DNA of 64,000 nucleotides from Nitrospira tepida (lineage in GTDB: Bacteria > Nitrospirota > Nitrospiria > Nitrospirales > Nitrospiraceae), in assembly GCF_947241125.1 (NCBI RefSeq), contig NZ_OX365700.1:4188461-4252460 (forward strand), given 5' to 3'. Below are positions 1-64,000 of the stretch, one piece after another. The notes beneath the pieces were generated by a model that saw only the letters and a program-made list of their open reading frames with translations, had not been told where the DNA came from and ran no database searches. The position numbers and the translations under genes are program-made. Positions within the stretch are counted from its first letter, which is position 1. Each line of letters begins with the position of its first letter.

Positions 1-445
1 CCGCCAACCCCTCGGTCAGCGCGCGGATAATGGGAATGCCTCCGCCCACGCTGGCCTCGAAGGCCAAATCCACCTTCTGGCGGCTGGCCGCTTGGTACAG
101 CTCTTCCCCATGAACGGCCAGCAAGGCCTTATTCGCGGTGACCACCTGCTTGCCCTTAGCGATGGCTTCGAGAATGAGGTGCTTCGCGACCTCGTAGCCT
201 CCGATCAACTCGACCACGATATCGACGTCAGGATCGTCCAACACCTGGCGGCTGTCCTGCGTCAACATTCCCGCAGGGAGCGACAGGCCTCGGTCCCGCG
301 CCACATCCAGGTCCGCAATCCGGATCAGTTCCACCGGCACGCCGACGCGGCGGCGGATCAAGCCCGCGTTGTCCAGCAGAATTCTGGCTACGCCGGTCCC
401 GACCGTGCCGAATCCAACGATGCCGACTCCCACCCGCGACTTCAC
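1..445 (-). CDS. hom: Homoserine dehydrogenase (N-terminal part, runs off the window)
   Basis: NAD(P)-dependent reduction of aspartate semialdehyde to homoserine, a branch-point step for threonine and methionine. Reading the minus strand from a GTG at 445 gives about 148 residues. They include a Rossmann motif ([13 protein letters not shown], near residues 5-17) and the family signature [11 protein letters not shown] near residues 129-139. The GTG overlaps the stop of the upstream aminotransferase gene (GTGA), which points to translational coupling and fixes the start. There is no aspartokinase domain at the N terminus, so this is the monofunctional form. The catalytic and any ACT domain lie beyond base 1. 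Confidence 0.9.
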
Positions 446-1632
446 GGCTCAGGCCCTTCCAGCTTCAACGCCCGCTTGATCCCCCGCACCGCTTGCCTGG
501 TCCGGTGCTCATTCTCGACCAGCGCAAACCGGACGTATTCGTCCCCGCCCTCCCCGAAGCCGATGCCGGGCGAAACGGCGACCTTCGCCTCGCGCAACAA
601 CAGCTTGGAAAATTCCAGCGATCCCATGGCGCGATAGGCCGGAGGAATGCGGGCCCAGACGAACATGGTGGCCCGTGGCAGATCGACCGCCCATCCAATT
701 CGGTTCAGCCCGTTCACCAGCACATTGCGCCGCTTTTGATAGCGTTGGACCGTTTCTTTGACGCACTCCTGCGGACCGTTGAGCGCGATGATGCTCGCGA
801 TCTGCAACGGCTGAAAGATCCCGTAATCCAAGTAGCTCTTGATCTTGCCTAACGCCCCGACGATCTCCCGATTCCCCACGCAGAACCCCACGCGCCAGCC
901 CGGCATGTTGTAGCTCTTGGACAGGGTGTAAAACTCCACCCCTACGTCCTTGGCCTCGGGAATTTGCAACAAGCTGGGCGCCTTGTACCCGTCGAATACG
1001 ATATCCGCGTAGGCCAGGTCATGAATCACGATCAGATTGTGCTCCTTGGCGAACACGACGATCTTTTTAAAAAACTCCAGGTCCACGACCGCGGTCGTCG
1101 GATTGTGCGGAAAGTTGATGACCAGCACCTTGGGTCGCGGCAGCGTTTGCTTATAGGCCTGCAACAGATCCGAGAAAAAGTCGCTGTCCGGACGGAGAGG
1201 AACGCCGCGCACTTCGCCGCCTGCAATGATCACGCTGTACATGTGAATGGGATAGGTCGGGGTCGGGGTCAGGACGACGTCGCCCGGCCCCAGCATAGCC
1301 AGCGCCAGGTGCGCGATCCCTTCCTTGGACCCGATCGTGACGATCGCCTCCGTCTCGGGGTCCAGCTCGACGTCGTAGTTTCGCCGGTACCAGGCCGTGA
1401 TCGCATGGCGGAGCTTGGTGATGCCGCGGGACGCCGAGTAGCGATGGTTGGTCCCCTTTCGCGAGGCCTCGATCATCTTCTCGACGATATGCGCGGGCGT
1501 CGGTTGGTCCGGATTGCCCATGCCGAAGTCGATGATGTCTTCCCCGCGGCGCCGGGCCTCCTGCTTGAGGGTTTGGACCTGAGCAAAGACGTAGGGAGGT
1601 AATCGCTTGAGACGAGGAAAACTATCGAACAT
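442..1632 (-). CDS. alaC: PLP-dependent aminotransferase, class I (AlaC-like)
   Basis: A 396-residue fold-type I aminotransferase. Most of the subfamily evidence fits the AlaC / LL-diaminopimelate-aminotransferase-like group that makes alanine from pyruvate and glutamate. Visible features are the substrate-entry segment [10 protein letters not shown] near residue 38, the NFPHNPTT segment, and the PLP lysine in [13 protein letters not shown] near residue 240. The length is normal. It starts at ATG 1632 and is followed directly, with a GTGA overlap, by hom, so the two are cotranscribed. Which amino acid it uses in vivo cannot be settled from sequence. A role in aspartate-family amino-acid synthesis is inferred from the partner gene. 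Confidence 0.85.
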
Positions 1633-1793
1633 GGTGATGCCGTTTCAATGCCCTCATGTTGCTGGCCCGAATGGAATGTGAAGGGGTCATTCTAGAGAAC
1701 CCGCGGGATATAGTCAATTTTCACAAGACCTTACACTGCGGCTCCCGTCGGATACCCGGCCCGCTCAGTTCGATGTAATCGGGGGCCGCCTGC

Positions 1794-1824
1794 TTGCCGG
1801 GAGGGGGTATCTCTATGCCATAAT
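1794..1824 (+). promoter_or_regulatory. Possible sigma-70-type promoter for pdxJ
   Basis: TTGCCG (1794-1799) and CATAAT (1819-1824) lie 83 bases upstream of pdxJ in the gap between divergent genes. The spacer is 19 bases, which is long, so this is only a candidate. Confidence 0.3.
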
Positions 1825-1906
1825 GCGCCCGCTTCTCAATAGGCTCTCACGGCTGCCGTGAAGTCCTTCCGAAGGCCTTTCCAACCTGAGAATCCCAGGA
1901 GGTGTT

Positions 1907-2620
1907 GTGGCACGGTTAGGGGTCAATGTCGATCATGTGGCAACGCTCCGTCAAGCGCGCGGGGGCAGCGAACCGGATCCGATTGAAGCGGCAGTGCTGG
2001 CCGAGCTGGCCGGCGCCGACGGCATCGTGGTGCATCTGCGGGAGGATCGGCGCCATATCCAGGACCGTGATCTGACCCTCCTCAGAGAGATCATCAAGAC
2101 GAAACTGGACCTTGAGATGGCGGCGGACGACACGATCGCCAAGATCGCCCTCAGCGTGAAACCCCACTTGGTCACCCTGGTCCCCGAGCGCCGGCAGGAA
2201 CTCACCACTGAGGGAGGGCTGGATGTCGTCGGTCAGCGTGATCGGGTGGAGAAGATCATCCAGCTTCTTCACGAAGGCGGCATCCCCGTCAGCCTCTTCA
2301 TCGAACCAGATCTCAACCAGGTCAAAATGGCCCATAAGATCGCGGCGGATTATGTCGAGTTGCATACAGGGCGGTACGCCAACGCCAAGCGAGCCAAGGA
2401 GGAGCAGGCGGAATTCGAAGTCCTGGCTCAGGCGGCCAAGCTGGCCTACAAGCTGGGGTTGGGGGTCAATGCCGGCCATGGGCTCAACTACCGCAATGTC
2501 GGCCGCCTCCGGCAGATCCCGGAGATTGTGGAATACAACATCGGGCACAGCATCGTGGCGAGAGCCCTGATGGTCGGGTTGGACCGGGCCGTCCGTGAGA
2601 TGAAGGAACTCGTGCGCTGA
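1907..2620 (+). CDS. pdxJ: Pyridoxine 5'-phosphate synthase
   Basis: Condenses 1-deoxy-D-xylulose 5-phosphate with 3-amino-2-oxopropyl phosphate to form pyridoxine 5'-phosphate, the last ring-closing step of the DXP-dependent vitamin B6 route. The 237-residue protein has the expected family length. It opens with [17 protein letters not shown] and carries [17 protein letters not shown] and [12 protein letters not shown], the conserved TIM-barrel phosphate and active-site segments. The start is GTG, chosen because AGGAGGT ends four bases before it and the N terminus matches the family. In many bacteria acpS follows pdxJ. Here the next gene is nnr and no acpS is present. Confidence 0.95.
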
Positions 2621-2761
2621 CGACCGCCGGATCCCGGCGGCCTGCCGCTTTTCATACCGACCGAGCACCGCTCATCTCGCCCATGATCGTGATGACCAGG
2701 CGATCCGGCTTCCCTTTCATCTTCTGTCTCATGACACACGGCGCGACAGATTCTGCCAGCC

Positions 2762-2781
2762 ATCATGGGCTGGCCCATGAT
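2762..2781 (+). promoter_or_regulatory. Short hairpin just upstream of nnr
   Basis: ATCATGGG and CCCATGAT form a perfect 8-bp stem with a 4-base loop, ending 14 bases before the nnr ATG. There is no T-tract, so it is not a simple terminator. It could influence ribosome access to nnr or be an operator half-site pair. Its role is unproven. Confidence 0.35.
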
Positions 2782-2795
2782 CACACAGGCTTCGC

Positions 2796-4352
2796 ATGAA
2801 ACTCGTCACTGCGGCACAGATGCAGGAACTTGATCGGCGAACCATCCGCGAGGCCGGCATCCCCAGCCTGACCCTCATGGAACATGCCGGCACCGCCGTC
2901 GTGGAAGCCATGGCTTCTCGGTACGGTGACCTCGCCAGAACGCGCGTCGCGATCGTCTGCGGCAAGGGGCACAATGGAGGCGACGGGTTGGTGGTGGCGC
3001 GGCTCTTGTCGAAACGGCGGGCACAGGTCCAGGTCTTTCTGTTGCACCATGTTTCGGACCTGGCGGCCGACAGTCGAACCATGTATCGCCGCTTCGTTCG
3101 ATCTGCTGGCGGCAAACCCGTCGTGGCCGGCGCCGCTCCGGAACAACTGGCTAAGGGTTTAGCGGCGTCCGATCTGGTCGTGGACGCGCTGCTGGGCACG
3201 GGGCTGTCCGCCCCTGTGACCGGAGCCTACGCTGCTGCCATCGACCTCATGAATCGAGCCGGCCATCCGATCATCGCCGTCGATCTTCCCTCCGGCCTCC
3301 AGACGGACACAGGCGAGGTCCTGGGCCAGGCCGTGCGGGCCGACCTCACTGTCACCTTCGGTTTGCCCAAGCTTGGCCTCTACCTGAATGAGGGAATCGA
3401 TCATGCCGGAGAAGTCACGGTCGCCGATATCGGCATCCCCATCGACTATGCCGAGGCCGTAGATTCTCCCCTGTCTCTGTTGACCCCCGAGGAGATCGCC
3501 CGGCTCCTGCCGGCTCGAAAACCCTCCGCGCACAAGGGCACGTTCGGCCATGTGGGCATTATCGCCGGATCGCCCGGCAAGACCGGTGCCGCCGCCATGG
3601 CGGCCAGGGCGGCACTCCGGACAGGGGCCGGATTGGTCACGGTCGCGACACCCAGAGGCGTGAACGACGTCCTGGAGGGCAAACTCCTCGAAGCCATGAC
3701 TTACCCGGTGCCGGATACGGCCGACCACACGTTCGGCCTGAAAGCGCTGGACCTCCTGTCAGCTTTTGCCGCCGCTCGAACCTCGGTGGCGATCGGGCCG
3801 GGTATTTCCACGCAACCGGAGACCGTCGAGTTGGTCCACCGGCTGCTCGCCCAGATCGAACGGCCCTGCGTGCTCGACGCCGACGCCTTGAACGCCGTGG
3901 CCGATCGTCCGGAATCGCTCGCCCGCTGCCGAGCCTCGCTGATTCTCACGCCCCATTCGGGAGAGATGGCGCGGTTGGTGAAAGCCGACAGCGGGCAGGC
4001 GGTCAATCGCGATCGCCTTGCGGTGGCGTCATCCTTCGTCGCGGTGCATCGGACCATCGTGGTGTTGAAGGGCGCGCGAACGCTTCTGGCCCATCCGGAT
4101 GGCCGGCTTGCGATCTGCCCGACGGGCAACCCCGGTCTCGCCACCGGCGGCACGGGCGACGTGCTGACCGGCATGATCGCATCGCTGTTGGCCCAGGGTC
4201 TGCCTCCTTGGGACGCGGCCTGTTCGGCAACATACTTACATGGTCTGGCCGGAGACCTCGCCGCGCAGGCGCACGGACAGGCGGGCATGATCGCCGGCGA
4301 CGTGATCGATCAGATTCCCTATGCCATCGGCCAACTCTCGCACCGCCAATAA
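2796..4352 (+). CDS. nnr: Bifunctional NAD(P)H-hydrate epimerase / ADP-dependent dehydratase
   Basis: Repairs damaged NADH and NADPH hydrates. The N-terminal epimerase interconverts R and S forms, and the C-terminal ribokinase-fold dehydratase converts S-hydrate back using ADP. At 518 residues it is the standard fused length. The YjeF-N domain spans about 1-215 with CGKGHNGGDGLVVAR near residue 55. The dehydratase domain spans about 230-515 with KGTFGHVGIIAGS near 243 and the nucleotide-binding NPGLATGGTGDVLTG near 445. It begins at ATG 2796 and overlaps tsaE by 32 bases. The nnr-tsaE neighbourhood is common in bacteria. Confidence 0.95.
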   Translation: MKLVTAAQMQELDRRTIREAGIPSLTLMEHAGTAVVEAMASRYGDLARTRVAIVCGKGHNGGDGLVVARLLSKRRAQVQVFLLHHVSDLAADSRTMYRRFVRSAGGKPVVAGAAPEQLAKGLAASDLVVDALLGTGLSAPVTGAYAAAIDLMNRAGHPIIAVDLPSGLQTDTGEVLGQAVRADLTVTFGLPKLGLYLNEGIDHAGEVTVADIGIPIDYAEAVDSPLSLLTPEEIARLLPARKPSAHKGTFGHVGIIAGSPGKTGAAAMAARAALRTGAGLVTVATPRGVNDVLEGKLLEAMTYPVPDTADHTFGLKALDLLSAFAAARTSVAIGPGISTQPETVELVHRLLAQIERPCVLDADALNAVADRPESLARCRASLILTPHSGEMARLVKADSGQAVNRDRLAVASSFVAVHRTIVVLKGARTLLAHPDGRLAICPTGNPGLATGGTGDVLTGMIASLLAQGLPPWDAACSATYLHGLAGDLAAQAHGQAGMIAGDVIDQIPYAIGQLSHRQ

Positions 4353-4920
4353 ACCGGACAGGTCGGATCGCCGGTCCGGCGCGCCCGCGGCTTCGGCGAA
4401 GCAGGCTCCGCATTGGACCAGACTGTCCCGTTCGCCGGAAGAGACGGCCCGCATTGGCGAACGGTTAGCCGCCTGCCTCGTCCCCGGAACGGTGCTGGCG
4501 CTCACCGGGGACCTGGGAGCCGGCAAGACGACCTTCATCCGCGGACTTGCTTCGGGACTCGGCGCCGATCGGCAGGACGTCTGCAGCCCGACGTTTATCT
4601 TCATCCAGGAGTATCGCGGGCGGCTTCCTCTCGCCCATGCCGATCTGTACCGGCTCGCCTCGCCGGACGAGCTTGACCACTTGGGGTGGGCCGACTATCT
4701 TGACGGCGATTGGGTGGTCGCGGTCGAATGGCCGGAACAGGCCGGCTCCAAATTACCGGTCGACCGCGTGGACATCACGATCACCCACCGGACCAAGCGC
4801 GCGCGTCTCATCACCTGTCGGGCGACCGGCCCGCAGTCACGACGGATCCTCGGCCGGCTGGCCGCCGGTCGAACCGCCTCGGCGCTCCGGACGAGGCACC
4901 GCCCCCTCTCCCGTTTGTAG
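4321..4920 (+). CDS. tsaE: tRNA threonylcarbamoyladenosine biosynthesis ATPase TsaE
   Basis: ATPase partner of TsaB/TsaD in making the t6A37 modification of ANN-decoding tRNAs. The P-loop GDLGAGKTTF sits near residue 64, preceded by the family-typical SPEETARIGERLA segment. Asp/Glu-rich segments (HADLYRL, VAVEWPEQA) match the switch and metal-binding region. At 199 residues it is longer than the usual 150-160, with about 34 extra N-terminal and some Arg-rich C-terminal residues. The true start could be downstream of ATG 4321, but no better SD-backed in-frame start is evident. It overlaps the 3' end of nnr. Confidence 0.9.
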   Translation: MPSANSRTANKPDRSDRRSGAPAASAKQAPHWTRLSRSPEETARIGERLAACLVPGTVLALTGDLGAGKTTFIRGLASGLGADRQDVCSPTFIFIQEYRGRLPLAHADLYRLASPDELDHLGWADYLDGDWVVAVEWPEQAGSKLPVDRVDITITHRTKRARLITCRATGPQSRRILGRLAAGRTASALRTRHRPLSRL

Positions 4921-4933
4921 GAGATCTGTTCTG

Positions 4934-5278
4934 ATGATCCGCCTGATCCTAGTCGGCCTGCTGCTGCTGCTGATGCTCGCCTTTTTCCTCCAAAATCAAG
5001 AACAGGAAGTCACGTTGCATTACCTGTTCGGGCTCCGCTCCGGTTCGACCCCGATCTACAAACCGATCCTGTCGGCCTTTGCGGCCGGCGTGCTCGTTGC
5101 CGGCATCCTCCTGTTCCCCGCCTGGATTCAGGGCCGCGTCGAACTGCGCCGCAAGACCAAAGCCCTGCAAGAGGCGGAAGCGGATCTCGAGCGGCTCCGT
5201 TCCTCTCTCGGACAAGCGCTGCGCCAACCGGCGCCCTCCGGCCATCCCATGGAGAGCGAGCACCATGACCACGAATGA
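4934..5278 (+). CDS. LapA-family small membrane protein
   Basis: A 114-residue protein starting at ATG 4934 after AGGAGATC. Two hydrophobic helices (about residues 3-20 and 42-62) flank a short conserved segment containing FFLQNQEQEVTLHYLFG, the hallmark of the lipopolysaccharide assembly protein A (LapA/DUF1049) domain. A charged coiled-coil tail follows, with a His-rich end. In E. coli, LapA/LapB control LpxC stability and LPS assembly. LapB is not adjacent here, so that role is inferred by family only. It overlaps the mutS start by 14 bases. Confidence 0.8.
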   Translation: MIRLILVGLLLLLMLAFFLQNQEQEVTLHYLFGLRSGSTPIYKPILSAFAAGVLVAGILLFPAWIQGRVELRRKTKALQEAEADLERLRSSLGQALRQPAPSGHPMESEHHDHE

Positions 5279-7910
5279 CGCCGACTCGACGCCGCTCATG
5301 CGGCAGTATCGGGAGATCAAAGAAGCCTATCGGGACGCGATCCTCTTTTTCCGCGTCGGGGATTTTTATGAGATGTTCTATCAGGACGCGGAAGAGGCCT
5401 CCCGGTTGCTGAACATCGCGCTGACCTCGCGCGACAAGCACAGCGCCAATCCGGTGCCTCTGTGCGGCGTGCCTTATCATGCCGCGACCGCGTACATCGC
5501 CAAGCTCTTGAAGGCGGGCCGCACCATCGCCCTCTGCGATCAGGTGGAAGATCCGAAATCGGCCAAGGGATTGGTCCGGCGCGAAGTGGTCCGCCTCTAT
5601 ACCCCGGGGACGTTGGTCGACGCCGAGTTGGTGCCTCCGGACGAGACGGCGTACCTGGCGGCTCTCATCGCATCCGATGCGGCGGCGCCGGCTCTCCCAT
5701 CGACATTCGGTCTTGCCGCCATCGACCTGTCCACCGGTGACTTCCGCCTCAGCTCGTTCGAGGGTGAGCAGGCGCTGTTGCAGCTCCAAGGCGAACTCAG
5801 CCGCCTGGAGCCAAGAGAGCTGTTGGTTCCCGATGCCGCGGATGGCGCGCTGCTGGAACCATCGAACCTTGCCCGCGGATGCCGGATCTGCGCCGTCGGT
5901 CACGAGGCGTTCGATCTTGCCGCGGCCGAATCCGCGCTTCACAAACAGTTTCCTGCATCCGAGCTCGAACGGCTGACCAAACTCGACTCTTCGGCAGGCC
6001 TCCGCGCCGCGGGCGCCATCCTGTCCTATCTTCGCAACACCCAGCGGCACGGTGACCTGCGGCACATCCGCGCGGTCATCATTCACCAGCACGGCGACGA
6101 CATGCCGCTCGACCCGATGACCATCCGCAACCTCGAGTTGGTCCGCCCCCTCGCAAGCGATCGCCAAGAGGAGACGGGCAACCGACACACCCTGTTGTCC
6201 GTGATCGACCGAACGGTCACAGTCATGGGAAAGCGGTTGTTGCGCGAATGGGTGCTCCGGCCCTCCCTGCGGATCGACCGAATCACCGAACGCCTGGACG
6301 CCGTGCAGGAATTGCTCCAGCACCTGGAGACCCGCGTGGATCTGCGTTCGGCGCTTCGCGGCATGCAGGATGTGACGCGGCTCACCGGGCGCCTGGCGCT
6401 TGCGCGGGCGACTCCCCGGGACCTGTCGGTTTTGAAACAGTCGCTGGCGGTCTTGCCCGCGCTGCGGCCGTTGCTGGGCCGATGCCGGAGCACCCTGCTC
6501 GTCCGCTTGTACGCCGAGTGGGACGATGCGGCCGACTTGCACGATCTGCTGGACGGACTGCTGCTACCCGAGGTCCCGCTTTCCTCACGAGACGGAGGCA
6601 TCGTCAAGGACGGCTATGACCCGACCGTCGATGCGTTGCGCGGGGCGATGCGGGACGGCAAGCAGTGGCTCCTGGAGCTGGAGGGCAGGGAACGGACGAG
6701 AACCGGCATTGACTCCCTGAAGGTCCGGTACAACCAGGTGTTCGGGTATTACATCGAGGTGACCAAGCCGAACCTGAGCCGCGTGCCCCCCGATTACATT
6801 CGCAAGCAGACGCTCGTGAACGCCGAACGGTTCATGACGGCCGAATTGAAGGAGCTGGAAGAACGCATCACGGGAGCGGACGTCAAGTTGAAGGCGTTGG
6901 AAGCCGAGTTGTTCGATCGGCTTGTTGAGCGACTCGCCGCCCAGGTCGCCCGCCTCCAAAGCATCGGCGCCAGGTTGGCCCTGGTGGATGTTCTCGCCGG
7001 ACTGGCGGAGGTCGCGGCCCTTCACCGCTATGTGCGTCCGGAGGTGGACGACGGCGAGACGATCGAAATCATCGAGGGTCGCCATCCCGTGGTTGAGCGC
7101 CTCGACCTGGAAGGCGGGTTCATTCCCAACGACACTCGGCTGGATCGGGAAACGCACCGGCTCCTGATCATCACGGGCCCGAATATGGCGGGGAAGAGCA
7201 CCTATCTGCGGCAAGTCGCCCTGATCGTCCTGCTGGCTCAAATAGGATCATTCGTCCCTGCGAGCCGGACGCGGATCGGCTTGGTGGATCGCGTGTTCAC
7301 CCGGGTCGGCGCATCGGACAATCTCGCGGCGGGCCAGAGCACATTCATGGTCGAAATGTCGGAAACGGCTCACATCCTCCGACATGCCACCTCCCGCAGC
7401 CTTATCCTGCTCGACGAAATCGGCCGCGGCACCAGCACCTACGACGGGTTGAGCCTGGCCTGGTCGATTGCCGAATACATCCAGTCGGCCCCTCATCTTG
7501 GCGCCAGGACCCTGTTTGCGACTCACTATCATGAGATGACGCAATTGGAAGGGCTCCGCCCTGGAATTCGTAATTATCGGGTGGCGGTTCAGGAACGGGA
7601 CGGGGACGTGCTGTTCTTGCGAAAAATCGTGGAAGGCGGCGCAGACCGTAGTTACGGCATTCATGTGGCGAAACTGGCCGGTCTTCCAGCGGCGATCCTC
7701 ACCCGCGCGCAGGAAGTCCTCCATCAATTGGAGCAGGGAGGGCAGTCCTCAGATCGCCTGCAGAATCCGGAACCTTCCGAACGCGATCGCTCGCTTCCCG
7801 CACCCCATCCGATTTTGAGCGAGATGAAACAAATGGATCTGTTCTCGATGACCCCGCTCGAAGCCATGAACCGCTTGGCCGACCTCAAGCGCCGGCTGGA
7901 CCAGGAATAG
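5265..7910 (+). CDS. mutS: DNA mismatch repair protein MutS
   Basis: Recognises mismatches and small loops and, as an ATP-driven clamp, recruits MutL. The 881-residue protein has full MutS1 architecture. The Phe-x-Glu mismatch-reading motif sits in GDFYEMF near residue 26. Connector, lever and clamp domains follow. The ATPase has Walker A GPNMAGKST near residue 637, then FMVEMSETAHIL and Walker B LILLDEIGRGTSTYDGLS. I chose ATG 5265 rather than upstream in-frame codons because the family N terminus (LMRQYREIKEAY) begins there. mutL is not in the window. Confidence 0.97.
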   Translation: MTTNDADSTPLMRQYREIKEAYRDAILFFRVGDFYEMFYQDAEEASRLLNIALTSRDKHSANPVPLCGVPYHAATAYIAKLLKAGRTIALCDQVEDPKSAKGLVRREVVRLYTPGTLVDAELVPPDETAYLAALIASDAAAPALPSTFGLAAIDLSTGDFRLSSFEGEQALLQLQGELSRLEPRELLVPDAADGALLEPSNLARGCRICAVGHEAFDLAAAESALHKQFPASELERLTKLDSSAGLRAAGAILSYLRNTQRHGDLRHIRAVIIHQHGDDMPLDPMTIRNLELVRPLASDRQEETGNRHTLLSVIDRTVTVMGKRLLREWVLRPSLRIDRITERLDAVQELLQHLETRVDLRSALRGMQDVTRLTGRLALARATPRDLSVLKQSLAVLPALRPLLGRCRSTLLVRLYAEWDDAADLHDLLDGLLLPEVPLSSRDGGIVKDGYDPTVDALRGAMRDGKQWLLELEGRERTRTGIDSLKVRYNQVFGYYIEVTKPNLSRVPPDYIRKQTLVNAERFMTAELKELEERITGADVKLKALEAELFDRLVERLAAQVARLQSIGARLALVDVLAGLAEVAALHRYVRPEVDDGETIEIIEGRHPVVERLDLEGGFIPNDTRLDRETHRLLIITGPNMAGKSTYLRQVALIVLLAQIGSFVPASRTRIGLVDRVFTRVGASDNLAAGQSTFMVEMSETAHILRHATSRSLILLDEIGRGTSTYDGLSLAWSIAEYIQSAPHLGARTLFATHYHEMTQLEGLRPGIRNYRVAVQERDGDVLFLRKIVEGGADRSYGIHVAKLAGLPAAILTRAQEVLHQLEQGGQSSDRLQNPEPSERDRSLPAPHPILSEMKQMDLFSMTPLEAMNRLADLKRRLDQE

Positions 7911-7955
7911 GAAGCACCCGCGCGCACACCGACTGCCTGCCGCCACCGTTCCCAT

Positions 7956-7992
7956 GAAAACACAAAGGCGGCACCCCTTTCGGGATGCCGCC
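7956..7992 (-). terminator. Rho-independent terminator for the exported-protein gene
   Basis: GGCGGCA-CCC pairs with GGG-TGCCGCC (7967-7976 with 7983-7992) with one mismatch. On the minus strand it is followed by TTTGTGTTTT. It ends transcription of the gene at 8029-8682 and may also stop read-through from mutS. Confidence 0.75.
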
Positions 7993-8028
7993 TCATACGT
8001 GCTCTCGGAAGCGATAATGAACCGCGGC

Positions 8029-8682
8029 TCAGTGGCCGCTGTTGTACGCAGCCGACCAAGGAGTCAGGCCGCCCACCGGCTTGCCACCCGGAATCATCAC
8101 GTCATAATTCATCGGAGGAGTAACCTTCGGCGCCGTATTCAAGGTCTGTTTGGCCTTGGCGCAGCCCGCGTCGCTCTCATCCTTCCCGGCGCAATCCTTC
8201 AACCGAAGCGAGGAAATGCTCCTCGTTTTGCCGGGGGCGCCGGCGATCTCATCCAACTTCTTGATGGAGGAGATCACGCGGTGATTCTGCTCGGTTTCCT
8301 GGGCCACAAACTCCACCAACACGGTCTTGGAACCCTCCGGCACTTCCTTCGCCGCAGCCGGTCCGGCATGCGGGCGGGCCATGGACTTGATCTGTTCCCA
8401 CACTTCCTTGTTGGCGGCGTAGAACTTGAGGTTCTTGCCGGGGTGCACCTTCTGCCACCACAGACCGCTTTCCGCGTTCCCGCCGAACACGGCGATGTTC
8501 AACCAGACCGCTTCATCGTACGGGTCAAGGATGATCACACGGCCCTGCAGCGTCGTGGGCTTGCTCATATCGCCCCACTCAAATCGCTCCTGGAACGATT
8601 CGATGGCGAATGCGGCCGAGGCCACCCCGACCACCAACGCCACGGCGGCCATGACGGCCACCCCTTTGGTATGAAGCTTCAT
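8029..8682 (-). CDS. Exported protein of unknown function
   Basis: A 217-residue protein with a clear Sec signal peptide (MKLHTKG, then a hydrophobic core ending near SAAFAIES). ATG 8682 is chosen because GGAGGG lies 8 bases upstream. An earlier ATG at 8700 overlaps that SD. The mature part contains a TLQGRVIILDPYDEAVWLN segment, a central alpha-helical stretch and two cysteines near the end (LKDCAGKDESDAGCAKAK). I do not recognise a family. It lies 52 bases downstream of another exported protein on the same strand and ends at a strong terminator, so the pair is probably one transcript. A periplasmic location is inferred. Confidence 0.75.
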   Translation of the reverse strand: MKLHTKGVAVMAAVALVVGVASAAFAIESFQERFEWGDMSKPTTLQGRVIILDPYDEAVWLNIAVFGGNAESGLWWQKVHPGKNLKFYAANKEVWEQIKSMARPHAGPAAAKEVPEGSKTVLVEFVAQETEQNHRVISSIKKLDEIAGAPGKTRSISSLRLKDCAGKDESDAGCAKAKQTLNTAPKVTPPMNYDVMIPGGKPVGGLTPWSAAYNSGH

Positions 8683-8734
8683 AATGAGACCCTCCTTCAT
8701 CCGAACAAATAGATGATATTGTGGGTACGAGCTC

Positions 8735-9250
8735 CTACTTGATCACTTTGAAATCGGTGATCGTGCGGCCGTCCAACGTGACTTCCATCGCGACAAGTTC
8801 CTGTGACGCCTTGATCAATCGATCCATCAACGATTTGTCTTTCACGTTCAGGCGCACGGTTTGCGCGGCATGGTACCAGCCGCTATACGGATTGTTCTTC
8901 TCGTTGCCTCCCACAAAACCCCAGGCACAGCAGGTGAACAGGGGGTCCGGCGGCTTGACCTCAAGATCGGTTGACGTCCGGCCGAACGGGGTGCCCGAAG
9001 CAGGCTCGCCGGTGTTCCAGTATTGAATCCCGAACAGGATCTCTCCGTCCGGATTGTCGGCCCATTGTGACCACACCCGGCCCTTGAGCGTCTTGACGAC
9101 TTCGCCCTTCATCGCGCTGCCGCCGACGATTTTTGAGGCCGGCCCTGACGGCGCCTTCGCCGGATCATCGGCCGCAAGGACCATTCCCGAGGTGAACAGT
9201 CCTACAGCCGAGACGAGTGCAACCGCTGCTATGACGACTCCTCTCTTCAT
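8735..9250 (-). CDS. Exported protein of unknown function
   Basis: A 171-residue protein with a signal peptide (MKRG, hydrophobic core, cleavage likely after VLAA). ATG 9250 is preceded by AAGGAGGTG. The mature part has LKGRVWSQWADNPDGEILFGIQYWN, loosely echoing the LQGRV segment of the next gene, and a CC pair in LFTCCAWGF. No family is recognised. It leads a two-gene unit with the 8029-8682 gene. The shared GRV-plus-hydrophobic pattern suggests distant relatives or partners, but this is a weak hand comparison. Confidence 0.75.
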   Translation of the reverse strand: MKRGVVIAAVALVSAVGLFTSGMVLAADDPAKAPSGPASKIVGGSAMKGEVVKTLKGRVWSQWADNPDGEILFGIQYWNTGEPASGTPFGRTSTDLEVKPPDPLFTCCAWGFVGGNEKNNPYSGWYHAAQTVRLNVKDKSLMDRLIKASQELVAMEVTLDGRTITDFKVIK

Positions 9251-9623
9251 CAAAGCACCTCCTTAATGGAAATCAAGTCCATCCAGAATCGCGTCAATCC
9301 AACTTGCCAACTTGCAAAAAAGACAATGATGACATCACACGGAATACGACAGCGCAGGCGAGGAAGCTTTGCAGCCACCTCCTTTCTCTTTTTTCCAGCC
9401 TTGCTGAATGCTCCGCTGTACTCGCGAATATGTTCTTCTAGAAAGAGGCCGCCTAATAAAAAGTGGCGAAATCCTATAAAAATCCCCCCGAGGAGTCAAG
9501 GAAATATATCGCCGAATCTTTTACTGGACGAAACGCCTGAAAACGGCCTTCTTTAACAATGAGTTGCATCGATACGACAGCGGAACCGACTCAGCCGGTC
9601 AGGGGGGTGAATTCGTCGCGAAA
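9251..9623. other. AT-rich intergenic leader region, no gene seen
   Basis: 373 bases between the M16 peptidase gene and the exported-protein pair, clearly more AT-rich than its surroundings. A 96-codon plus-strand reading frame here has no SD, no recognisable protein pattern and basic low-complexity composition, so I do not call it. The region probably holds the promoter and long 5' leader of the exported-protein pair. Confidence 0.5.
9471..9499 (-). promoter_or_regulatory. Candidate promoter for the exported-protein pair
   Basis: On the minus strand TTGACT (9499-9494) is followed after 17 bases by TAGGAT (9476-9471). It sits about 220 bases upstream of the start at 9250, which implies a long 5' leader. 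Confidence 0.4.
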
Positions 9624-10877
9624 TCAATTGAGCGCGGAAACCAACGACCGTTCGGAAACCAGGCCCAGCGCCGTGAGCGATCGCGCCTGCTGATCAAACA
9701 GCCGCCGGCTGAGTTCATGCACGTGCGGAACGGAGACCCGATCGATGTGGCTGACCACTTCATTCAACGACACGCAGTGCCCCAGGTACAGCTCGTCTTT
9801 TGCCAGCTTGCTCATGCGGCCGTGCGAACTCTCCAACCCCAACATCAGGCTTCCCTTGAGGTGATTCTTGGCCAGATTCAACTCACGCCGCCCGATGCCG
9901 TCGCGCTGGATGCGCCGAAGCTCCCGGCAGATCAGCTCGACCACCCGCGGCGCCTCGGAGGCGCGGGTCCCCGCATAAATCGTCACGGTGCCGGCGTCGG
10001 AATAATTCGAGAGGTAGGAATAGATGGAATAGGCGAGCCCGTATTTTTCCCGCACGACCTGAAAGAGACGCGAGCTGACGCTCCCGCCCAGGATCGTATT
10101 CAGGACATGCGCCGAATAACGATCGGGGTCGGCGGCCGCCACTCCCCGCAACCCGATGCAGAGATGCGCCTGTTCCAATGGCTTCTTGTGAACGAGCACC
10201 CCGCCCGTCACGTTCGGCGGACGGCGCCCGTTCGTCCGGGAGGGCTGCATGCGGAAGGGCGCGAAGATCCGCGCAAGCAATTGCCTGAGCGGCCGCTCGC
10301 GAAAATTGCCGGCAATGGCCACGATCGTGTCCCGCGGATCGTAGTGCGCCCGCACGTACTGCATCAAGTCCCGGCGGCTTAACGAGGCGATCGTCTCAGG
10401 CTTGCCGAGGATCGGCCGACCCAACGGGTGATGTTTGAGTACCTGTTCGGTGTGCAAGTCTTGCAAGAGGTCTTCGGGGTCGTCCTGAACCGTGCGGATC
10501 TCCTCCAGCACCACCTGCTTTTCCTTCTCCAATTCCCTTCGCGGAAATTGCGAGTGGTGAAACAGGTCGGCGAGCAGCCTCAGCGCCGGCTCCAGGTGCT
10601 GATCCAGGACCTTGACGTAAAACGTGGTCGTTTCGCGTCCCGTGAACGCGTTCATCTCGCCGCCCAGCGCATCGATCTCGTGCGAGATATCGCTGGCCGT
10701 CCGGCTGCGGGTCCCTTTGAAGAACATGTGCTCAAGGAAATGGGACAGGCCTTCTTCCCCACGTCCTTCATCGCGGGACCCGACGTTGACCCAGATGCCC
10801 AGCGTCACGGAGCGGAGTGTCGGGATGGCTTCCGTGACCACGCGAAGCCCATTGTCCAACACGAGCTTCTTATACAT
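9624..10877 (-). CDS. M16-family zinc peptidase (processing-peptidase-like)
   Basis: A 417-residue single-chain M16B peptidase. The inverted zinc motif HFLEH (residues 46-50) lies in GEEGLSHFLEHMFFKGT, and the third ligand region (TTFYVKVLDQHLEPAL) is about 75 residues later. A C-terminal M16 domain with the Arg/Tyr pair region (YGLAYSIYSY) follows. The pnp-M16 order is widespread in bacteria. ATG 10877 matches the family N terminus. A TTG at 10904 overlapping the pnp stop (TTGA) would add nine residues and cannot be excluded. It is the last gene of the long minus-strand translation operon. The substrate is unknown. Confidence 0.9.
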   Translation of the reverse strand: MYKKLVLDNGLRVVTEAIPTLRSVTLGIWVNVGSRDEGRGEEGLSHFLEHMFFKGTRSRTASDISHEIDALGGEMNAFTGRETTTFYVKVLDQHLEPALRLLADLFHHSQFPRRELEKEKQVVLEEIRTVQDDPEDLLQDLHTEQVLKHHPLGRPILGKPETIASLSRRDLMQYVRAHYDPRDTIVAIAGNFRERPLRQLLARIFAPFRMQPSRTNGRRPPNVTGGVLVHKKPLEQAHLCIGLRGVAAADPDRYSAHVLNTILGGSVSSRLFQVVREKYGLAYSIYSYLSNYSDAGTVTIYAGTRASEAPRVVELICRELRRIQRDGIGRRELNLAKNHLKGSLMLGLESSHGRMSKLAKDELYLGHCVSLNEVVSHIDRVSVPHVHELSRRLFDQQARSLTALGLVSERSLVSALN

Positions 10878-10900
10878 CTGGACCCCTTCGGCGGATAGGT

Positions 10901-13012
10901 TCAAACCGAGGTTCCGGCAGGCGCCCCGGACGGCGCCGCCATCGCTTCCTTGCGACTTAACCGGATCTTCCCTTGCTTATCGATCTCCAGGACCTTCACC
11001 AGGATCTGCTCCCCCTCCTTCACCTCGTCCGACACCGATTTCACCCGGTGATGGGCGAGCTGGGAGATATGGACGAGGCCGTCGGTGCCGGGCAGCACCT
11101 CGACGAACGCGCCGAAGTCCATGATCTTGCGCACCGTGCCGAGGTAGACCTTGCCGACCTCGACCTCGGCCGTCAGCCGATTGATCATCTCGATCGCCTT
11201 CTGCGCCGACGCCTCGTCGGCCGAGGCGATGGACACGTCGCCAGAATCCTCGACGTTGATCTTGACGCCGGTTTCCGCAATGATCGAGCGGATGGTCTTG
11301 CCGCCCGGACCGATCACGTCCCGGATTTTGTCCTGCTTGATCTTCAGCGTGAAGATGCGCGGCGCGAAGGGCGAGAGATTCGTTCGAGGCGCGCTCAAGG
11401 TGCTCAACATCTTGTCGAGGATGTGCAGCCGTCCCACGCGCGCCTGTTCCAGCGCCTGCCGCATGAGTTCGGGCGTGATTCCCCCGATCTTGATGTCCAT
11501 TTGAAGCGCGGTCACGCCGTTCTTGGTGCCGGTCACCTTGAAATCCATGTCGCCCAAATGGTCTTCAAGGCCCAGGATGTCGGACAGCACCACCGCCCGG
11601 TCTCCTTCCTTAATTAATCCCATGGCAATGCCCGCGACCGGCTCCTTGATCGGCACGCCGGCGTCCATGAGCGCCAAGGTTCCGCCGCACACGGAGGCCA
11701 TGGACGACGAGCCGTTGGATTCCAGCACGTCCGACACCAGCCGGAGCGTATAGGGAAAGACCTGCTTTCCGGGAATCACCGCCTTGAGCGCGCGCTCGGC
11801 CAGCGCCCCGTGCCCCACTTCCCGCCGCCCCGGCGACCGCAGCGGCTTCGCCTCTCCGACGCTGAACGGAGGAAAATTGTAATGCAACATGAAGGCTCGG
11901 CTGTACTCGCCTTCCAACGCGTCGATCCGCTGCTCATCCTCGGTCGTGCCCAGCGTCGCCACCGCAAGACTCTGCGTTTCGCCCCGGGTAAAGAGCGCCG
12001 ACCCGTGCGTCCGCGGGAGGATACCCACTTCGCAGGTGATGGGACGGATGTCGGTGGTCCCCCTTCCGTCGGCCCGCACTCCCCGCTCCAGGATGCTATG
12101 CCGCACCTCATGGTATTCGATCTGCTCGAACGCCAGGCGAACGAAGTGTTCGCGCTTGGGATCGTCCTCTGACTTCAACTGCTCCGCGGCCTCGTCGCAA
12201 ATCTCGTCGAGCCGTTCTTGTCTAGCCAACTTGTCGGGAATCAGAATGGCTTCCCGCATCGGTCCGATCACGAGGGCGCGCACCTGCTCGATCAACGCCG
12301 GATCGACGGTCTCCACTTCGACGGCTCGCTTCGGCTTCCCCGCTTCCCGCCGCAAGGCATGGATCGCGGCGACGATCTTCTTGATCTCGGCATGGGCGAG
12401 TTCGATCGCGTCGAGCATGACGGATTCCGGCAATTCATTGGCGCCGGCCTCCACCATCATCACCGCGTCCTCGGTGCCCGCCACCACCAGGTTCAAATCG
12501 CCGCTGTCCAATGTCTCCAAATCCGGGTTCACGATGAATTGCCCGTTGAGCCGCCCGATCTTCACGCCGCCCACGGGCTTCTCGAACGGAATCGACGACA
12601 CCGCCAGCGCGGCGGACGCGGCAATGATCGAGACAATGTCCGTCGTCCCGGTCTTGTCCGCGGACAACACTGACGCGATCACCTGCGTTTCGTAATAGTA
12701 GCCTTCCGGGAACAGCGGCCGGATGGGCCGGTCGATCAGGCGGCTGGTCAGAACTTCCTTCTCGGACGGCCGGCCTTCGCGTTTGAAATATCCGCCCGGG
12801 ATCTTCCCCGCGGCATAGGCACGTTCCTGGTAATCGACGGTCAGCGGGAGAAAGTTCACCCCCGGCTTGACCGTCTGCGCCGCGACGGCCGTGGCAAGGA
12901 TGACGCTGTCCCCGTAGGTCGCCACGACCGCCCCGTCTGCTTGTTTGGCCATGCGGCCGGTTTCCAAACGGAGTCGCTTTCCCGCGACCTCTACCTCAAT
13001 TGTATGGATCAT
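10901..13012 (-). CDS. pnp: Polyribonucleotide nucleotidyltransferase (PNPase)
   Basis: Phosphorolytic 3'-5' exoribonuclease and RNA polymerase, active as a trimer in mRNA turnover. The 703 residues comprise RNase PH domain 1 (about 1-140), an all-helical linker, RNase PH domain 2 (about 310-540, with the [23 protein letters not shown] active-site region), a KH domain (about 555-615, [15 protein letters not shown]) and an S1 domain (about 622-690, [20 protein letters not shown]). ATG 13012 has a GGAG 10 bases upstream. It follows rpsO, and the gap holds a long hairpin of the kind that autoregulates pnp in E. coli. Confidence 0.97.
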
Positions 13013-13040
13013 TGTAGGTGCTCCTTTCCTGCCCTACAGA

Positions 13041-13121
13041 TGCCCACAGAGATAGACTCACCCCCGCCTCCGCGTCGGAAGCCAATGCGGGTGAGTCTAT
13101 GTCCGTGTTCACCTGTGGGCA
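13041..13121 (-). promoter_or_regulatory. Long two-tier hairpin in the rpsO-pnp leader
   Basis: An inner perfect 12-bp stem (13052-13063 with 13089-13100) is nested in a 9-bp outer stem (13041-13049 with 13113-13121), all inside the transcribed rpsO-pnp gap. In E. coli an RNase III-cleaved stem-loop at this position lets PNPase repress its own mRNA. A similar role here is inferred from position and shape. Confidence 0.65.
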
Positions 13122-13175
13122 GCATGGTGACGGCGCCTGAGCAACAAGGCGTCAGGACACCGGATGTGTACCGCG

Positions 13176-13445
13176 CTATTTGCGGAGGCCGAGACGATCG
13201 CAGACCGCCCGATAGCGATCTCCGTCAACCCGGCGCAGATAGTCCAGCAACCGTCGCCGGCGGCCGACCATCTGCAACAACCCGCGGCGCGAATGGTGAT
13301 CTTTCTTGTGGAGCTTGAAATGCTCAGTGAGATACGCAATCCGGTTGGTCAGGATCGCTATCTGGACCTCGGGCGATCCCGTGTCGTCGTCGCTCCGGCG
13401 ATAGTGTCCGATCAATTCGCGCTTGGCTTCCTTCGCTAATGCCAT
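13176..13445 (-). CDS. rpsO: 30S ribosomal protein S15
   Basis: Primary 16S rRNA-binding protein of the small subunit platform. The 89-residue protein is full family length, with the signature [20 protein letters not shown] and the [18 protein letters not shown] rRNA-binding helix. ATG 13445 is the family start and follows an SD-like GGGGAGGC. It sits between truB and pnp, 25 bases after truB, which is the typical truB-rpsO-pnp order. Confidence 0.97.
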
Positions 13446-13470
13446 GACTCTGCCTCCCCTTTTCTCCCAT

Positions 13471-14457
13471 TCATGAATCGGTCCGACTGGATGCAAAGAC
13501 TTTCCGCATGCGGATGACCCCGTCCGGATTGTCCGGCGCCGCAGCAAGCCCCACCCCCAGAAGCCGGCCCTGCGGATCGTGAATCCGGACCATCCGTTCT
13601 GCCTCGCCACGGGAGGCGGCCGCCTCCTGCGTCCAGATGACGGCCCTGACCGGCACCGGCATGCCATGCCGTGCCCGCCGTGCAGTCTCTTCATCGACGG
13701 TACCTGCCGCGAACAGGCTCAATGCCTGATCCAGTGACAGCGACAGCGCCGGCCCCTTCTCCGCTTCCCATCCCTCGACGATCGAGCCGACGGTCCTGGC
13801 CTGGTCCAGGTGCAGCGGCCCGACCCTGCTCCGCACCAGCAGAGCCGCATGCCCGCCTGGTCCCAGCGCCTGGCCGAGATCGGCGCAGAGGGTGCGGATG
13901 TAGGTGCCCTTCGAGCAGACCACGCGGAGGCGAATGTCAGGCCCGTCCATGCCAAGCACATCCAACCGGTAGATGGTGACCGTCCGAGGTTCCCGTTCGA
14001 CTGTCCGGCCGGCCCGCGCGGACCGATAGAGCGGGACGCCTGCGATCTTGACCGCGGAATACATCGGCGGGACCTGCATCGTGCGGCCGACAAATCGGGA
14101 CGCCGCCGCGTGCACCTGATCTAGCGTGATGCCGGTCACGGGCCGCCGTTCAAGCACCACCCCTGTGGCATCTTGCGTATCCGTCACCTGACCGAGTCGA
14201 AGCACGGTTTCATATTCTTTGTCCCACTCGACGAGGTACTCGGCGACACGGGTGGCCTGGCCGATCAAGATCGGCAACACCCCCGTGGCGGCCGGGTCAA
14301 GCGTGCCTGCGTGCCCGACCTTGAGGCCGCGAAACAGGGGACGCAGCCTGGCCACCACATCGTGCGACGTCCAGCCGGCCGGCTTGTTGACCGCCAGCAC
14401 GCCGTCGCTGAGCGCCGCCGCCCTGCACTCTTCAACCGGCATGACCCCCGCCCCCAT
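13471..14457 (-). CDS. truB: tRNA pseudouridine(55) synthase
   Basis: Makes pseudouridine 55 in the T-loop of tRNAs. The 328 residues include [15 protein letters not shown] near residue 20, the catalytic Asp in [17 protein letters not shown] near residue 53, the [20 protein letters not shown] motif, and [15 protein letters not shown] in the second half, with a PUA-like C terminus ([15 protein letters not shown]). The length is slightly above average because of a short N-terminal extension. ATG 14442 (MPVEEC) is an alternative start. It lies between rbfA and rpsO in the operon. Confidence 0.96.
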
Positions 14458-14517
14458 GGCTTCCTCTGCCTCCCATCCCTCGACTCCGCCCCTCCAGGTT
14501 CACTCGACTCGTTCGGC

Positions 14518-14901
14518 TCATTCGACTTGCTCGGACTTCGGCGGTTCGTCCCGGGCCGGTCGAACCTCATCCAGCAGAGCCAGCACGCGGTCACCTCGCG
14601 GCCCGCTGATATCTTTAAAAAACACCAGTTCCGGGGTGTAACGCAATTCCAGCCGTTGCCCCAACTCCGACCGAATGAATCCCGCCGCTTTGGTCAGCCC
14701 CGCCGCAATCTCCCGATCCGGCATGCCATCCAACCCTGCGGTGAAATAGACCCGCGCGAGCCTGAGATCGTTCGTGACGGACACCTCCGTCACCGTGACC
14801 GCTCGCAGCCGCGGGTCCCGCACCTTTCGCATCAAGATGTCCGCGACTTCCATTCGAATCTGATCGGCCACACGCGTGGCCCGTTTGGTGACGGGTTTCA
14901 T
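14518..14901 (-). CDS. rbfA: Ribosome-binding factor A
   Basis: Late 30S maturation factor with a KH-like fold, needed for 16S rRNA 5'-end processing. The 127 residues carry the family pattern [39 protein letters not shown] and [12 protein letters not shown]. The C-terminal tail is acidic. It starts at ATG 14901 and is cotranscribed with infB and truB, the usual context. Confidence 0.95.
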
Positions 14902-14964
14902 GTCGTTCGGCGGACGATCGGCCGATGATCCTCATCGCAACCACTGTGGCTCCACGGCGCTCCG

Positions 14965-15258
14965 TCAGAGCAGCTCGATTCGCGATTGCAGGACTTCCAA
15001 TGTCGGCACCCCTCGGATCACGTTCAGCGCCTGATCCAACACGCTAGTGACGTGCGCGCGCTCATTGGACACGCAGGCAATCCCCAGCAGGGCTTTTTGC
15101 CACAGATCCTGGTCGCCGACTTCGGCCACCGACACGTTCAGCTTCCGAAGCCGGTCCTTGAGGCTGTGCAGAATCTGTCGCTTCTCCTTGAGCGAGTGCC
15201 CGTTGGGCAAAAACAACTCCACCGTGCACAGCCCCAACATCGCCCCGCGTTCGCTCAA
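14965..15258 (-). CDS. DUF503 family protein (YlxP-like)
   Basis: A 97-residue protein with the DUF503 pattern: FLPNGHSLKEKRQILHSLKDRLR, NVSVAEVGDQDLWQKALLGIACVS and a C-terminal helix. The family is regularly found between infB and rbfA, as here, and is thought to act with translation or ribosome assembly. No activity is proven. I kept the TTG start at 15258 because AAGGAG lies 7 bases upstream. ATG 15240 would remove six residues. Confidence 0.88.
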   Translation of the reverse strand: MSERGAMLGLCTVELFLPNGHSLKEKRQILHSLKDRLRKLNVSVAEVGDQDLWQKALLGIACVSNERAHVTSVLDQALNVIRGVPTLEVLQSRIELL

Positions 15259-15289
15259 GGCCGCTCTCCTTCACTCGGCTTCGCGGCAC

Positions 15290-17893
15290 TCACAACTTCG
15301 CGGCGATTCGATCCAGCACGAAATTTTCGATGATGTCCCCGGCTTTGAGATCGCTGAAATTTTCCACGCCGATGCCGCACTCGTACCCCTGCTGAACCTC
15401 CCGCACGTCGTCTTTGAACCGGCGGAGCGAGGCCAGCTTGCCCTGATAGACCGGCACATGATCGCGCACCACCCGCACCCCGCTGCTCGCGCGGGTCATG
15501 GTGCCTTCGAGCACGTAGCAGCCCGCAATAATGCCGGCCTTGGACACGTTGAACACCTGGCGCACTTCGGCGCGCCCCAGCACCCGCTCCTTGAACGTCG
15601 GCTCAAGCAGGCCCTCCATCGCGGCCTTGATGTCGGCAATGGCGTCATAGATCACGCTATAGAGCCGGATATCGACCCGCTCCGATTCCGCCAGCGCCGC
15701 GGCCTTAGGTTCGGGCCGGACATTGAAGCCGATGACGATGGCGCCGGAGGCCGCGGCGAGCAACACGTCGGTTTCGGTAATGCCGCCGACCCCGTTGTGG
15801 ATGACCCGAAGCTTCACGACCTCCGACGGCAGCTTGTCGATCGCGACCGCCAAGGCTTCCGAGGAGCCCTGGACGTCCGCTTTGATCACCAACGCCAGTT
15901 CCTTGATGTCGCCCTGCTTGATCCGCGCGTAAAGATCGTCCAGGCTGACCTTGGCCGGACCGGCAAGCTCCGCGGCGCGCTGTTTTTGCGCGCGGGACTC
16001 GGCGATCTCGCGGGCCATCCGCTCGTCCTTCACGACCAGGAACGTGTCGCCCGCCGACGGCACGCCCGTCAACCCGACGACCCCGACGGCCATCGAGGGA
16101 CCGGCTTCCGTCAGTTTTCCGCCTGCCGCCGGGATCAGCGCGCGGACCCTTCCGCTGTACGTCCCGACCACATAGGCGTCCCCGACCTTCAGCGTCCCTT
16201 CTTGAACCAACACGGTCGCGACCGGGCCCCGGCCCCGGTCCAGCCTCGCCTCGATCACCGTTCCCTTGGCCGGCTTGCGCGGATCGGCGCGCAACTCCAG
16301 CACGTCCGCCTGGAGCAACACCATCTCCAGCAACAGATCCAGGTTCTGCCGCTTCTTAGCGGACACCTCCACCATGATCGTCTGCCCGCCCCAGGCTTCC
16401 GAGATCAAATTATGCTCCGCCAATGCATGCTTGACTCGTTCAACATTGGCCTCGGGCTTGTCGATCTTGTTGATCGCGACGATGATCGGCACGTTGGCCG
16501 CCGTGGCGTGATTGATCGCCTCGATGGTCTGCGGCATCACGCCGTCGTCCGCCGCCACGACGAGGATCACGATATCCGTGACCTTGGCGCCCCTCGCGCG
16601 CATGGCCGTGAAGGCTTCGTGGCCGGGGGTGTCCAGGAACGTGATGCGCTTGCCGTGTAGCTCGATGGAGTAGGCCCCGATATGCTGGGTGATGCCGCCC
16701 GCTTCCTGTTCCGCGACCTTGGTTTGACGAATGGCATCCAACAGGGACGTCTTGCCATGGTCCACGTGCCCCATGATGGTCACGACCGGCGGCCTCGGCT
16801 CCGGCTTTTCCTCCCCCTTCCAGAGGGCGGCCTCTTCGAGTAATTCCTCCCCGGCCTTGGGGGCCGTGACCTCGACCTTGACGCCCAATTCCTCGGCGAT
16901 CAAGCCGGCGAGTTCCAGGTTCATGCTCTGATTGAGCGTCAACATCTGCCCGCTTTCCATCAACTTCTTCATGATGTCGGCCGGCCGCTGGCCCACAGCT
17001 TCCGCGAACTCCTTGACCGTCATGCCCGCAGTCAGCTTGATGCCCTTCTTTCTCGGCTTGGTGATTTCCGTGACCGGCGTCGTCCCGGCATGGCGCACGC
17101 GGTCATCCCGCCGGTGAACCGAAATCGCGCGCAAATCATCCCACCGGGCCGCATCTTCCCTGGCTCGGGCCTCTTCTTCGTCGCGCTCCCGCCCCGGCTT
17201 GCGGACTTTCTTCGCCTTCTCGCGAGCCCCCTTGGCTTCGCCCCCCTCGAAAAGCGCTTCGGCTTTCTTCTTGGCCAGCGCGGCCTCGGACGCCGCATCA
17301 AGAGCCGGCGTAGCGATCGCGGCCGGTTTCGCCTCAACCGAGGCCGCAGGCACAGGCGATTCCGCCGGCGCGGGCGACAGGATTCCCGCCGGAGGCGATG
17401 GGGCGATGTCCGGCTTGACCTCGGCCGGCGGCGCAGCCGCCGCCGACTCCGTGGCTGGCAACCCGGGAACCGGATGGGCAAGGTCGGGTGGCGGCGCATG
17501 CGTGAGCCCCGTTTCCGTCGCCGGAACTGCGGCAGCCTCGATCTCCTCCTCGGTCTTCTTTTTCTTAATGAGGATGCGGCGCTTGTCCGGTTTCGGCGGC
17601 TCCTCCAGACTGACGGCCCCTGCCTTCGCTCCTGTTGATTTCACGTGTCCGCCTCCACCATCGGCTTCCTGTCGGAATCCTTCCCCTCCGCGTCCGGCGC
17701 GGGTAGCCGTTTTATCGTCGGCACCGGCTCCTCCCAGCCCTTGCTGCGGCGCGAACTTGGCGAGCAGCCGGGCGACCACATCCGCGTCCAAGGCGCTGCT
17801 GTGCGACGCGACGGGCACACCCATCCGCTTGAGCTCCGCCATGAGCTCTTTGCTCTCCATGCCCACTTTCTTGGCCACTTCATAGACGCGCAT
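15290..17893 (-). CDS. infB: Translation initiation factor IF-2
   Basis: GTPase that delivers fMet-tRNA to the 30S subunit and promotes subunit joining. The 867-residue protein has an IF2-N domain (about 1-52), a long Ala/Pro/Lys-rich linker (about 60-290), and a second IF2-N-like helical domain with [22 protein letters not shown]. The G domain has G1 [17 protein letters not shown] near residue 373, G3 [16 protein letters not shown] and G4 NKID. Beta-barrel and C-terminal domains follow, including [18 protein letters not shown]. It lies between nusA and DUF503, the standard context. Confidence 0.97.
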
Positions 17894-17970
17894 GCAGCGT
17901 CCGCTCCTTCACTCACCCCGGAACCCCCGGCGGAGACTCATCTTGAACCCGCACGGAAACATTCGGCTCG

Positions 17971-19137
17971 CTATTCCGCCACCTCGGCCTTCGCAGCCGC
18001 CTCGGCCGCCTCCCGTTGAGCGCGCGCTTCCTCCTGCTCGCGCTGATCGGCCGCTTCCTCCGCCAGCGCCGCCCGGATCTCCCGATCCCGTTCGACCTTC
18101 TTCTTTTCGTATTCGGTCCCGCTGATGATGTCGATCTTCCACCCGGTCAATTTGGCCGCGAGCCGCACGTTTTGTCCGTTCTTGCCGATCGCCAGGGAGA
18201 GCTGCGAGTCGGCCACCACCACCAGTGCGGATTTTTTCTCCTCGTCGATGCCGACTTTCTCGATCGTGGCCGGGTTCAACGCCTCGGCGATGAAGACCCG
18301 GGGATCGGTCGTCCAGGCCACAATGTCGATTTTTTCTCCCCGGAGTTCGCGGACCACCGCTTGGACACGGGAGCCCTTGATGCCGACGCAGGCCCCCACC
18401 GGATCGACCGCCTTGTCCCGGGACGAGACGGCGATCTTGGTGCGGTCGCCGGGTTCCCGGACAATCCCCTTGATCTCAACGATCTTTTCCGTCACCTCCG
18501 GCACTTCCAGCTCGAACAGTTTGGATACGAACTGCGGATGGGTCCTAGTCAGGATCACCTGCACATCCTTCGGAGTGCGGCGGACCTCCAGCAACATGGC
18601 CTTGATTCGATCGCCGCGCCGATAGGTTTCGCGGGGGATTTGCTCCTGGATCGGCAGGATGGCCTCCGTCTTGCCGAGATCGACGATATAGTTCTTCCGC
18701 TCCATCCCGATGATGACGCCGTTGACGAGGTCCCCTTGCCGGGTGGAGTATTCCCGTTGCACTACCTCCCATTCGGCTTCGCGCACCTTCTGAAAGATCA
18801 CCTGCTTGGCCGTCTGCGCCGCAATGCGGCCCAACTCGTCCATCTCGATCACGGACCCGATTTCATCGCCGATCTCCGCCCCGTCATCCACCTTCCGCGC
18901 TTCCTGAAGCGAGATTTCGGCCTTCGGGTTGGTCACGGTCTCGACAATGGTCTTGACCGAGACGACGGAGATTTCTCCGGTCTTCGGGTCGATCTCCACG
19001 TGGATGTTCTCGCCTTGCCCGAACCGCTTCTTGGCCGCGGTCTGGAGCGCGGATTCCACGGCGTTCAACACCCGCGTCTTGTCGATCCCTTTTTGACGAC
19101 CGATTTCGTCGATGACCGCGATCAATTCTTTATTCAT
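17971..19137 (-). CDS. nusA: Transcription termination/antitermination protein NusA
   Basis: Binds RNA polymerase and modulates pausing, termination and antitermination. The 388 residues contain the NusA N-terminal domain (about 1-125, NKELIAVIDEIGRQKGIDKTRV), an S1 domain, and tandem KH domains with GACVGIKGSRVQAVVRELRG and LAIGKNGQNVRLAAKLTGW. The acidic-repeat C-terminal domains of E. coli NusA are absent and replaced by a short Glu/Arg/Ala-rich helical tail, as in many phyla. The start is ATG 19137. It lies between rimP and infB. Confidence 0.96.
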   Translation of the reverse strand: MNKELIAVIDEIGRQKGIDKTRVLNAVESALQTAAKKRFGQGENIHVEIDPKTGEISVVSVKTIVETVTNPKAEISLQEARKVDDGAEIGDEIGSVIEMDELGRIAAQTAKQVIFQKVREAEWEVVQREYSTRQGDLVNGVIIGMERKNYIVDLGKTEAILPIQEQIPRETYRRGDRIKAMLLEVRRTPKDVQVILTRTHPQFVSKLFELEVPEVTEKIVEIKGIVREPGDRTKIAVSSRDKAVDPVGACVGIKGSRVQAVVRELRGEKIDIVAWTTDPRVFIAEALNPATIEKVGIDEEKKSALVVVADSQLSLAIGKNGQNVRLAAKLTGWKIDIISGTEYEKKKVERDREIRAALAEEAADQREQEEARAQREAAEAAAKAEVAE

Positions 19138-19192
19138 ACGTGACCACCCTTTTCTTCACGGGGATTCCCGCGGCCCGCGCGGCGCGATGCCA

Positions 19193-19672
19193 TCACTTGG
19201 AGAATTCGACCTCCAGGCGCCCGCCCGCGATCGCCTCCCACCCTAATTGAATCGACCGGTCGGTCTTGCCTTCCCGCAGCGTCAGGGAGAGCCCCTGTTC
19301 GTCCACCGCGGTCAACCGGCCGACCACCCGCCACTGCCCCTCTCGGACCTGCGCCAGCTTCAGGTTCACCAATCGCCCCATGACTCGTTGATAATCGGCG
19401 AGCGTTTTGAGCGGGCGATCCAGCCCCGGCGAGGAGACTTCGAGGGTATAGGCGTGAGGAATAGGATCCGCCACATCCAGGGCGGGCCCGAGCGACATAT
19501 GAGCCTGCTCGCAGTCGTGGAGGCTGACCCCTCCCGGCTTATCAATGTACACTCGCACGATGGTCCGCTGCCCCTGCCCCGAACAAGTCACGTCGATGAG
19601 TTCGAGTCCCATGGCCCACAGGATCGGCGCGGCGACTTCCTGCACGCGCTGGGCAACCTGGGCGCTGTCCAT
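19193..19672 (-). CDS. rimP: Ribosome maturation factor RimP
   Basis: Needed for efficient 30S assembly. The 159 residues include the family motifs GLELIDVTCSGQGQRTIVRVYID, YTLEVSSPGLDRPL and the C-terminal SH3-like domain. I start at ATG 19672 because family N termini begin there. A longer frame reaching 19798 would run through a terminator hairpin and adds a non-family hydrophobic stretch. There is no strong SD. It is the first gene of the rimP-nusA-infB operon, and its own promoter should lie between the hairpin (19732-19755) and the start. Confidence 0.92.
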   Translation of the reverse strand: MDSAQVAQRVQEVAAPILWAMGLELIDVTCSGQGQRTIVRVYIDKPGGVSLHDCEQAHMSLGPALDVADPIPHAYTLEVSSPGLDRPLKTLADYQRVMGRLVNLKLAQVREGQWRVVGRLTAVDEQGLSLTLREGKTDRSIQLGWEAIAGGRLEVEFSK

Positions 19673-19731
19673 GAACAACAGAGAAAAATGAGGGAGCAGA
19701 CTTACCGACTGTGAACTGCACGGACTCCAAA

Positions 19732-19755
19732 CAAAAAAGTGGGCGACCGCCCACT
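19732..19755 (-). terminator. Rho-independent terminator between dat and rimP
   Basis: AGTGGGC (19738-19744) pairs perfectly with GCCCACT (19749-19755) across a 4-base loop. On the minus strand the stem is followed by TTTTTTGTTT. It should end the dat transcript and separate it from the rimP operon. Confidence 0.85.
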
Positions 19756-19804
19756 CCAAAACAGCGGAACTGTACCATTTTGACTGTGGACAATGCAAGC
19801 GCGG

Positions 19805-20647
19805 TCAGACGAGAGCGACCTCCTGGAATCGTTGCTGGAGCAGCCGGCTGATGGGCCCGGGGCATCCGCTCCCGATGACCATCGCATCCACCGTGACGAC
19901 AGGGAGCACTTCGACCGTTGTCCCGGTGAGAAACACCTCGTCCGCCGATCGAAGCTCGTCACGCGTGACCGCCTCTTCCTTGATCGGCAGCCCCTCCTTA
20001 CGAGCCAATTCCAGCACCAGATGCCGCGTGACACCGGCCAGGATCTCGGGGCCGACGGGCGCCGTGCGGAGGCCTCCCTGTCGCACGACCATGACGTTGC
20101 TGACCGCCCCCTCGGTGATCCGTCCGCCCCGGACCAACAGAGCCTCGAACGCACCTGCCTCAAGCGCCCGCTGGCGAGCCAGCACGTTGGCCAGGAGGTT
20201 CACGCTCTTGATGTCGCACCGGCCCCAGCGAATATCATCGGCCATGACCACCGCGACTCCATTGGCCGCGAGCGCGGGATCGAGCGGGCGCATGAGCCGA
20301 AAGGTCATGATGACGGTGGGAGCCACCCGGCCGGGAAAGGCATGATCGCGCGGCGCGACGCCTCTGGTGATCTGGAGATAGACCTTGCAGTCGGGATAAG
20401 CGGCGCGCCTGATCCCTTCGTCGATCAGCGCCGGAAATTGCCGAGCGGCCTCCGGCAACGCCAGGCCGATCGCCGCCGCGCTCTGAGCCAGCCGGGCCAA
20501 GTGCGCCTCCACCTGGAACGGCCGGCCACGGTAGGTCCGGATGACTTCGTACACGCCGTCGCCGAACTGGAGGCCGCGATCTTCGACCGGCACCGTGGCG
20601 TCGGCCAGATCCATAAAGCGCCCGTTGACGTACGCTACGTCTCCCAT
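19805..20647 (-). CDS. dat: Aminotransferase class IV, D-amino-acid transaminase type
   Basis: Fold-type IV PLP enzyme. D-alanine aminotransferases supply D-glutamate or D-alanine for the cell wall. The 280 residues contain GLQFGDGVYEVIRTYRGR near residue 25, VYLQITRGVAPRDHAFP (typical of D-amino-acid transaminases rather than IlvE or PabC), the PLP lysine in CDIKSVNLLANVLA near residue 146, and LTGTTVEVLPV. Branched-chain or aminodeoxychorismate activity cannot be excluded. It starts at ATG 20647 and the transcript ends at the terminator upstream of rimP. Confidence 0.85.
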   Translation of the reverse strand: MGDVAYVNGRFMDLADATVPVEDRGLQFGDGVYEVIRTYRGRPFQVEAHLARLAQSAAAIGLALPEAARQFPALIDEGIRRAAYPDCKVYLQITRGVAPRDHAFPGRVAPTVIMTFRLMRPLDPALAANGVAVVMADDIRWGRCDIKSVNLLANVLARQRALEAGAFEALLVRGGRITEGAVSNVMVVRQGGLRTAPVGPEILAGVTRHLVLELARKEGLPIKEEAVTRDELRSADEVFLTGTTVEVLPVVTVDAMVIGSGCPGPISRLLQQRFQEVALV

Positions 20648-20667
20648 GCCCTCATCCCTTGTACGCC

Positions 20668-21015
20668 TTACGGTCGGCCGGCCACGCGGATCACAAACAC
20701 GCGGCGGTCTTCAGCAGTGAATTTCCATCCCATCCGCTTCTCAAACACGAGCCGGTGCCGGCCTTCCTTCACGGCCTGAAATTCGAACGTTCGACGCCCG
20801 GTGTCCACGGCATTGTTGCCGGCAATGCGCAGATAGTCGTCGTTGAGCAGCGCCAGCGCCATCCGATCATAAGCCGGCACCCACAGCTCCCCTCTGGTCC
20901 GGTCTTCCCAAAGGTGGATCGTGAACGAATGTTGAATGACGGTGTCGATGACCCGTCCCTCGGCTTCTTGTTCTCCATAATACGCCGTTCCCTGTGCCTG
21001 TTCCGTAGCCGTCAT
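20668..21015 (-). CDS. Chagasin-like (I42 family) protease-inhibitor-fold protein
   Basis: A 115-residue protein matching the chagasin pattern by eye: a beta segment HSFTIHLWEDRTRGELW (equivalent to the EN-TTGY-W loop), an ALALLNDDYL segment, and GRRTFEFQAVKEGRHRLVFEKRMGW (the F-x-A-x-G-x-L-x-R-W region). Family members inhibit papain-like cysteine peptidases. The canonical NPTTG loop is altered to DRTRG, so inhibition is uncertain. No signal peptide is visible, so it would be cytoplasmic. ATG 21015 is preferred. A GTG two codons upstream is possible. It sits 20 bases upstream of dat on the same strand. Confidence 0.6.
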   Translation of the reverse strand: MTATEQAQGTAYYGEQEAEGRVIDTVIQHSFTIHLWEDRTRGELWVPAYDRMALALLNDDYLRIAGNNAVDTGRRTFEFQAVKEGRHRLVFEKRMGWKFTAEDRRVFVIRVAGRP

Positions 21016-21141
21016 GCCCACCTGCCCGTTCTTTCGATCGCGTCCCTCTATTCGACGTTACTCTCACGGGACCGGTCTCCGCTCAGCGTCCTGCCCTACT
21101 CCGCTCCGTCATTGTCCGGCAGGCAGACATTGCTTGGCCCG

Positions 21142-21468
21142 TCAGGCTTTTCGCCGCCCGCCGATGAGAATGGTTTCCCCTTCGATCCGCACGTCATAAC
21201 TGGCCACACAATACCCGCCTCCGTCCGTCCCCTGACCGTTTCGAAGGTCGAACGCCAGATCGTGCCAGGGACAGGAGACGATGCAGCCCTTTACACGGCC
21301 CTCATGCAACGGTCCCCCCTCATGGGGGCAGGCATCGTGAATGGCGTAAAATCTGCCCTGCACGTTGAAAATGGCGACCGGTTTGTTCCGGATGGTCACC
21401 AGTTTGCTGCCGCCCGCGGGGATCTCCGCCACTCGCGCGGCCGCTTCGTACTGCTCAGTGCCTTCCAT
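21142..21468 (-). CDS. Rieske [2Fe-2S] domain protein
   Basis: A 108-residue soluble Rieske ferredoxin-like protein. The two ligand boxes are DACPHEGGPL (Cys-x-His) and VSCPWHDLAFD (Cys-x2-His), about 18 residues apart, as in NirD and dioxygenase ferredoxins. The tail is ordinary, with no transmembrane helix or Tat signal, so it is a cytoplasmic electron carrier or redox subunit. Its partner is unknown, as no oxygenase or nitrite reductase large subunit is nearby. ATG 21468 is family-consistent. Confidence 0.88.
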   Translation of the reverse strand: MEGTEQYEAAARVAEIPAGGSKLVTIRNKPVAIFNVQGRFYAIHDACPHEGGPLHEGRVKGCIVSCPWHDLAFDLRNGQGTDGGGYCVASYDVRIEGETILIGGRRKA

Positions 21469-21533
21469 ATCCCAACCGTCCCTTCATTCGTCCCAATCGA
21501 CCGCGACCTCGCGCTCGTCGCCACAGTACCACG

Positions 21534-22025
21534 TCACATGACCAACGTAAACTTCAAGTCCGTCCCGACCGTGACGCCCTCCTCGCGGACAAAGCCGGCC
21601 TTGGTTTGCAGGACGTACCGGGCATCGCTCGGCGGAGGCCCATATCGCGGGCAGGGATCTTGATTGCACGGGGGCACGTCGGCCGCCAGATGGACCACGT
21701 GCCGGCTCTCGTCCAGCCAGATGATATCGACCGGAAATCGGAAGGCCTTCGTCCACAGCGTATGCCGGCCCGAGGATTCGAAAATGTAGAGCATGGCGCC
21801 GTTGGGCGGCAAGGTCTCTCGAAATGCCAGACCGAACAGGAGCTTTTCCGGCGTATTGGCCACCTCTCCCTCAAGTTGGCGCCCGCTTGGAAACGTGATG
21901 AGAATCGTCTCCGTCTCTTTCTGAGAGGAGAAAAAGAGACTGAACGACATCAGCAGAATCGCCAACAGGATCAGCATGACGATCCGCTGTCGCTTCGGCT
22001 GCGGCGTCTCCGACGCAGACCCCAT
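21534..22025 (-). CDS. DUF192 family membrane-anchored protein
   Basis: A 163-residue protein with an N-terminal transmembrane anchor (about residues 13-30, VMLILLAILLMSFSLFF) and a DUF192 domain: VANTPEKLLFGLAFRETLPPNGAMLYIF and a FPVDIIWLDESRHVVHL segment. The HTLWTKAF stretch replaces the usual FWMKNT motif. The domain contains PCNQDPCPRYGPPPSDARYVL. ATG 22025 is chosen because AAGAGGTG lies just upstream. An in-frame start at 22064 lacks an SD. DUF192 function is unknown and extracytoplasmic location is inferred. Confidence 0.8.
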   Translation of the reverse strand: MGSASETPQPKRQRIVMLILLAILLMSFSLFFSSQKETETILITFPSGRQLEGEVANTPEKLLFGLAFRETLPPNGAMLYIFESSGRHTLWTKAFRFPVDIIWLDESRHVVHLAADVPPCNQDPCPRYGPPPSDARYVLQTKAGFVREEGVTVGTDLKFTLVM

Positions 22026-22270
22026 GAACACCTCTTGGATGAATGTGACGAATTCTAGGCCCATAGACCCAGAGGCCGTTTTGCGATGGGCCTTCTGCGC
22101 GGGCCTGTTCCCGTTGACTTGGCTTTTTTTCGCAGTCTAGAATGCCACTCGCTTTTGTTGCAACTGCCGGCCACCGCCGGTTGGGTGCGGAAAGAAGCGG
22201 GCGGCGTTGGGCACGACCGTCCGATCGCAAATCGTTTCTTCAGCGAGCGTTAGAGAAGGAGGCATCGGTC

Positions 22271-22618
22271 ATGGCTCTCTTAATTACGGATGAATGCATT
22301 TCTTGCGGGGCGTGTTTGCCTGAATGCCCGAACGAAGCCATTTTTGAAACCCGCGGCGACGCGGAAAGCAAGGGCTATCACGTCGGCGACGGCCAAGGAG
22401 TCGGTGACAATATCTACGTGATCACCCACGATCGTTGCACCGAGTGCGTGGGGCATTTCGATGAGCCCCAATGCGCCGCCGTCTGTCCCGTGGACAATTG
22501 CTGCATCTCGGATCCGGCCTATCCGGAAACGACGGACGTCCTGCTCGAAAAGGCACGGACGCTGAATCCGGACAAGGAAATCGATCCCAACAAGGTGTGG
22601 AGCGGCGTCCGCAACTGA
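22271..22618 (+). CDS. Ferredoxin with two [4Fe-4S] clusters (YfhL-like)
   Basis: A 115-residue ferredoxin. The first cluster box is CISCGACLPECP (residues 9-20). The second set is in CTECVGHFDEPQCAAVCP with the 8-residue insertion between the second and third cysteines typical of Alvin/YfhL-type low-potential ferredoxins. ATG 22271 follows GAGAAGGAGGCATCGGTC with an SD at good distance. It is transcribed alone and ends at a strong terminator. The redox partner is unknown. Confidence 0.92.
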   Translation: MALLITDECISCGACLPECPNEAIFETRGDAESKGYHVGDGQGVGDNIYVITHDRCTECVGHFDEPQCAAVCPVDNCCISDPAYPETTDVLLEKARTLNPDKEIDPNKVWSGVRN

Positions 22619-22663
22619 TCGCGGCACACGACTGCCGCGGTTCCGCCCTTCGCGCAGGTCTGT

Positions 22664-22710
22664 GAAGCCCCCTATCTCGATTCATGGGATGAGGGGGCTT
22701 CGTGTTTTTC
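22664..22710 (+). terminator. Rho-independent terminator after the ferredoxin gene
   Basis: GAAGCCCCCT (22664-22673) pairs perfectly with AGGGGGCTTC (22692-22701), followed by GTGTTTTTC. It ends 92 bases after the ferredoxin start-stop unit. Confidence 0.85.
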
Positions 22711-22868
22711 CCTCCACGGCACGCTCCATGTTTTCCTTTTCTACCAGGCCGAATGCAGGGTATGATGAAATAAGTCACATGCGGAAGCGCATCTGACGTG
22801 ATCTCTCCGGCGCTTTCGCGGGGCTCGATCCTTCGAGCCAGTCCAACCCTAGCCAGGAGGCTCGTATC

Positions 22869-23204
22869 ATGCGACGCTTCTTCTTCGGACTTGCGATCGG
22901 CCTATGCCTCGCGATCGGATTCCTCCCGCAGGCCGTTGCAGGCAAACAGGACATCCCTCGCGCAATCGAATCCTTCATGCATCTGCATTACCCGCTGGCA
23001 GCCAGCTACACCTGGATCATCAACGACACGGTGCGAGAAAAGGATGAGGTGACGGTCGTTGATCTCCAGACTATCGTGATCCCCAAGGTGGGACCGGGCC
23101 CGAGAGAAGAACGGTTTCTGTTGTTGATCGTTCAGGGTCAACTTGCGGGCAGCCAATCGGTCCCGATCGACAATCCGACCCTGTGCGGAGAGCAACAGAT
23201 TTGA
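22869..23204 (+). CDS. Small exported protein of unknown function
   Basis: A 111-residue protein with a strong signal peptide (MRRFFFGLAIGLCLAIGFL, cleavage near AVAG). ATG 22869 is preceded by AGGAGGCTCGTATC. The mature part of about 85 residues has AIESFMHLHYPLAASYTWIIND and a VDLQTIVIPKVGP segment followed by a hydrophobic strand, plus one cysteine near the end. No family is recognised. It ends just before a long perfect hairpin shared with the convergent cupredoxin gene. Confidence 0.75.
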   Translation: MRRFFFGLAIGLCLAIGFLPQAVAGKQDIPRAIESFMHLHYPLAASYTWIINDTVREKDEVTVVDLQTIVIPKVGPGPREERFLLLIVQGQLAGSQSVPIDNPTLCGEQQI

Positions 23205-23213
23205 TCAAACGAC

Positions 23214-23247
23214 AACGGGGGCTCCACCGATCGGTGGAGCCCCCGTT
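23214..23247. terminator. Long perfect hairpin between convergent genes
   Basis: A 15-bp perfect stem (23214-23228 with 23233-23247) with a GATC centre lies between two convergent genes. T-tracts are weak on both sides, but position and strength fit a bidirectional terminator. Confidence 0.75.
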
Positions 23248-23299
23248 CCTGCCAGGCGGCAATCTCGAACGCGGCAGCCCCGCAATCCCCAGCTTCGGC

Positions 23300-23782
23300 C
23301 TACTTCTGAATCAGCAACTGGCCGCCCAAGTGAGCCGGATGCAGTTGGCACTTGTAGGTCAACACGGATCCGGCCGTCACGTAAGTCAGGTCGCTGGTGG
23401 GAATGCCGATGTACTTGGTTTCGCCCGGCTTCAGCACAAGCTTGACATTGAGCGTGGTCGGGGCGGAAATGTTTTCTTCTGCGGCCAAGCTGAACCCATG
23501 TTCCCCCTGGCTTTCATTGGTCACCTTGATCACCACCGGCGTCCCGGCGCGTCCCACCAGGTTGAGGATGGCGACCGGGGGATACCAGGCTTTCTTCCCG
23601 CCAATATTCTCCAAGGCGGTGAACGTCAGATCCACCGGCAATTCCTTGAACGGCTGACCGACCACCGAGCCGGTCTCAAGATCGCCGATTTCGACTCCAC
23701 CAGCCTGCAACGCGTACGCCCCGTTGACCCCGACCAACACCATCATGAGGCCGATAAAAATTGCGAGGACCTGTTTACCCAT
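23300..23782 (-). CDS. Exported cupredoxin-domain protein
   Basis: A 160-residue periplasmic protein with a signal peptide (about 1-24, ending AYALQ). The blue-copper fold is suggested by the N-terminal His ligand in GEHGFSLAAEEN, beta strands LKPGETKYIGIP, and the C-terminal ligand loop YKCQLHPAHLGGQL (Cys-x2-His-x2-His). The usual axial Met after the second His is not at its normal place, and a second His follows. A role as a small periplasmic electron carrier or copper-binding protein is inferred. ATG 23782 follows AAGGAGGTAGGTC. It is a single-gene unit. Confidence 0.82.
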   Translation of the reverse strand: MGKQVLAIFIGLMMVLVGVNGAYALQAGGVEIGDLETGSVVGQPFKELPVDLTFTALENIGGKKAWYPPVAILNLVGRAGTPVVIKVTNESQGEHGFSLAAEENISAPTTLNVKLVLKPGETKYIGIPTSDLTYVTAGSVLTYKCQLHPAHLGGQLLIQK

Positions 23783-24053
23783 GACCTACCTCCTTCACCA
23801 AGATAGTAGAATTTGGTTGTGTGGAATGACGCCTGCTCGAACCTTGGCTACCGGAATGCTTCCACGAAACCCTTCATACACGCCGTCCGTATGAGTGCTC
23901 GAAAAGACCGACCGAAACAGCGCGAGCTTATAACATGGCCATAGGAGGGAAGCAAGTAAGAATTCAGCCCAGGCTGCCCTTGCGACCATGAGCGATCACC
24001 CCCATCCTGCCGGCGAGATCCCTGCGAGGTAAATTTCAAATAGCTTCGCAAAA

Positions 24054-25622
24054 TCAATTGGTTGAACGGACAGATCCGGTCTCATCAAGCTCTCGGGCTA
24101 TCAAAAGATCATAGGGAGCATAGTCGTCGGTCAGCACAAGACCAGGCTGCCAGGGCGTCTCCCTGCGACGATCCCACAATCTGGTCGTTTCAACGGGAAG
24201 CCGTTGCTCCGCGGCCAGCCGGTTCGCCTGTCGGTGTAGGTCATCCAATGTCATCCGTTCGACCGGCGCGCCGCCGAAGAAGATCAAGTTCTCGGCTCGC
24301 GCCTGACGAGATTTCCAGGGACCCGCCACCGAGTAGGTTTCAAGCACAGGAAACGCCGAACGCAGAGTCGAGACGACCGCGCGTTCCCGCAAAAGATCGC
24401 CCCCTTCGCCGGAAGAGGCCAGGTTGACCGCGACGACGCCGTTCGGACTCAGGTGCGACTTCAGCTCGGCAAAGAATTCCCTCGTGGTCAGATGGAACGG
24501 AATCAGATGGCGCGCGAACGCATCCATCCAGATCACGTCGTACTGCGCGTCGGTGGACTGAAGGAAGGCCCGCGCGTCCTTGACATGCACGTGATGGCGC
24601 GGTCCCGGCTGATAGTCGAAATACCGTTCTGCGGCCAGCGCCACCGACGGATCCACCTCGACCGTGTCCAACTCCATTTCAGGCCAATACCGTCCCAGCC
24701 ACTTGGCGAGCGACCCTCCGCCATGGCCCAAGATCAGCCCTCGCTTGGCTTCGGGAGCCCATCCCAACGCCAACATCATCATTTGGCTGTATGGCAGGTA
24801 GAGCTGCAGCGGGTCGGCCCGCCACATCACCGCATGGAAGGTCCGATCCAGGATGAGATACCGAAACAGATCGTCGTCTCGTACCCGCACCTGTTGGTAG
24901 GGGCTATCCTCCTGATGCACGGGCGGCGGCAGCGTCGAGAGCGGATGCCAGGCAACCCAGAGGGCGGAGACCGTTGCGGCCAGGAGCAGGGTTCCGATCG
25001 CTTTGCCGGCCGCGGCCGCACGCGTCCCCCACAGGACTCCGAGCCCCACCTGGGCGACCCCGAGCCAGGCGATGAGCATGTGCGTCCCGAGCCACGACAA
25101 CAGATAAAAAGACGTCCCCCAGGTCCCGACCAGACTCCCGATCGTCGAGACCGCGATCATTCTCCCCGTATGCCGCCCGAGATGGCCCATATCCTGAATG
25201 GCCAGCCGGAGCAGGGCGGGCAAGACCCCGCTCAGCCCGAACGCCGGCGGCGCCACTAGGACAGCGGCGGCGAGACAAGGCCCCCAGCGTGGATCTTCGA
25301 TCAACGAGGAGACATGAAACAAAACCGGTTGGCCGGCGCCGGCCAGCAAGAGCGTCCATAGCCCTGCCCCCAGCAAAAGCCCGCTCAAGACGGAGCCCCC
25401 GGGATGCCGGTCGGACATCCATCCGCCGAACGCATAGCCGCTGCTCATCGCGGCCAAGACCACGCCGATGAGCGCGCCCCAGACAAACAGAGAGTTGCCG
25501 AAGACGGGGGCCAGCAGCCGGCTCCCGAGAATTTCCAGCGCCATGACAATCGCGCCGGTCAGAAACGCGGTAAAAAATAAGAACGAGAGGGGCCACTTGT
25601 GGGAGGAACCGGTGGAGGACAT
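24054..25622 (-). CDS. Membrane-fused spermidine synthase-like protein
   Basis: A 522-residue protein with two parts. Residues about 15-230 contain seven or eight hydrophobic helices, beginning FLFFTAFLTGAIVMALEILGSRLLAPVFG (split here for length), the pattern of the fused MFS/spermidine-synthase family. Residues about 245-500 form a Rossmann methyltransferase-like domain with LILGHGGGSLAKWLG near 300, LDTVEVDPSVALAA, VIWMDAFARHLIPFHLTTRE and NGVVAVNLASS. Aminopropyltransferase residues are only partly kept, so the product may not be spermidine. It starts at ATG 25622 with GGAGGAC upstream. Confidence 0.82.
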   Translation of the reverse strand: MSSTGSSHKWPLSFLFFTAFLTGAIVMALEILGSRLLAPVFGNSLFVWGALIGVVLAAMSSGYAFGGWMSDRHPGGSVLSGLLLGAGLWTLLLAGAGQPVLFHVSSLIEDPRWGPCLAAAVLVAPPAFGLSGVLPALLRLAIQDMGHLGRHTGRMIAVSTIGSLVGTWGTSFYLLSWLGTHMLIAWLGVAQVGLGVLWGTRAAAAGKAIGTLLLAATVSALWVAWHPLSTLPPPVHQEDSPYQQVRVRDDDLFRYLILDRTFHAVMWRADPLQLYLPYSQMMMLALGWAPEAKRGLILGHGGGSLAKWLGRYWPEMELDTVEVDPSVALAAERYFDYQPGPRHHVHVKDARAFLQSTDAQYDVIWMDAFARHLIPFHLTTREFFAELKSHLSPNGVVAVNLASSGEGGDLLRERAVVSTLRSAFPVLETYSVAGPWKSRQARAENLIFFGGAPVERMTLDDLHRQANRLAAEQRLPVETTRLWDRRRETPWQPGLVLTDDYAPYDLLIARELDETGSVRSTN

Positions 25623-25686
25623 GAAACGAGTCGGCGCTAAAGATCGGCGTGGGGGGGCGGAAGCGACCGCGGCTCCGCTGGCATGA

Positions 25687-26091
25687 TCAAGAACCCCAGT
25701 TCTTGAAGTAGCGGAGCAGATCGCGCACGGATACGATGCCCACGATGCGCTCCTCTTCCGTCACGGGCAGGTGCCGGATGTTGCACTCGGCCATCAGATC
25801 GCTGGCCTCATGGGCGGTACGGTCGATCTCGATGGAGATGATGGGGCTGCTCATGACGCGCCGGACCGGTTCCATGGACAGGTCCAACCGCGCAGCTATT
25901 CCACGGCGAACCAGATCCGTTTCGCTGACGATCCCTACGTACCGTCCTTGCTCGGTGACCAACAGCGCGCCGGTCTTTTCTTCGCGCATCACCACCGCGG
26001 CATCGGCGAGGGTCATGCCGGCATCGACCGTCCTCAACCGGCGATTCATCACGACCGCAAGGGGACGGGCTATTAAGCCGCTTGGCGACAT
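25687..26091 (-). CDS. Two-CBS-domain protein
   Basis: A 134-residue protein that is almost entirely a CBS pair: repeat one about 10-65 (VDAGMTLADAAVVMREEKTG, GRYVGIVSETDLVRRGIA) and repeat two about 75-130 (RTAHEASDLMAECNIRHLP, ERIVGIVSVRDLLRYF). Such modules bind adenine nucleotides and act as sensors. There is no catalytic domain. The start is ATG 26091. The 64-base gap to the downstream synthase gene allows cotranscription. The regulated partner is unknown. Confidence 0.9.
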   Translation of the reverse strand: MSPSGLIARPLAVVMNRRLRTVDAGMTLADAAVVMREEKTGALLVTEQGRYVGIVSETDLVRRGIAARLDLSMEPVRRVMSSPIISIEIDRTAHEASDLMAECNIRHLPVTEEERIVGIVSVRDLLRYFKNWGS

Positions 26092-26251
26092 GGTGGCTGA
26101 ACAATCCGAACAACCCCGGCCTCAAGGCGAGAGGATTCTAAGATCACGGGAGACCGCTGTCAACGCGGGACGTAACGGTCAAGGGGCCCGTTCCGGCGCG
26201 CCCGGTCATTCGAAGCCCCTCCGAACGAGCTTCACGCTCGGGTCTTTTTTC

Positions 26252-26280
26252 TTGTCGAGCCCCGACCCGTGCAGTATAGT
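26252..26280 (+). promoter_or_regulatory. Promoter for UDP-glucose dehydrogenase gene
   Basis: TTGTCG (26252-26257) and TATAGT (26275-26280) with a 17-base spacer, 62 bases upstream of the ATG. Matches to consensus are 4/6 and 5/6. Confidence 0.6.
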
Positions 26281-26342
26281 CATCCCGATACGCAGTCCCA
26301 CAAGCCAACCCAACCCTCGCACATGAAAAGAAGGAGTGGTCC

Positions 26343-27662
26343 ATGCACATCAGCGTGATTGGAACGGGATACGTCGGATTGGTCACGGGCGCCTGTTTCG
26401 CCGAGTTCGGTCTTTCCGTGACCTGCATGGACACCGACGCCCAACGGATCGGCAAGCTGGAGAAGGGGGTGGTGCCCTTCTATGAACCGGGCCTCACCGA
26501 ACTCGTCGCCAAGGGGATTAAAGAGAACCGCCTGACGTTCACGACCAACATCGTCAACGCCGTCGATCAGGCGCTCGTCATCTTTATCGCCGTCGGGACG
26601 CCGCCCAAAGCGGACGGCTCCGCGGACCTCTCCTATGTGGAAGAAGTGGGCAAGGGCATCGCCCGCAACATGACCGGCTACAAGGTCATCGCCACCAAAT
26701 CGACGGTGCCGGTGGGCACGGGGGAGCGCCTCCGGCAGGTCATCAAGGCCAACCAAACCAGTTCCCACCGGTTTGACATCGTCTCCAACCCGGAGTTCCT
26801 GCGGGAAGGCTCGGCGATCGAAGATTTCATGCGCCCCAACCGCATCGTCATCGGAGCCGACAGCGAGCAGGCCATGGCGATCATGAAGGACCTCTATCGG
26901 CCTCTCTACCTGATCGAGACGCCGGTCGTGATGACGGACATCCCCACGGCCGAGATGATCAAGTACGCCTCCAACGCCTTCCTGGCCACCAAGATCTCCT
27001 TCATCAACGAGATCGCGAACCTCTGCGAAAGGGTTGGCGCGAACGTGCAGGTCGTCTCGAAAGGCATGGGCCTGGACCAGCGGATCGGCTCAAAGTTTCT
27101 CCATGCGGGACCCGGCTTTGGAGGTTCCTGTTTTCCCAAGGACCTTGCGGCCCTGGTCCAGACCGGGGAACGGCACGGCTACGAGATGCAGGTGGCGGGA
27201 GCGGCGGCCCGAGTGAATGAAAAGCAGAAGTTTGCGATGGTGGAGAAGATTCGGAGCGCGATGGGGCCGCTGAAAGGCAAGACCATCGCCGTGCTCGGGC
27301 TGTCCTTCAAGCCCAACACGAATGATCTGCGGGAAGCGCCGGCCCTGACTATCATTCCCGAGCTACAGAAGGACGGCGCGACCGTGCGGGCCTACGATCC
27401 GGCCGCGCTGGAGGAGTCCTGCAAGCTGTTGCCGGGGCTCGTTCCCTGCGAGGATGCCTACCAGACGGCGGAGAATGCCGACGCCCTGGTGATTCTCACC
27501 GAATGGAATCAGTTCCGAACGCTGGAGTTCGAACGGCTGAAGACCCTGATGAAGCAGCCCCTGCTGTTTGATCTCCGCAACGTCTATGAGGCGGATCGGG
27601 TGGCCGGTTATGGCTTCCGCCATATTTCCGTCGGCCGCCTTCCCGTCGAGCCGTCCGCGTAG
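26343..27662 (+). CDS. ugd: UDP-glucose 6-dehydrogenase
   Basis: Oxidises UDP-glucose to UDP-glucuronate with two NAD+, feeding surface polysaccharide synthesis. The 439 residues include the N-terminal Rossmann motif VIGTGYVGLVTGACFAEFG, YASNAFLATKISFINEIANL near residue 205, the catalytic Cys in GPGFGGSCFPKDL near residue 262, and the C-terminal domain GLSFKPNTNDLREAP. ATG 26343 follows AAGAAGGAGTGGTCC. It is monocistronic and convergent with the HEAT cluster 33 bases away. The UDP-glucuronate epimerase at 55033-56049 could use its product. Confidence 0.96.
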   Translation: MHISVIGTGYVGLVTGACFAEFGLSVTCMDTDAQRIGKLEKGVVPFYEPGLTELVAKGIKENRLTFTTNIVNAVDQALVIFIAVGTPPKADGSADLSYVEEVGKGIARNMTGYKVIATKSTVPVGTGERLRQVIKANQTSSHRFDIVSNPEFLREGSAIEDFMRPNRIVIGADSEQAMAIMKDLYRPLYLIETPVVMTDIPTAEMIKYASNAFLATKISFINEIANLCERVGANVQVVSKGMGLDQRIGSKFLHAGPGFGGSCFPKDLAALVQTGERHGYEMQVAGAAARVNEKQKFAMVEKIRSAMGPLKGKTIAVLGLSFKPNTNDLREAPALTIIPELQKDGATVRAYDPAALEESCKLLPGLVPCEDAYQTAENADALVILTEWNQFRTLEFERLKTLMKQPLLFDLRNVYEADRVAGYGFRHISVGRLPVEPSA

Positions 27663-27695
27663 CACGACCGGCCCATTTCACCCTGTTCGCCGGCA

Positions 27696-28406
27696 TCAGG
27701 CGCTGGTGACCTTGGCTTTTTCCGCGGGCAGGTTGTCCTTCGCCTTCGGCTTGTAGCCCATCCGGTCCAGCACCTTCAGTATCCGGCTCTTGAGCCGGTC
27801 ATCCGCGTCGGCTAGAGCTGTAGCCAGCGGCTCAACCGCCGGCTTACCGATCTTGCGCATGATCTCGGTGGCCGACTGGCGCAACTCATCCTCCTCCGAC
27901 ACCAGCAGCGGGATCAAGGGCGGCACGGAGATGGCGCCCAGCTTGATCAGCGCGTCATAGGCGCGTTGCCGCACATCGCCCACCTCGTCGGTCAGCGCCT
28001 CGATCAGCGGCGGGACGGCTCTCGGCTCTCGCAGGTCTCCCAGAATTTCCACGGCGTACTTGCGGTTGAGCCAATGGGAGTCCTTGAGGTCCGCGAGCAT
28101 CGCATCGGCTTTCGCCGTGTCCGGGTCCTTCGATCGGATGCGAAAACTCTTCGCGACCCGCTTCCCTCCCTCCTCGACCACTCGAATCGTGGCCCCGTCG
28201 CCGACCTTGATCTTCTTCAGGTCCTCCAGCGCTTCTTCCGCGACCTCGAGCACCACCGTCTTGCCGTCGTAGGCCAGCAGTTCGACTTCGAGCTGTTTGG
28301 CCTCCGGATTGACGGCCACCACCTTTTCCGTGACGAGGTTGAACCCGTCCTTTTTCTCGCCGCCTTTCGGACCAATCTGAATCAAACGAGTCGGTTCGTC
28401 AGCCAT
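27696..28406 (-). CDS. HEAT-repeat protein with N-terminal beta domain (array gene 5)
   Basis: A 236-residue protein with two parts. Residues about 1-90 form a beta-rich domain (FNLVTEKVVAVNPEAKQLEV, ALEDLKKIKVGDGATIRVVE) unlike anything else in the cluster. Residues about 95-220 hold four HEAT/PBS-lyase-type repeats (NRKYAVEILGDLREPRAVPP, VRQRAYDALIKLGAISVPP). ATG 28406 is preceded by GAGGAGTGGCTCC. It has no signal peptide. It is the last and smallest of five tandem HEAT genes and the only one with an extra domain, so it may be the effector or target-binding member. That is inference. Confidence 0.85.
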   Translation of the reverse strand: MADEPTRLIQIGPKGGEKKDGFNLVTEKVVAVNPEAKQLEVELLAYDGKTVVLEVAEEALEDLKKIKVGDGATIRVVEEGGKRVAKSFRIRSKDPDTAKADAMLADLKDSHWLNRKYAVEILGDLREPRAVPPLIEALTDEVGDVRQRAYDALIKLGAISVPPLIPLLVSEEDELRQSATEIMRKIGKPAVEPLATALADADDRLKSRILKVLDRMGYKPKAKDNLPAEKAKVTSA

Positions 28407-28439
28407 GGAGCCACTCCTCTCGCACACCAAGCCGTGCGG

Positions 28440-29210
28440 TTATTGCGATCCCTTCCATCCTAAACTCGCCAAGACCCCTTCCACGGTTTCCTGGACCATC
28501 GTGTTCTCATCTTCCAACAGAGGCACCAGGGACTCGATCGCGCGCGCGTCTCCCAAGCGGGCCAGCGATTCCGCGGCATTCCGCCGCACCAACCAGTCCT
28601 CATCCTTGAGCGACTGCACCAGCGGATCGAACCCGCGCGGATCGCCGATGCGTCCCAAGGCCTCGGCGGCATGCCGGCGCACCATCCAATTCGGCCCCAG
28701 CAATCCTTCGATCAACGCCTCCACGGCCCGTACGTCGCCGACTTTCTTGAGCGCGCGGGCGGCATCTTCCCGAAGATTGTGGTCGTACAGCGCATCGATC
28801 AACCCGGGGACCGCGCGGGAGTCGCCGAGGCGTTCCAAGGCCCAGACCGCCGCGGCACGCACGGCTCCGTCCCGGTCCTTGATCGCGGCCATCAAGGGGT
28901 CCACGCCGCGCGGGTCCTTGAGCTTGCCGAGCGCATGCGCGGCCTGTTCGCGGATCGACCATTCATCGCTTTCCCGCAAGGCCTCGACCATCGGCTCGAC
29001 CGCCGCCGGCCCCATCCGGACCACGGCGCTGGTCGCCGCCTCGCGGATCATCGCGTCCTCGTCGGCCATGAGGTCGATCAACTGCGGCAGGGCCTCCGGA
29101 CCGACCTGGCTCAAACTGGCAACCGCATGGTCCCGAAGCGCTTCGTTCTCGTCCCGGAGGGCCGAGATCAATTGCGCGATGCGATCGGATTCGTGCTGTC
29201 GCTCATCCAC
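28440..29210 (-). CDS. HEAT-repeat protein (array gene 4)
   Basis: A 256-residue protein consisting almost wholly of about eight HEAT repeats of about 31 residues (for example REQAAHALGKLKDPRGVDPL, MVRRHAAEALGRIGDPRGFD and VRRNAAESLARLGDARAIES). I chose GTG 29210 because AGGAGG lies 7 bases upstream and the codon overlaps the previous gene's end. An ATG at 29231 is possible but would place the SD inside the gene. There is no export signal or enzymatic motif. It probably acts as a cytoplasmic protein-binding scaffold. Overlap with the neighbouring gene implies translational coupling. Confidence 0.85.
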   Translation of the reverse strand: MDERQHESDRIAQLISALRDENEALRDHAVASLSQVGPEALPQLIDLMADEDAMIREAATSAVVRMGPAAVEPMVEALRESDEWSIREQAAHALGKLKDPRGVDPLMAAIKDRDGAVRAAAVWALERLGDSRAVPGLIDALYDHNLREDAARALKKVGDVRAVEALIEGLLGPNWMVRRHAAEALGRIGDPRGFDPLVQSLKDEDWLVRRNAAESLARLGDARAIESLVPLLEDENTMVQETVEGVLASLGWKGSQ

Positions 29211-30303
29211 CGGTTTCCGCCTCCTGCGCATGCGCGGCCTGGGCTTCGGCCAGCGCGTTCAATTTATCCACGATCAAGCCCGAGTTATAGGCGACCAATC
29301 CGTCCCGGTCCGTTTTCAGCCGCTCGAAGAGTTGCACATGGGGGCGAAGCACCTCCACATCCTTGATCTTGGCCAAGGCTTCCATGGCAAAGACGCGCAA
29401 GGGCCGGATCGGGATGGCCTCAACGTACAGTTCCACCGGCCTGGCATCGCCGATCAGGCCCAGCGACTTGAGCGCATATTCCTTGACCCCTGTGTCCTTG
29501 TCCTTCTTCAGACGCTCCATCAGGGGCAGGACGGCTCGGGCGTCGCCGATCTTGCCCAGCAGATCCGCGGCGGCCTCCCGGACCACCCAGTCCTCGTCGT
29601 CGAGGTATTCGATCAGGATCTGCACCGCCGGCCGGCCCACGCCCAACAGGTCGATCACGGTCGCCATCCGCGCCTCTTCGCGCTCGACCGAGCCCTCGAC
29701 ATCCCGCAGTGAATTCATGGCTGCATCGATCCGATCCCGAATTGCGCCCAGTTTTTTGAGCGTGCGCACGGCGATCTCGGACAAGTCGGGATCGCCCATC
29801 GCATCGACCAGGGCATCGGCGGAGACCGGCTCCATCAGGTGCTCCAACAAGGCCGCGGCCGTCACGCGGGCCTCCCGGTCGGGATGGCGAAGGAGCCCGC
29901 ACAGGGGATCGATGGCGTTCGGGATAATCCCCAGGAGGGCGGTCACGAGCGTCCGGACCTCTTCGTCTTTCAGCTCATGAAGGTCCTGCACCAAGGCGGT
30001 CGCGGCGTCCGGCTCCAGGACTCCCGCCATCTGCTCCAAGGCTTGGGCCCCCGCTTTGCGCACGCCCGCGTCCTGGTCGTGCAACAGCCTGACCAACGCC
30101 ACCCCCGCATGGGGATCTTTGATGCGGGCGAGCATGGCCGCTGCCTCGATCTTGAGCGACGGGCTGCCGGCCTGCAACGCATGGATGAGCCCTTGCACGG
30201 CCTTGGGGCCGCCGGACAGGCAGGCCGCCGTGGCCCGCATGCGACGCCAATCTTCCTCGTGGACCAATTCCGCGATCAGCGTCTCGATCGTTTCCTTGGC
30301 CAT
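29203..30303 (-). CDS. HEAT-repeat protein (array gene 3)
   Basis: A 366-residue protein of about eleven HEAT-type repeats, less regular than its neighbours. They include LKIEAAAMLARIKDPHAGVAL, VRKAGAQALEQMAGVLEP, ARVTAAALLEHLMEPVSAD and VREAAADLLGKIGDARAVLP. It starts at ATG 30303. The 3' end overlaps the start of array gene 4. The C terminus is Glu/Ala/His-rich. No signal peptide, metal site or nucleotide motif is seen. The family fold is known, the function is not. Confidence 0.85.
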   Translation of the reverse strand: MAKETIETLIAELVHEEDWRRMRATAACLSGGPKAVQGLIHALQAGSPSLKIEAAAMLARIKDPHAGVALVRLLHDQDAGVRKAGAQALEQMAGVLEPDAATALVQDLHELKDEEVRTLVTALLGIIPNAIDPLCGLLRHPDREARVTAAALLEHLMEPVSADALVDAMGDPDLSEIAVRTLKKLGAIRDRIDAAMNSLRDVEGSVEREEARMATVIDLLGVGRPAVQILIEYLDDEDWVVREAAADLLGKIGDARAVLPLMERLKKDKDTGVKEYALKSLGLIGDARPVELYVEAIPIRPLRVFAMEALAKIKDVEVLRPHVQLFERLKTDRDGLVAYNSGLIVDKLNALAEAQAAHAQEAETGG

Positions 30304-30363
30304 CGGCTCCTCATCTCCCTCGAGTCGGCGGCCGCTGCCTCACCGGGTGTCCCGCCTTGCCGC

Positions 30364-31449
30364 TCACACACGTCCGGGACGCCATCCCAGCGCCGTCAGC
30401 GCTTCTCTCGCATGGTACCTGATGTTCTCGTCGGTCGTATTCCTCACAACTGCCAGCAGCGGCGCCACCGCCGGCTGTCCGAACCGCACAAGCGCCGCCG
30501 CCGACTCGGCGCGCGTGACGGTATTGTCGAGCGCCGCCACGAGGGCGGGAATAGCCTCCACATCGGCGATCCGCCCCAATGCCCGAACCGCTTCGGTTAT
30601 CGCCAGCAGTTCCTCCGTCCATTGGTCTCCGCAGCCAGCGATCACGCGGCTCTGAGCCGGTTGGGCCTTCCCGCTCGCAATCGCGATGAGGGCCGGCAAG
30701 GCCCGCCGGTCTCCAATGGCTCCCAGCGCCTCGACGACCAGAGGACGAAGGCCAGGTTCCGTGATCACGTTCAACAAGAACTCGACCGCGCGGGGATCGC
30801 CGATCTCGCCCAGGGCGCGCACACTGTCTTCACGAATCGCCTGGTCGGGATCATTGAACAACACATACAGAAGGGCCTCGACGGATTCGGATGCCTTCAC
30901 CTTGCCCAAGGCTTCGACCGCGTGCAGCCGAACCAGCCATTCCGGGTGCCTCACCGATTCGAGCAGCGCCGGCAAGGCCGCGGCTCCGATCCTCGCCAGA
31001 GCCTGGGAAGCCTCGATCCGGACCGCCTTGACCTTATCCTGAAGCAGCGGCACCAGCGCCTCGATCGCTTGGGAGGCTCCGATCCGGCCCAACGCCTTCG
31101 CGCTATGCATCCGCAGCACCCAGTTGGGACTCGTGAGCACCGCGATCAGCGCCGACGTCGCCCGCGCATCGCCGATCGTCGCCAGAATGCCGGCGGCCGC
31201 TTCCTGCACCTCGCCGTCGGCTTCCGCGAGACGGGACAATAGCGGCACCACGGCCGCGTCTCCGATGAGCGTCAGCGCGTCCGCCGCCGCCTGCCGGACC
31301 GCGCGATCTTCGTCGCGCAACAATGATAGGAGCGGACCCACCGCCCGCGAATCCCGCAACGTCCCGAGCGCCTGCGCCGCCTCCTCGCGTACGGCCCAGT
31401 CCTCATCGCGAAGGGCGGCAATCTGTTCGGCTACGGTATCGCTCGGCAC
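30364..31449 (-). CDS. HEAT-repeat protein (array gene 2)
   Basis: A 361-residue protein built from about eleven very regular HEAT repeats (VREEAAQALGTLRDSRAVGP, VRQAAADALTLIGDAAVVPL, LRMHSAKALGRIGASQAIEA, IREDSVRALGEIGDPRAVEF). The open frame extends upstream to 32250, but the repeat pattern begins only at GTG 31449 (VPSDTVAEQIAALRDEDW) and the upstream part is antisense to array gene 1, so I start at that GTG. GGAG lies about 12 bases upstream. One irregular segment (SGKAQPAQSRVIAGCGDQWT) interrupts the array near residue 270. Confidence 0.85.
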   Translation of the reverse strand: MPSDTVAEQIAALRDEDWAVREEAAQALGTLRDSRAVGPLLSLLRDEDRAVRQAAADALTLIGDAAVVPLLSRLAEADGEVQEAAAGILATIGDARATSALIAVLTSPNWVLRMHSAKALGRIGASQAIEALVPLLQDKVKAVRIEASQALARIGAAALPALLESVRHPEWLVRLHAVEALGKVKASESVEALLYVLFNDPDQAIREDSVRALGEIGDPRAVEFLLNVITEPGLRPLVVEALGAIGDRRALPALIAIASGKAQPAQSRVIAGCGDQWTEELLAITEAVRALGRIADVEAIPALVAALDNTVTRAESAAALVRFGQPAVAPLLAVVRNTTDENIRYHAREALTALGWRPGRV

Positions 31450-31547
31450 GGTGGCGGCTCCGGACCAACCTCGAATGTTTCGTCTGCCTGGCTCATAAGC
31501 CGTGCTGTCTCCTGATGAGGATGCCCATGAAGGTGACGCCCAGCGTG

Positions 31548-32918
31548 CTACGTGACGTTTCGGGGAATATAGTCGCCGGAGGGCCCGAATCGACCGGTTT
31601 CTCCGAGCGGCCGGTCCACCCGTTGATTGTCCGTGAGGCTGGAGTCGACTTCCGCTTCCTCCGCCGGCGGCGTCCACCCAAGCTGCTCCAAGGTGTCCAG
31701 CACCAGCTTTCTGAGCGCGTCCGCCGCGCTCAGACGGGCCGTCGCAAACGACCAGACCCGTTCGCCATCCGATCCCACATCGGACGCTTTGGGATCGTGC
31801 AAAAATGAGATCAGGGGTTCGATCGCCGTATCGCCGATCACAACCAAGGCCGCCGCCGCCTTTTCCCGCAAGACCCCGTCCTTCAACAGCATGATCAGGT
31901 CGGGGATCACGCGCGGATCGCGGAAATGGCCGAGCGCCGTGGCCGCCGCCTCTTTGATGAAGGCTTCCTCGCTGACGATGCACCCCGGCGTCGGCGTACC
32001 CTCCTGTTTGATGCCCTTGCCCTTCAAGGCATCGAGCACCGGCGGCAAAGCGCGCGGATCGCCGATCATGCCGAGCGACGCAATGGCGTGCCGCTTGACC
32101 GCCCCATCCTTCATGGCCTCGATCAACGGATCGATCGCCCGCGGATCCCCGATCATGCCGAGCGCGATCGTGGCGTCCTCCCGCACCGCGCGATCCGGAT
32201 CTTTCAGGGCGGCGCAGAGGACGTCCACGACTTTGTCGTCCCGCACCCAACTGCGCCCGATTTGATAGTCCGTCGTCATGCCGCCGAGCGCCCGCGCGGC
32301 ATGGCAGCGAACGACGAAATCCTTGTCTTTCATGCTCTCGATCAACGGATCGACCGACGGCCGTCCAATCGTCACGAGCGCCGTCCCGGCCGTTTCACGG
32401 ACAATCTTCGAGGAATCCCGGAACAGCTTGATCAACGCCGGCACGGCCTTGGGATCGCCGATCTTCCCAAGCGCCTCGGCCGCCGCGCTCTTGACGGCTC
32501 CGTCGCGGTCCCGGCAGGCCAGGATCAAGCCATCGACGGCGCGCGCATCCTTGATCTCGCCCAAGGCCTTGGCGGCGTGCTCTCGGACCCTCCAGCGCTC
32601 GTCCTTCAAGCAGGCCATTAGCCGCTCGACCGCCGACGCTCCCATGCCGGCCGCCGCCCGGACGGCCTCGTCGCGCGTCTCCATGATCGGATCGTTGAAC
32701 AGCTTGACGAGCGCCTCCAGCGCCTTGGCGCCGCCGATCCGGCCCAACCCCTTGGCGAGAGAGGCCCGCACGGACCAGAACTCGTCTTCGCAGGCCTGAA
32801 TCAACGCATCCAGCGTGTTAGGATCGGCGCGTTCCGCGAGGGCTTTCGCCGCCTCCTCCCGCGTGGCATCATCGACGTCTTCCAATGCTTCCAGCAAATC
32901 TTCGACCGCCTGTGTCAT
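31548..32918 (-). CDS. HEAT-repeat protein (array gene 1)
   Basis: A 456-residue protein, the first and longest of five tandem HEAT genes. About twelve repeats occupy residues 10-405 (TREEAAKALAERADPNTLDA, VREHAAKALGEIKDARAVDG, VREDATIALGMIGDPRAIDP). An insertion with GKGIKQEGTPTPGCIVSEEA interrupts them near residue 300. The last 50 residues are polar and probably disordered (EAEVDSSLTDNQRVDRPLGE). ATG 32918 follows GAGAGGGAATC. There is no signal peptide. It lies 24 bases downstream of an exported-protein gene, so envelope and cytoplasmic partners may be cotranscribed. Confidence 0.87.
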   Translation of the reverse strand: MTQAVEDLLEALEDVDDATREEAAKALAERADPNTLDALIQACEDEFWSVRASLAKGLGRIGGAKALEALVKLFNDPIMETRDEAVRAAAGMGASAVERLMACLKDERWRVREHAAKALGEIKDARAVDGLILACRDRDGAVKSAAAEALGKIGDPKAVPALIKLFRDSSKIVRETAGTALVTIGRPSVDPLIESMKDKDFVVRCHAARALGGMTTDYQIGRSWVRDDKVVDVLCAALKDPDRAVREDATIALGMIGDPRAIDPLIEAMKDGAVKRHAIASLGMIGDPRALPPVLDALKGKGIKQEGTPTPGCIVSEEAFIKEAAATALGHFRDPRVIPDLIMLLKDGVLREKAAAALVVIGDTAIEPLISFLHDPKASDVGSDGERVWSFATARLSAADALRKLVLDTLEQLGWTPPAEEAEVDSSLTDNQRVDRPLGETGRFGPSGDYIPRNVT

Positions 32919-32942
32919 GATTCCCTCTCGCGGCTCTCGCGA

Positions 32943-33437
32943 TCAGTATTCATAATCGCGCTGCCCCCCATACGGCTGCATACGTTTGCACTTCACCAGA
33001 AGCGTCCGGGTTCCGCGCCCGCTCACGCACTGATCGTACTTCTTCTCGAATTCAAGGGTCCCGTCCTGCGTGACCGTAAACTGAAAACTGAACGTGAAGG
33101 TCGCGAACGAATAGGTGCCCGGCTTCAACCGAAGCTCCGTGACCTCCGCCGTGCGCAACGCATCCGTACTTTCCGGATCCAACGTCCAAATGGCCGGCGT
33201 CAGGCCCGGAATCTGCCACAAGGAGGGCGGCTCAAGCTTGGTGGCGTCGATGGTGATGGGGAATTCTTTTGCAGCGGAGGCCCCCAAAACCGTCGTGGCA
33301 GGCAGCACCAGCCCCACGACAATCGCCGCGAGCACCGTTCCCCAGACGGTCACATGTGACGCCGGCCGGACCGCCGCATCAGCCGGCCGCAGGCCTCCCG
33401 TTCGCATCGTCCTTCCAGATTTGTTCTTAATGGGCAT
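32943..33437 (-). CDS. Small exported or membrane-anchored protein of unknown function
   Basis: A 164-residue protein with a basic N terminus and one hydrophobic segment (about residues 29-50, VWGTVLAAIVVGLVLPATTV) that is a long signal peptide or anchor. The mature domain of about 110 residues is beta-rich (ELRLKPGTYSFATFTFSFQF, TLEFEKKYDQCVSGRGTRTL) and ends with Lys/Cys/Tyr-rich residues. No family is recognised. ATG 33437 overlaps the preceding gene by 11 bases. ATG 33407, right after GGAAGGACG, is an alternative that would shorten the N terminus. It sits between the phosphodiesterase-fold gene and the HEAT array. Confidence 0.75.
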   Translation of the reverse strand: MPIKNKSGRTMRTGGLRPADAAVRPASHVTVWGTVLAAIVVGLVLPATTVLGASAAKEFPITIDATKLEPPSLWQIPGLTPAIWTLDPESTDALRTAEVTELRLKPGTYSFATFTFSFQFTVTQDGTLEFEKKYDQCVSGRGTRTLLVKCKRMQPYGGQRDYEY

Positions 33438-34500
33438 GACGTTCCGCCCCCGAGGTTCGACCGGTCTCGCTCGATCCGCCCGATCCGTTGGTAAAGACTT
33501 CGTTAATCACGCGACTTTGCCACTCCGTGTGCGTTTCGGTATCCAGGCCCAACGCCCGCATGACCGTGGCCCCCGTATCGATCAGAGACACGGGTTGCGC
33601 GATCACATGCCCCCGTTTGACTCCGGCGCCCGATGCCAACCACAGAATGTGGGGAGGCTTGGCGCCTGCCGGAGCCACCGCCGGCTCCGCATCTCCGAAA
33701 TGGTCGGCTCCCGGGGGGCTGATCGACGTGACGAACACGGTCGTCTCCTTCGACAGCCCCAGTTCATCATAGATGGCCAGCACATCCCCCATCGCGCGAT
33801 CAATGGTGTTCAAGGCCTCGCGATAGCTCTTCGAGGTCCACCCCTCGGCCGCGCCGGCCCGGCCGGCATCGGGCAGGTGCACGATCAACAGGTGCGGCAG
33901 AGACGGAATGGCATGGCCGTAGCCGTGCCCGCTGGTGGCCTTTTTGAAATACTGGCGGATATAGGACACCACGGTCGTCGCATTGCATTCGGGACGAAGC
34001 GCCCCGCAGATCTGGTGGTCGATATAGGGTTCCGGCTTGGCCAATTGATAGAGGGACTCGTCCATGTAGAAGATGGTCGTATCGCGCCCCCCGCTCAAAT
34101 CCAGATAGTCGAACATCGTCGGCGGCCGTGGATAGCCCCTGGCAAAATCAAAACTGTTCCACGTAATCCCGTGACGTTCCACCGGCAGACCCGTAATGAG
34201 GGACGCCATGGTCGGGAGCCGCAAGGGGGGATTCACCGCCGCCGCGCCCCAGGTCACAGACCCTGTTTTGATCAGGCGGCTCAAAACCGGCATGGCCGCA
34301 GCCTTGAGCGAGTCCTGGCCGACGCCTTCCAGCACGAACAGGATGGCCTGTTGCGCAGCCGATTGACCTTTACCCGCCGCCTCCGGAAGGGGCGGAATCC
34401 CCGTGGACGCAGCCAGGGCGCCGGCTGCGCCGTCTATAAGAAGGCACCAGACGAAAACCAGAATACAGAGCCCGCCTCTTCGTCGATGTCGAGTGATCAT
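33427..34500 (-). CDS. Exported alkaline-phosphatase-superfamily protein, probably degenerate
   Basis: A 357-residue protein with a signal peptide (about 1-33) and the fold pattern of type I phosphodiesterase / nucleotide pyrophosphatase proteins: a first strand ILFVLEGVGQDSLK, then PTMASLITGLPVERHGITWN, then LIVHLPDAGRAGA. By hand alignment several catalytic residues are changed. The first metal Asp is Glu, the nucleophilic Thr position is Arg (PPLRLPT), the D-x-x-G-H motif reads DAGRAG, and no SDHG motif is seen. It may therefore bind rather than hydrolyse phosphoesters. ATG 34500 is chosen over an upstream in-frame codon because it directly precedes the signal peptide. Confidence 0.7.
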   Translation of the reverse strand: MITRHRRRGGLCILVFVWCLLIDGAAGALAASTGIPPLPEAAGKGQSAAQQAILFVLEGVGQDSLKAAAMPVLSRLIKTGSVTWGAAAVNPPLRLPTMASLITGLPVERHGITWNSFDFARGYPRPPTMFDYLDLSGGRDTTIFYMDESLYQLAKPEPYIDHQICGALRPECNATTVVSYIRQYFKKATSGHGYGHAIPSLPHLLIVHLPDAGRAGAAEGWTSKSYREALNTIDRAMGDVLAIYDELGLSKETTVFVTSISPPGADHFGDAEPAVAPAGAKPPHILWLASGAGVKRGHVIAQPVSLIDTGATVMRALGLDTETHTEWQSRVINEVFTNGSGGSSETGRTSGAERHAH

Positions 34501-34757
34501 AAGTTCCCACTCCCCTACTACACGCTGGACCAATGATTCCTGGATGAGCCGAGTACCTTACCACGCGGTTTTTGACGGTGACAAGATCGGCGCCCGGCGG
34601 TCCGCCCGCGTCTTCGCAGTCGTTCTTTTAGCCCCTTTCAGTCCGTCATGCAGCCGTCATTCTTGGCCCCCTGCCGCATCACTACCGCCATCCTACTCGT
34701 TTGGCCCGGCCGCATGCCAGCCAGGGTTTCCTATTTTCGTCCCGGTATGGAATCGTG

Positions 34758-34763
34758 TATAGT
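34758..34763 (+). promoter_or_regulatory. Candidate -10 element, possibly leaderless transcript
   Basis: TATAGT lies only 9 bases before the ATG at 34773, and no SD precedes that ATG. If transcription starts about 7 bases downstream of this element, the mRNA would be nearly leaderless. The -35 region is weak. Confidence 0.4.
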
Positions 34764-34772
34764 GACCTCATT

Positions 34773-35522
34773 ATGGTTTCAGATCTCATCGCCCACGAGC
34801 TGGCCCAGCCGTATCCCGCCTTTGTTCGCCTCATCGGGGTGAAAGTCAGGAATCGCGGGGAGGTCAAGAAACTCAATGCGGGGTCGGTGGCCGCCGGTCC
34901 GGGAGATCCTGTCATTCTGGAGCATGATGGAGAGTTGACCTATGGGATCGTCCATACCGACCCCTATACGGTTCCGTTCAGTCCTCCCATGAGGGTGATG
35001 AAATCGGTGCTCCGCGTCCCGACCGTAGAGGAGTTGGCGGTCATTCGCCGGCAGCCTTCCCTCTCCCGCGAGGGGATCGCCTTCTGCCGGGAGCAGACGG
35101 CGGCGCTCGGGTTGCGGATGAAAATGGTCGAGGTCTATGCCGCATTGGACCGGCGGCAGATCACGTTCGTCTATACGGCGGACGACCGGATCGACTTTCG
35201 TGAACTGGTCCGTATTCTGGCCCGGCGGTTCCATTCCCGCATCGAGATGCGACAGATCGGCGCGCGAGAGGAGGCCAAACGCCTCGGCGGCGTGGACACC
35301 TGCGGGCTGGTGCTCTGTTGCGCCAGCTTCCTCACGGACTTTCAGCCGGTCAGCATCAAGCAGGCGAGAAAGCTGGGCGTGCCGGTCGATGATCCCAAGC
35401 TCCTGGGGGTCTGCGGCCGCCTCAAATGCTGCTTGATGTTTGAAGCGATGGAAGCGAACAGCCTCACAATCCAACCAAGCCGGCTCATTTCACCCTCGCC
35501 ATCCTCCCCTGTGTCTGCTTAA
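34773..35522 (+). CDS. ricT: PSP1 domain protein (RicT/YaaT-like)
   Basis: A 249-residue PSP1-family protein. The family core is present: VILEHDGELTYGIVHTD, KMVEVYAALDRRQITFVYTA, DFRELVRILARRFHSRIEMR, and the cysteine-rich signature GVDTCGLVLCCASFL ... GVCGRLKCCLMFE. In Bacillus the RicT/RicA/RicF complex carries [4Fe-4S] clusters and promotes RNase Y-dependent mRNA maturation. No RicA or RicF is nearby. The six cysteines and RLKCC motif are kept, so cluster binding is plausible. The C terminus is a short Ser/Pro tail. The start is ATG 34773, possibly leaderless. Confidence 0.88.
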   Translation: MVSDLIAHELAQPYPAFVRLIGVKVRNRGEVKKLNAGSVAAGPGDPVILEHDGELTYGIVHTDPYTVPFSPPMRVMKSVLRVPTVEELAVIRRQPSLSREGIAFCREQTAALGLRMKMVEVYAALDRRQITFVYTADDRIDFRELVRILARRFHSRIEMRQIGAREEAKRLGGVDTCGLVLCCASFLTDFQPVSIKQARKLGVPVDDPKLLGVCGRLKCCLMFEAMEANSLTIQPSRLISPSPSSPVSA

Positions 35523-35728
35523 TCCTTCGGCTCGGCTCCCTATCTTTATCCGGATCCAATCGGTCGGGAGTACCTTGTGGTCATCATCCGGCCCGGCCTT
35601 GGCCGCCGCCCCTGGGAGGGAACGGCGGGAGATGGGGCCGCACGTCGCCCACACATCGCAGCCGTCTGTGATAGGCTAACAGCAGAGCGGACCCCTGCTG
35701 AGAAGACCCCGTCAAAAAGGAGCCGTCC

Positions 35729-37072
35729 GTGACACAGGAGGGGCTGGTCGTTCGGCGGCCAATCGGAGAGGGGTCCTTATGCGGCCTCCTGTTCGGGCTC
35801 TTCTGGGTCTGCCTCCTTTCTTCACCGGCCGACGCCGAGATCAGAACGCTGACGGCCGAGGGCGAACATATCCTTGGAGAACACGACACCAAGGAAGAGG
35901 CGGTCCGCCTCGCGTCCGAAGCAGCCAAACGGAGCGCGCTGGAACAGGTGGCGCTCTACCTTGAGAGCGTCACCGTCGTCACGAACTTCAACATCAGCCG
36001 GGATGAGATCCGCACCTACACCGCCGGGGTGATCAACATCCTCGATCAACAGGTCTCGACTCGTCTCGACAACAATGCGGTGGTGTTCCATGTCGAGGTG
36101 GTTGCGCAGGTCGATACGGACGAAGTCGCGGAGGCCATCAAAAAACTCCGCGAGAACGAAGAGGCGAGGCAGCAGTTGGTGGCGCTGAAGGCCGAAGTCG
36201 ATCAGCTTCAACAGGCTCTCGATGAGGCGAACCAGGCCTTGGCTGCCGCCTCCACGCAAGATCAGGTGGAGGAAGCCAGCCGCCAACGGGCCGACCTGCT
36301 CAACCAGGTTCAGTCCAACGCGCTGGTCCATCAAGCCTGGACGGAATGGGTGATCGCGGGGCCGTACCTCTGGCCGCCCCTGTCTCCCTGGTCCGGGCCT
36401 GGATTGGTCTACGGATTGCTCGCTCAGGCCGGCCGGCTCTATCCCAACAGCCCCTATGTCCCGATCGCACAACAGGCGGTGGCCGCTCAGAGCGGCATTC
36501 CCGTTCCTCCTGTCCCGCCCGCTCCACCGGCTCCCCACGCTCCTCCGCCGCCATCCGGCGCCGTCCAATCGATTCCGGTTGTCCCCTCGACGGTCTCGCC
36601 GACGGTGGGAGGTCCGATCGTATCCGTGCCTTCCGCCTCCAATCGAAGCCTGCACCGCCTGCAAACCACATTTCCCCATGTGAGCCCGAGGCCGCTGTCG
36701 CCACATCCCGATCCGGGCGCGCAGGCTGTGGCTCCGACCGGCAAGCCAGACTCCCCCCGCCAACTTCGACAGTATTTGATCCAGCCCGGCATCGCCCAGC
36801 CTCCTTCCGTGGTCCGGCCGCCGGTGGCTGCCAGTCCCTCGGTGGCGCCTTCGCGGCCGCCAGTCCTCCATCAACCTCCTCCTTCCGGCCAGCCGGTGAA
36901 TCCTGCTGCACCCTCCGTCCATGTTCCACGAGCGCCGAACGGTGCATCGCAAGCCTCGCCTCCTACGCCAGGGCGGGGACTCTCTCAACTGCAACGTGCG
37001 TTTCCCGGCGTCGCTCCAGGCGGTAGAGCCCATTCGGGCGGGGGAAAAATTAGCGGGGGCGGAGGTAAGTAA
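35729..37072 (+). CDS. Exported protein: FlgT-N-like domain, coiled coil, Pro-rich tail
   Basis: A 447-residue protein. A signal peptide (about 15-36, ending PADAE) precedes a domain of about 110 residues with the FlgT-N/LPP20-like pattern AEGEHILGEHDTKEEAVRLA, RSALEQVALYLESVTVV, TYTAGVINILDQQV, VVFHVEVVAQVDTDEVAEA. A coiled coil follows at about 140-190 (QQLVALKAEVDQLQQALDEA), then a Trp-rich stretch (WTEWVIAGPYLWPPLSPW) and about 190 residues of Pro/Ala/Ser low complexity ending GGGKISGGGGK. GTG 35729 has AAGGAGCC upstream. The next gene begins 2 bases after its stop. It likely lies in the periplasm at the envelope. No family has a proven role for this architecture. Confidence 0.8.
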   Translation: MTQEGLVVRRPIGEGSLCGLLFGLFWVCLLSSPADAEIRTLTAEGEHILGEHDTKEEAVRLASEAAKRSALEQVALYLESVTVVTNFNISRDEIRTYTAGVINILDQQVSTRLDNNAVVFHVEVVAQVDTDEVAEAIKKLRENEEARQQLVALKAEVDQLQQALDEANQALAAASTQDQVEEASRQRADLLNQVQSNALVHQAWTEWVIAGPYLWPPLSPWSGPGLVYGLLAQAGRLYPNSPYVPIAQQAVAAQSGIPVPPVPPAPPAPHAPPPPSGAVQSIPVVPSTVSPTVGGPIVSVPSASNRSLHRLQTTFPHVSPRPLSPHPDPGAQAVAPTGKPDSPRQLRQYLIQPGIAQPPSVVRPPVAASPSVAPSRPPVLHQPPPSGQPVNPAAPSVHVPRAPNGASQASPPTPGRGLSQLQRAFPGVAPGGRAHSGGGKISGGGGK

Positions 37073-37074
37073 CC

Positions 37075-37644
37075 ATGGCCGCGATCTTCACCATTATTTC
37101 CAGTCTGATCTTTACGATGCTTTGGGCGCCGGTCTCCTCCACCGCCGATGTCGGCGACGGCTCCGCTGCCGTCCGTCAGCGAGCGGACCAGGCCTTCGAG
37201 CGTCTGCACCAGCTCGCTGGAAACCAACAGACCGGAGCCGCTGTGTCCCGCCAGGAGCGCTCGCTGCCGCTCGACCCTACTTCCTATTCCCCGGACTCAT
37301 ATCTGATCGGAACCGGCCATGGCGATCTGGCGAAAGGCCGCATTACCTGCCAACGGGTCGCCGAATTGTCGGCGCGCACCGACCTGGCCAAACAGATCCG
37401 TGTGCTGGTCAAAGAGCACGCCATTGATCGAGTGCGCGAGCGCACCGGCCACAACAGCGAGCAGGACATCGAAATCCTCCGCGAGGAACTCGTCCAGGAA
37501 TATCTCCAAGGCGTGAAGATCATTGACCGGCGATTCGACGAGGCCAACGGCACCTGTTCCAGCACCGCCGTCATGCCCAAGCAGGCTGTTGCCCCCGGCC
37601 TTCAGCGCAAATCCTCAGAACCCCCGCCACACCCGGCACGATAG
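37075..37644 (+). CDS. Exported LPP20/FlgP-like protein
   Basis: A 189-residue protein with a signal sequence (about 1-24, no lipobox cysteine). Its core domain has the LPP20 pattern YLIGTGHGDLAKG, CQRVAELSARTDLAKQIRVLV and a helical region EQDIEILREELVQEYLQGVK. LPP20 relatives include Vibrio FlgP, an outer-membrane-associated flagellar disk protein. Here no flagellar genes are in view. It starts at ATG 37075, 2 bases after the previous stop, with GGAGGTAAGTAACC as SD, so the two are coupled. Two cysteines (TCQ, TCS) could form a disulfide. Confidence 0.72.
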   Translation: MAAIFTIISSLIFTMLWAPVSSTADVGDGSAAVRQRADQAFERLHQLAGNQQTGAAVSRQERSLPLDPTSYSPDSYLIGTGHGDLAKGRITCQRVAELSARTDLAKQIRVLVKEHAIDRVRERTGHNSEQDIEILREELVQEYLQGVKIIDRRFDEANGTCSSTAVMPKQAVAPGLQRKSSEPPPHPAR

Positions 37645-37714
37645 GTTGGTCGGTCTCATGTCTTCCCGCCCCTCGTTGCACTGGAGGTTCGGTTTCGGGT
37701 AAGTACATCCCGCC

Positions 37715-38983
37715 ATGCCGCTCGACAACAACTTCCAACATGCGGAGTACAGCCGGGCCGAGCCGAAGGACCGGCTGATCTACCGGGAGCTGCCTTCCGA
37801 TCCAGCTCCCGATTCCCCGGCCTGGTCGGATGCCATGGCCCTATCCGGGAGGCAACTGGCTCGGAACGGCGTTCGGCTGGTGATGCTGCTGCACGGGTCT
37901 CTGCTAGGCTCCGATCTCTTCGGCATGCAACGGCTTGATGAGGTCGGCGGACTCAAGCGTGGCTATTCGCGGGGCATCTCCGGTTTGGATGCGCTGCTGG
38001 CCCTGATGCGGGAATCGACGAATGGCCTGGCCGGCCCGCCCGGCTGGCCCCGTCCGCCGTACCGAAACGACGCGGCCACGAAACAGATGCTGGACGAGAC
38101 CTTGGGTGACGCGGGAAACGTGACGGAACATGCGCTGCAACTCTTTCGGAAAGCTCTCAACCGGGACCTCCCCAAACCGATCGCCTGCGAACGGTACCTC
38201 TGGTCCTGCGAGCACCACCATCTGGGACGGGCGCAGGCGGCCTGTCGCTTGCTGGATGATCTGCACCGGTGGACGGAGGACCTCAGGCTCGGACCAGGCG
38301 ATCGCATTCTGGTCCAGGCCCACGGGCAGGCCGGCCTCTTGCTCGCCCTTGCGTCGAATCTCCTCGCCCCGGAGAAACTGTCCGGCTACCTGCGCTTCTT
38401 CTCGATCTTGAACGACGCGGCCGGACAGAACCCCTCCGGCTCGGTCGGCCAGAAATTGCTGGGAACGCTGGACCGGCGGTTGCGGGAGAAGACGATCTTG
38501 AACGGAGCCGCCCTCGACGTGGTGACGTTCGGCACGCCGGTGCGATACGGCTGGGACCCAGCCGGAATCGGCAAACTGTTGCATATCGTGAACCAGCGAA
38601 TGCTCCGGATCGACGGCAAGACCTGGCTGGCGAAAACGGAACTGCCGCAGATCACGATGGAACTGCCTATCGCCTGGGGCGGAGATTACGTGCAGCAACT
38701 GGCCGTCGCCGGCACGGACGCCACGCCCGTTTCGACCGAGGCCCAAGCCGCAAACAAGGCCTTATGGGAGTTGCTGGAACCCTGGGACGGATTCGAACGG
38801 TGGTTGGAATGCGCCCGTCGGTCCGTACGCTGCCACAACGACGGGCTCTGCCTCTTGGCGGACTACAAGGATTCGACCGGCTCAACCCAAGCGCGCGACC
38901 ACTACTACGGCCATGCCGCCTACACCCGCCTGAACGCGATGCTGTTCAACACCTCCGAGATCGCGGCCGCCTTATACCCATAG
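37715..38983 (+). CDS. Lipase-fold (alpha/beta-hydrolase-like) protein lacking the nucleophile serine
   Basis: A 422-residue cytoplasmic-looking protein. The pattern of a lipase is recognisable by eye: the oxyanion-side strand VRLVMLLHGSLLG near residue 53, the strand-elbow-helix ILVQAHGQAGLLLALAS near residue 200, and VVTFGTPVRYGW near residue 270. The elbow, normally G-x-S-x-G, reads A-H-G-Q-A, so the catalytic Ser is Gly. Large insertions separate the parts. There is no signal peptide. It follows the exported pair by 70 bases on the same strand. The function is unknown, and a binding or scaffolding role is inferred from the lost nucleophile. Confidence 0.65.
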   Translation: MPLDNNFQHAEYSRAEPKDRLIYRELPSDPAPDSPAWSDAMALSGRQLARNGVRLVMLLHGSLLGSDLFGMQRLDEVGGLKRGYSRGISGLDALLALMRESTNGLAGPPGWPRPPYRNDAATKQMLDETLGDAGNVTEHALQLFRKALNRDLPKPIACERYLWSCEHHHLGRAQAACRLLDDLHRWTEDLRLGPGDRILVQAHGQAGLLLALASNLLAPEKLSGYLRFFSILNDAAGQNPSGSVGQKLLGTLDRRLREKTILNGAALDVVTFGTPVRYGWDPAGIGKLLHIVNQRMLRIDGKTWLAKTELPQITMELPIAWGGDYVQQLAVAGTDATPVSTEAQAANKALWELLEPWDGFERWLECARRSVRCHNDGLCLLADYKDSTGSTQARDHYYGHAAYTRLNAMLFNTSEIAAALYP

Positions 38984-39012
38984 GCTGCCGGTGGTTCCTT
39001 GTCTTTTGCCCT

Positions 39013-39963
39013 TCAGGGGCGGCCAGTGGCCGCGGTTCCCGTCGTACGGTGCTTGGTCAGCGAGACCAGGTCGTCCAGAAATCCTTGCACCTCCTGGTCG
39101 GTGGGCCTTCGTTCGACGACCACCAACGATCCGTGATTCGAGGCCAGAAAATTCTTCACGGCCACGGCGCGCTGCTCGGGCGTCGCCGGCTCCGGAACGA
39201 TCGCGATTTTCACCTGCCAGGACGAGAGCACCCAATATTTCGGCTTGGGATCCGTTTCCTGCACATAGAAATGGCCGGACGCATCCTGGAGCGCGCGAAT
39301 GTGCTCGTCCTTGAGCACCTCTTGCCCGCTTCCCGCGTCAAAATAACGGGAATTCAGCACCGCATCGGCCCCGGTCAGCAGGCCCCGGACAACCAACAGC
39401 TCCTGGCCGAGAATCGCCTGTAAACAAGCCTCGTTGCGAAACGCCTGCTTCAATTCGTCCGCGGAAACAACTACCTGGGAGGTATCCGCCAAGACAGGCA
39501 TGGCGGTCGCCGACTGGGTTACCGCCAGATTGATCCGGGGAATCTTCTGCATGGCCGTTTTGAGAAACGGCGGCAAGCTCTCCTCGAGCAGTTTGAATCG
39601 AGGAGGGGGCCCGGAGGACCAGAGTTCGGCCACTTCCTTCGGCTCCGGCAACCGGTCCATGGGGACCAGGCAGGCCGGGTGAAGCGGACGAGGGTGCCCT
39701 TTCTTGAATACAGCGCCTGGACGGGAAGGCTCGGCGAACGACGGAATCGCCACCAGCCGCGAATACTGTGCGGCGAGCCCCAGATCCCGCTCCAACGCCT
39801 CCAAATAACGCTGCTTGGCTTCCGCATAGCTCGCCCGCACCGGCGCCCTTGCCTGCCCGGCGCAGCCGGCGCAGGCTAGAACCAGCGCGATGAGGATCAG
39901 CCAGCGACTCCGAGGCAGCAGGTGTGACCGGTGGAAAGGAACACCTTCATCCAACTCGTTCAT
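39013..39963 (-). CDS. Lipoprotein with CsgG-like features
   Basis: A 316-residue lipoprotein. The signal peptide ends in a clear lipobox LVLACAGC near residue 34. The mature part contains LLTGADAVLNSRYFDAGSGQEVL and FLASNHGSLVVVERRPTDQEV, loosely matching the CsgG/FlgO pattern in which a GADAVL-like strand, a D-x-x-TGEVL-like strand and a VVERxxL segment occur, although the order differs from canonical CsgG. Residues 75-130 are Pro-rich. It is convergent with the lipase-fold gene. ATG 39963 lacks a strong SD. The CsgG link is tentative. Confidence 0.65.
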   Translation of the reverse strand: MNELDEGVPFHRSHLLPRSRWLILIALVLACAGCAGQARAPVRASYAEAKQRYLEALERDLGLAAQYSRLVAIPSFAEPSRPGAVFKKGHPRPLHPACLVPMDRLPEPKEVAELWSSGPPPRFKLLEESLPPFLKTAMQKIPRINLAVTQSATAMPVLADTSQVVVSADELKQAFRNEACLQAILGQELLVVRGLLTGADAVLNSRYFDAGSGQEVLKDEHIRALQDASGHFYVQETDPKPKYWVLSSWQVKIAIVPEPATPEQRAVAVKNFLASNHGSLVVVERRPTDQEVQGFLDDLVSLTKHRTTGTAATGRP

Positions 39964-40109
39964 GAAGCAGTTTTCAATTCAGTCTCAACCCAACTTGACC
40001 CAGCTCGTCGGCCATCGGCCCACGGTCCAGTCCCCAGCCTACTGCGAAGTCCGCCAAAGCTCAAGGGAACCGAAGTTCACAGCCTGGCGCAAGGTCGGCT
40101 GGAGCGGCC

Positions 40110-40364
40110 TCATTTCTTGAAGATCAGCCTTGGAGAAGTCAGGTCGCCGAAACCCACCGCGACCAGTTCCCACCCGGCGGCGCCATACTCGTTCAAAACC
40201 GTCTGCATGTTCTGAATGTCCGTGGTGGCTTCCACGATCTTATACTGGAATTTCCGCGGTTCCTGCGCCCCGGCCTGGAACCAGCGCCCGCCCAGCATCA
40301 GGGCCAGCGCAAAACCGAGCAAGGCCAGTCCGAATGATAAGGATGTGCTGCGAAGGAGCGTCAT
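40110..40364 (-). CDS. Exported DUF4177-like small protein
   Basis: An 84-residue protein with a signal peptide or single anchor (about 10-30, LALLGFALALMLGG) and a DUF4177-type domain: KFQYKIVEATTDIQNMQTVLNEYGAAGWELVAV (split at GAAGWELV, the family core). ATG 40364 follows TTGGAGGCGACCT. The domain is about 50 residues and of unknown role. It lies between a metallopeptidase-family gene and the lipoprotein on the same strand. Confidence 0.78.
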   Translation of the reverse strand: MTLLRSTSLSFGLALLGFALALMLGGRWFQAGAQEPRKFQYKIVEATTDIQNMQTVLNEYGAAGWELVAVGFGDLTSPRLIFKK

Positions 40365-40435
40365 AGGTCGCCTCCAACTCTGGTGCCGAAATGATCACGA
40401 AATGATCAATAGTGGCGCAAGACTCCGTCCGGAGT

Positions 40436-40822
40436 TCAATACGGCATCTCGTCGTCGTCCAGGCCGAAATGGTGCCCGATCTCATGGACCACCGTGTCGC
40501 GCACTTCCTGGACCACTTCTTTTTTGGTGCGGCACAGCCGCAGAATCGGCCCCCGATAGATGGAGATGTGCGCCGGGAGTTGTCCGCCCGCCTGGAAAAA
40601 CGATTCCTTATCGATCGAAACGCCCTGATACAGCCCCAGGAGGTCATCCTCGCTTTCCAGTTCCAACTCGTCGAGCACCTCCGGCGACGGCTCCTCTTCC
40701 ACTACGACGGCTACGTTGGCCAAATGCCGGGCATAGGGCTCGGGCACGCTGTCAAGCGCCTCCTGGACCAGAGCCTGAAACTCGGCCTCCGAAACGGACA
40801 AAGTTCGCAATCGCCGTGACAT
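40436..40822 (-). CDS. Metallopeptidase family protein (zincin-like, DUF1025 type)
   Basis: A 128-residue minimal zincin. The HExxH motif is in TVVHEIGHHFGLDDDEM near residues 112-116, with His/Asp following as in the family. The N-terminal helix FQALVQEALDSVPEPY and the LLGLYQGVSI and PAHISIYRGPI strands match the family. No signal peptide is seen. Its substrate is unknown. It starts at ATG 40822. The 72-base gap to the DUF4177-like gene permits cotranscription. Confidence 0.88.
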   Translation of the reverse strand: MSRRLRTLSVSEAEFQALVQEALDSVPEPYARHLANVAVVVEEEPSPEVLDELELESEDDLLGLYQGVSIDKESFFQAGGQLPAHISIYRGPILRLCRTKKEVVQEVRDTVVHEIGHHFGLDDDEMPY

Positions 40823-41329
40823 GATTGGCTGGTGAATAATCGATTCACCCCTCCGATCAATCCCCGTATTAAGCGGCGTCTGTCATCTGCGAGGCAGTTG
40901 GTGTGGGCTTCACTGCGCGCATCCAACGAAGGCCCTCTATGGCTGCGGGTTGTGCGAGCAGATTTATGACTACTCCCTCCAAGCTCGCTCGTGGTCCTTT
41001 TTCTCCGGGAGGACGCTCATGCTGGTCCCGCTGCGGCCGTCACCTCCCGTTGCATGTGGGAAAGCGCAATGGGTAGGCCGGCACTCCCCTTATATTTCTC
41101 TTCCAGTGATTTCTTCTCTTCTGGCAGGCAACTGGTGGGGTCTCCACTGCGCGCATGGAGGGAGCACCTTCTGAGTGTGCGGCCTCTGCGAGCACAGAGA
41201 CCCTACCAGTTGCCTTGCCTCCTCTTCGTACGCGCGTTCCGGGAGCACAGGACCAGTATGGGCGTCCTTCCACTCTTTTGCCTGGAGCCACAGTGGGTCC
41301 AAGGATCGTCTTAAGCTGGCTGGTCCCCT
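40823..41329. repeat. Non-coding region with imperfect direct and inverted repeats
   Basis: 507 bases with no convincing gene. A 32-base segment at 40891-40922 recurs at 41125-41156 with 26 matches. Two nested inverted repeats are visible: 41126-41144 with 41197-41215 (18/19 matching) and 41007-41028 with 41250-41271 (19/22). The arms are centred near 41140-41170, so the region could fold as one large imperfect palindrome. It may be a decayed mobile element or a structured RNA. Confidence 0.5.
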
Positions 41330-44014
41330 CTACGGATGCGCCGCCCGCCAATTGTTCCCCACCCCTAAATCCACCTTCAGCGGCACCGACAGGCCCAGCT
41401 TCTCCCCCGTCGCCTCCATTTCCGACCGGACAAGCTGTTTCGCCCGTTCCACCTCGTCTTCCGGAGTCTCGAACACCAATTCATCATGCACCTGCAAGAT
41501 CATCTTGGTCTGAGGCAGTTCGTCGCGAAGCCGCCGGTGCACATGGATCATCGCCAGCTTGATGAGGTCCGCGGCCGAGCCTTGAATGGGACTGTTCACT
41601 GCCATGCGCTCGCCGAAGCCGCGCTGGACCGGGTCGGCACTGGCGATCTCCGGAATGGGCCGCCTGCGCCCGAGAATCGTGGTCGTGTAGCCCCGTTCGC
41701 GCGCCTGGTCGATCGTCCGATCGAGGAAGGCTTTCACCGCCGCATAGCGCTCGAAATAGGCGTCGATATATTTCTTGGCCTCGGCCTGGGTGGTCCCCAG
41801 ATTCTGGGACAACCCATAGGGGCTGATGCCGTAGAGAATCCCGAAGACCACCGTCTTGGCGGCGCGGCGCATCTCCTTCGTGATGCGGTCCGGCGGAAGG
41901 TTGAATATCTCCACGGCGGTGGCCATGTGAATGTCCTCGCCCCGCTCAAAGACCTTGATCAGCTTTTCGTCCTGCGAGAGGTGCGCGAGAATTCGCGGCT
42001 CGATCTGGCTGTAATCCGCCGACAGCAGCAGATGTCCCGGCGGCGGCACGAAGGCCTCGCGGATGCGCAGGCCGTATTCTCCCTTGACGGGAATGTTCTG
42101 AAGATTGGGATCGGCGGAGGACAGGCGGCCGGTCGCGGCCACTGTCTGGTTCAGCGACGTATGCAGGCGTCCCGTTTCCGGATTGACCAGGTTCGGCAGC
42201 GCTTCCACATAGGTCGATTTGAGCTTGCTCAGGCTGCGGTAGTTGAGAATCTGGGCCGGCAGCTCATGCTGCGACGCCAACTGCGTGAGCGTGTCTTCAT
42301 CGGTGGAATACCCGGTCTTCGTCTTGCGGACCGGCTTGAGGCCCAATTTCTCGAACAGCACGGCGGCCAACTGTTTCGGCGAATTGATGTTGAAGGCGCC
42401 GCCCGCAATGGACGCGATCTGTCCCATCATCCGGTCCAATTCGCGCTCCAGCTCCTTGTTCAATTCCTCCAAGGCCGAGACGTCGAGCAGGAAGCCCTGC
42501 CGCTCGATCTCGGCCAGCACCGGCACGAGCGGCATCTCCACCTCCTCGAATAGCCACAGCATGCCCTGGGCTTCCAAACCTTCCCTCAGGACCGGCACGA
42601 GCCGCTGGACGACGGTTGCGGCTTCGCCGGCCTGATGAGCCCCGGGCGGAGGCTGGACCGTAAAGAGATCGACCGGCGGTTCGGCCGGCCCGCCCATGCG
42701 GACCCCGCGAAGCTGATAGCCCAGCGTATCGAGCGCCACGGTCTCCAGACTATGGCTGCGACGGTTGGGGTTCAGCAGATAGGCTGCGATCATCGTATCG
42801 AACAGGGGGCTCGCAAGATCGATCCCCTCCCGTTTGAGCGCCAGCCACACGGGCTTGAGATCATGAGCCGCCTTCAGCACGGCCTGATCGCTCAACAGGT
42901 CTTTCAACAGCGGATCGAACCCGGAGCCCGGCCCCTCTACATAATAGACTGGATCGGCATCCGGTCCGCTCAGGGCCAGGCCCAACACATCCGCGCGGAC
43001 CGGCACCTGTTCGCTCAGCACACAGGCCAGCACGAGAGAACCGGTCTGCCTGATCCGGTCCGCGAACCGCTGCAGGTCCGGCCGATCGTGGAGCAGCGAC
43101 AGCCCTTCGCCCAGCGCCTCAGTCTCAGCCGGTGTCACCTGGAGCGTGCGCAAGAGACTATGAAATTCCAGTTCGCGGAGGAGCGGAGCGAGTTGGTCAG
43201 ACTCCAGCGGCTTGACCCGATAGTCCTCCGCGTGAAACTCGATCGGCGCATCCACGTGGATCGTCGCCAACTTCCGGCTGAGCCTGGCCATCTCGGCTTG
43301 CTCCGTCAGCAACGTCTTCGTTTTGGGCGGCTTCACCTCGTCCAGCCGGGCCAGCATCCCCTCGATCGTGCCAAACTCCGCGATGAGCTTGGCCGCCGTC
43401 TTCTCGCCGATGCCCTTGACCCCCGGGATATTGTCCGTCGCATCCCCGACCAGTCCCATGACCTCGACCACGCGCCCCGGCTCGACCCCGAACCGCTCGC
43501 GACAATCCGCCTCGTCAAACCATCGTTCTTTGACCGGGTCGTAGATGCGCACGGCCGGCGTCAGCAGTTGAAACATGTCCTTGTCGCTCGTCACGATCGC
43601 CACGTCGTACCCGGCCTGCTCCGCCTGCCGCGCCAACGAACCGATGAGGTCGTCGGCCTCATACCCCTGCAGGCGCACGACCGGAATCCGGAAGGCTTCC
43701 ACCACCTTGTGAATGTACGGAATCTGCGCCTGCATCCCGTCCGGCATCGGCGGCCGCTGGGCCTTGTACGCCTTGAATTCCTCGTGCCGGTGGGTGGGTC
43801 CTTTCTCGTCGAACACGATCGCGAGGCCCTGCGGCTGATGCTCGCGCAGGATCTTGGTGAGCATGGTCGTGAACCCATAAATGGCGTTGGTCTGGAGACC
43901 CTTGGAGTTGGTCAGGGCCGGCAGGGCATAGAACGCCCGATAGATATAGGCGCTCCCGTCGATCAGATAGAGGAGCGGGCGCTCGGCGCCTTGAGATGTT
44001 AAGTCGGCGGCCAT
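41330..44014 (-). CDS. polA: DNA polymerase I
   Basis: Repair and Okazaki-fragment polymerase. The 894 residues comprise a 5'-3' exonuclease/FEN domain (about 12-295, LYLIDGSAYIYRAFYAL, IPGVKGIGEKTA), a central 3'-5' exonuclease-fold domain (about 305-480) and a family A polymerase domain with motif A LLSADYSQIEPRILAHL, motif B RRAAKTVVFGILYG and motif C QVHDELVFE. The proofreading acidic residues look absent: motif I reads LACVLSEQV without D-x-E, motif II reads AHDLKPVWLAL, and motif III lacks its Tyr/Asp. It is therefore probably non-proofreading, like Taq polymerase. It starts at ATG 44014. Confidence 0.96.
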   Translation of the reverse strand: MAADLTSQGAERPLLYLIDGSAYIYRAFYALPALTNSKGLQTNAIYGFTTMLTKILREHQPQGLAIVFDEKGPTHRHEEFKAYKAQRPPMPDGMQAQIPYIHKVVEAFRIPVVRLQGYEADDLIGSLARQAEQAGYDVAIVTSDKDMFQLLTPAVRIYDPVKERWFDEADCRERFGVEPGRVVEVMGLVGDATDNIPGVKGIGEKTAAKLIAEFGTIEGMLARLDEVKPPKTKTLLTEQAEMARLSRKLATIHVDAPIEFHAEDYRVKPLESDQLAPLLRELEFHSLLRTLQVTPAETEALGEGLSLLHDRPDLQRFADRIRQTGSLVLACVLSEQVPVRADVLGLALSGPDADPVYYVEGPGSGFDPLLKDLLSDQAVLKAAHDLKPVWLALKREGIDLASPLFDTMIAAYLLNPNRRSHSLETVALDTLGYQLRGVRMGGPAEPPVDLFTVQPPPGAHQAGEAATVVQRLVPVLREGLEAQGMLWLFEEVEMPLVPVLAEIERQGFLLDVSALEELNKELERELDRMMGQIASIAGGAFNINSPKQLAAVLFEKLGLKPVRKTKTGYSTDEDTLTQLASQHELPAQILNYRSLSKLKSTYVEALPNLVNPETGRLHTSLNQTVAATGRLSSADPNLQNIPVKGEYGLRIREAFVPPPGHLLLSADYSQIEPRILAHLSQDEKLIKVFERGEDIHMATAVEIFNLPPDRITKEMRRAAKTVVFGILYGISPYGLSQNLGTTQAEAKKYIDAYFERYAAVKAFLDRTIDQARERGYTTTILGRRRPIPEIASADPVQRGFGERMAVNSPIQGSAADLIKLAMIHVHRRLRDELPQTKMILQVHDELVFETPEDEVERAKQLVRSEMEATGEKLGLSVPLKVDLGVGNNWRAAHP

Positions 44015-44041
44015 ATCAGATCGATTCCTTCATGCCGTCGT

Positions 44042-44485
44042 TCAGCGGGGCTTGATCACCAGCGGAGGCGTGCCGAACTTCTCCCGCATCTTGTTGATCG
44101 TGGACAGCACCGTTGGCTGACCGATCAACTTTCGCTCGAGCTCCCGCTTGCCAGGAAAATCCATCAGTGAAATGCCGATCAGCATGGTGAGCAGCCCCTG
44201 GCCCGGCAGGAACAGCATGGCAAACCCGGCGAGCAAGAAGATCGCCCCAAGGATGTTCTTGATCAGGTGGCCGAGCATGCGCAACACAGGATGGTGGTTG
44301 CGCATCCATGAATGGGGATAGTCCGAATCGAAATAGTTCGACGGCAACCGGACCAGAATCAACGGAATGGCGATCAGGGTTCCGACGAAGAGGACCACGG
44401 AGGAGAACGCCAGCCAGAGCAACGTCTGGCCGGAGACATAGGACTGCACGGTGGAAAGAAAGGAGTCCATAAGCGGAACGGGCAT
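44042..44485 (-). CDS. PGPGW-type small membrane protein
   Basis: A membrane protein of 147 residues from ATG 44485 (142 from ATG 44470, neither with a strong SD). Two hydrophobic segments span about residues 20-45 (LAFSSVVLFVGTLIAIPLIL) and 75-115 (NILGAIFLLAGFAMLFLPGQ). FLPGQGLLTMLIGISLMDFPGK resembles the transmembrane PGPGW family, with a cytoplasmic basic tail (KRELERKLI). It is immediately upstream of polA by 27 bases. The function is unknown. Confidence 0.78.
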   Translation of the reverse strand: MPVPLMDSFLSTVQSYVSGQTLLWLAFSSVVLFVGTLIAIPLILVRLPSNYFDSDYPHSWMRNHHPVLRMLGHLIKNILGAIFLLAGFAMLFLPGQGLLTMLIGISLMDFPGKRELERKLIGQPTVLSTINKMREKFGTPPLVIKPR

Positions 44486-44616
44486 CGTAGCATGCAGCCT
44501 CGGCAGACAACAACGAGCGAAGGACCCGCAGGGTTCCGGTCGCACGGCGGAGATCAGTTCCGGGATTGACTCCGCCGTTTGCGGCTACGCCTGTCCGCGT
44601 TCCGGCCGCGCGCGGG

Positions 44617-44646
44617 TTTACGTCCTCGAAAGTCTCGGGCTATAAT
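44617..44646 (+). promoter_or_regulatory. Promoter for the 44690 exported-protein and DsrE-like genes
   Basis: TTTACG (44617-44622) and a perfect TATAAT (44641-44646) with an 18-base spacer, 43 bases upstream of the ATG at 44690. Confidence 0.55.
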
Positions 44647-44689
44647 GGCCCGGTATCCGGTTCGTCCGCTTCGATGGTGAGGCATACTC

Positions 44690-45055
44690 ATGCGCCGTCT
44701 GTCTCTCGACTGTATTGATCGGGTGGTCCGGTGCGGGCTGCTCGTCGTGGCCCTCTCGCCATTCATGCCGGTGCCGGCGACAGTGCAGGCCGGATCGGAC
44801 AGCGAGGTCGAGGTCGAGGTCAACAAAAAAGGACTCGGCAAGGAAGCCGTGCTTCGAAAAGGCCCGCACGAATGGTACATTCTGGTCGAAGTCACGCCGG
44901 ACAACACGGTGGTCCTGCGACAGGAAAAAAATCTCGACACCTACGTGCTCGATGACAGCGAGACTCACGACCGGTCGTTTACCCCCTCCGAGGTCGACGC
45001 CGTCATCGAGGAGTTCGTCAGCAGCGCCAAAGTCCAAGCCGCGAAGTACCAGTGA
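44690..45055 (+). CDS. Small exported protein of unknown function
   Basis: A 121-residue protein with a signal peptide (about 1-34, ending TVQAG). The mature part is charged: SEVEVEVNKKGLGKEAVLRK, then HEWYILVEVTPDNTVVLRQE and a C-terminal helix SEVDAVIEEFVSSAKVQAA. No family is recognised. ATG 44690 is downstream of a good promoter. Its stop overlaps the next gene's ATG (TGATG), so both are translationally coupled, linking an exported protein with a cytoplasmic DsrE-like one. Confidence 0.75.
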   Translation: MRRLSLDCIDRVVRCGLLVVALSPFMPVPATVQAGSDSEVEVEVNKKGLGKEAVLRKGPHEWYILVEVTPDNTVVLRQEKNLDTYVLDDSETHDRSFTPSEVDAVIEEFVSSAKVQAAKYQ

Positions 45056-45489
45056 TGTCCGGCACCACCCGTCCAGCCAAGCCGCGTTTCGTGATCTTCG
45101 CGCACAACGCCACCTACGACAAATTGCATCAGGTGGCGACGTTGGGCCTGACGGCCGCCGCCATGGGCAAGGAGGTCCTTGTCATCCTCTTGTTCTGGAC
45201 GATCAAGAAACTGGCCGACGGCCGGTTGGATGAAGTGGATTTTCCGCCCGAATACGCCTCGGCTGGAGATGAAGTGCGCCGGCTGCTGAAGGAAAAGAAG
45301 GTGCCGACGATTTCGGAGATGTTTCAGGAAGCCAAAGCGGTGGGATCATTGAGGCTGATCGCCTGCAGCGCCGGCCTGGAATACATGGGCGTCGATGCCG
45401 CGCGCGTCGCGAAGAACGTCGATGAGGTCATGGGCTTGCCGTCGATTCTTTCCCTTACCGCCCACGCGGAAACCAAGCTCTTTATTTAG
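45055..45489 (+). CDS. DsrE-family protein
   Basis: A 144-residue DsrE/DsrF-like fold. Strand-loop motifs are FVIFAHNATYDKLHQVATLG, AAAMGKEVLVILLFWTIKKL, and LRLIACSAGLEYMGVDAARV, with a single conserved-position cysteine in IACSAG. In sulfur relay, DsrE-type proteins accept persulfide from TusA. A related protein and a TusA-like one lie at 48177-49040. The start at ATG 45055 overlaps the upstream stop. Confidence 0.82.
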   Translation: MSGTTRPAKPRFVIFAHNATYDKLHQVATLGLTAAAMGKEVLVILLFWTIKKLADGRLDEVDFPPEYASAGDEVRRLLKEKKVPTISEMFQEAKAVGSLRLIACSAGLEYMGVDAARVAKNVDEVMGLPSILSLTAHAETKLFI

Positions 45490-45540
45490 TAGTCGCTCGC
45501 CGTTCCCTCCGCGTCGCCCGCCCGCATCACGGTTCCGGGT

Positions 45541-46215
45541 TCAGCGCGATCTCGTGACGCCGATCCGATCACAGTAGTCCGAGACCTTGCATCGGCTGCA
45601 CCAGGGCGAGACCGGTTGACACAGGTGCTGGCCGAAGGGCACGAGCAGATCGTTGTAGGTGATCCAATAACGCTTGGGCAGCTTGGCTCGCAGGGCCTCC
45701 TCCGATTCCTCGGGAGTCCTGGTCTTGATGTAGCCCCACCGGTTGCTGATGCGATGCACGTGGATATCCACGCAGATGCCCGGCTTCCGATAGCCGACCG
45801 TTACGACCAGGTTCGCCGTTTTTCGCCCCACGCCGGGCAGAGTCAACAGTTCGTCGATATCGTCCGGCACCCGTCCGCCATAGCGACCGAGCAGCGCGCG
45901 GCTGATGCCCAGCAGTTGCACGGCCTTGTTGCGGTAGAATCCGACGGGATAGATGGCCCGCTCGATGCGGGCCGGCGTCAGCTTGAGCATGGCGGCCGGC
46001 GTGTCAGCCAGCGCGAAGAGCCGCCCGCTGGCCTCGGCTGTCGTGAGATCCTTCGTGCGGAGACTCAGGACCGTCGCGATGAGAATCCGAAAAGGGTCCT
46101 GCGACGAGTCCTTTGCGACGACCCCGACCACGGGGTCCGGCCATTGGCGGACTTCACGCCGCAGCGTCCGCAACACCGGATGAATGTCTGCGTCACGCAT
46201 CGGCGGTTGAAGCAA
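45541..46215 (-). CDS. nth: Endonuclease III (DNA glycosylase/AP lyase)
   Basis: Base-excision repair enzyme for oxidised pyrimidines. The 224 residues include the helix-hairpin-helix LLTLPGVGRKTANLVV with the catalytic Lys, the catalytic Asp in GICVDIHVHRISNRWG, and a C-terminal [4Fe-4S] loop C-x6-C-x2-C-x5-C (CQPVSPWCSRCKVSDYC). The length is normal. ATG 46215 or the internal ATG at MRDADIH are both possible starts. It is convergent with the DsrE-like gene. Confidence 0.95.
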   Translation of the reverse strand: MLQPPMRDADIHPVLRTLRREVRQWPDPVVGVVAKDSSQDPFRILIATVLSLRTKDLTTAEASGRLFALADTPAAMLKLTPARIERAIYPVGFYRNKAVQLLGISRALLGRYGGRVPDDIDELLTLPGVGRKTANLVVTVGYRKPGICVDIHVHRISNRWGYIKTRTPEESEEALRAKLPKRYWITYNDLLVPFGQHLCQPVSPWCSRCKVSDYCDRIGVTRSR

Positions 46216-46311
46216 TGCCTGTTGCCGATGACTTAGTTGCGGGTGACCCGACCGACGCCGTGATGCCGGCAGCCGAATGGGATCGCGAGGAATGCGGCAG
46301 GGACCGAAGGG

Positions 46312-46506
46312 TTAGTCGGCTCGATGCTTCGACAGCCACTTTTGGCGTCGCCGCTGAGCTTCCCGCTGCTTGGCCTTCTTGCGGACGCTGGGCTTCTCGT
46401 AGAAGCGCCGCCGCTTCAGTTCGCGGAACAACCCTTCGCCGGCGAGTTTCTTCTTCGCAACCTTGAGAGCTTTCTCGACGTTGTTGTTGAAGACTTTGAT
46501 TTCCAT
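46312..46506 (-). CDS. rpsU: 30S ribosomal protein S21
   Basis: Small basic subunit protein, 64 residues, with the complete family sequence pattern: VEKALKVAKKKLAGEGLFRE, KRRRFYEKPSVRKKAKQREA and a basic tail. ATG 46506 is preceded by TAGGAATC. It stands alone between nth and ftcD. In many Gram-negatives rpsU heads the dnaG-rpoD operon, but not here. Confidence 0.96.
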   Translation of the reverse strand: MEIKVFNNNVEKALKVAKKKLAGEGLFRELKRRRFYEKPSVRKKAKQREAQRRRQKWLSKHRAD

Positions 46507-46551
46507 GATTCCTATATGTCTTGGGGTGATGGACGAAAACGAGGCGGTAGT

Positions 46552-48078
46552 CTACCACAGCCCCCCAGGCCCCTCAAGGCACCTTTCCATTTGTTTCAGC
46601 TCATGCAGCATTTTGTCTTTAACTCTATGATTTGATTGACGTTTACAGTTCTCGAGCACGACCGATCGAAGGCCCAGGAAGGCAGCACGGGCCAGCTCGC
46701 GAGCGACGAAAACGTCGGGGCTCAGCGCGGTATCCCGGCTCGACTCCACTTCGGGCAGGAGACGCCGGACCTCGGCAACCAAACCGGCCATGGCTAAGGG
46801 AATCTCGGTCGCCTGTTCAAGGGCCTCCGAGAAGACGGGCGCTTCCTCTGGATCCTGCTTCAACCGGCGAGCCGATTCCAACACCTTGGCGTAGGCCGGA
46901 GCGTCGCGTTGCGCAACGTCCCATAATCTCGTCCCGAGATCCGCCAGGCGGGACGCCGAGCCGGATGGAGTCGACTTTCGTTTTTCCTGGATGGCCAACA
47001 CCTTCGCGCCGAGCTGGGCCGAAAGCGCGCCCGCCAGGCCGGCGGCCAGCGCGCCGGCCGTCAGGTTGCCGGCCTCGCCAAGGGTATGCAACAAGTCGGC
47101 GACGTTGCCGAATGCAGCCTCCGGCCGCTCGTCGCGTTTCGAGGTGTCCGCCGGCTGCGTCTGGCCGCGCCGGAGCGCCTGCTCCAGTTCGATCTCCAGG
47201 ATGTGGCGCTCCGAAAGCACCTCCAATCCAAGCGCCTGCTGCGCCGTTGCCAGTATTCCCTGGAGCGGGACCAGTCCGATCAGTTCCGATCCCGCCAGAC
47301 GAACGCCGGCATGTGCCGCTTCCCGGACAACGGCCGCGTAGGCGTGATGAATCGGTGTGCGACCGAGATCCGTCAGATTCATCGACACCTGGACGAGCCG
47401 GCGGCTGGGCAGCGGCACACCGATCGCTTTCACGCCGGGCAGCCCCCCGCTGGATTCCCTGACCCGCCGTGCAATGGCCTTGGCCACCGCCAGATCCTCG
47501 CTCGCCACGTTCACGTTGAAGGCCACAAGAAACGGTCTGGCCCCGACCACCGTAGCCCCGGCCGTCGGATGGAGCCTCGCAGGTCCATAGTCGGGATGCC
47601 AGGCTGGGTCCTCCGCCATCCGCTTCGCCAAAGCCTCCACCCCACCCCGCCTGATCGCTTCGAGCCGGCGCCGGACCGGCTGCCTTGCCGATTGCTCATA
47701 CAGAAACACGGGGATTCCAAGTTCCTCTCCGATGCGACACGCCACCCGGCTCGCAAGGTCCATACAATCGGCCATGGTCATCCCTCGCACCGGCACGAAG
47801 GGCATTACATCGGTTGCTCCGACTCTGGGATGCACGCCCTGATGCCGCCGCAGATCGATTCGCTCGGTTGCGATTCGGCAGGCCTGAAAGGCCGCTTCTG
47901 CGACGGCCTCAGGAGGCCCGGCCAAGGTCAGGACGGACCGGTGATGGTCCGGATCGCTCGTGCGGTCGAGCAGGACCACCTGCGGAACCGCCTGCACCGC
48001 CTCCGACAGCGCCTGGATCACCGAGGAATCTCGCCCCTCGCTGAAGTTCGGCACACATTCAACAATCGGATCAGTCAT
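46552..48078 (-). CDS. ftcD: Bifunctional glutamate formimidoyltransferase / formimidoyl-THF cyclodeaminase
   Basis: Transfers the formimidoyl group of N-formimidoylglutamate to tetrahydrofolate and then releases ammonia to give methenyl-THF, the end of one histidine-degradation route. The 508 residues include an FTCD N domain (about 1-180, VECVPNFSEGRDSSVIQALS, RHQGVHPRVGATDVMPFVPV), a C subdomain (about 181-300) and a cyclodeaminase domain (about 335-505, LGEAGNLTAGALAAGLAGAL). ATG 48078 is chosen because the family N terminus starts there. The open frame runs to 48270 without homology. No other hut genes are nearby. Confidence 0.9.
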   Translation of the reverse strand: MTDPIVECVPNFSEGRDSSVIQALSEAVQAVPQVVLLDRTSDPDHHRSVLTLAGPPEAVAEAAFQACRIATERIDLRRHQGVHPRVGATDVMPFVPVRGMTMADCMDLASRVACRIGEELGIPVFLYEQSARQPVRRRLEAIRRGGVEALAKRMAEDPAWHPDYGPARLHPTAGATVVGARPFLVAFNVNVASEDLAVAKAIARRVRESSGGLPGVKAIGVPLPSRRLVQVSMNLTDLGRTPIHHAYAAVVREAAHAGVRLAGSELIGLVPLQGILATAQQALGLEVLSERHILEIELEQALRRGQTQPADTSKRDERPEAAFGNVADLLHTLGEAGNLTAGALAAGLAGALSAQLGAKVLAIQEKRKSTPSGSASRLADLGTRLWDVAQRDAPAYAKVLESARRLKQDPEEAPVFSEALEQATEIPLAMAGLVAEVRRLLPEVESSRDTALSPDVFVARELARAAFLGLRSVVLENCKRQSNHRVKDKMLHELKQMERCLEGPGGLW

Positions 48079-48176
48079 AGGCCCTTCTGGCCGAGGCTCA
48101 TTCTGCCTCATTGAGGTGGGACGGAACATGGAGCGCGGGCGGAAGGAACACAGGCGGGAGAAAGGAGAGAACGGAC

Positions 48177-48419
48177 TTACTTCGTTTTCTTCACGTAGGC
48201 CTTGTAGACGCGCTTGGCCTGCTGCTCTTCTTCCTCCAGCCCCACCATCTGGTGGCCGGTCGTCTGGCACCAGGCCGGCATATCCTTCTTGATGCCCTCA
48301 TCATCGGATAGCACCTCCAAGACCTGCCCCATAGACAGTTCCTTGATCTTCTTCGAGGTCATGATGATCGGCATCGGGCAGAAGTACCCGAGGGTATCCA
48401 GTTTCACATCGGCTTGCAT
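48177..48419 (-). CDS. TusA-like sulfurtransferase
   Basis: An 80-residue TusA/SirA-family protein with the CPxP active-site motif in LDTLGYFCPMPIIMTSKKIK near residue 14 and the EVLSDDEGIKKDMPAWCQTTGH segment. TusA proteins carry persulfide sulfur to DsrE/TusD-type acceptors or to molybdenum-cofactor and thiouridine pathways. The second of two tandem ATGs (48419) has better spacing from GGAG. It lies 87 bases downstream of a DsrE-family gene on the same strand, a typical pairing. Confidence 0.9.
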   Translation of the reverse strand: MQADVKLDTLGYFCPMPIIMTSKKIKELSMGQVLEVLSDDEGIKKDMPAWCQTTGHQMVGLEEEEQQAKRVYKAYVKKTK

Positions 48420-48509
48420 CATAAGACTCCATGAGGCTGAGGTTCAGGTTGAGACTAAAGGTCTTGCGCCTCCGGCCTCAGCTTCACCTTGGCCTTCACC
48501 TCGCACTCC

Positions 48510-49040
48510 TCAGATAAAGAGATTCACGGCGCCTTGCCGCGCCTCGTTCAAGTACGTGCTCACGCCGGCCAACTGATCGACCCCGTCGATGAGCGTGTCT
48601 TTCGAGATACCCATCAACCCCATCGTCGTCGTGCAGGCGATAAACCGCACGTCAAGGTCCTTGGCGGTTTGCATCAGCTCCGGAATGCCGGGCATCCGGT
48701 TGTCTCGCATGACCTTCTGCATCATGCGCGCCCCCATCCCTCCGAAATTGAAACGCGACAGCGGCAACTGATGGGCGCCGCCCTTGTTCAACCAGCCGAA
48801 CATCCGGCGAAGCCAATTCTTGGCGGTCGTCGAGGCGCCTGGCTTGCGGATCGCGTTGAGCCCCCAAAAGGTGAAAAACATCGTCACCGGCATCCCCATG
48901 GCCGCCGCGCCCGTGGCGATGATAAACGCCGCCATGACACGGTCCATGTCTCCGCTCAACACCACGATGGTGACGCGCTCCGGCTTCGTTTCCTGTAAAT
49001 CGGCCAATGCCGCCGACGGTTCAACCTGTGTGAGATTCAT
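48510..49040 (-). CDS. DsrE/DsrF/DsrH-like family protein
   Basis: A 176-residue protein of the YrkE/DsrE2-type. It has RVTIVVLSGDMDRVMAAFIIATGAAAMG near residue 22 (shown by its start RVTIVVLSGDMDRVMA), then PVTMFFTFWGLNAIRK, GMGARMMQKVMRDNRMPGI, and the cysteine region VRFIACTTTMGLMGISKDTL. DsrE2-like proteins are thought to handle persulfides and can associate with membranes. Together with the TusA-like neighbour it forms a probable two-protein sulfur relay. It starts at ATG 49040. Confidence 0.88.
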   Translation of the reverse strand: MNLTQVEPSAALADLQETKPERVTIVVLSGDMDRVMAAFIIATGAAAMGMPVTMFFTFWGLNAIRKPGASTTAKNWLRRMFGWLNKGGAHQLPLSRFNFGGMGARMMQKVMRDNRMPGIPELMQTAKDLDVRFIACTTTMGLMGISKDTLIDGVDQLAGVSTYLNEARQGAVNLFI

Positions 49041-49240
49041 CTGGCGACCTCCCGCGCCCTTCCCTCGACCGGCAGATGGCCGACCGAAGCGGCGCTGTGA
49101 CGGAACAGCAATGACAGATTTTCACTATAGTCCCTGATTTTTTTCACTGTCAAGCAAGCTTCAGACGGCCCTGTCCACGGTCCAGCCTCTGGAAGACCAG
49201 GATCACGGCCGGATCACCGCCGGGACTCGGAACGACCGGC

Positions 49241-51262
49241 TCACGGGGGCGGTTCGTCATGAACCTTTGTCTCGGTCACCAGGCTGATGGCCCGCCTGAT
49301 CTGGGGTCGCGTGCCCAAGAGCGTGAGCACATCCCCGGCTTGCAGCGCCGTCCGCCCGGACGGGTTCGATTCGGTCATGCCGCCCCTGGTCAACGCAATC
49401 ACCGACGCGCCGGTTCTGGGCCGTATGGCCAGTTCACCCAGAGGCTTCCCCAAGACCGGGGAATCCTCGTCAATGCGGCAGGTCTCCACTTCCACATCGG
49501 TCAAGGTGCCGGCGCGGAGATGGTGCGCCATTTCCGGCATCTCGCTGCGGCGCAACAGCGAATAGCCTTCCCGCCGGATCTGCTCCGCCTTCTTCATGAC
49601 ATACTCCTGCGGCAGTTTGAACGTCCGCAGCACCAGCGCAAAAATCTCGATCGACGTTTCGAATTCTTCCGGCACGACGTCGTCCGCCCCCACCTCGTGC
49701 AGTTCCTGCAATTCGCGCAGATAGCGGGTGCGCACGATGATGTAGAGCTTGGGATTCAAGCTGCGCGCCACCTGCACGGCCCGGCGCGCCGCGAATGGGT
49801 CCGAATTCGCCACGACGAACACGCGGGCGTCGTGAATCCGGACATGGCGCAGCACGTTGGGATTGGTGCCGTCGCCGTAGTAAATCGGGACCCCGGCCCG
49901 CGACTCCCGACGCACGATGTCTCCGTCGAGGTCCAACGCCACGAAGGGAATCTCCGTCTCGCTCAGCACGCGGGCCAGATTTCGTCCGTTGAGGCCGTAG
50001 CCCAGGATGATCACATGGTCCCGCACCTTGATCTGTTCCCCGGTTTCCTGTTGCACGTGGCTGATCGTCCGCCCGGGCAGCAGGTGACGGAGCCGCTGCC
50101 AGGCTTCGAACCGCCGGGCGAGGTGCGGCGCCCACTGCATCAAGAAGGGCGTCAACACCATCGTGATCACCGAGGTGGCCAGAAACACCTGATAGGCGGT
50201 GCCGGACAGCAACCCGACGGTCTGGCCCTGCCCGGCCAGGATGAAGCTGAATTCCCCGACCTGGGCCAGCGCGACTCCGCTGAGGATCGCCGCGCGCGGC
50301 GGCTGCTTGGCCCCGATGACCGCTCCCATGCCGGCGAGAAATTTCACCAGAACGACCGCGAGCACGAGCCCCAAGACCAGGGCCGGGCTTGAGAGCAGCG
50401 ACCGGACATCCATCAACATGCCGATCGAGACGAAAAACAGGCTGTTGAAACTGTCCCGGAACGGCAGCACCTCGGCCATCGCCTGATGGCTGTATTCGGA
50501 CTCGGAGATCACCAGCCCGGCGATGAAGGCGCCCAGCGCCAACGACAGGCCCCCCAACGAGGTGAGCCAGGCGATCCCCAGGCAGAGGACGATCACGGTC
50601 AGCAGGAACAATTCCCGGCTGCGGCTCCGCACGATCCGTTCGAGGAATGTCGGCACGAGATACCGGGCCGCGACCAGAATCAGGCCGACCGCGAGCAGCG
50701 CCTTCCCCATTGTGAGGGCCACCTGCTTGGCCGCATCCTCCATCGGGGTGGCCAGGAGCGGCACGATCAACATCATCGGCACGACCGCCAGATCCTGAAA
50801 GACGAGGATGCTGGTGGTGGCCCGGCCGTGGATCGAGTCCATGTCGCCGCGGTCGGTCAGCAGTTTCAGCACGATTGCCGTGCTGCTCAGGGACAGGACG
50901 CAGCCCCAGAAAACCGATTCGGCCAACGAGAGGCCCAAGAGATAGCCGACCACCGTCGCGAACAGCAGCACGCCGCCGACCTGGAATGTTCCGCCGACCA
51001 ACATGAGGCGGCGGACCGAGGTCAGATGGGCCAGCGAGAATTCGATGCCGATCGTGAACAGGAGCAGGACGACCCCGATTTCCGCCAGCACCTTGACCTG
51101 TTCCTGATCGGACACGAGGTTGAGTCCGTACGGCCCGATCATGGCTCCCGCGCAGAGAAACCCGGCGATCGAGGGGAGTCGAAACTGGTGGAAGAGAAAC
51201 ACCACCGTGATCGACACGACGAAAATCGTCAGCAGGTCTGGCAGCAGCGTGTGATTGCTCAT
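49241..51262 (-). CDS. CPA2-family monovalent cation:proton antiporter (KefB/YbaL type)
   Basis: A 673-residue inner-membrane antiporter. About 12 membrane segments fill residues 8-390, with the CPA2 landmarks GVVLLLFTIGIEFSLAHL, LSLSSTAIVLKLLTDRGD and TTSILVFQDLAVVPMMLIVP. A TrkA-N (RCK) NAD-binding domain follows near residue 415 (DHVIILGYGLNGRNLARVLS), then a TrkA-C domain near 590-665. It is probably a K+/H+ or Na+/H+ exchanger with nucleotide gating. Glutathione regulation as in KefB/C is unproven. It starts at ATG 51262. Confidence 0.93.
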   Translation of the reverse strand: MSNHTLLPDLLTIFVVSITVVFLFHQFRLPSIAGFLCAGAMIGPYGLNLVSDQEQVKVLAEIGVVLLLFTIGIEFSLAHLTSVRRLMLVGGTFQVGGVLLFATVVGYLLGLSLAESVFWGCVLSLSSTAIVLKLLTDRGDMDSIHGRATTSILVFQDLAVVPMMLIVPLLATPMEDAAKQVALTMGKALLAVGLILVAARYLVPTFLERIVRSRSRELFLLTVIVLCLGIAWLTSLGGLSLALGAFIAGLVISESEYSHQAMAEVLPFRDSFNSLFFVSIGMLMDVRSLLSSPALVLGLVLAVVLVKFLAGMGAVIGAKQPPRAAILSGVALAQVGEFSFILAGQGQTVGLLSGTAYQVFLATSVITMVLTPFLMQWAPHLARRFEAWQRLRHLLPGRTISHVQQETGEQIKVRDHVIILGYGLNGRNLARVLSETEIPFVALDLDGDIVRRESRAGVPIYYGDGTNPNVLRHVRIHDARVFVVANSDPFAARRAVQVARSLNPKLYIIVRTRYLRELQELHEVGADDVVPEEFETSIEIFALVLRTFKLPQEYVMKKAEQIRREGYSLLRRSEMPEMAHHLRAGTLTDVEVETCRIDEDSPVLGKPLGELAIRPRTGASVIALTRGGMTESNPSGRTALQAGDVLTLLGTRPQIRRAISLVTETKVHDEPPP

Positions 51263-51430
51263 GCGGGCGCGCGGTCCGGTCGGAAAGAATTCAACCGTGG
51301 ATCAGCAGGTTTCACGTCGGAGGAGAATACCGGAGGAGCACAACGGGAACAAGGGAAGGCCGCGAACCGCACGTCCTCTGTTTGCCGGGCTTGCCGCCTG
51401 CCCTGGCTTCGCGTATCGTGGCCTTCTCCC

Positions 51431-52159
51431 ATGCCCATGCCTCTGACGAGCCCCACCGGCTGGTGCCGAGCCCTCATCTTCGATTTCAACGGGGTCCTCG
51501 CCGACGACGAGACGCCCCACTTCCGGTGCTTTCAACAGGCGTTGGCAGAACAGGGGTTCAGGCTCACCGCCGAAGAGTACTATGGCACCTATCTCGGCAT
51601 GGATGAACGGACCTGTACGGCGGCGTTGATTCGAGAGAGGGAGGGCCGGGACGATCCCCTGCTGCTCGCCCGGATCACGCAACGCAAAGCGGAACTGTTT
51701 CACGCCTCTAGTCAAGCGCACAGACCGGCGCTGTTTCCCGGCGTCATCGACCTTGTCAAAGCCGCGAAGGCCACCTGCCGACTGGCCATTGCCTCGGGCG
51801 GGCGGCGCGAGCAGATTGCCTATGCCTTGAGCGGCACACCGATCGAGCAGGACTTCGCCGTGATCGTATCGGCCGACGAGTGCGCCGTCGGAAAGCCGGA
51901 CCCTGCCATCTATGCCTTGACGCTCAAGCTGCTGAACGGCCGGGAGCCGCGGCCGCCGCTGATCCGGGCTGAAGAGTGCCTGGTGCTGGAAGACTCGCAG
52001 GCCGGAATCCTGTCGGCCAAACAGGCCGGGATGCACGTCATCGCCCTCGCGACGACCTACCCGGCGCCCTTGCTGTCGGAAGCCCATGCGGTCCTGCCAG
52101 GGCTCGAAGGCGTGACTCTCCAACAGTTGATGTCCATGACGGTTCGCAGCAGCCGATAA
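51431..52159 (+). CDS. HAD-superfamily hydrolase (phosphatase/phosphoglucomutase-like)
   Basis: A 242-residue HAD subfamily IA protein. Motif I reads LIFDFNGVLADDE (the second Asp of DxDG is Asn), motif II is LAIASGGRR, and motifs III/IV are VGKPDPAIY and LVLEDSQAGILSAKQAG. The cap domain lies between motifs I and II. Replacement of the acid/base Asp by Asn resembles beta-phosphonatases and some other variants and may lower phosphatase activity. The start at ATG 51431 or 51437 is not supported by a strong SD. It stands alone between divergent and convergent neighbours. Confidence 0.85.
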   Translation: MPMPLTSPTGWCRALIFDFNGVLADDETPHFRCFQQALAEQGFRLTAEEYYGTYLGMDERTCTAALIREREGRDDPLLLARITQRKAELFHASSQAHRPALFPGVIDLVKAAKATCRLAIASGGRREQIAYALSGTPIEQDFAVIVSADECAVGKPDPAIYALTLKLLNGREPRPPLIRAEECLVLEDSQAGILSAKQAGMHVIALATTYPAPLLSEAHAVLPGLEGVTLQQLMSMTVRSSR

Positions 52160-52210
52160 GCAGGGAGGCGATCGGAACGGAGAAGAGGGCCGGCGCTCGT
52201 CGAGGATAGC

Positions 52211-52639
52211 TCAAAACGGAATGCGGATGCCCATCTGAAACTCGTTCGGCACATAGCCCTTGCCGGTGCCGTCGCCCAGGATATTCTTGTTCTGGAGGGA
52301 AGGGTCCGGCCCGAGCATCCGATCTCGTTCGGTCACATACCCGCCTCCAAAACCGGCTCCGACATAGGGAATCAGCGTCTGCTCTCCGAAATGGAGTTCT
52401 CCATGGATGGTGGGCGGCTCGCGCAGAAGCGTCTCGGACCGATCCGGAACAGGAATGGATCGAGGATCGACCAGTGTTGTCTCCGACACCTCGCCCGTGC
52501 GCAAATGGAAGGAGGGTTGGGTCTCCTGAAGAGGAAGGTTCGATTCTCCCCCCTGACCGGCCCAGGCAACGGCGCTGAACCAGAGCACCCCCGCTGCCAA
52601 CGGGAAGCTACCGACGATTCTCTTGCTGCCAGGAAGCAT
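52211..52639 (-). CDS. Exported protein, possibly outer membrane
   Basis: A 142-residue protein with a signal peptide (about 1-27, ending AVAWAGQGG). The mature part is polar, then beta-like at the end (TLIPYVGAGFGGGYVTERDR) and finishes FQMGIRIPF with a terminal Phe, reminiscent of beta-barrel outer-membrane proteins, though too short for a full barrel. No family is recognised. It is divergent from the PilB-type ATPase gene with 213 bases between. Confidence 0.65.
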   Translation of the reverse strand: MLPGSKRIVGSFPLAAGVLWFSAVAWAGQGGESNLPLQETQPSFHLRTGEVSETTLVDPRSIPVPDRSETLLREPPTIHGELHFGEQTLIPYVGAGFGGGYVTERDRMLGPDPSLQNKNILGDGTGKGYVPNEFQMGIRIPF

Positions 52640-52852
52640 CCTCGATGCCTCTTATCCGATCATCAATCCTCTTGCGTCTACCCATTCCATGCCAGCGCCC
52701 CAGGCCGTGCACATCCACGATACAACGTCGGAGCAAAGCCGTTCAAGATCACGTCGGCGGGCGGCGGACCAGAGCCGTCATGTAGCGCGATTCTCGTGGC
52801 GCAAACAACAGGTCTGAGCGACAATCTCCGAGTACCGGCCGCAGAACGCACC

Positions 52853-54604
52853 ATGCTCCCTCCCGCACACAAGGCGATCGAAGCCGCGGCGTTTGATCGC
52901 CTCGTCTCCAGGGGACTCCTCGCCCGCGAGGACTTCGACGCGGCCCTCAAGGAGTCGTTCAGCGGCAAAAAAGAGCTTGAATCGATCCTCCTCACCACGT
53001 ATCGCCTCTCGAAGGCGCAACTGGGGCAGGCGCTCAGCGAGTTTTTTGACTGTCCCTATGTGCCCTATGACGACCGGACCGTCGTCGACGTGGAGTTGGT
53101 GAAGAATCTCAGCTTCGATTATCTCCGCCGGAACTTCTGGATTCCGCTCCGCCGGCAGGGCCCCCTGCTCGATATCCTGATCGACGATCCGCACAACCTC
53201 GACAAGGGGCTCGACATCCGCCGCGCGTTCCCCGGCCTGACCGTCCGCTACTCGGTCAGCCTCCGGCAGGAGATCGAACAGTTCATCCTGGCCGCGATGG
53301 GGCAAACGGAATCCGGCTCGATCACCGACATTCTCGGCGAACTCGTCAACGAAGCCTCTGAGGCCGGATCGGACGAATCGGGAGCCGACGCCATCGACGA
53401 GCACGACTCGGCCATCGTCCGGCTGACCAATCAGATCATCGCGGAAGCCTACCGCCTGGGGGCCTCCGACATCCACATCGAACCGTATTCTGATCGCAAG
53501 GAGACGGCCGTCCGGTACCGGGTGGATGGGTCCTGCTTCTCCTATATGAAAATCCCGCCCGCCTACCGGCGCGCGATCGTGTCCCGCATCAAGATCATGG
53601 CGAATCTCGATATTGCCGAACGGCGGCGGCCGCAAGACGGCAAGATCCGATACAAGCTGGCGAAGGACAAGGAGATCGAACTGCGGGTCGCCACGATTCC
53701 CACGGCCGGCCACAACGAGGACGTGGCGATGCGGATGCTGACGGCCAAAGAACCGATGCCGCTGTCAGCGATGGAATTCTCCCCAGAGGCGCTGGCCGCC
53801 ATCAAGGACCTCGCCGACCGTCCGCACGGACTGATCCTCTGCGTGGGCCCCACCGGCTCCGGCAAGACCACGACGCTCCACGCGATCCTGGGCGCCATCA
53901 ATACCGACGAGCGGAAGATCTGGACCGCGGAAGATCCGATCGAGATCACGCAGGACGGATTGCGGCAGGTTCAAGTCAATCCAAAAATCGGCTTCACCTT
54001 CGCCGCCGCCATGCGGTCGTTCCTGCGCGCCGACCCGGACGTGATCATGATCGGTGAGATGCGGGACAAAGAAACCGCCGACGTGGCCATCGAAGCGTCC
54101 CTGACCGGCCATCTCGTCCTGAGCACCCTTCACACCAACAGCGCCATGGAAACAGTCACCCGCCTCCTCGACATGGGCTGCGACGCCTTCAACTTCGCCG
54201 ACGCCATGCTCGGCGTCATCGCCAAGCGGCTCTGCAAACGGATCTGCCCGGCGTGCAAAGAAACCTACCATCCGTCCCGCGAGGAGTACGACGAACTCGT
54301 GCGCGGATACGGAACGGCAGCCTGGCACTCGCTCGGGGTTGAGTATAGGGACGAGTTCCGGCTCTCCCGCGGCAGTGGCTGCGACGCCTGCAACCGCAGC
54401 GGCTTTCGCGGGCGGGTGCCGCTGCACGAGCTGCTCGTGGCCTGTGACGAACTCCGCAACCTGATCCAGTCTCACGCCCGGACCTCGGAGCTGACCAGCC
54501 TGGCGATGAAGAACGGCATGGTCACGCTCATGCAGGACGGCATTCAGAAGGTCTTGCGTGGCCTGACGACCTTCAAGCAGGTTCGGACCGTCGCCATGAA
54601 GTGA
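52853..54604 (+). CDS. PilB/GspE-type secretion ATPase
   Basis: A 583-residue hexameric ATPase of the type IV pilus / type II secretion class. The N-terminal MshEN-like domains span about 10-150, and the N2 domain begins around 190 with ASDIHIEPYSDRKETAVRYR. Walker A GPTGSGKTTTLH is near 331, the Asp box and Walker B PDVIMIGEMRDKETAD near 393, the His box SLTGHLVLSTLHTN, and a tetracysteine zinc site CPAC ... CDAC near 465-512. ATG 52853 fits the family start. No pilin, PilC, PilM-Q or Gsp genes are adjacent, so this is an orphan that may serve a machine encoded elsewhere. A PilZ protein lies 38 bases downstream on the other strand. Confidence 0.93.
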   Translation: MLPPAHKAIEAAAFDRLVSRGLLAREDFDAALKESFSGKKELESILLTTYRLSKAQLGQALSEFFDCPYVPYDDRTVVDVELVKNLSFDYLRRNFWIPLRRQGPLLDILIDDPHNLDKGLDIRRAFPGLTVRYSVSLRQEIEQFILAAMGQTESGSITDILGELVNEASEAGSDESGADAIDEHDSAIVRLTNQIIAEAYRLGASDIHIEPYSDRKETAVRYRVDGSCFSYMKIPPAYRRAIVSRIKIMANLDIAERRRPQDGKIRYKLAKDKEIELRVATIPTAGHNEDVAMRMLTAKEPMPLSAMEFSPEALAAIKDLADRPHGLILCVGPTGSGKTTTLHAILGAINTDERKIWTAEDPIEITQDGLRQVQVNPKIGFTFAAAMRSFLRADPDVIMIGEMRDKETADVAIEASLTGHLVLSTLHTNSAMETVTRLLDMGCDAFNFADAMLGVIAKRLCKRICPACKETYHPSREEYDELVRGYGTAAWHSLGVEYRDEFRLSRGSGCDACNRSGFRGRVPLHELLVACDELRNLIQSHARTSELTSLAMKNGMVTLMQDGIQKVLRGLTTFKQVRTVAMK

Positions 54605-54642
54605 CCGGCCCCGGCCGGGGCACAATCGGGTTTCCCCTCCAG

Positions 54643-54963
54643 TCACCCGGCTGGCGGCGATTCGAGCAGCCGCACGAACTCCGCCAATCGGGCCTTCATC
54701 GACGGCTGCACCTTGATGAACTCACAGCCGAACCGCGAGCCGGCCCGCCAGCGCACGGCCGCCAATTCGATCTCCAGCACTGGCTCCTGCGGGGTGAGTT
54801 CCATGCCGATCCTCACGTAGCTCCCCACCGGGACCGGCCGTTCGGCGATCACCGCGCAGCCATCGATCGAGAGGTTCACGATCGTGCCCTTCCGATCCGG
54901 GCCGTCCCCCTGCAACCCGGCGGGCAACTGGACCGAGTATCGTAGGACTCGCCGGGGTTTCAT
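54643..54963 (-). CDS. PilZ domain protein
   Basis: A 106-residue single PilZ domain, a cyclic di-GMP receptor fold. The RxxxR-like box is MKPRRVLRYSV at the N terminus, and the D/N-x-S-x-x-G box is VNLSIDGCAVIAERPV near residue 30. The remaining strands include RAGSRFGCEFIKVQP. It starts at ATG 54963. It is convergent with the PilB-type ATPase gene, and PilZ proteins often regulate pilus or polysaccharide machines, so a functional link is plausible but unproven. Confidence 0.88.
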   Translation of the reverse strand: MKPRRVLRYSVQLPAGLQGDGPDRKGTIVNLSIDGCAVIAERPVPVGSYVRIGMELTPQEPVLEIELAAVRWRAGSRFGCEFIKVQPSMKARLAEFVRLLESPPAG

Positions 54964-55032
54964 GGGGTCACGCCGCGATGAACAGGCAGGAGGGCTGCAT
55001 GACTCTCTTTCGCGCAGACCACGCGCGGCCGA

Positions 55033-56049
55033 TTACACTGCATAGTATTCCCTGTACCATTGGACGAAGCGGGCAATGCCGGTTTCGATGGACGTCGAGG
55101 GCTTGAAGCCGACATCGCGGGTGAGATCCTCCACGTCGGCATAGGTCGCAGGCACATCTCCTGGCTGTAACGGCAAGAGGCGTTTCTCGGCCTTGAGGCC
55201 GAGCGTCTGTTCCAGCACCTCGATAAAGCGCAGCAGCGGCACCGGTTGATGGTTGCCGATGTTGTAGAGTCGATAGGGGGCATTGCTGAGGCTCGGGTCC
55301 GGTTGGTCGCCTGACCACCGGGGGTCCGGCTGCGCCGGGCGATCAAGCGCGCGCACCACCCCCTCCACGATATCGTCGATATACGTGAAGTCCCGCTGCA
55401 TCTGCCCATGGTTGAAGACCTCGATCGGTTTGCCCTCCAGCATCGCCTTGGTGAACAGGAACAGCGCCATGTCCGGCCGCCCCCATGGTCCATAGACCGT
55501 GAAGAACCTGAGCCCGGTGCAGGGAATCCGATAGAGGTGCGCATAGCAATGGGCCATCAGCTCATTCGCCTTTTTGGTGGCCGCGTAGAGCGACACCGGA
55601 TGGTCGACGTTGTCGTGCACCGAGAAGGGCATGCGGGTGTTGCCGCCGTAGACCGAGCTGGTGGAAGCGAAGACGAGGTGCTCGATGCCATTGTGGCGGC
55701 ACCCTTCCAGGATGCTCAAAAAGCCCTCGATGTTGCTGTCCGTGTAAGCATGAGGATTGACCAGGGAATACCGCACCCCGGCCTGGGCGGCCAAATGCAC
55801 GACTTTCCGAAACTGCGATTCGGCGAACACTTGTTTGATTCCCGCACGATCCGCCAGGTCCATCCTGACGAAACGGAACCGGTCGAACGTGGTCAAGCGG
55901 GTCAGGCGCGCCTCTTTGAGACGGACATCGTAATAGTCGTTCAGGTTGTCGAGGCCGATGACCCGATCGCCCCGCTCCAACAACCGGGCGGCCGTGTGAA
56001 ACCCGATAAACCCCGCCGCGCCCGTGACCAGAACCGTTTGCGGCTCCAT
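55033..56049 (-). CDS. UDP-glucuronate 4-epimerase / NAD-dependent sugar epimerase
   Basis: An extended short-chain dehydrogenase of 338 residues. It has the NAD motif [20 protein letters not shown], the substrate-family segment [18 protein letters not shown] that is characteristic of UDP-glucuronate epimerases, the Ser/Tyr active site with [12 protein letters not shown] and [20 protein letters not shown], and [20 protein letters not shown]. It interconverts UDP-glucuronate and UDP-galacturonate for surface polysaccharide. ugd at 26343-27662 could supply the substrate. It starts at ATG 56049. Confidence 0.9.
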
Positions 56050-56136
56050 CTCTTATTCTCCCCCCCCCCGACTCACACAAGGCCGCTCAGGCACCCCGCC
56101 TCAGCGCCGTTCCATGTTCTGCGGACGATCGATCGC

Positions 56137-57762
56137 TTATCTCTTCTGCCCGGAAGATCGCATGAACGGCGGATCGCCATGGTCAAGCCGATAGAGTTCC
56201 AGCGGCGCCAAGGTCTGCGTCAATGACAGAGCTTCCATCGCCCCGTCCGGTTTGAGCCGAAAGGCATCCAACGCCTGGGCATAGTGATATCGGCACCCGA
56301 AGGACGCGAGCGCCTGGGCCAACTCGGACGGCGGCTCCCAATGCGCCGTTAACAGTTTCGTTCGGGCGGGATTCCGCCGGCTGAACGTGAAGGACAGATG
56401 GTCGGGATACCAATCGGCTCCGCCGGTCGCGTAGGATACGAACAATTTGGCTTGCGCGGTCTGCGCCAGCTCGGCCAGATAGGCATTGGTCAAGAACCCG
56501 TTTTCTCCGACTTCCAACCAGGTCCCCGGCGGCGCCAGCGCGGCATGGGCCGCATAGGTGCGCAGCTCCTTCAACTGTTGCTGCGAGGCACAGACGACCG
56601 CAATCGGGCCGTGCTGTCGTACGAGCGCCTGAATCACGCCTTCTTTTAGCGCGGAGCGCCCGTCATTGGTCGGGCCGCTGTCGGCGTGGACCAGGACGGT
56701 ATGGCCGCGGTCCGCGATCAGGTAGCAATTCCGCGGCATCTCGAGATCGCAGGGATCTTCGCCATAGAACGGCACCGACCACACGGCCCCGCCGTCAAAG
56801 GCCCAGGACTCGCCATGCGCCAACTCGATAACCTGTGTGAAGCCCATGTCCCGCAGCAACGCCTGGTAGTCGTAGTAGCAGGTCTTCCGATTGCGCCGGC
56901 TGGGCACGACGACCGGAATATCCTTGGGCAGGCTCAGGAGCGAGCGCGGCTCCACATGGTCGTCATGGTCATGCGTGAGAAAGACCGCCGAAGGTCGCGG
57001 CAGCAGTTGGCCCCAGAGCGAAGGGATCGGCATCTCGGCGAACCAGGGCAAGAGCCAGGGATCGAACAGAAAAAACTGTTCGCGCTGGCGATACATCAGC
57101 GCCGCATGGCCGAGATGGATCAGGTCGCGATCGGCTGTCGCCTCCAGCCATCTGCTCCGCACGCGATGCTCGGGCGTGGCGGACAGGCACTCGTGCTGAT
57201 GCAGGAGTTCCATGAAGCGGGTGAGCGTCCGCTCCTGCTCACGGGAGGCAGTCACAATCGTGCGGATCGCGCCGGCCGGTTGGCTGCCGTCCAAGAACCC
57301 GATGAGCTTGGCCACCGCGGGGCCGCTCATTCGGTCGAGTGGCATCGGAATCGCCTGGCGCTTGACCGCATGGAAGACCCGCAATCCGGCGCTGGTCACC
57401 GTCGAGGACTTACTGGGATCGCGTGGAAACTCCCACTGGAAGGTCCCGTCCGGACGCCGCCCGCAACGGATGTGCTGGCTAAGCTGCGGGCGCGAATTCA
57501 CCAGCTCGGCATAGGCATCCTCCAGCCTCGTGCGAAGATCGGGATCGTCGAGCGGCGCCCGCTTCGCAAACACGTCGCTGATCGCCGTCTCCACGCTACT
57601 GAGGAGGTGTTGGTGCGCCTCGTGGAGGGCGACGGTCACTTCGGGGGCAATCCCGCCCAGAAAGGGGAACGGGCCCGGCGCCTCGGCGCTCTCGAACTGC
57701 ACCCAGACCCAGGGCAACAGGGCAAGGTAATCGGTCGGGCGATAGTGGTCCCAGAGTTTCAT
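56137..57762 (-). CDS. Large metallo-beta-lactamase-fold hydrolase with an N-terminal helical domain
   Basis: A 541-residue protein in two parts. Residues about 1-225 are mostly helical and contain KLIGFLDGSQPAGAIRTIVT followed by LTRFMELLHQHECL, resembling the small winged-helix (PqqD-like) modules seen in peptide-modifying proteins. Residues about 235-535 form an MBL domain with the metal motif FLTHDHDDHVEP near 268-273 and further ligands such as HADSGPTND, and it resembles UlaG-like lactonases. There is no signal peptide. Its substrate is unknown. ATG 57762 is followed by family-like sequence. The N-terminal resemblance is a hand observation only. Confidence 0.75.
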   Translation of the reverse strand: MKLWDHYRPTDYLALLPWVWVQFESAEAPGPFPFLGGIAPEVTVALHEAHQHLLSSVETAISDVFAKRAPLDDPDLRTRLEDAYAELVNSRPQLSQHIRCGRRPDGTFQWEFPRDPSKSSTVTSAGLRVFHAVKRQAIPMPLDRMSGPAVAKLIGFLDGSQPAGAIRTIVTASREQERTLTRFMELLHQHECLSATPEHRVRSRWLEATADRDLIHLGHAALMYRQREQFFLFDPWLLPWFAEMPIPSLWGQLLPRPSAVFLTHDHDDHVEPRSLLSLPKDIPVVVPSRRNRKTCYYDYQALLRDMGFTQVIELAHGESWAFDGGAVWSVPFYGEDPCDLEMPRNCYLIADRGHTVLVHADSGPTNDGRSALKEGVIQALVRQHGPIAVVCASQQQLKELRTYAAHAALAPPGTWLEVGENGFLTNAYLAELAQTAQAKLFVSYATGGADWYPDHLSFTFSRRNPARTKLLTAHWEPPSELAQALASFGCRYHYAQALDAFRLKPDGAMEALSLTQTLAPLELYRLDHGDPPFMRSSGQKR

Positions 57763-57850
57763 GAGGGATGCTCGGCAGGGTTGACGGTAGACGAAGACGG
57801 GTCCCCGGCTCTCAGTCGATTCATTGCGAGCTTCGCCGACGGCTCATGCC

Positions 57851-58291
57851 TCATGTTTTGCGGGTAAACTCCAACGGGCTGATCGTGGGTTCGTACAACA
57901 CCTGCACCACGTTGCCGTCCGGATCGGCCACGTAAAACGAATAGCTCCCGTCACGGTGTTGTTTCGGAGGCTTCACGATGGTGGCTTCCAACTCAGCGGC
58001 TTCGCCAACAACCAGGGCATACAACTCATCGACCGCGGCAGGGTTCTCCATGATCACCCCCACATGGTCGAGGAATTGGCTGCGCCTTTGATGATAGTCG
58101 GCCAACTCAGCCTGTGAAATCTGATGCAGGGCCAGGTTGTCGCACCCCGAGCTGAAATAGACATTGTCCGGGTCCGGCTCCCAGACGACCTTCATCCCGA
58201 ACAGCCGCTCGTAGAAGGCTCGCGATTTCTTGAGATCGGTCACGCGGAGCGCCAGATGGCGCAACCCGCGATGAGGAGGAGGCGTCGCCAT
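57851..58291 (-). CDS. VOC-superfamily (glyoxalase/dioxygenase-fold) protein
   Basis: A 146-residue VOC protein with two beta-alpha-beta3 modules. The first begins GLRHLALRVTDLKKSRAFYE, and metal-ligand-type residues appear as His in LRHLAL, the Asp/His segment QFLDHVGVIME, and Glu in VLYEPTIS after YVADPDGNVVQV. Members include glyoxalase I, fosfomycin-resistance enzymes and extradiol dioxygenases. Which applies here cannot be told. ATG 58291 follows GGAGGAGGCGTCGCC. It lies 89 bases upstream of the MBL gene. Confidence 0.85.
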   Translation of the reverse strand: MATPPPHRGLRHLALRVTDLKKSRAFYERLFGMKVVWEPDPDNVYFSSGCDNLALHQISQAELADYHQRRSQFLDHVGVIMENPAAVDELYALVVGEAAELEATIVKPPKQHRDGSYSFYVADPDGNVVQVLYEPTISPLEFTRKT

Positions 58292-58482
58292 GGCTCCAGA
58301 TCGAGGTCGCAGGGGCTTTTCTGCCTGCACGAATGCTGTGTATAGTAGGGAGCCGTCGAGAAGGCGTCAATCGCTTTTCTCGCGGGCACGTGCTTTTCTG
58401 TCTTTCAAGGTTGCGGGGCCCCGCACGGAGAGGGTGCCGATCTCGCAGCTCAGTTGACCTTCACCGTGTCGGAGGAATGACC

Positions 58483-59352
58483 ATGTGGACCAGGTTCTCG
58501 GTGCTGACTCTTTGTGCCTGCTCGATGCTCTGGAATATCGGCTTGAGTGGGGCCGCCGGTGGGACATCATCAGGGCAATCCGGTGGATCGCAGACCGGCG
58601 AGATCACCGGTAAGGACGGAGCCCCGATGGTGCTGATTCCGGCCGGGCCGTTTCCGATGGGGGTCCCTCCCGGTGACCGGGACGGAGGCCGCGACGAGTA
58701 TCCCCGCCACGAAGTCACGCTGGATGCGTTTTACATCGACAAATTTGAGGTCACCAACGGCCGCTACATCGAGTTCGTGCGTGCCACCAACCATCGCATT
58801 CCCCAGCACCCCAAAGACCCGAGCCGGAACCTGTGGCAGAAGAACATGATGCCGGAATCGGCCGCAGACCGGCCTGTCATCAACGTGGATTGGTACGACG
58901 CGGAGGCCTATTGCAAGTGGGCCGGCAAACGGCTCCCCACCGAAGCCGAATGGGAAAAGGCGGGGCGCGGAGTGGACGACCGGCGGTTTCCCTGGGGCAA
59001 TGTGGAGCCGACGGCCAAGCATCTGAACTATAACCAACGGTGGATCGGGGAGAAAACCTTGATGCCGGTCGGCAGCTACGAGCTGGGCAAGAGCCCCTAC
59101 GGCGTCTACGACATGGCGGGTAATGTCTGGGAATGGGTCAATGATTGGTACGACGACCGCTACTACGAAAAGAGCCCGGCCAAGAACCCATCAGGCCCGG
59201 AGACCGGCTCCCATAAAGTCCTGCGCAGCTCCGGCTGGCAGGTCGAAACGCCGTTGGTCCGGATCTTCACGCGCGTCAAGAGCGACCCCCTGATCCGCAA
59301 CGAATCGACGGGGTTCCGGTGTGCCATGGACGCCAAGGACGCAGCGCGGTGA
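58483..59352 (+). CDS. Exported SUMF1-domain (formylglycine-generating-enzyme-like) protein
   Basis: A 289-residue protein with a signal peptide (about 1-26) and a SUMF1 domain: MVLIPAGPFPMGVPPGDRDG, FYIDKFEVTNGRYIEFV, DAEAYCKWAGKRLPTEAEWE, YDMAGNVWEWVNDWYDDRYY and STGFRCAMD. Canonical formylglycine-generating catalytic cysteines are not evident, so it is more likely a structural or binding homologue. I prefer ATG 58483, seven bases after GGAGGA, over ATG 58477, which is too close to it. The downstream gene overlaps by GTGA. A paralogue lies at 63074-64000. Confidence 0.85.
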   Translation: MWTRFSVLTLCACSMLWNIGLSGAAGGTSSGQSGGSQTGEITGKDGAPMVLIPAGPFPMGVPPGDRDGGRDEYPRHEVTLDAFYIDKFEVTNGRYIEFVRATNHRIPQHPKDPSRNLWQKNMMPESAADRPVINVDWYDAEAYCKWAGKRLPTEAEWEKAGRGVDDRRFPWGNVEPTAKHLNYNQRWIGEKTLMPVGSYELGKSPYGVYDMAGNVWEWVNDWYDDRYYEKSPAKNPSGPETGSHKVLRSSGWQVETPLVRIFTRVKSDPLIRNESTGFRCAMDAKDAAR

Positions 59353-59777
59353 CCTGGGCGGCCGGTCTGCTGTGCGCCGCGATGGTCGCCTCCTTCCAAA
59401 CCGGCGTACTCGCCGCCGACCGCACCGAGGGCGACCCGCCGGTGGCCATCGCGCGCATCCTCTCCAGCCCCTCCCTCTACAACCTGGATGTGGTGACATT
59501 GGCCGGCACGATCCGGGATATCCGGCTCATTCACGTCGAAGGGAGTTGCGGCGGGGACGGCGGATTCATCCTGTATCTCCGGGACGATACCGGCGAGCTT
59601 CCCATCCGCAATGTCGGGGCTTGCGTCGAAGGGGAATCAGTGCCGGCCCTGCCGGGCGACTACCGGCGAGGCGAACAGGTTCGCGTGAGGGCCGCCATCA
59701 TCGAACATCCGTCCGTCGATCCAGACCGGCGCGAGATCGAGGCCACGCTGCTGCGCGTGGATCACCTCACAGAATAG
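59349..59777 (+). CDS. Exported OB-fold-like protein
   Basis: A 142-residue protein with a signal peptide (about 1-23, ending VLAAD). The mature domain resembles a small OB fold: NLDVVTLAGTIRDIRLIHVE, FILYLRDDTGELPIRNVGAC, VRVRAAIIEHPSVDPDRREI. Cysteines occur at GSCGG and GACVE. GTG 59349 is chosen because it overlaps the stop of the SUMF1 gene (GTGA) and an AAGGAC lies upstream. A GTG at 59319 is the alternative. The family function is unknown, but coupling suggests that it acts with the SUMF1 protein in the periplasm. Confidence 0.75.
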   Translation: MTWAAGLLCAAMVASFQTGVLAADRTEGDPPVAIARILSSPSLYNLDVVTLAGTIRDIRLIHVEGSCGGDGGFILYLRDDTGELPIRNVGACVEGESVPALPGDYRRGEQVRVRAAIIEHPSVDPDRREIEATLLRVDHLTE

Positions 59778-59799
59778 TCGTATTCCGAACGAGACGCCG

Positions 59800-60660
59800 A
59801 TGAGCCAGAGCCAACCGGCTGAAGGCACAGGTTTCGCGGGGCTCCACGTCGCGGCCCTCGAAAGCCGCATGGCGGAGTCGATGGCGAACCTGATCCGCCG
59901 TTACGGCGGCGAGCCGCTGGTTGTCCCGGCGCTCCGTGAAATTCCCCTGTCCGATAACCATGCGGCGTTTGAATTCAGCGAACGCCTGTTCGTCGGACAG
60001 ATCGACGTGGTGCTGTTGCTCACCGGCGTGGGGACTCAAACCTTGGTCGAGGTGCTTGCCACGCGCCATCCGATTGAATCCATTACTCAGGCCTTGAGCC
60101 GGACGACGCTCGTCGCCAGGGGCCCGAAGCCAGTCGCTGCATTGAAGCGGCTGGGGCTGACGCCGGCTCTGGTCGTCCCGGAACCGAATACCTGGCGGGA
60201 CCTGCTAGCGGCTTTGGATCAACAGGGACCGGTCAAGGACCGACGGGTGGCGATTCAGGAGTACGGCGTGTCCAATGATGAGCTGGTCCGGGAGCTGATG
60301 GCGCGAGGCGCCCTGGTGATGCCGGTTCCGATTTATAAATGGGCGCTTCCGGAAGACACGGCCCCGCTACGCAACCTACTGACTGAGGTGACTGCCGGAA
60401 GGATCGATGTCCTGCTCGTCACCAATGCCGTGCAGGTCGAGCATGTCATGCAGGTGCTTGAAAGAGAGGGCAAGGTGGAGCCGTTTCGGACGGCGCTCAA
60501 GCGGATGGTGGTCGCTTCCATCGGCCCCACGGCCAGCGAACGGCTGCGCAGCCACGGCTGGCCCGTGGACCTGGAGCCGTCGCACCCGAAGATGGGCGTG
60601 CTGGTCAAAGAGGCCAGCGAGGCGGCATGGCGGCTGCTCCAGGGAAAGCGACCAGCATAG
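59800..60660 (+). CDS. hemD: Uroporphyrinogen-III synthase
   Basis: Cyclises hydroxymethylbilane to uroporphyrinogen III on the haem and sirohaem route. The 286 residues form the two-domain HemD fold, with VAALESRMAESMANLIRRYG, VVLLLTGVGTQTLVEVLA, LVARGPKPVAALKRLGLTPA, KDRRVAIQEYGVSNDELVRE and VVASIGPTASERLRSHGW. Family sequence identity is always low, but these motifs are diagnostic. The start is ATG 59800. Its stop lies 17 bases before a fragment of 5S rRNA. No other hem genes are adjacent. Confidence 0.92.
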   Translation: MSQSQPAEGTGFAGLHVAALESRMAESMANLIRRYGGEPLVVPALREIPLSDNHAAFEFSERLFVGQIDVVLLLTGVGTQTLVEVLATRHPIESITQALSRTTLVARGPKPVAALKRLGLTPALVVPEPNTWRDLLAALDQQGPVKDRRVAIQEYGVSNDELVRELMARGALVMPVPIYKWALPEDTAPLRNLLTEVTAGRIDVLLVTNAVQVEHVMQVLEREGKVEPFRTALKRMVVASIGPTASERLRSHGWPVDLEPSHPKMGVLVKEASEAAWRLLQGKRPA

Positions 60661-60676
60661 GATGAGCGTCTGACTA

Positions 60677-60755
60677 CCGAACACGGAAGTGAAGCCCCCA
60701 ACGCCGATGCGACTGCTGCCGTGAGGCAGTGGGAAGGTAGGACGCTGCCGGGGTT
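60677..60755 (+). pseudogene. 3' fragment of 5S rRNA
   Basis: Matches the 3' two-thirds of bacterial 5S rRNA: CCGAACACGGAAGTGAAGC, the CGCCGATG loop, a hairpin CTGCC-GTGA-GGCAG (helix IV), and GGTAGGACGCTGCCGGG at the end. The first 40 or so nucleotides expected (5' half of helix I, helix II) are missing, and upstream is hemD. It is therefore a truncated copy rather than a working gene, directly followed by a terminator. No 16S or 23S is in the window. Confidence 0.75.
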
Positions 60756-60814
60756 CAAAAGGGCCTGTTGGATCTCACGATCCGACAGGCCTTTTTCTTT
60801 TGAACCCCGGCAGC
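60744..60814. repeat. 17-bp inverted copies of the 5S 3' end around a terminator
   Basis: GCTGCCGGGGTTCAAAA (60744-60760) is repeated in perfect inverted form at 60798-60814, enclosing the terminator hairpin. The outer arm overlaps the 5S fragment, so part of the rRNA end exists in both orientations. Confidence 0.8.
60762..60800 (+). terminator. Rho-independent terminator after the 5S fragment
   Basis: GGCCTGTTGGAT (60762-60773) pairs with ATCCGACAGGCC (60780-60791), with one G-T pair and a 6-base loop, followed by TTTTTCTTTT. This is typical of the end of an rRNA operon. Confidence 0.88.
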
Positions 60815-60938
60815 GCCGACTCCTCCTTTCCACGAAGAAAGTCGAAGGGTTTTCTCCGGCGACGTAGATTACGATAAAGCGATGAAGAGTAGCCGGCACA
60901 AGCAAGCTTGGTTTGGACCTCTGCCGGGTTACAACAAA

Positions 60939-60976
60939 GGCCCGCTGGTCGAAAGATCAGCGGGCCTTTTTCTTTT
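60939..60976 (+). terminator. Second strong terminator
   Basis: GGCCCGCTGGTC (60939-60950) pairs with GATCAGCGGGCC (60955-60966) across GAAA, followed by TTTTTCTTTT. CTGCCGGGTT just upstream again resembles a 5S 3' end, so this may be a second decayed copy of the same rRNA-end module. Confidence 0.85.
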
Positions 60977-61138
60977 CCCGGGAGGAGAGGCGAGGGCAGC
61001 CTGGTCAATCGGATTGCGATCGAAGCGGGCGGTGCTCGTTGGACGCGCGCACGGCGGGGATCAACCAGGCCACCCTCGCTCAGACACCGAAAAGAAACGG
61101 CCTGCTCGGATTTGCGGTTCCGGCCTTCAGCCCAAATC
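60977..61138. other. Intergenic stretch without a gene
   Basis: A short remnant region between the second terminator and the first inverted-repeat element. Several short open frames cross it, but none has an SD or a recognisable protein pattern. Confidence 0.4.
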
Positions 61139-61336
61139 GGGTCAGGTCTTGCAGCCACACATTCTCTGTTGACCATAGCTCCACTACACCCCATCTTGAG
61201 TCTGGGTTATGCCGAGGAATGCAAGGCGCCCTTGTCGTCGATTCGTGAGGCTGCTGAGACGAGGGCACGGACGCGAAACAGCAGGACAAGTCAAGCGGAC
61301 TACTAATGCGCAGTGTGTGATTGCAAGACCTGCCCC
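61139..61336. mobile_element. MITE-like element 1 with ~22-bp terminal inverted repeats
   Basis: A 198-bp segment whose ends are inverted copies: the left end (61139-61160) and the reverse complement of the right end (61315-61336) match at 19 of 22 positions, with core CAGGTCTTGCA. It carries no coding sequence. The same core recurs at both ends of the segment 62451-62639. Confidence 0.55.
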
Positions 61337-61493
61337 TCTTGGTTTTGTGTGACGGTGGTTTTGCGGTCGCACCATTACACAATTTGTGAGCCATGGACTT
61401 ACCCGCCATTACAGGCGGGGACATCCCGCTGGATTAGACGTCGGCAGTCAAGACCTTGGACGGTCGTTGTCGGTGCTCGCCGCCTGTGTCCGA

Positions 61494-61811
61494 TCAGACA
61501 GCTCGATGCCTGTTGGATCCTGAAGTGAGGTTGATGGCCATTCGTCCTCCACAGGCACGAACGATTCTCTGAAGTGTGCGAAGCTCATACCGGTTGTAGT
61601 CCGCGTTTTCGTAGCGACTTATTGCAGAGGCGGTGGTTTTCGCTCGCTGGGCGACCTGGGCCTGAGTCAAGCCGGCCTCTCGGCGCAGTCGGGTTAACTG
61701 CTCTCCGATCGCCAACCTCTGTAATTCTTCTTCAAATCCTCGACGGAAGCTGGGGTTGGCGAGCTTTCTATTGAGCCACCCTTTGCCCCCGCGGCTTGGT
61801 TTCGACTTCAT
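61494..61811 (-). CDS. higA: HigA-type antitoxin, XRE-family HTH
   Basis: A 105-residue protein with a helix-turn-helix in the middle to C-terminal part (LTRLRREAGLTQAQVAQRAK, TTASAISRYENADYNRYELR), as in antitoxins of HigBA/RelBE-like pairs. The gene order is toxin first, antitoxin second, the HigBA arrangement. Its ATG at 61811 overlaps the toxin's stop by four bases (ATGA). It should neutralise the toxin and repress the promoter, probably through the palindrome at 62221-62234. Confidence 0.85.
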   Translation of the reverse strand: MKSKPSRGGKGWLNRKLANPSFRRGFEEELQRLAIGEQLTRLRREAGLTQAQVAQRAKTTASAISRYENADYNRYELRTLQRIVRACGGRMAINLTSGSNRHRAV

Positions 61812-62149
61812 GTTCGACCTCCTCGCTCGAATTCTCGCTTACATGCCTCAGTTCGTTCAATTTCGCCTTTAGGAGTCTTGTCTCCCGCCTTCCTAAACCC
61901 ATGCGTCAGTATCAGCCTCTTGCCAACGAAGAAGAAACACAGGACGCGATCTGCCTCAACCTTGAACTCGAAAATCTTATCCGTTCCGGTCAAATGCTTG
62001 AACTTGTGTTCATTCCAGATCTTCCCGGTATCTCCCATCCGAACGAACAGCGCGGCGAATTTCTGTTGGCTTGCAAGCGGCATCTGTTCCAGCCATTCCT
62101 CGGCGGGTGCCGTCCCACCGTGAGTAACGTAGAACTCAATGCTGAGCAT
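61808..62149 (-). CDS. higB: HigB-type toxin (phage-derived Gp49-like / RelE superfamily)
   Basis: A 113-residue protein matching the Gp49-like/HigB family: IEFYVTHGGTAPAEEWLEQM, KHLTGTDKIFEFKVEADRVL, CFFFVGKRLILTHGFRKAGD, ending in a basic tail. Such toxins are ribosome-dependent mRNA endoribonucleases. I start at ATG 62149 (MLSIEFYV), where the family begins. An in-frame ATG at 62203 adds 18 unrelated residues. It is translationally coupled to the antitoxin. Confidence 0.85.
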   Translation of the reverse strand: MLSIEFYVTHGGTAPAEEWLEQMPLASQQKFAALFVRMGDTGKIWNEHKFKHLTGTDKIFEFKVEADRVLCFFFVGKRLILTHGFRKAGDKTPKGEIERTEACKREFERGGRT

Positions 62150-62220
62150 GGCACCGCGGTAGACGAGCCGAGTGGACGAATGTCTACCGGCCGGATTCGC
62201 CATGCTGTCTGGATACGATA

Positions 62221-62234
62221 TAGCATATATGCTA
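62221..62234. promoter_or_regulatory. Candidate operator/promoter palindrome for higBA
   Basis: TAGCATATATGCTA is a perfect 14-base palindrome 72 bases upstream of the toxin start. On the minus strand TTGAGC lies upstream and TATATC downstream at promoter-like spacing (18 bases), so antitoxin binding here would cover the promoter. Confidence 0.5.
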
Positions 62235-62292
62235 CTACACGCTCAAGATGGACAGCCTACGCAAAGACAAATGGGGTTGGGAATCTTTGTTT

Positions 62293-62346
62293 GAAGAGGT
62301 TTGCTTGAAGAGGTTTGCTTGAAGAGGTTTGCTTGAAGAGGTCTTG
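62293..62346 (+). repeat. Tandem 14-bp repeat
   Basis: The unit GAAGAGGTTTGCTT is repeated three times exactly at 62293-62334 with a fourth partial copy. It lies just upstream of the higBA promoter in non-coding DNA. Confidence 0.9.
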
Positions 62347-62450
62347 TCTCAATCAGTCATTTGACGCAAGCTGGTGACATCGCGGCGGCACTAGCGTTCG
62401 CCTGTCAGGGGGCCAGCGTGGTGGCCGCCGGCGTGTCTGGGTTCCAATAG

Positions 62451-62639
62451 TGGTCTTGCAATAACACATGCCGAGATTACCCTCGGACCCTGTGAGTCAG
62501 TGGCCAACTGGGTTCTGTTCATTCTGAGCGCGCGCCGCTGATTTCGTGTTGCATTCGTTGTGACAATCGGCACAATTCATGATCAAGTAACTCGGTGAGT
62601 GGGCGGGCAAAGAGAGGGACGTGCGATTGCAAGACCCTC
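62451..62639. mobile_element. MITE-like element 2 with related terminal inverted repeats
   Basis: A 189-bp non-coding segment whose ends (62451-62467 and 62621-62637, the latter reversed) match at 14 of 17 positions and share the TTGCAAGACC core of element 1. The two elements lie on either side of higBA. It includes a few short open frames with no supported gene. Confidence 0.5.
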
Positions 62640-62695
62640 ATTTTGATGAAGTAAGTGGCACTGGCAGAGACCCACAGGTCGATACTGTGCAGAAG

Positions 62696-62956
62696 TCAGA
62701 ATCCTACAAGAAGTTCAGAAGCAGTCTGGTAGATCGCAGGGCGGTCGCGCGGCTTGGGGATGGGTTTCCGTTCCGCCTTGGCACTCTGTAGCCAGAGCCG
62801 CTTTGCTAACTGAACTTGCTTCAGTGCCTCAGCAGGAGTCTTGCCAAATGCGGAACCGGCTTGGAGGTCCGGGATGTCGGCAACGTAGCCGCCATCTGCC
62901 TCACTGTAAAAAATGTTGATGTGGTAGTCCTTCCTGTTCACTCTGCGTCGTGCCAT
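62696..62956 (-). CDS. HicB-like antitoxin (orphan)
   Basis: An 86-residue HicB-family protein: HINIFYSEADGGYVADIPDL, GSAFGKTPAEALKQVQLAKR and PIPKPRDRPAIYQTASELLV. The HicB domain is a degraded RNase H fold that neutralises HicA toxins. No HicA-sized frame with the GSHH-type motif is adjacent on either side, so the partner is missing or elsewhere. ATG 62956 fits the family start. A longer frame to 63028 adds unrelated residues. It lies in the same accessory island as higBA. Confidence 0.8.
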   Translation of the reverse strand: MARRRVNRKDYHINIFYSEADGGYVADIPDLQAGSAFGKTPAEALKQVQLAKRLWLQSAKAERKPIPKPRDRPAIYQTASELLVGF

Positions 62957-63073
62957 TCTAGACCATAGCAGTAAAGCGGAGGTTTTTTGATCCTGCCAAC
63001 GCCTTCGCGAGCAGCTTGGTTTGTTCATATCCTCCGATTTGTACGTCTTTTCTCCAGATGAACCGCCTGCTCT

Positions 63074-64000
63074 TCAGGGCACGTTCTGCGACACAGGAGA
63101 CGCGGCGGCGCTCTGCTCGGCCGGCACGTCCCGCGCGCAGCGGAAGCCGAGCCAGTTCATGGAGGTCTTGGGGTCGGTCCCGTTCCGCTGGGCCACGCGC
63201 ACCGTCGGCGTGCTGTCGATCCAGCCCCCGCCGCGAAAGGCCTTATGCGTGCCGGTTTCCGGTCCCTTGGGATTCCGGTCCGGCCCGGTTTTGTAATAGT
63301 CCTTGTCGTACCAGTCCGCAACCCATTCCGCCACGTTGCCGACCATCTGGAACAGGCCGTAGGGACTCACGGCGTTGTCGTACTTGTCCACGGAGATGAT
63401 CGGCGGATAGAGCAGCAGCCGCTCCGGGCGGTCGCGGACCGGGCCGGAGAGCCCCGTTCGCCCGAAGTTCGCCCGCGTCAGCCCGGCCGGTTGATTGCCC
63501 CAGGGATAGATCCGCCCGTCCGCGCCGCGCGCCGCCTTTTCCCATTCAGCCTCGGTCGGGAGGCGCTTCCCCGCCCACTTGCAGTAGGCATCGGCTTCGA
63601 ACCAGGTGACGTGCATGATCGGATGGTTGACCATGGTCTCCTGGAAGTTCCCGCCGTCGAATTTCCAATCAACCTGTGGATCCAAATTATTGGCCAACAC
63701 GTACTTCAAATATTGGACGGTGGTCACTTCATACTTGTCGATTTCGTAGGCGTCGAGATAGATCGTTCGCTGCGGCATCTCCGCCTGGTAGGCCAGCCTA
63801 TCGACTTTCTTGTTGCTCCCCATCAGGAACTCGCCGGCCGGAATCACCACCATCTCGTCATGAGCCGGAAGCTTGATCCGTTCCGCCGCGAGCTTCTTGC
63901 CTTCCGGCGTCCACTCCTGTTTCACGTCGCCGACATCGAGGGCCCACACCAGCCCCGCCGCCGAGAGCCCCAGCCCGCACAGTCCCACCGCCACACCCGC
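63074..64000 (-). CDS. SUMF1-domain protein (5' end beyond the window)
   Basis: At least 306 residues of a SUMF1 domain protein. It has MVVIPAGEFLMGSNKKVDRL, YEIDKYEVTTVQYLKYVLAN, EADAYCKWAGKRLPTEAEWE, GLFQMVGNVAEWVADWYDKD and GFRCARDVP. The visible N terminus is a hydrophobic signal-peptide core (GLCGLGLSAAGLVWA) without the basic start expected, so the real initiation codon probably lies past base 64000. It closely resembles the protein at 58483-59352 (shared CKWAGKRLPTEAEWEKA). It is likely exported. The role is unknown, and formylglycine-generation cysteines are not evident. Confidence 0.85.
   Translation of the reverse strand, partial: AGVAVGLCGLGLSAAGLVWALDVGDVKQEWTPEGKKLAAERIKLPAHDEMVVIPAGEFLMGSNKKVDRLAYQAEMPQRTIYLDAYEIDKYEVTTVQYLKYVLANNLDPQVDWKFDGGNFQETMVNHPIMHVTWFEADAYCKWAGKRLPTEAEWEKAARGADGRIYPWGNQPAGLTRANFGRTGLSGPVRDRPERLLLYPPIISVDKYDNAVSPYGLFQMVGNVAEWVADWYDKDYYKTGPDRNPKGPETGTHKAFRGGGWIDSTPTVRVAQRNGTDPKTSMNWLGFRCARDVPAEQSAAASPVSQNVP

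Follow-up and report, generated by a model that had tools for sequence, protein, structure and literature searches.

A full-length 5S rRNA gene (RF00001) comprises helices I-V and is located after the 23S rRNA gene. Behind intact 5S genes of several Nitrospira-family relatives, the operon continues with a spacer, a terminator, the 5S end in inverted form, a CTACTTTCCACGAAGAAAGTCG stretch, and a hairpin repeat. These are followed by GGACCTCTGCCGGGTTACAA and a second terminator. A literature search of open-licence papers found no published description of this mirrored-5S-end terminator layout. Bidirectional intrinsic terminators, which are found between convergent genes, form a further point of comparison. 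Another is an orphan 5S pseudogene of N. moscoviensis that likewise stands separate from the rRNA operon, decayed, and with a terminator and an inverted 5S end.

The locus described here lies in a 64-kb stretch of the Nitrospira tepida genome, referred to as the window, and shares features with each of these systems (Table 1). Its parts follow the same order as the rRNA-operon terminator region of the Nitrospira family. However, unlike that region, the piece is detached from any rRNA operon and placed behind hemD. The most probable explanation is that the 3'-terminal stretch of a Nitrospira-family rRNA operon, at least about 450 bp long, was inserted behind hemD, where the 5S part is dead and the terminators would still be useful. 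The locus is a real but modest curiosity. It indicates that the end of an rRNA operon, together with its strong terminators, can turn up as a copy at another site and persist behind a protein gene.

Table 1. Features of the hemD-FGE interval and its borders, in window coordinates
Feature	Position	Strand	Basis or remark
Intact hemD (uroporphyrinogen-III synthase), flanking the insertion on the left	59800-60660	+	Pfam HEM4, E 2e-38
Whole rRNA-operon tail	60675-61127	+	colinear with the sequence that follows the intact 5S gene in G155
5S rRNA pseudogene fragment, 5S positions ~38-117	60675-60752	+	alignments to 5S of relatives
Perfect 19-bp inverted repeat, left arm (final 5S nucleotides and spacer)	60743-60761	+	
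First intrinsic terminator	60757-60801	+	stem 60757-60796, T-tract TTTTTCTTTT to 60801
Inverted copy of the 5S 3' end	60797-60832	+	19 bp perfect (60797-60815), imperfect to ~60832
Two-hairpin repeat, a single copy of a genome-wide dispersed set	60851-60917	+	
Second 5S-end-like stretch and second terminator	60921-60976	+	stem 60936-60969
198-bp element	61139-61336		inverted GGGTCAGGTCTTGCA-type palindromes at both ends
Probable antitoxin, an HTH (XRE-type) protein	61494-61811	-	Pfam HTH_31
HigB-like toxin candidate (Gp49/DUF891)	61808-62203	-	Pfam PF05973, E 4e-13
Second element	62452-62636		the same GGTCTTGCA palindromes at both ends
FGE-sulfatase-like gene to the right of the insertion, convergent with hemD and its ancestral neighbour	63074-63994	-	

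The fragment matches the 3' two thirds of the 5S rRNA gene. The similarity is well above what chance would give. Aligned with a consensus built from 31 distinct intact 5S genes of relatives, the fragment shows 92% identity over 77 nt (E 7e-22), and its identity to single intact genes of relatives is 86-91%. The search of the own genome aligns it with the 5S gene of G142 at 89% over 85 nt (E 2e-24). The alignments leave out the first ~37-40 nt of the 5S gene, in agreement with the preliminary description, which had reported a truncated 5S without its first ~40 nt. Neither the 5' half nor any other significant 5S-like piece is found within the window. A permuted or split 5S is rejected, since no 5' half lies in the window. 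The Rfam 5S model (cmscan) gives no 5S match in the window even at E<=5, as expected of a fragment embedded in longer sequence. The weak Rfam matches that do appear (miRNAs, ctRNA, CopA) are below gathering and are driven by the hairpin. The fragment thus departs from a full-length 5S gene in lacking positions 1-37 and an RF00001 match, and it begins 14 nt past the stop codon of hemD rather than after a 23S rRNA gene. Moreover, it differs at five positions that are invariant across the 31 intact 5S genes and therefore behaves as a dead pseudogene.

The DNA that follows the fragment also derives from an rRNA operon. The tail of the intact 5S gene in G155 matches the window colinearly at 80% over 333 bp (60675-61007, E 3e-78), and a further match covers 61045-61127 (74% over 83 bp). 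This colinearity identifies the whole ~450 bp as an rRNA-operon tail cut inside the 5S gene. The second copy of the 5S end with its terminator, which had been noted earlier at 60920-60976, is confirmed at a start one position further on; it is 96% identical to the true 5S end and terminator of G024.

The genes on both sides clarify how this tail came to lie where it does. The end of hemD matches the hemD end in relatives. In seven of these (L066, L067, L068, L069, L072, L075, and L078), a convergent FGE gene lies 25-230 nt behind hemD, and it is 74-80% identical to the one in the window. The FGE gene is 0.5-1 kb behind hemD in L079, L083, and L088. The gap here is 2.4 kb, with the same order and orientation as in relatives. 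The extra DNA consists of the rRNA tail, two palindrome-bounded elements, and the HTH/HigB-like pair. Because the ancestral order and orientation of hemD and the FGE gene are kept, the change was an insertion (or the insertion of an operon that has since been deleted) and not an inversion. Comparison with relatives establishes the insertion, and its route is inferred. The donor may have been the resident rRNA operon or one of another Nitrospira lineage. The inserted piece would start inside the 5S gene, 14 bp past the hemD stop, between hemD and the FGE gene. Neither a target duplication nor a clean right boundary was found at the insertion. The accessory island proposed earlier is present as a small accessory block, with the HigB-like/HTH pair adjoining the fragment. 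A small protein gene at 62696-63028 is probably older, since its relatives adjoin hemD in L071 and L079.

Alternatively, the interval between hemD and the FGE gene may once have held a complete extra rRNA operon, most of which was lost in a deletion that began just past hemD and ended within the 5S gene. Such a deletion in place would account for a remnant that is exactly the operon 3' flank and for a missing part that stops abruptly inside the 5S. However, no rRNA is located near hemD in any relative examined, and most genomes have a single 5S. The hemD flanks of 29 relatives yielded no 5S similarity, and in finished relatives hemD and the rRNA are far apart (4.26 versus 1.28 Mb in G079; 0.75 versus 2.39 Mb in G001). 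This course of events is therefore unlikely, and insertion of a tail already cut inside the 5S gene is preferred.

The inverted repeat does not require a rearrangement at this site. Its arms (60743-60761 and 60797-60815) are 35 nt apart and enclose the terminator hairpin. The repeat and the terminator inside it were correctly recognized in the preliminary description, but the perfect repeat is 19 bp long rather than 17 bp. The same arrangement is found behind intact genes; for instance, G002 has a perfect 20-bp inverted 5S end around its intact 5S. When 58 tails were scored by local alignment against shuffles, 14 of them had the 5S end in inverted form past the terminator (p<=0.01). These 14 are the present locus, the decayed N. 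moscoviensis orphan (L095), and 12 intact genes. Since several relatives carry this layout after an intact 5S, both the inverted repeat and the second 5S-end copy are inherited from the operon tail and are not scars.

This result bears directly on the earlier view that the locus is the scar of an rRNA-operon recombination, duplication, or inversion. On that reading, rRNA operons underwent an inversion or exchange with a breakpoint here, of which the inverted repeat is the trace. Such an event could indeed place a partial rRNA gene next to an inverted copy of its own end. However, the same inverted copy and second terminator stand behind intact 5S genes elsewhere, and the flanking genes retain their ancestral order and orientation, which makes a breakpoint very unlikely. 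More generally, an inverted repeat next to a broken rRNA gene need not mean a rearrangement scar.

With the insertion of an operon tail as the preferred history, its present role can be considered. Two hairpins with a G+C-rich stem-loop and a T-run (TTTTTCTTTT) are present, as in intrinsic terminators. Both have kept an intact sequence and follow hemD directly. RNA folding gives z-scores of -11 and -6 for the terminator hairpins; the former value belongs to the long hairpin at 60741-60820, whose folding energy is -62.7 kcal/mol. The first terminator would sit at the tip of this long hairpin, in which the 3' end of 5S pairs with the inverted copy of that end. The two strong intrinsic terminators would end hemD transcripts coming from the left. 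Owing to the symmetric A/T tracts, transcripts of the converging HTH/HigB-like pair would be at least partly stopped as well, although the first hairpin, read in the antisense direction, has a short T-tract (CTTTTG). When 30 genomes were put through a simple terminator scan, the present one alone had a terminator within 220 nt behind hemD. The A-tract before and the T-tract after the hairpins, together with the converging gene pair, make a two-way terminator the most likely role, and the locus would thus function at present as a double, probably bidirectional, predicted terminator for hemD. It resembles a bidirectional intrinsic terminator between convergent genes in its G+C-rich hairpins, its A-tract and T-tract, and its position between hemD and the HTH/HigB-like genes. 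Unlike the usual form, the predicted terminator is built from rRNA sequence and is extended by a 19-bp outer stem.

The very stable structure might also be read as a functional small RNA, such as a decoy or an antisense 5S regulator, because the minus strand would offer ~80 nt complementary to 5S. Antisense transcription could come from the converging gene pair, and in tobacco plastids an antisense RNA to 5S (AS5) can destabilise 5S (PMC3017836). However, no promoter-like site was found, the 5S part is decaying at invariant positions, and the feature is not conserved at hemD in relatives. A small RNA is thus highly improbable. Least credible is an assembly error fusing hemD to a real rRNA-operon end, given that the fragment is unlike every intact 5S at invariant positions and that the genome is a single contig of 4.73 Mb (with the window at G000:C1:4188461-4252460), on which hemD is followed by the inserted block and, on its far side, by the FGE gene as the ancestral neighbour.

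The mirrored 5S end itself deserves attention as a little-noticed feature of Nitrospira-family bacteria, in which it lies past the rRNA terminator. Several genera have it, and in a few genomes differing spacer letters are matched by differing inverted letters. Covariation of the repeat arms reaches 1/20000 on 18 tails, a biased figure because these tails were picked for having the repeat. Across all 64 tails, the arm alignment scores give about 6-7%, or 6-12% with unique spacers, which is suggestive. The count of exact 9-mers in the 64 tails is 5, compared with a permuted mean of 1.3 and a maximum of 4 in 2000 permutations. Given the biased choice of the 18 tails and an all-tail test that is only suggestive, coevolution of the arms is not claimed. 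A tentative and rather doubtful idea is that several genera place the rRNA terminator at the tip of a large hairpin whose mirror is kept by selection, either as a two-way barrier against antisense transcription of 5S or as a trap that disables read-through 5S, and that this device has been reused behind hemD.

The N. moscoviensis orphan (L095:3230-3345; G079:C1 ~2169229-2169344) differs from the window fragment in being nearly full length (60.9 bits to RF00001) and in its genomic site. Its terminator resembles those of G155 and G170 rather than the one in its own operon, a hint of foreign origin. Further 5S fragments outside intact genes are found in L102 (G022:C3:241783-241845) and L098 (G142:C51 ~16840). 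The G022 fragment, too, starts near GAACACGG, close to where the window fragment is broken.

The two palindrome-bounded elements flank the HTH/HigB-like pair, one on each side. Palindromes of the GGGTCAGGTCTTGCA type also occur in the own genome beside the Y1_Tnp matches L184 and L187-L189, as well as behind rRNA operons of relatives. As in REP/RAYT-type systems, the palindrome pairs are also present around the genome's Y1 (IS200-like) transposases. Their distribution suggests that the palindromic elements may have helped to move or join the inserted pieces. A tandem 14-nt repeat, TTTGCTTGAAGAGG, occupies window positions 62272-62341.

The two-hairpin repeat within the operon tail belongs to a dispersed set. 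The ~68-nt unit shows strong compensatory changes, with seven pairs changed on both sides (0 of 500 shuffles), and it has no Rfam match, either in the window or in L030. At least 143 matches occur in the genome, obtained from 150 scored candidates out of 2720. The copies are often in tandem at a spacing of ~95 nt. They also often lie just upstream of start codons, where the end of the repeat gives a GGAGG-like stretch, or near tRNA genes. About 20 of the genome matches form a tight group of exactly 54 nt at ~40 bits, which is probably a separate repeat family.
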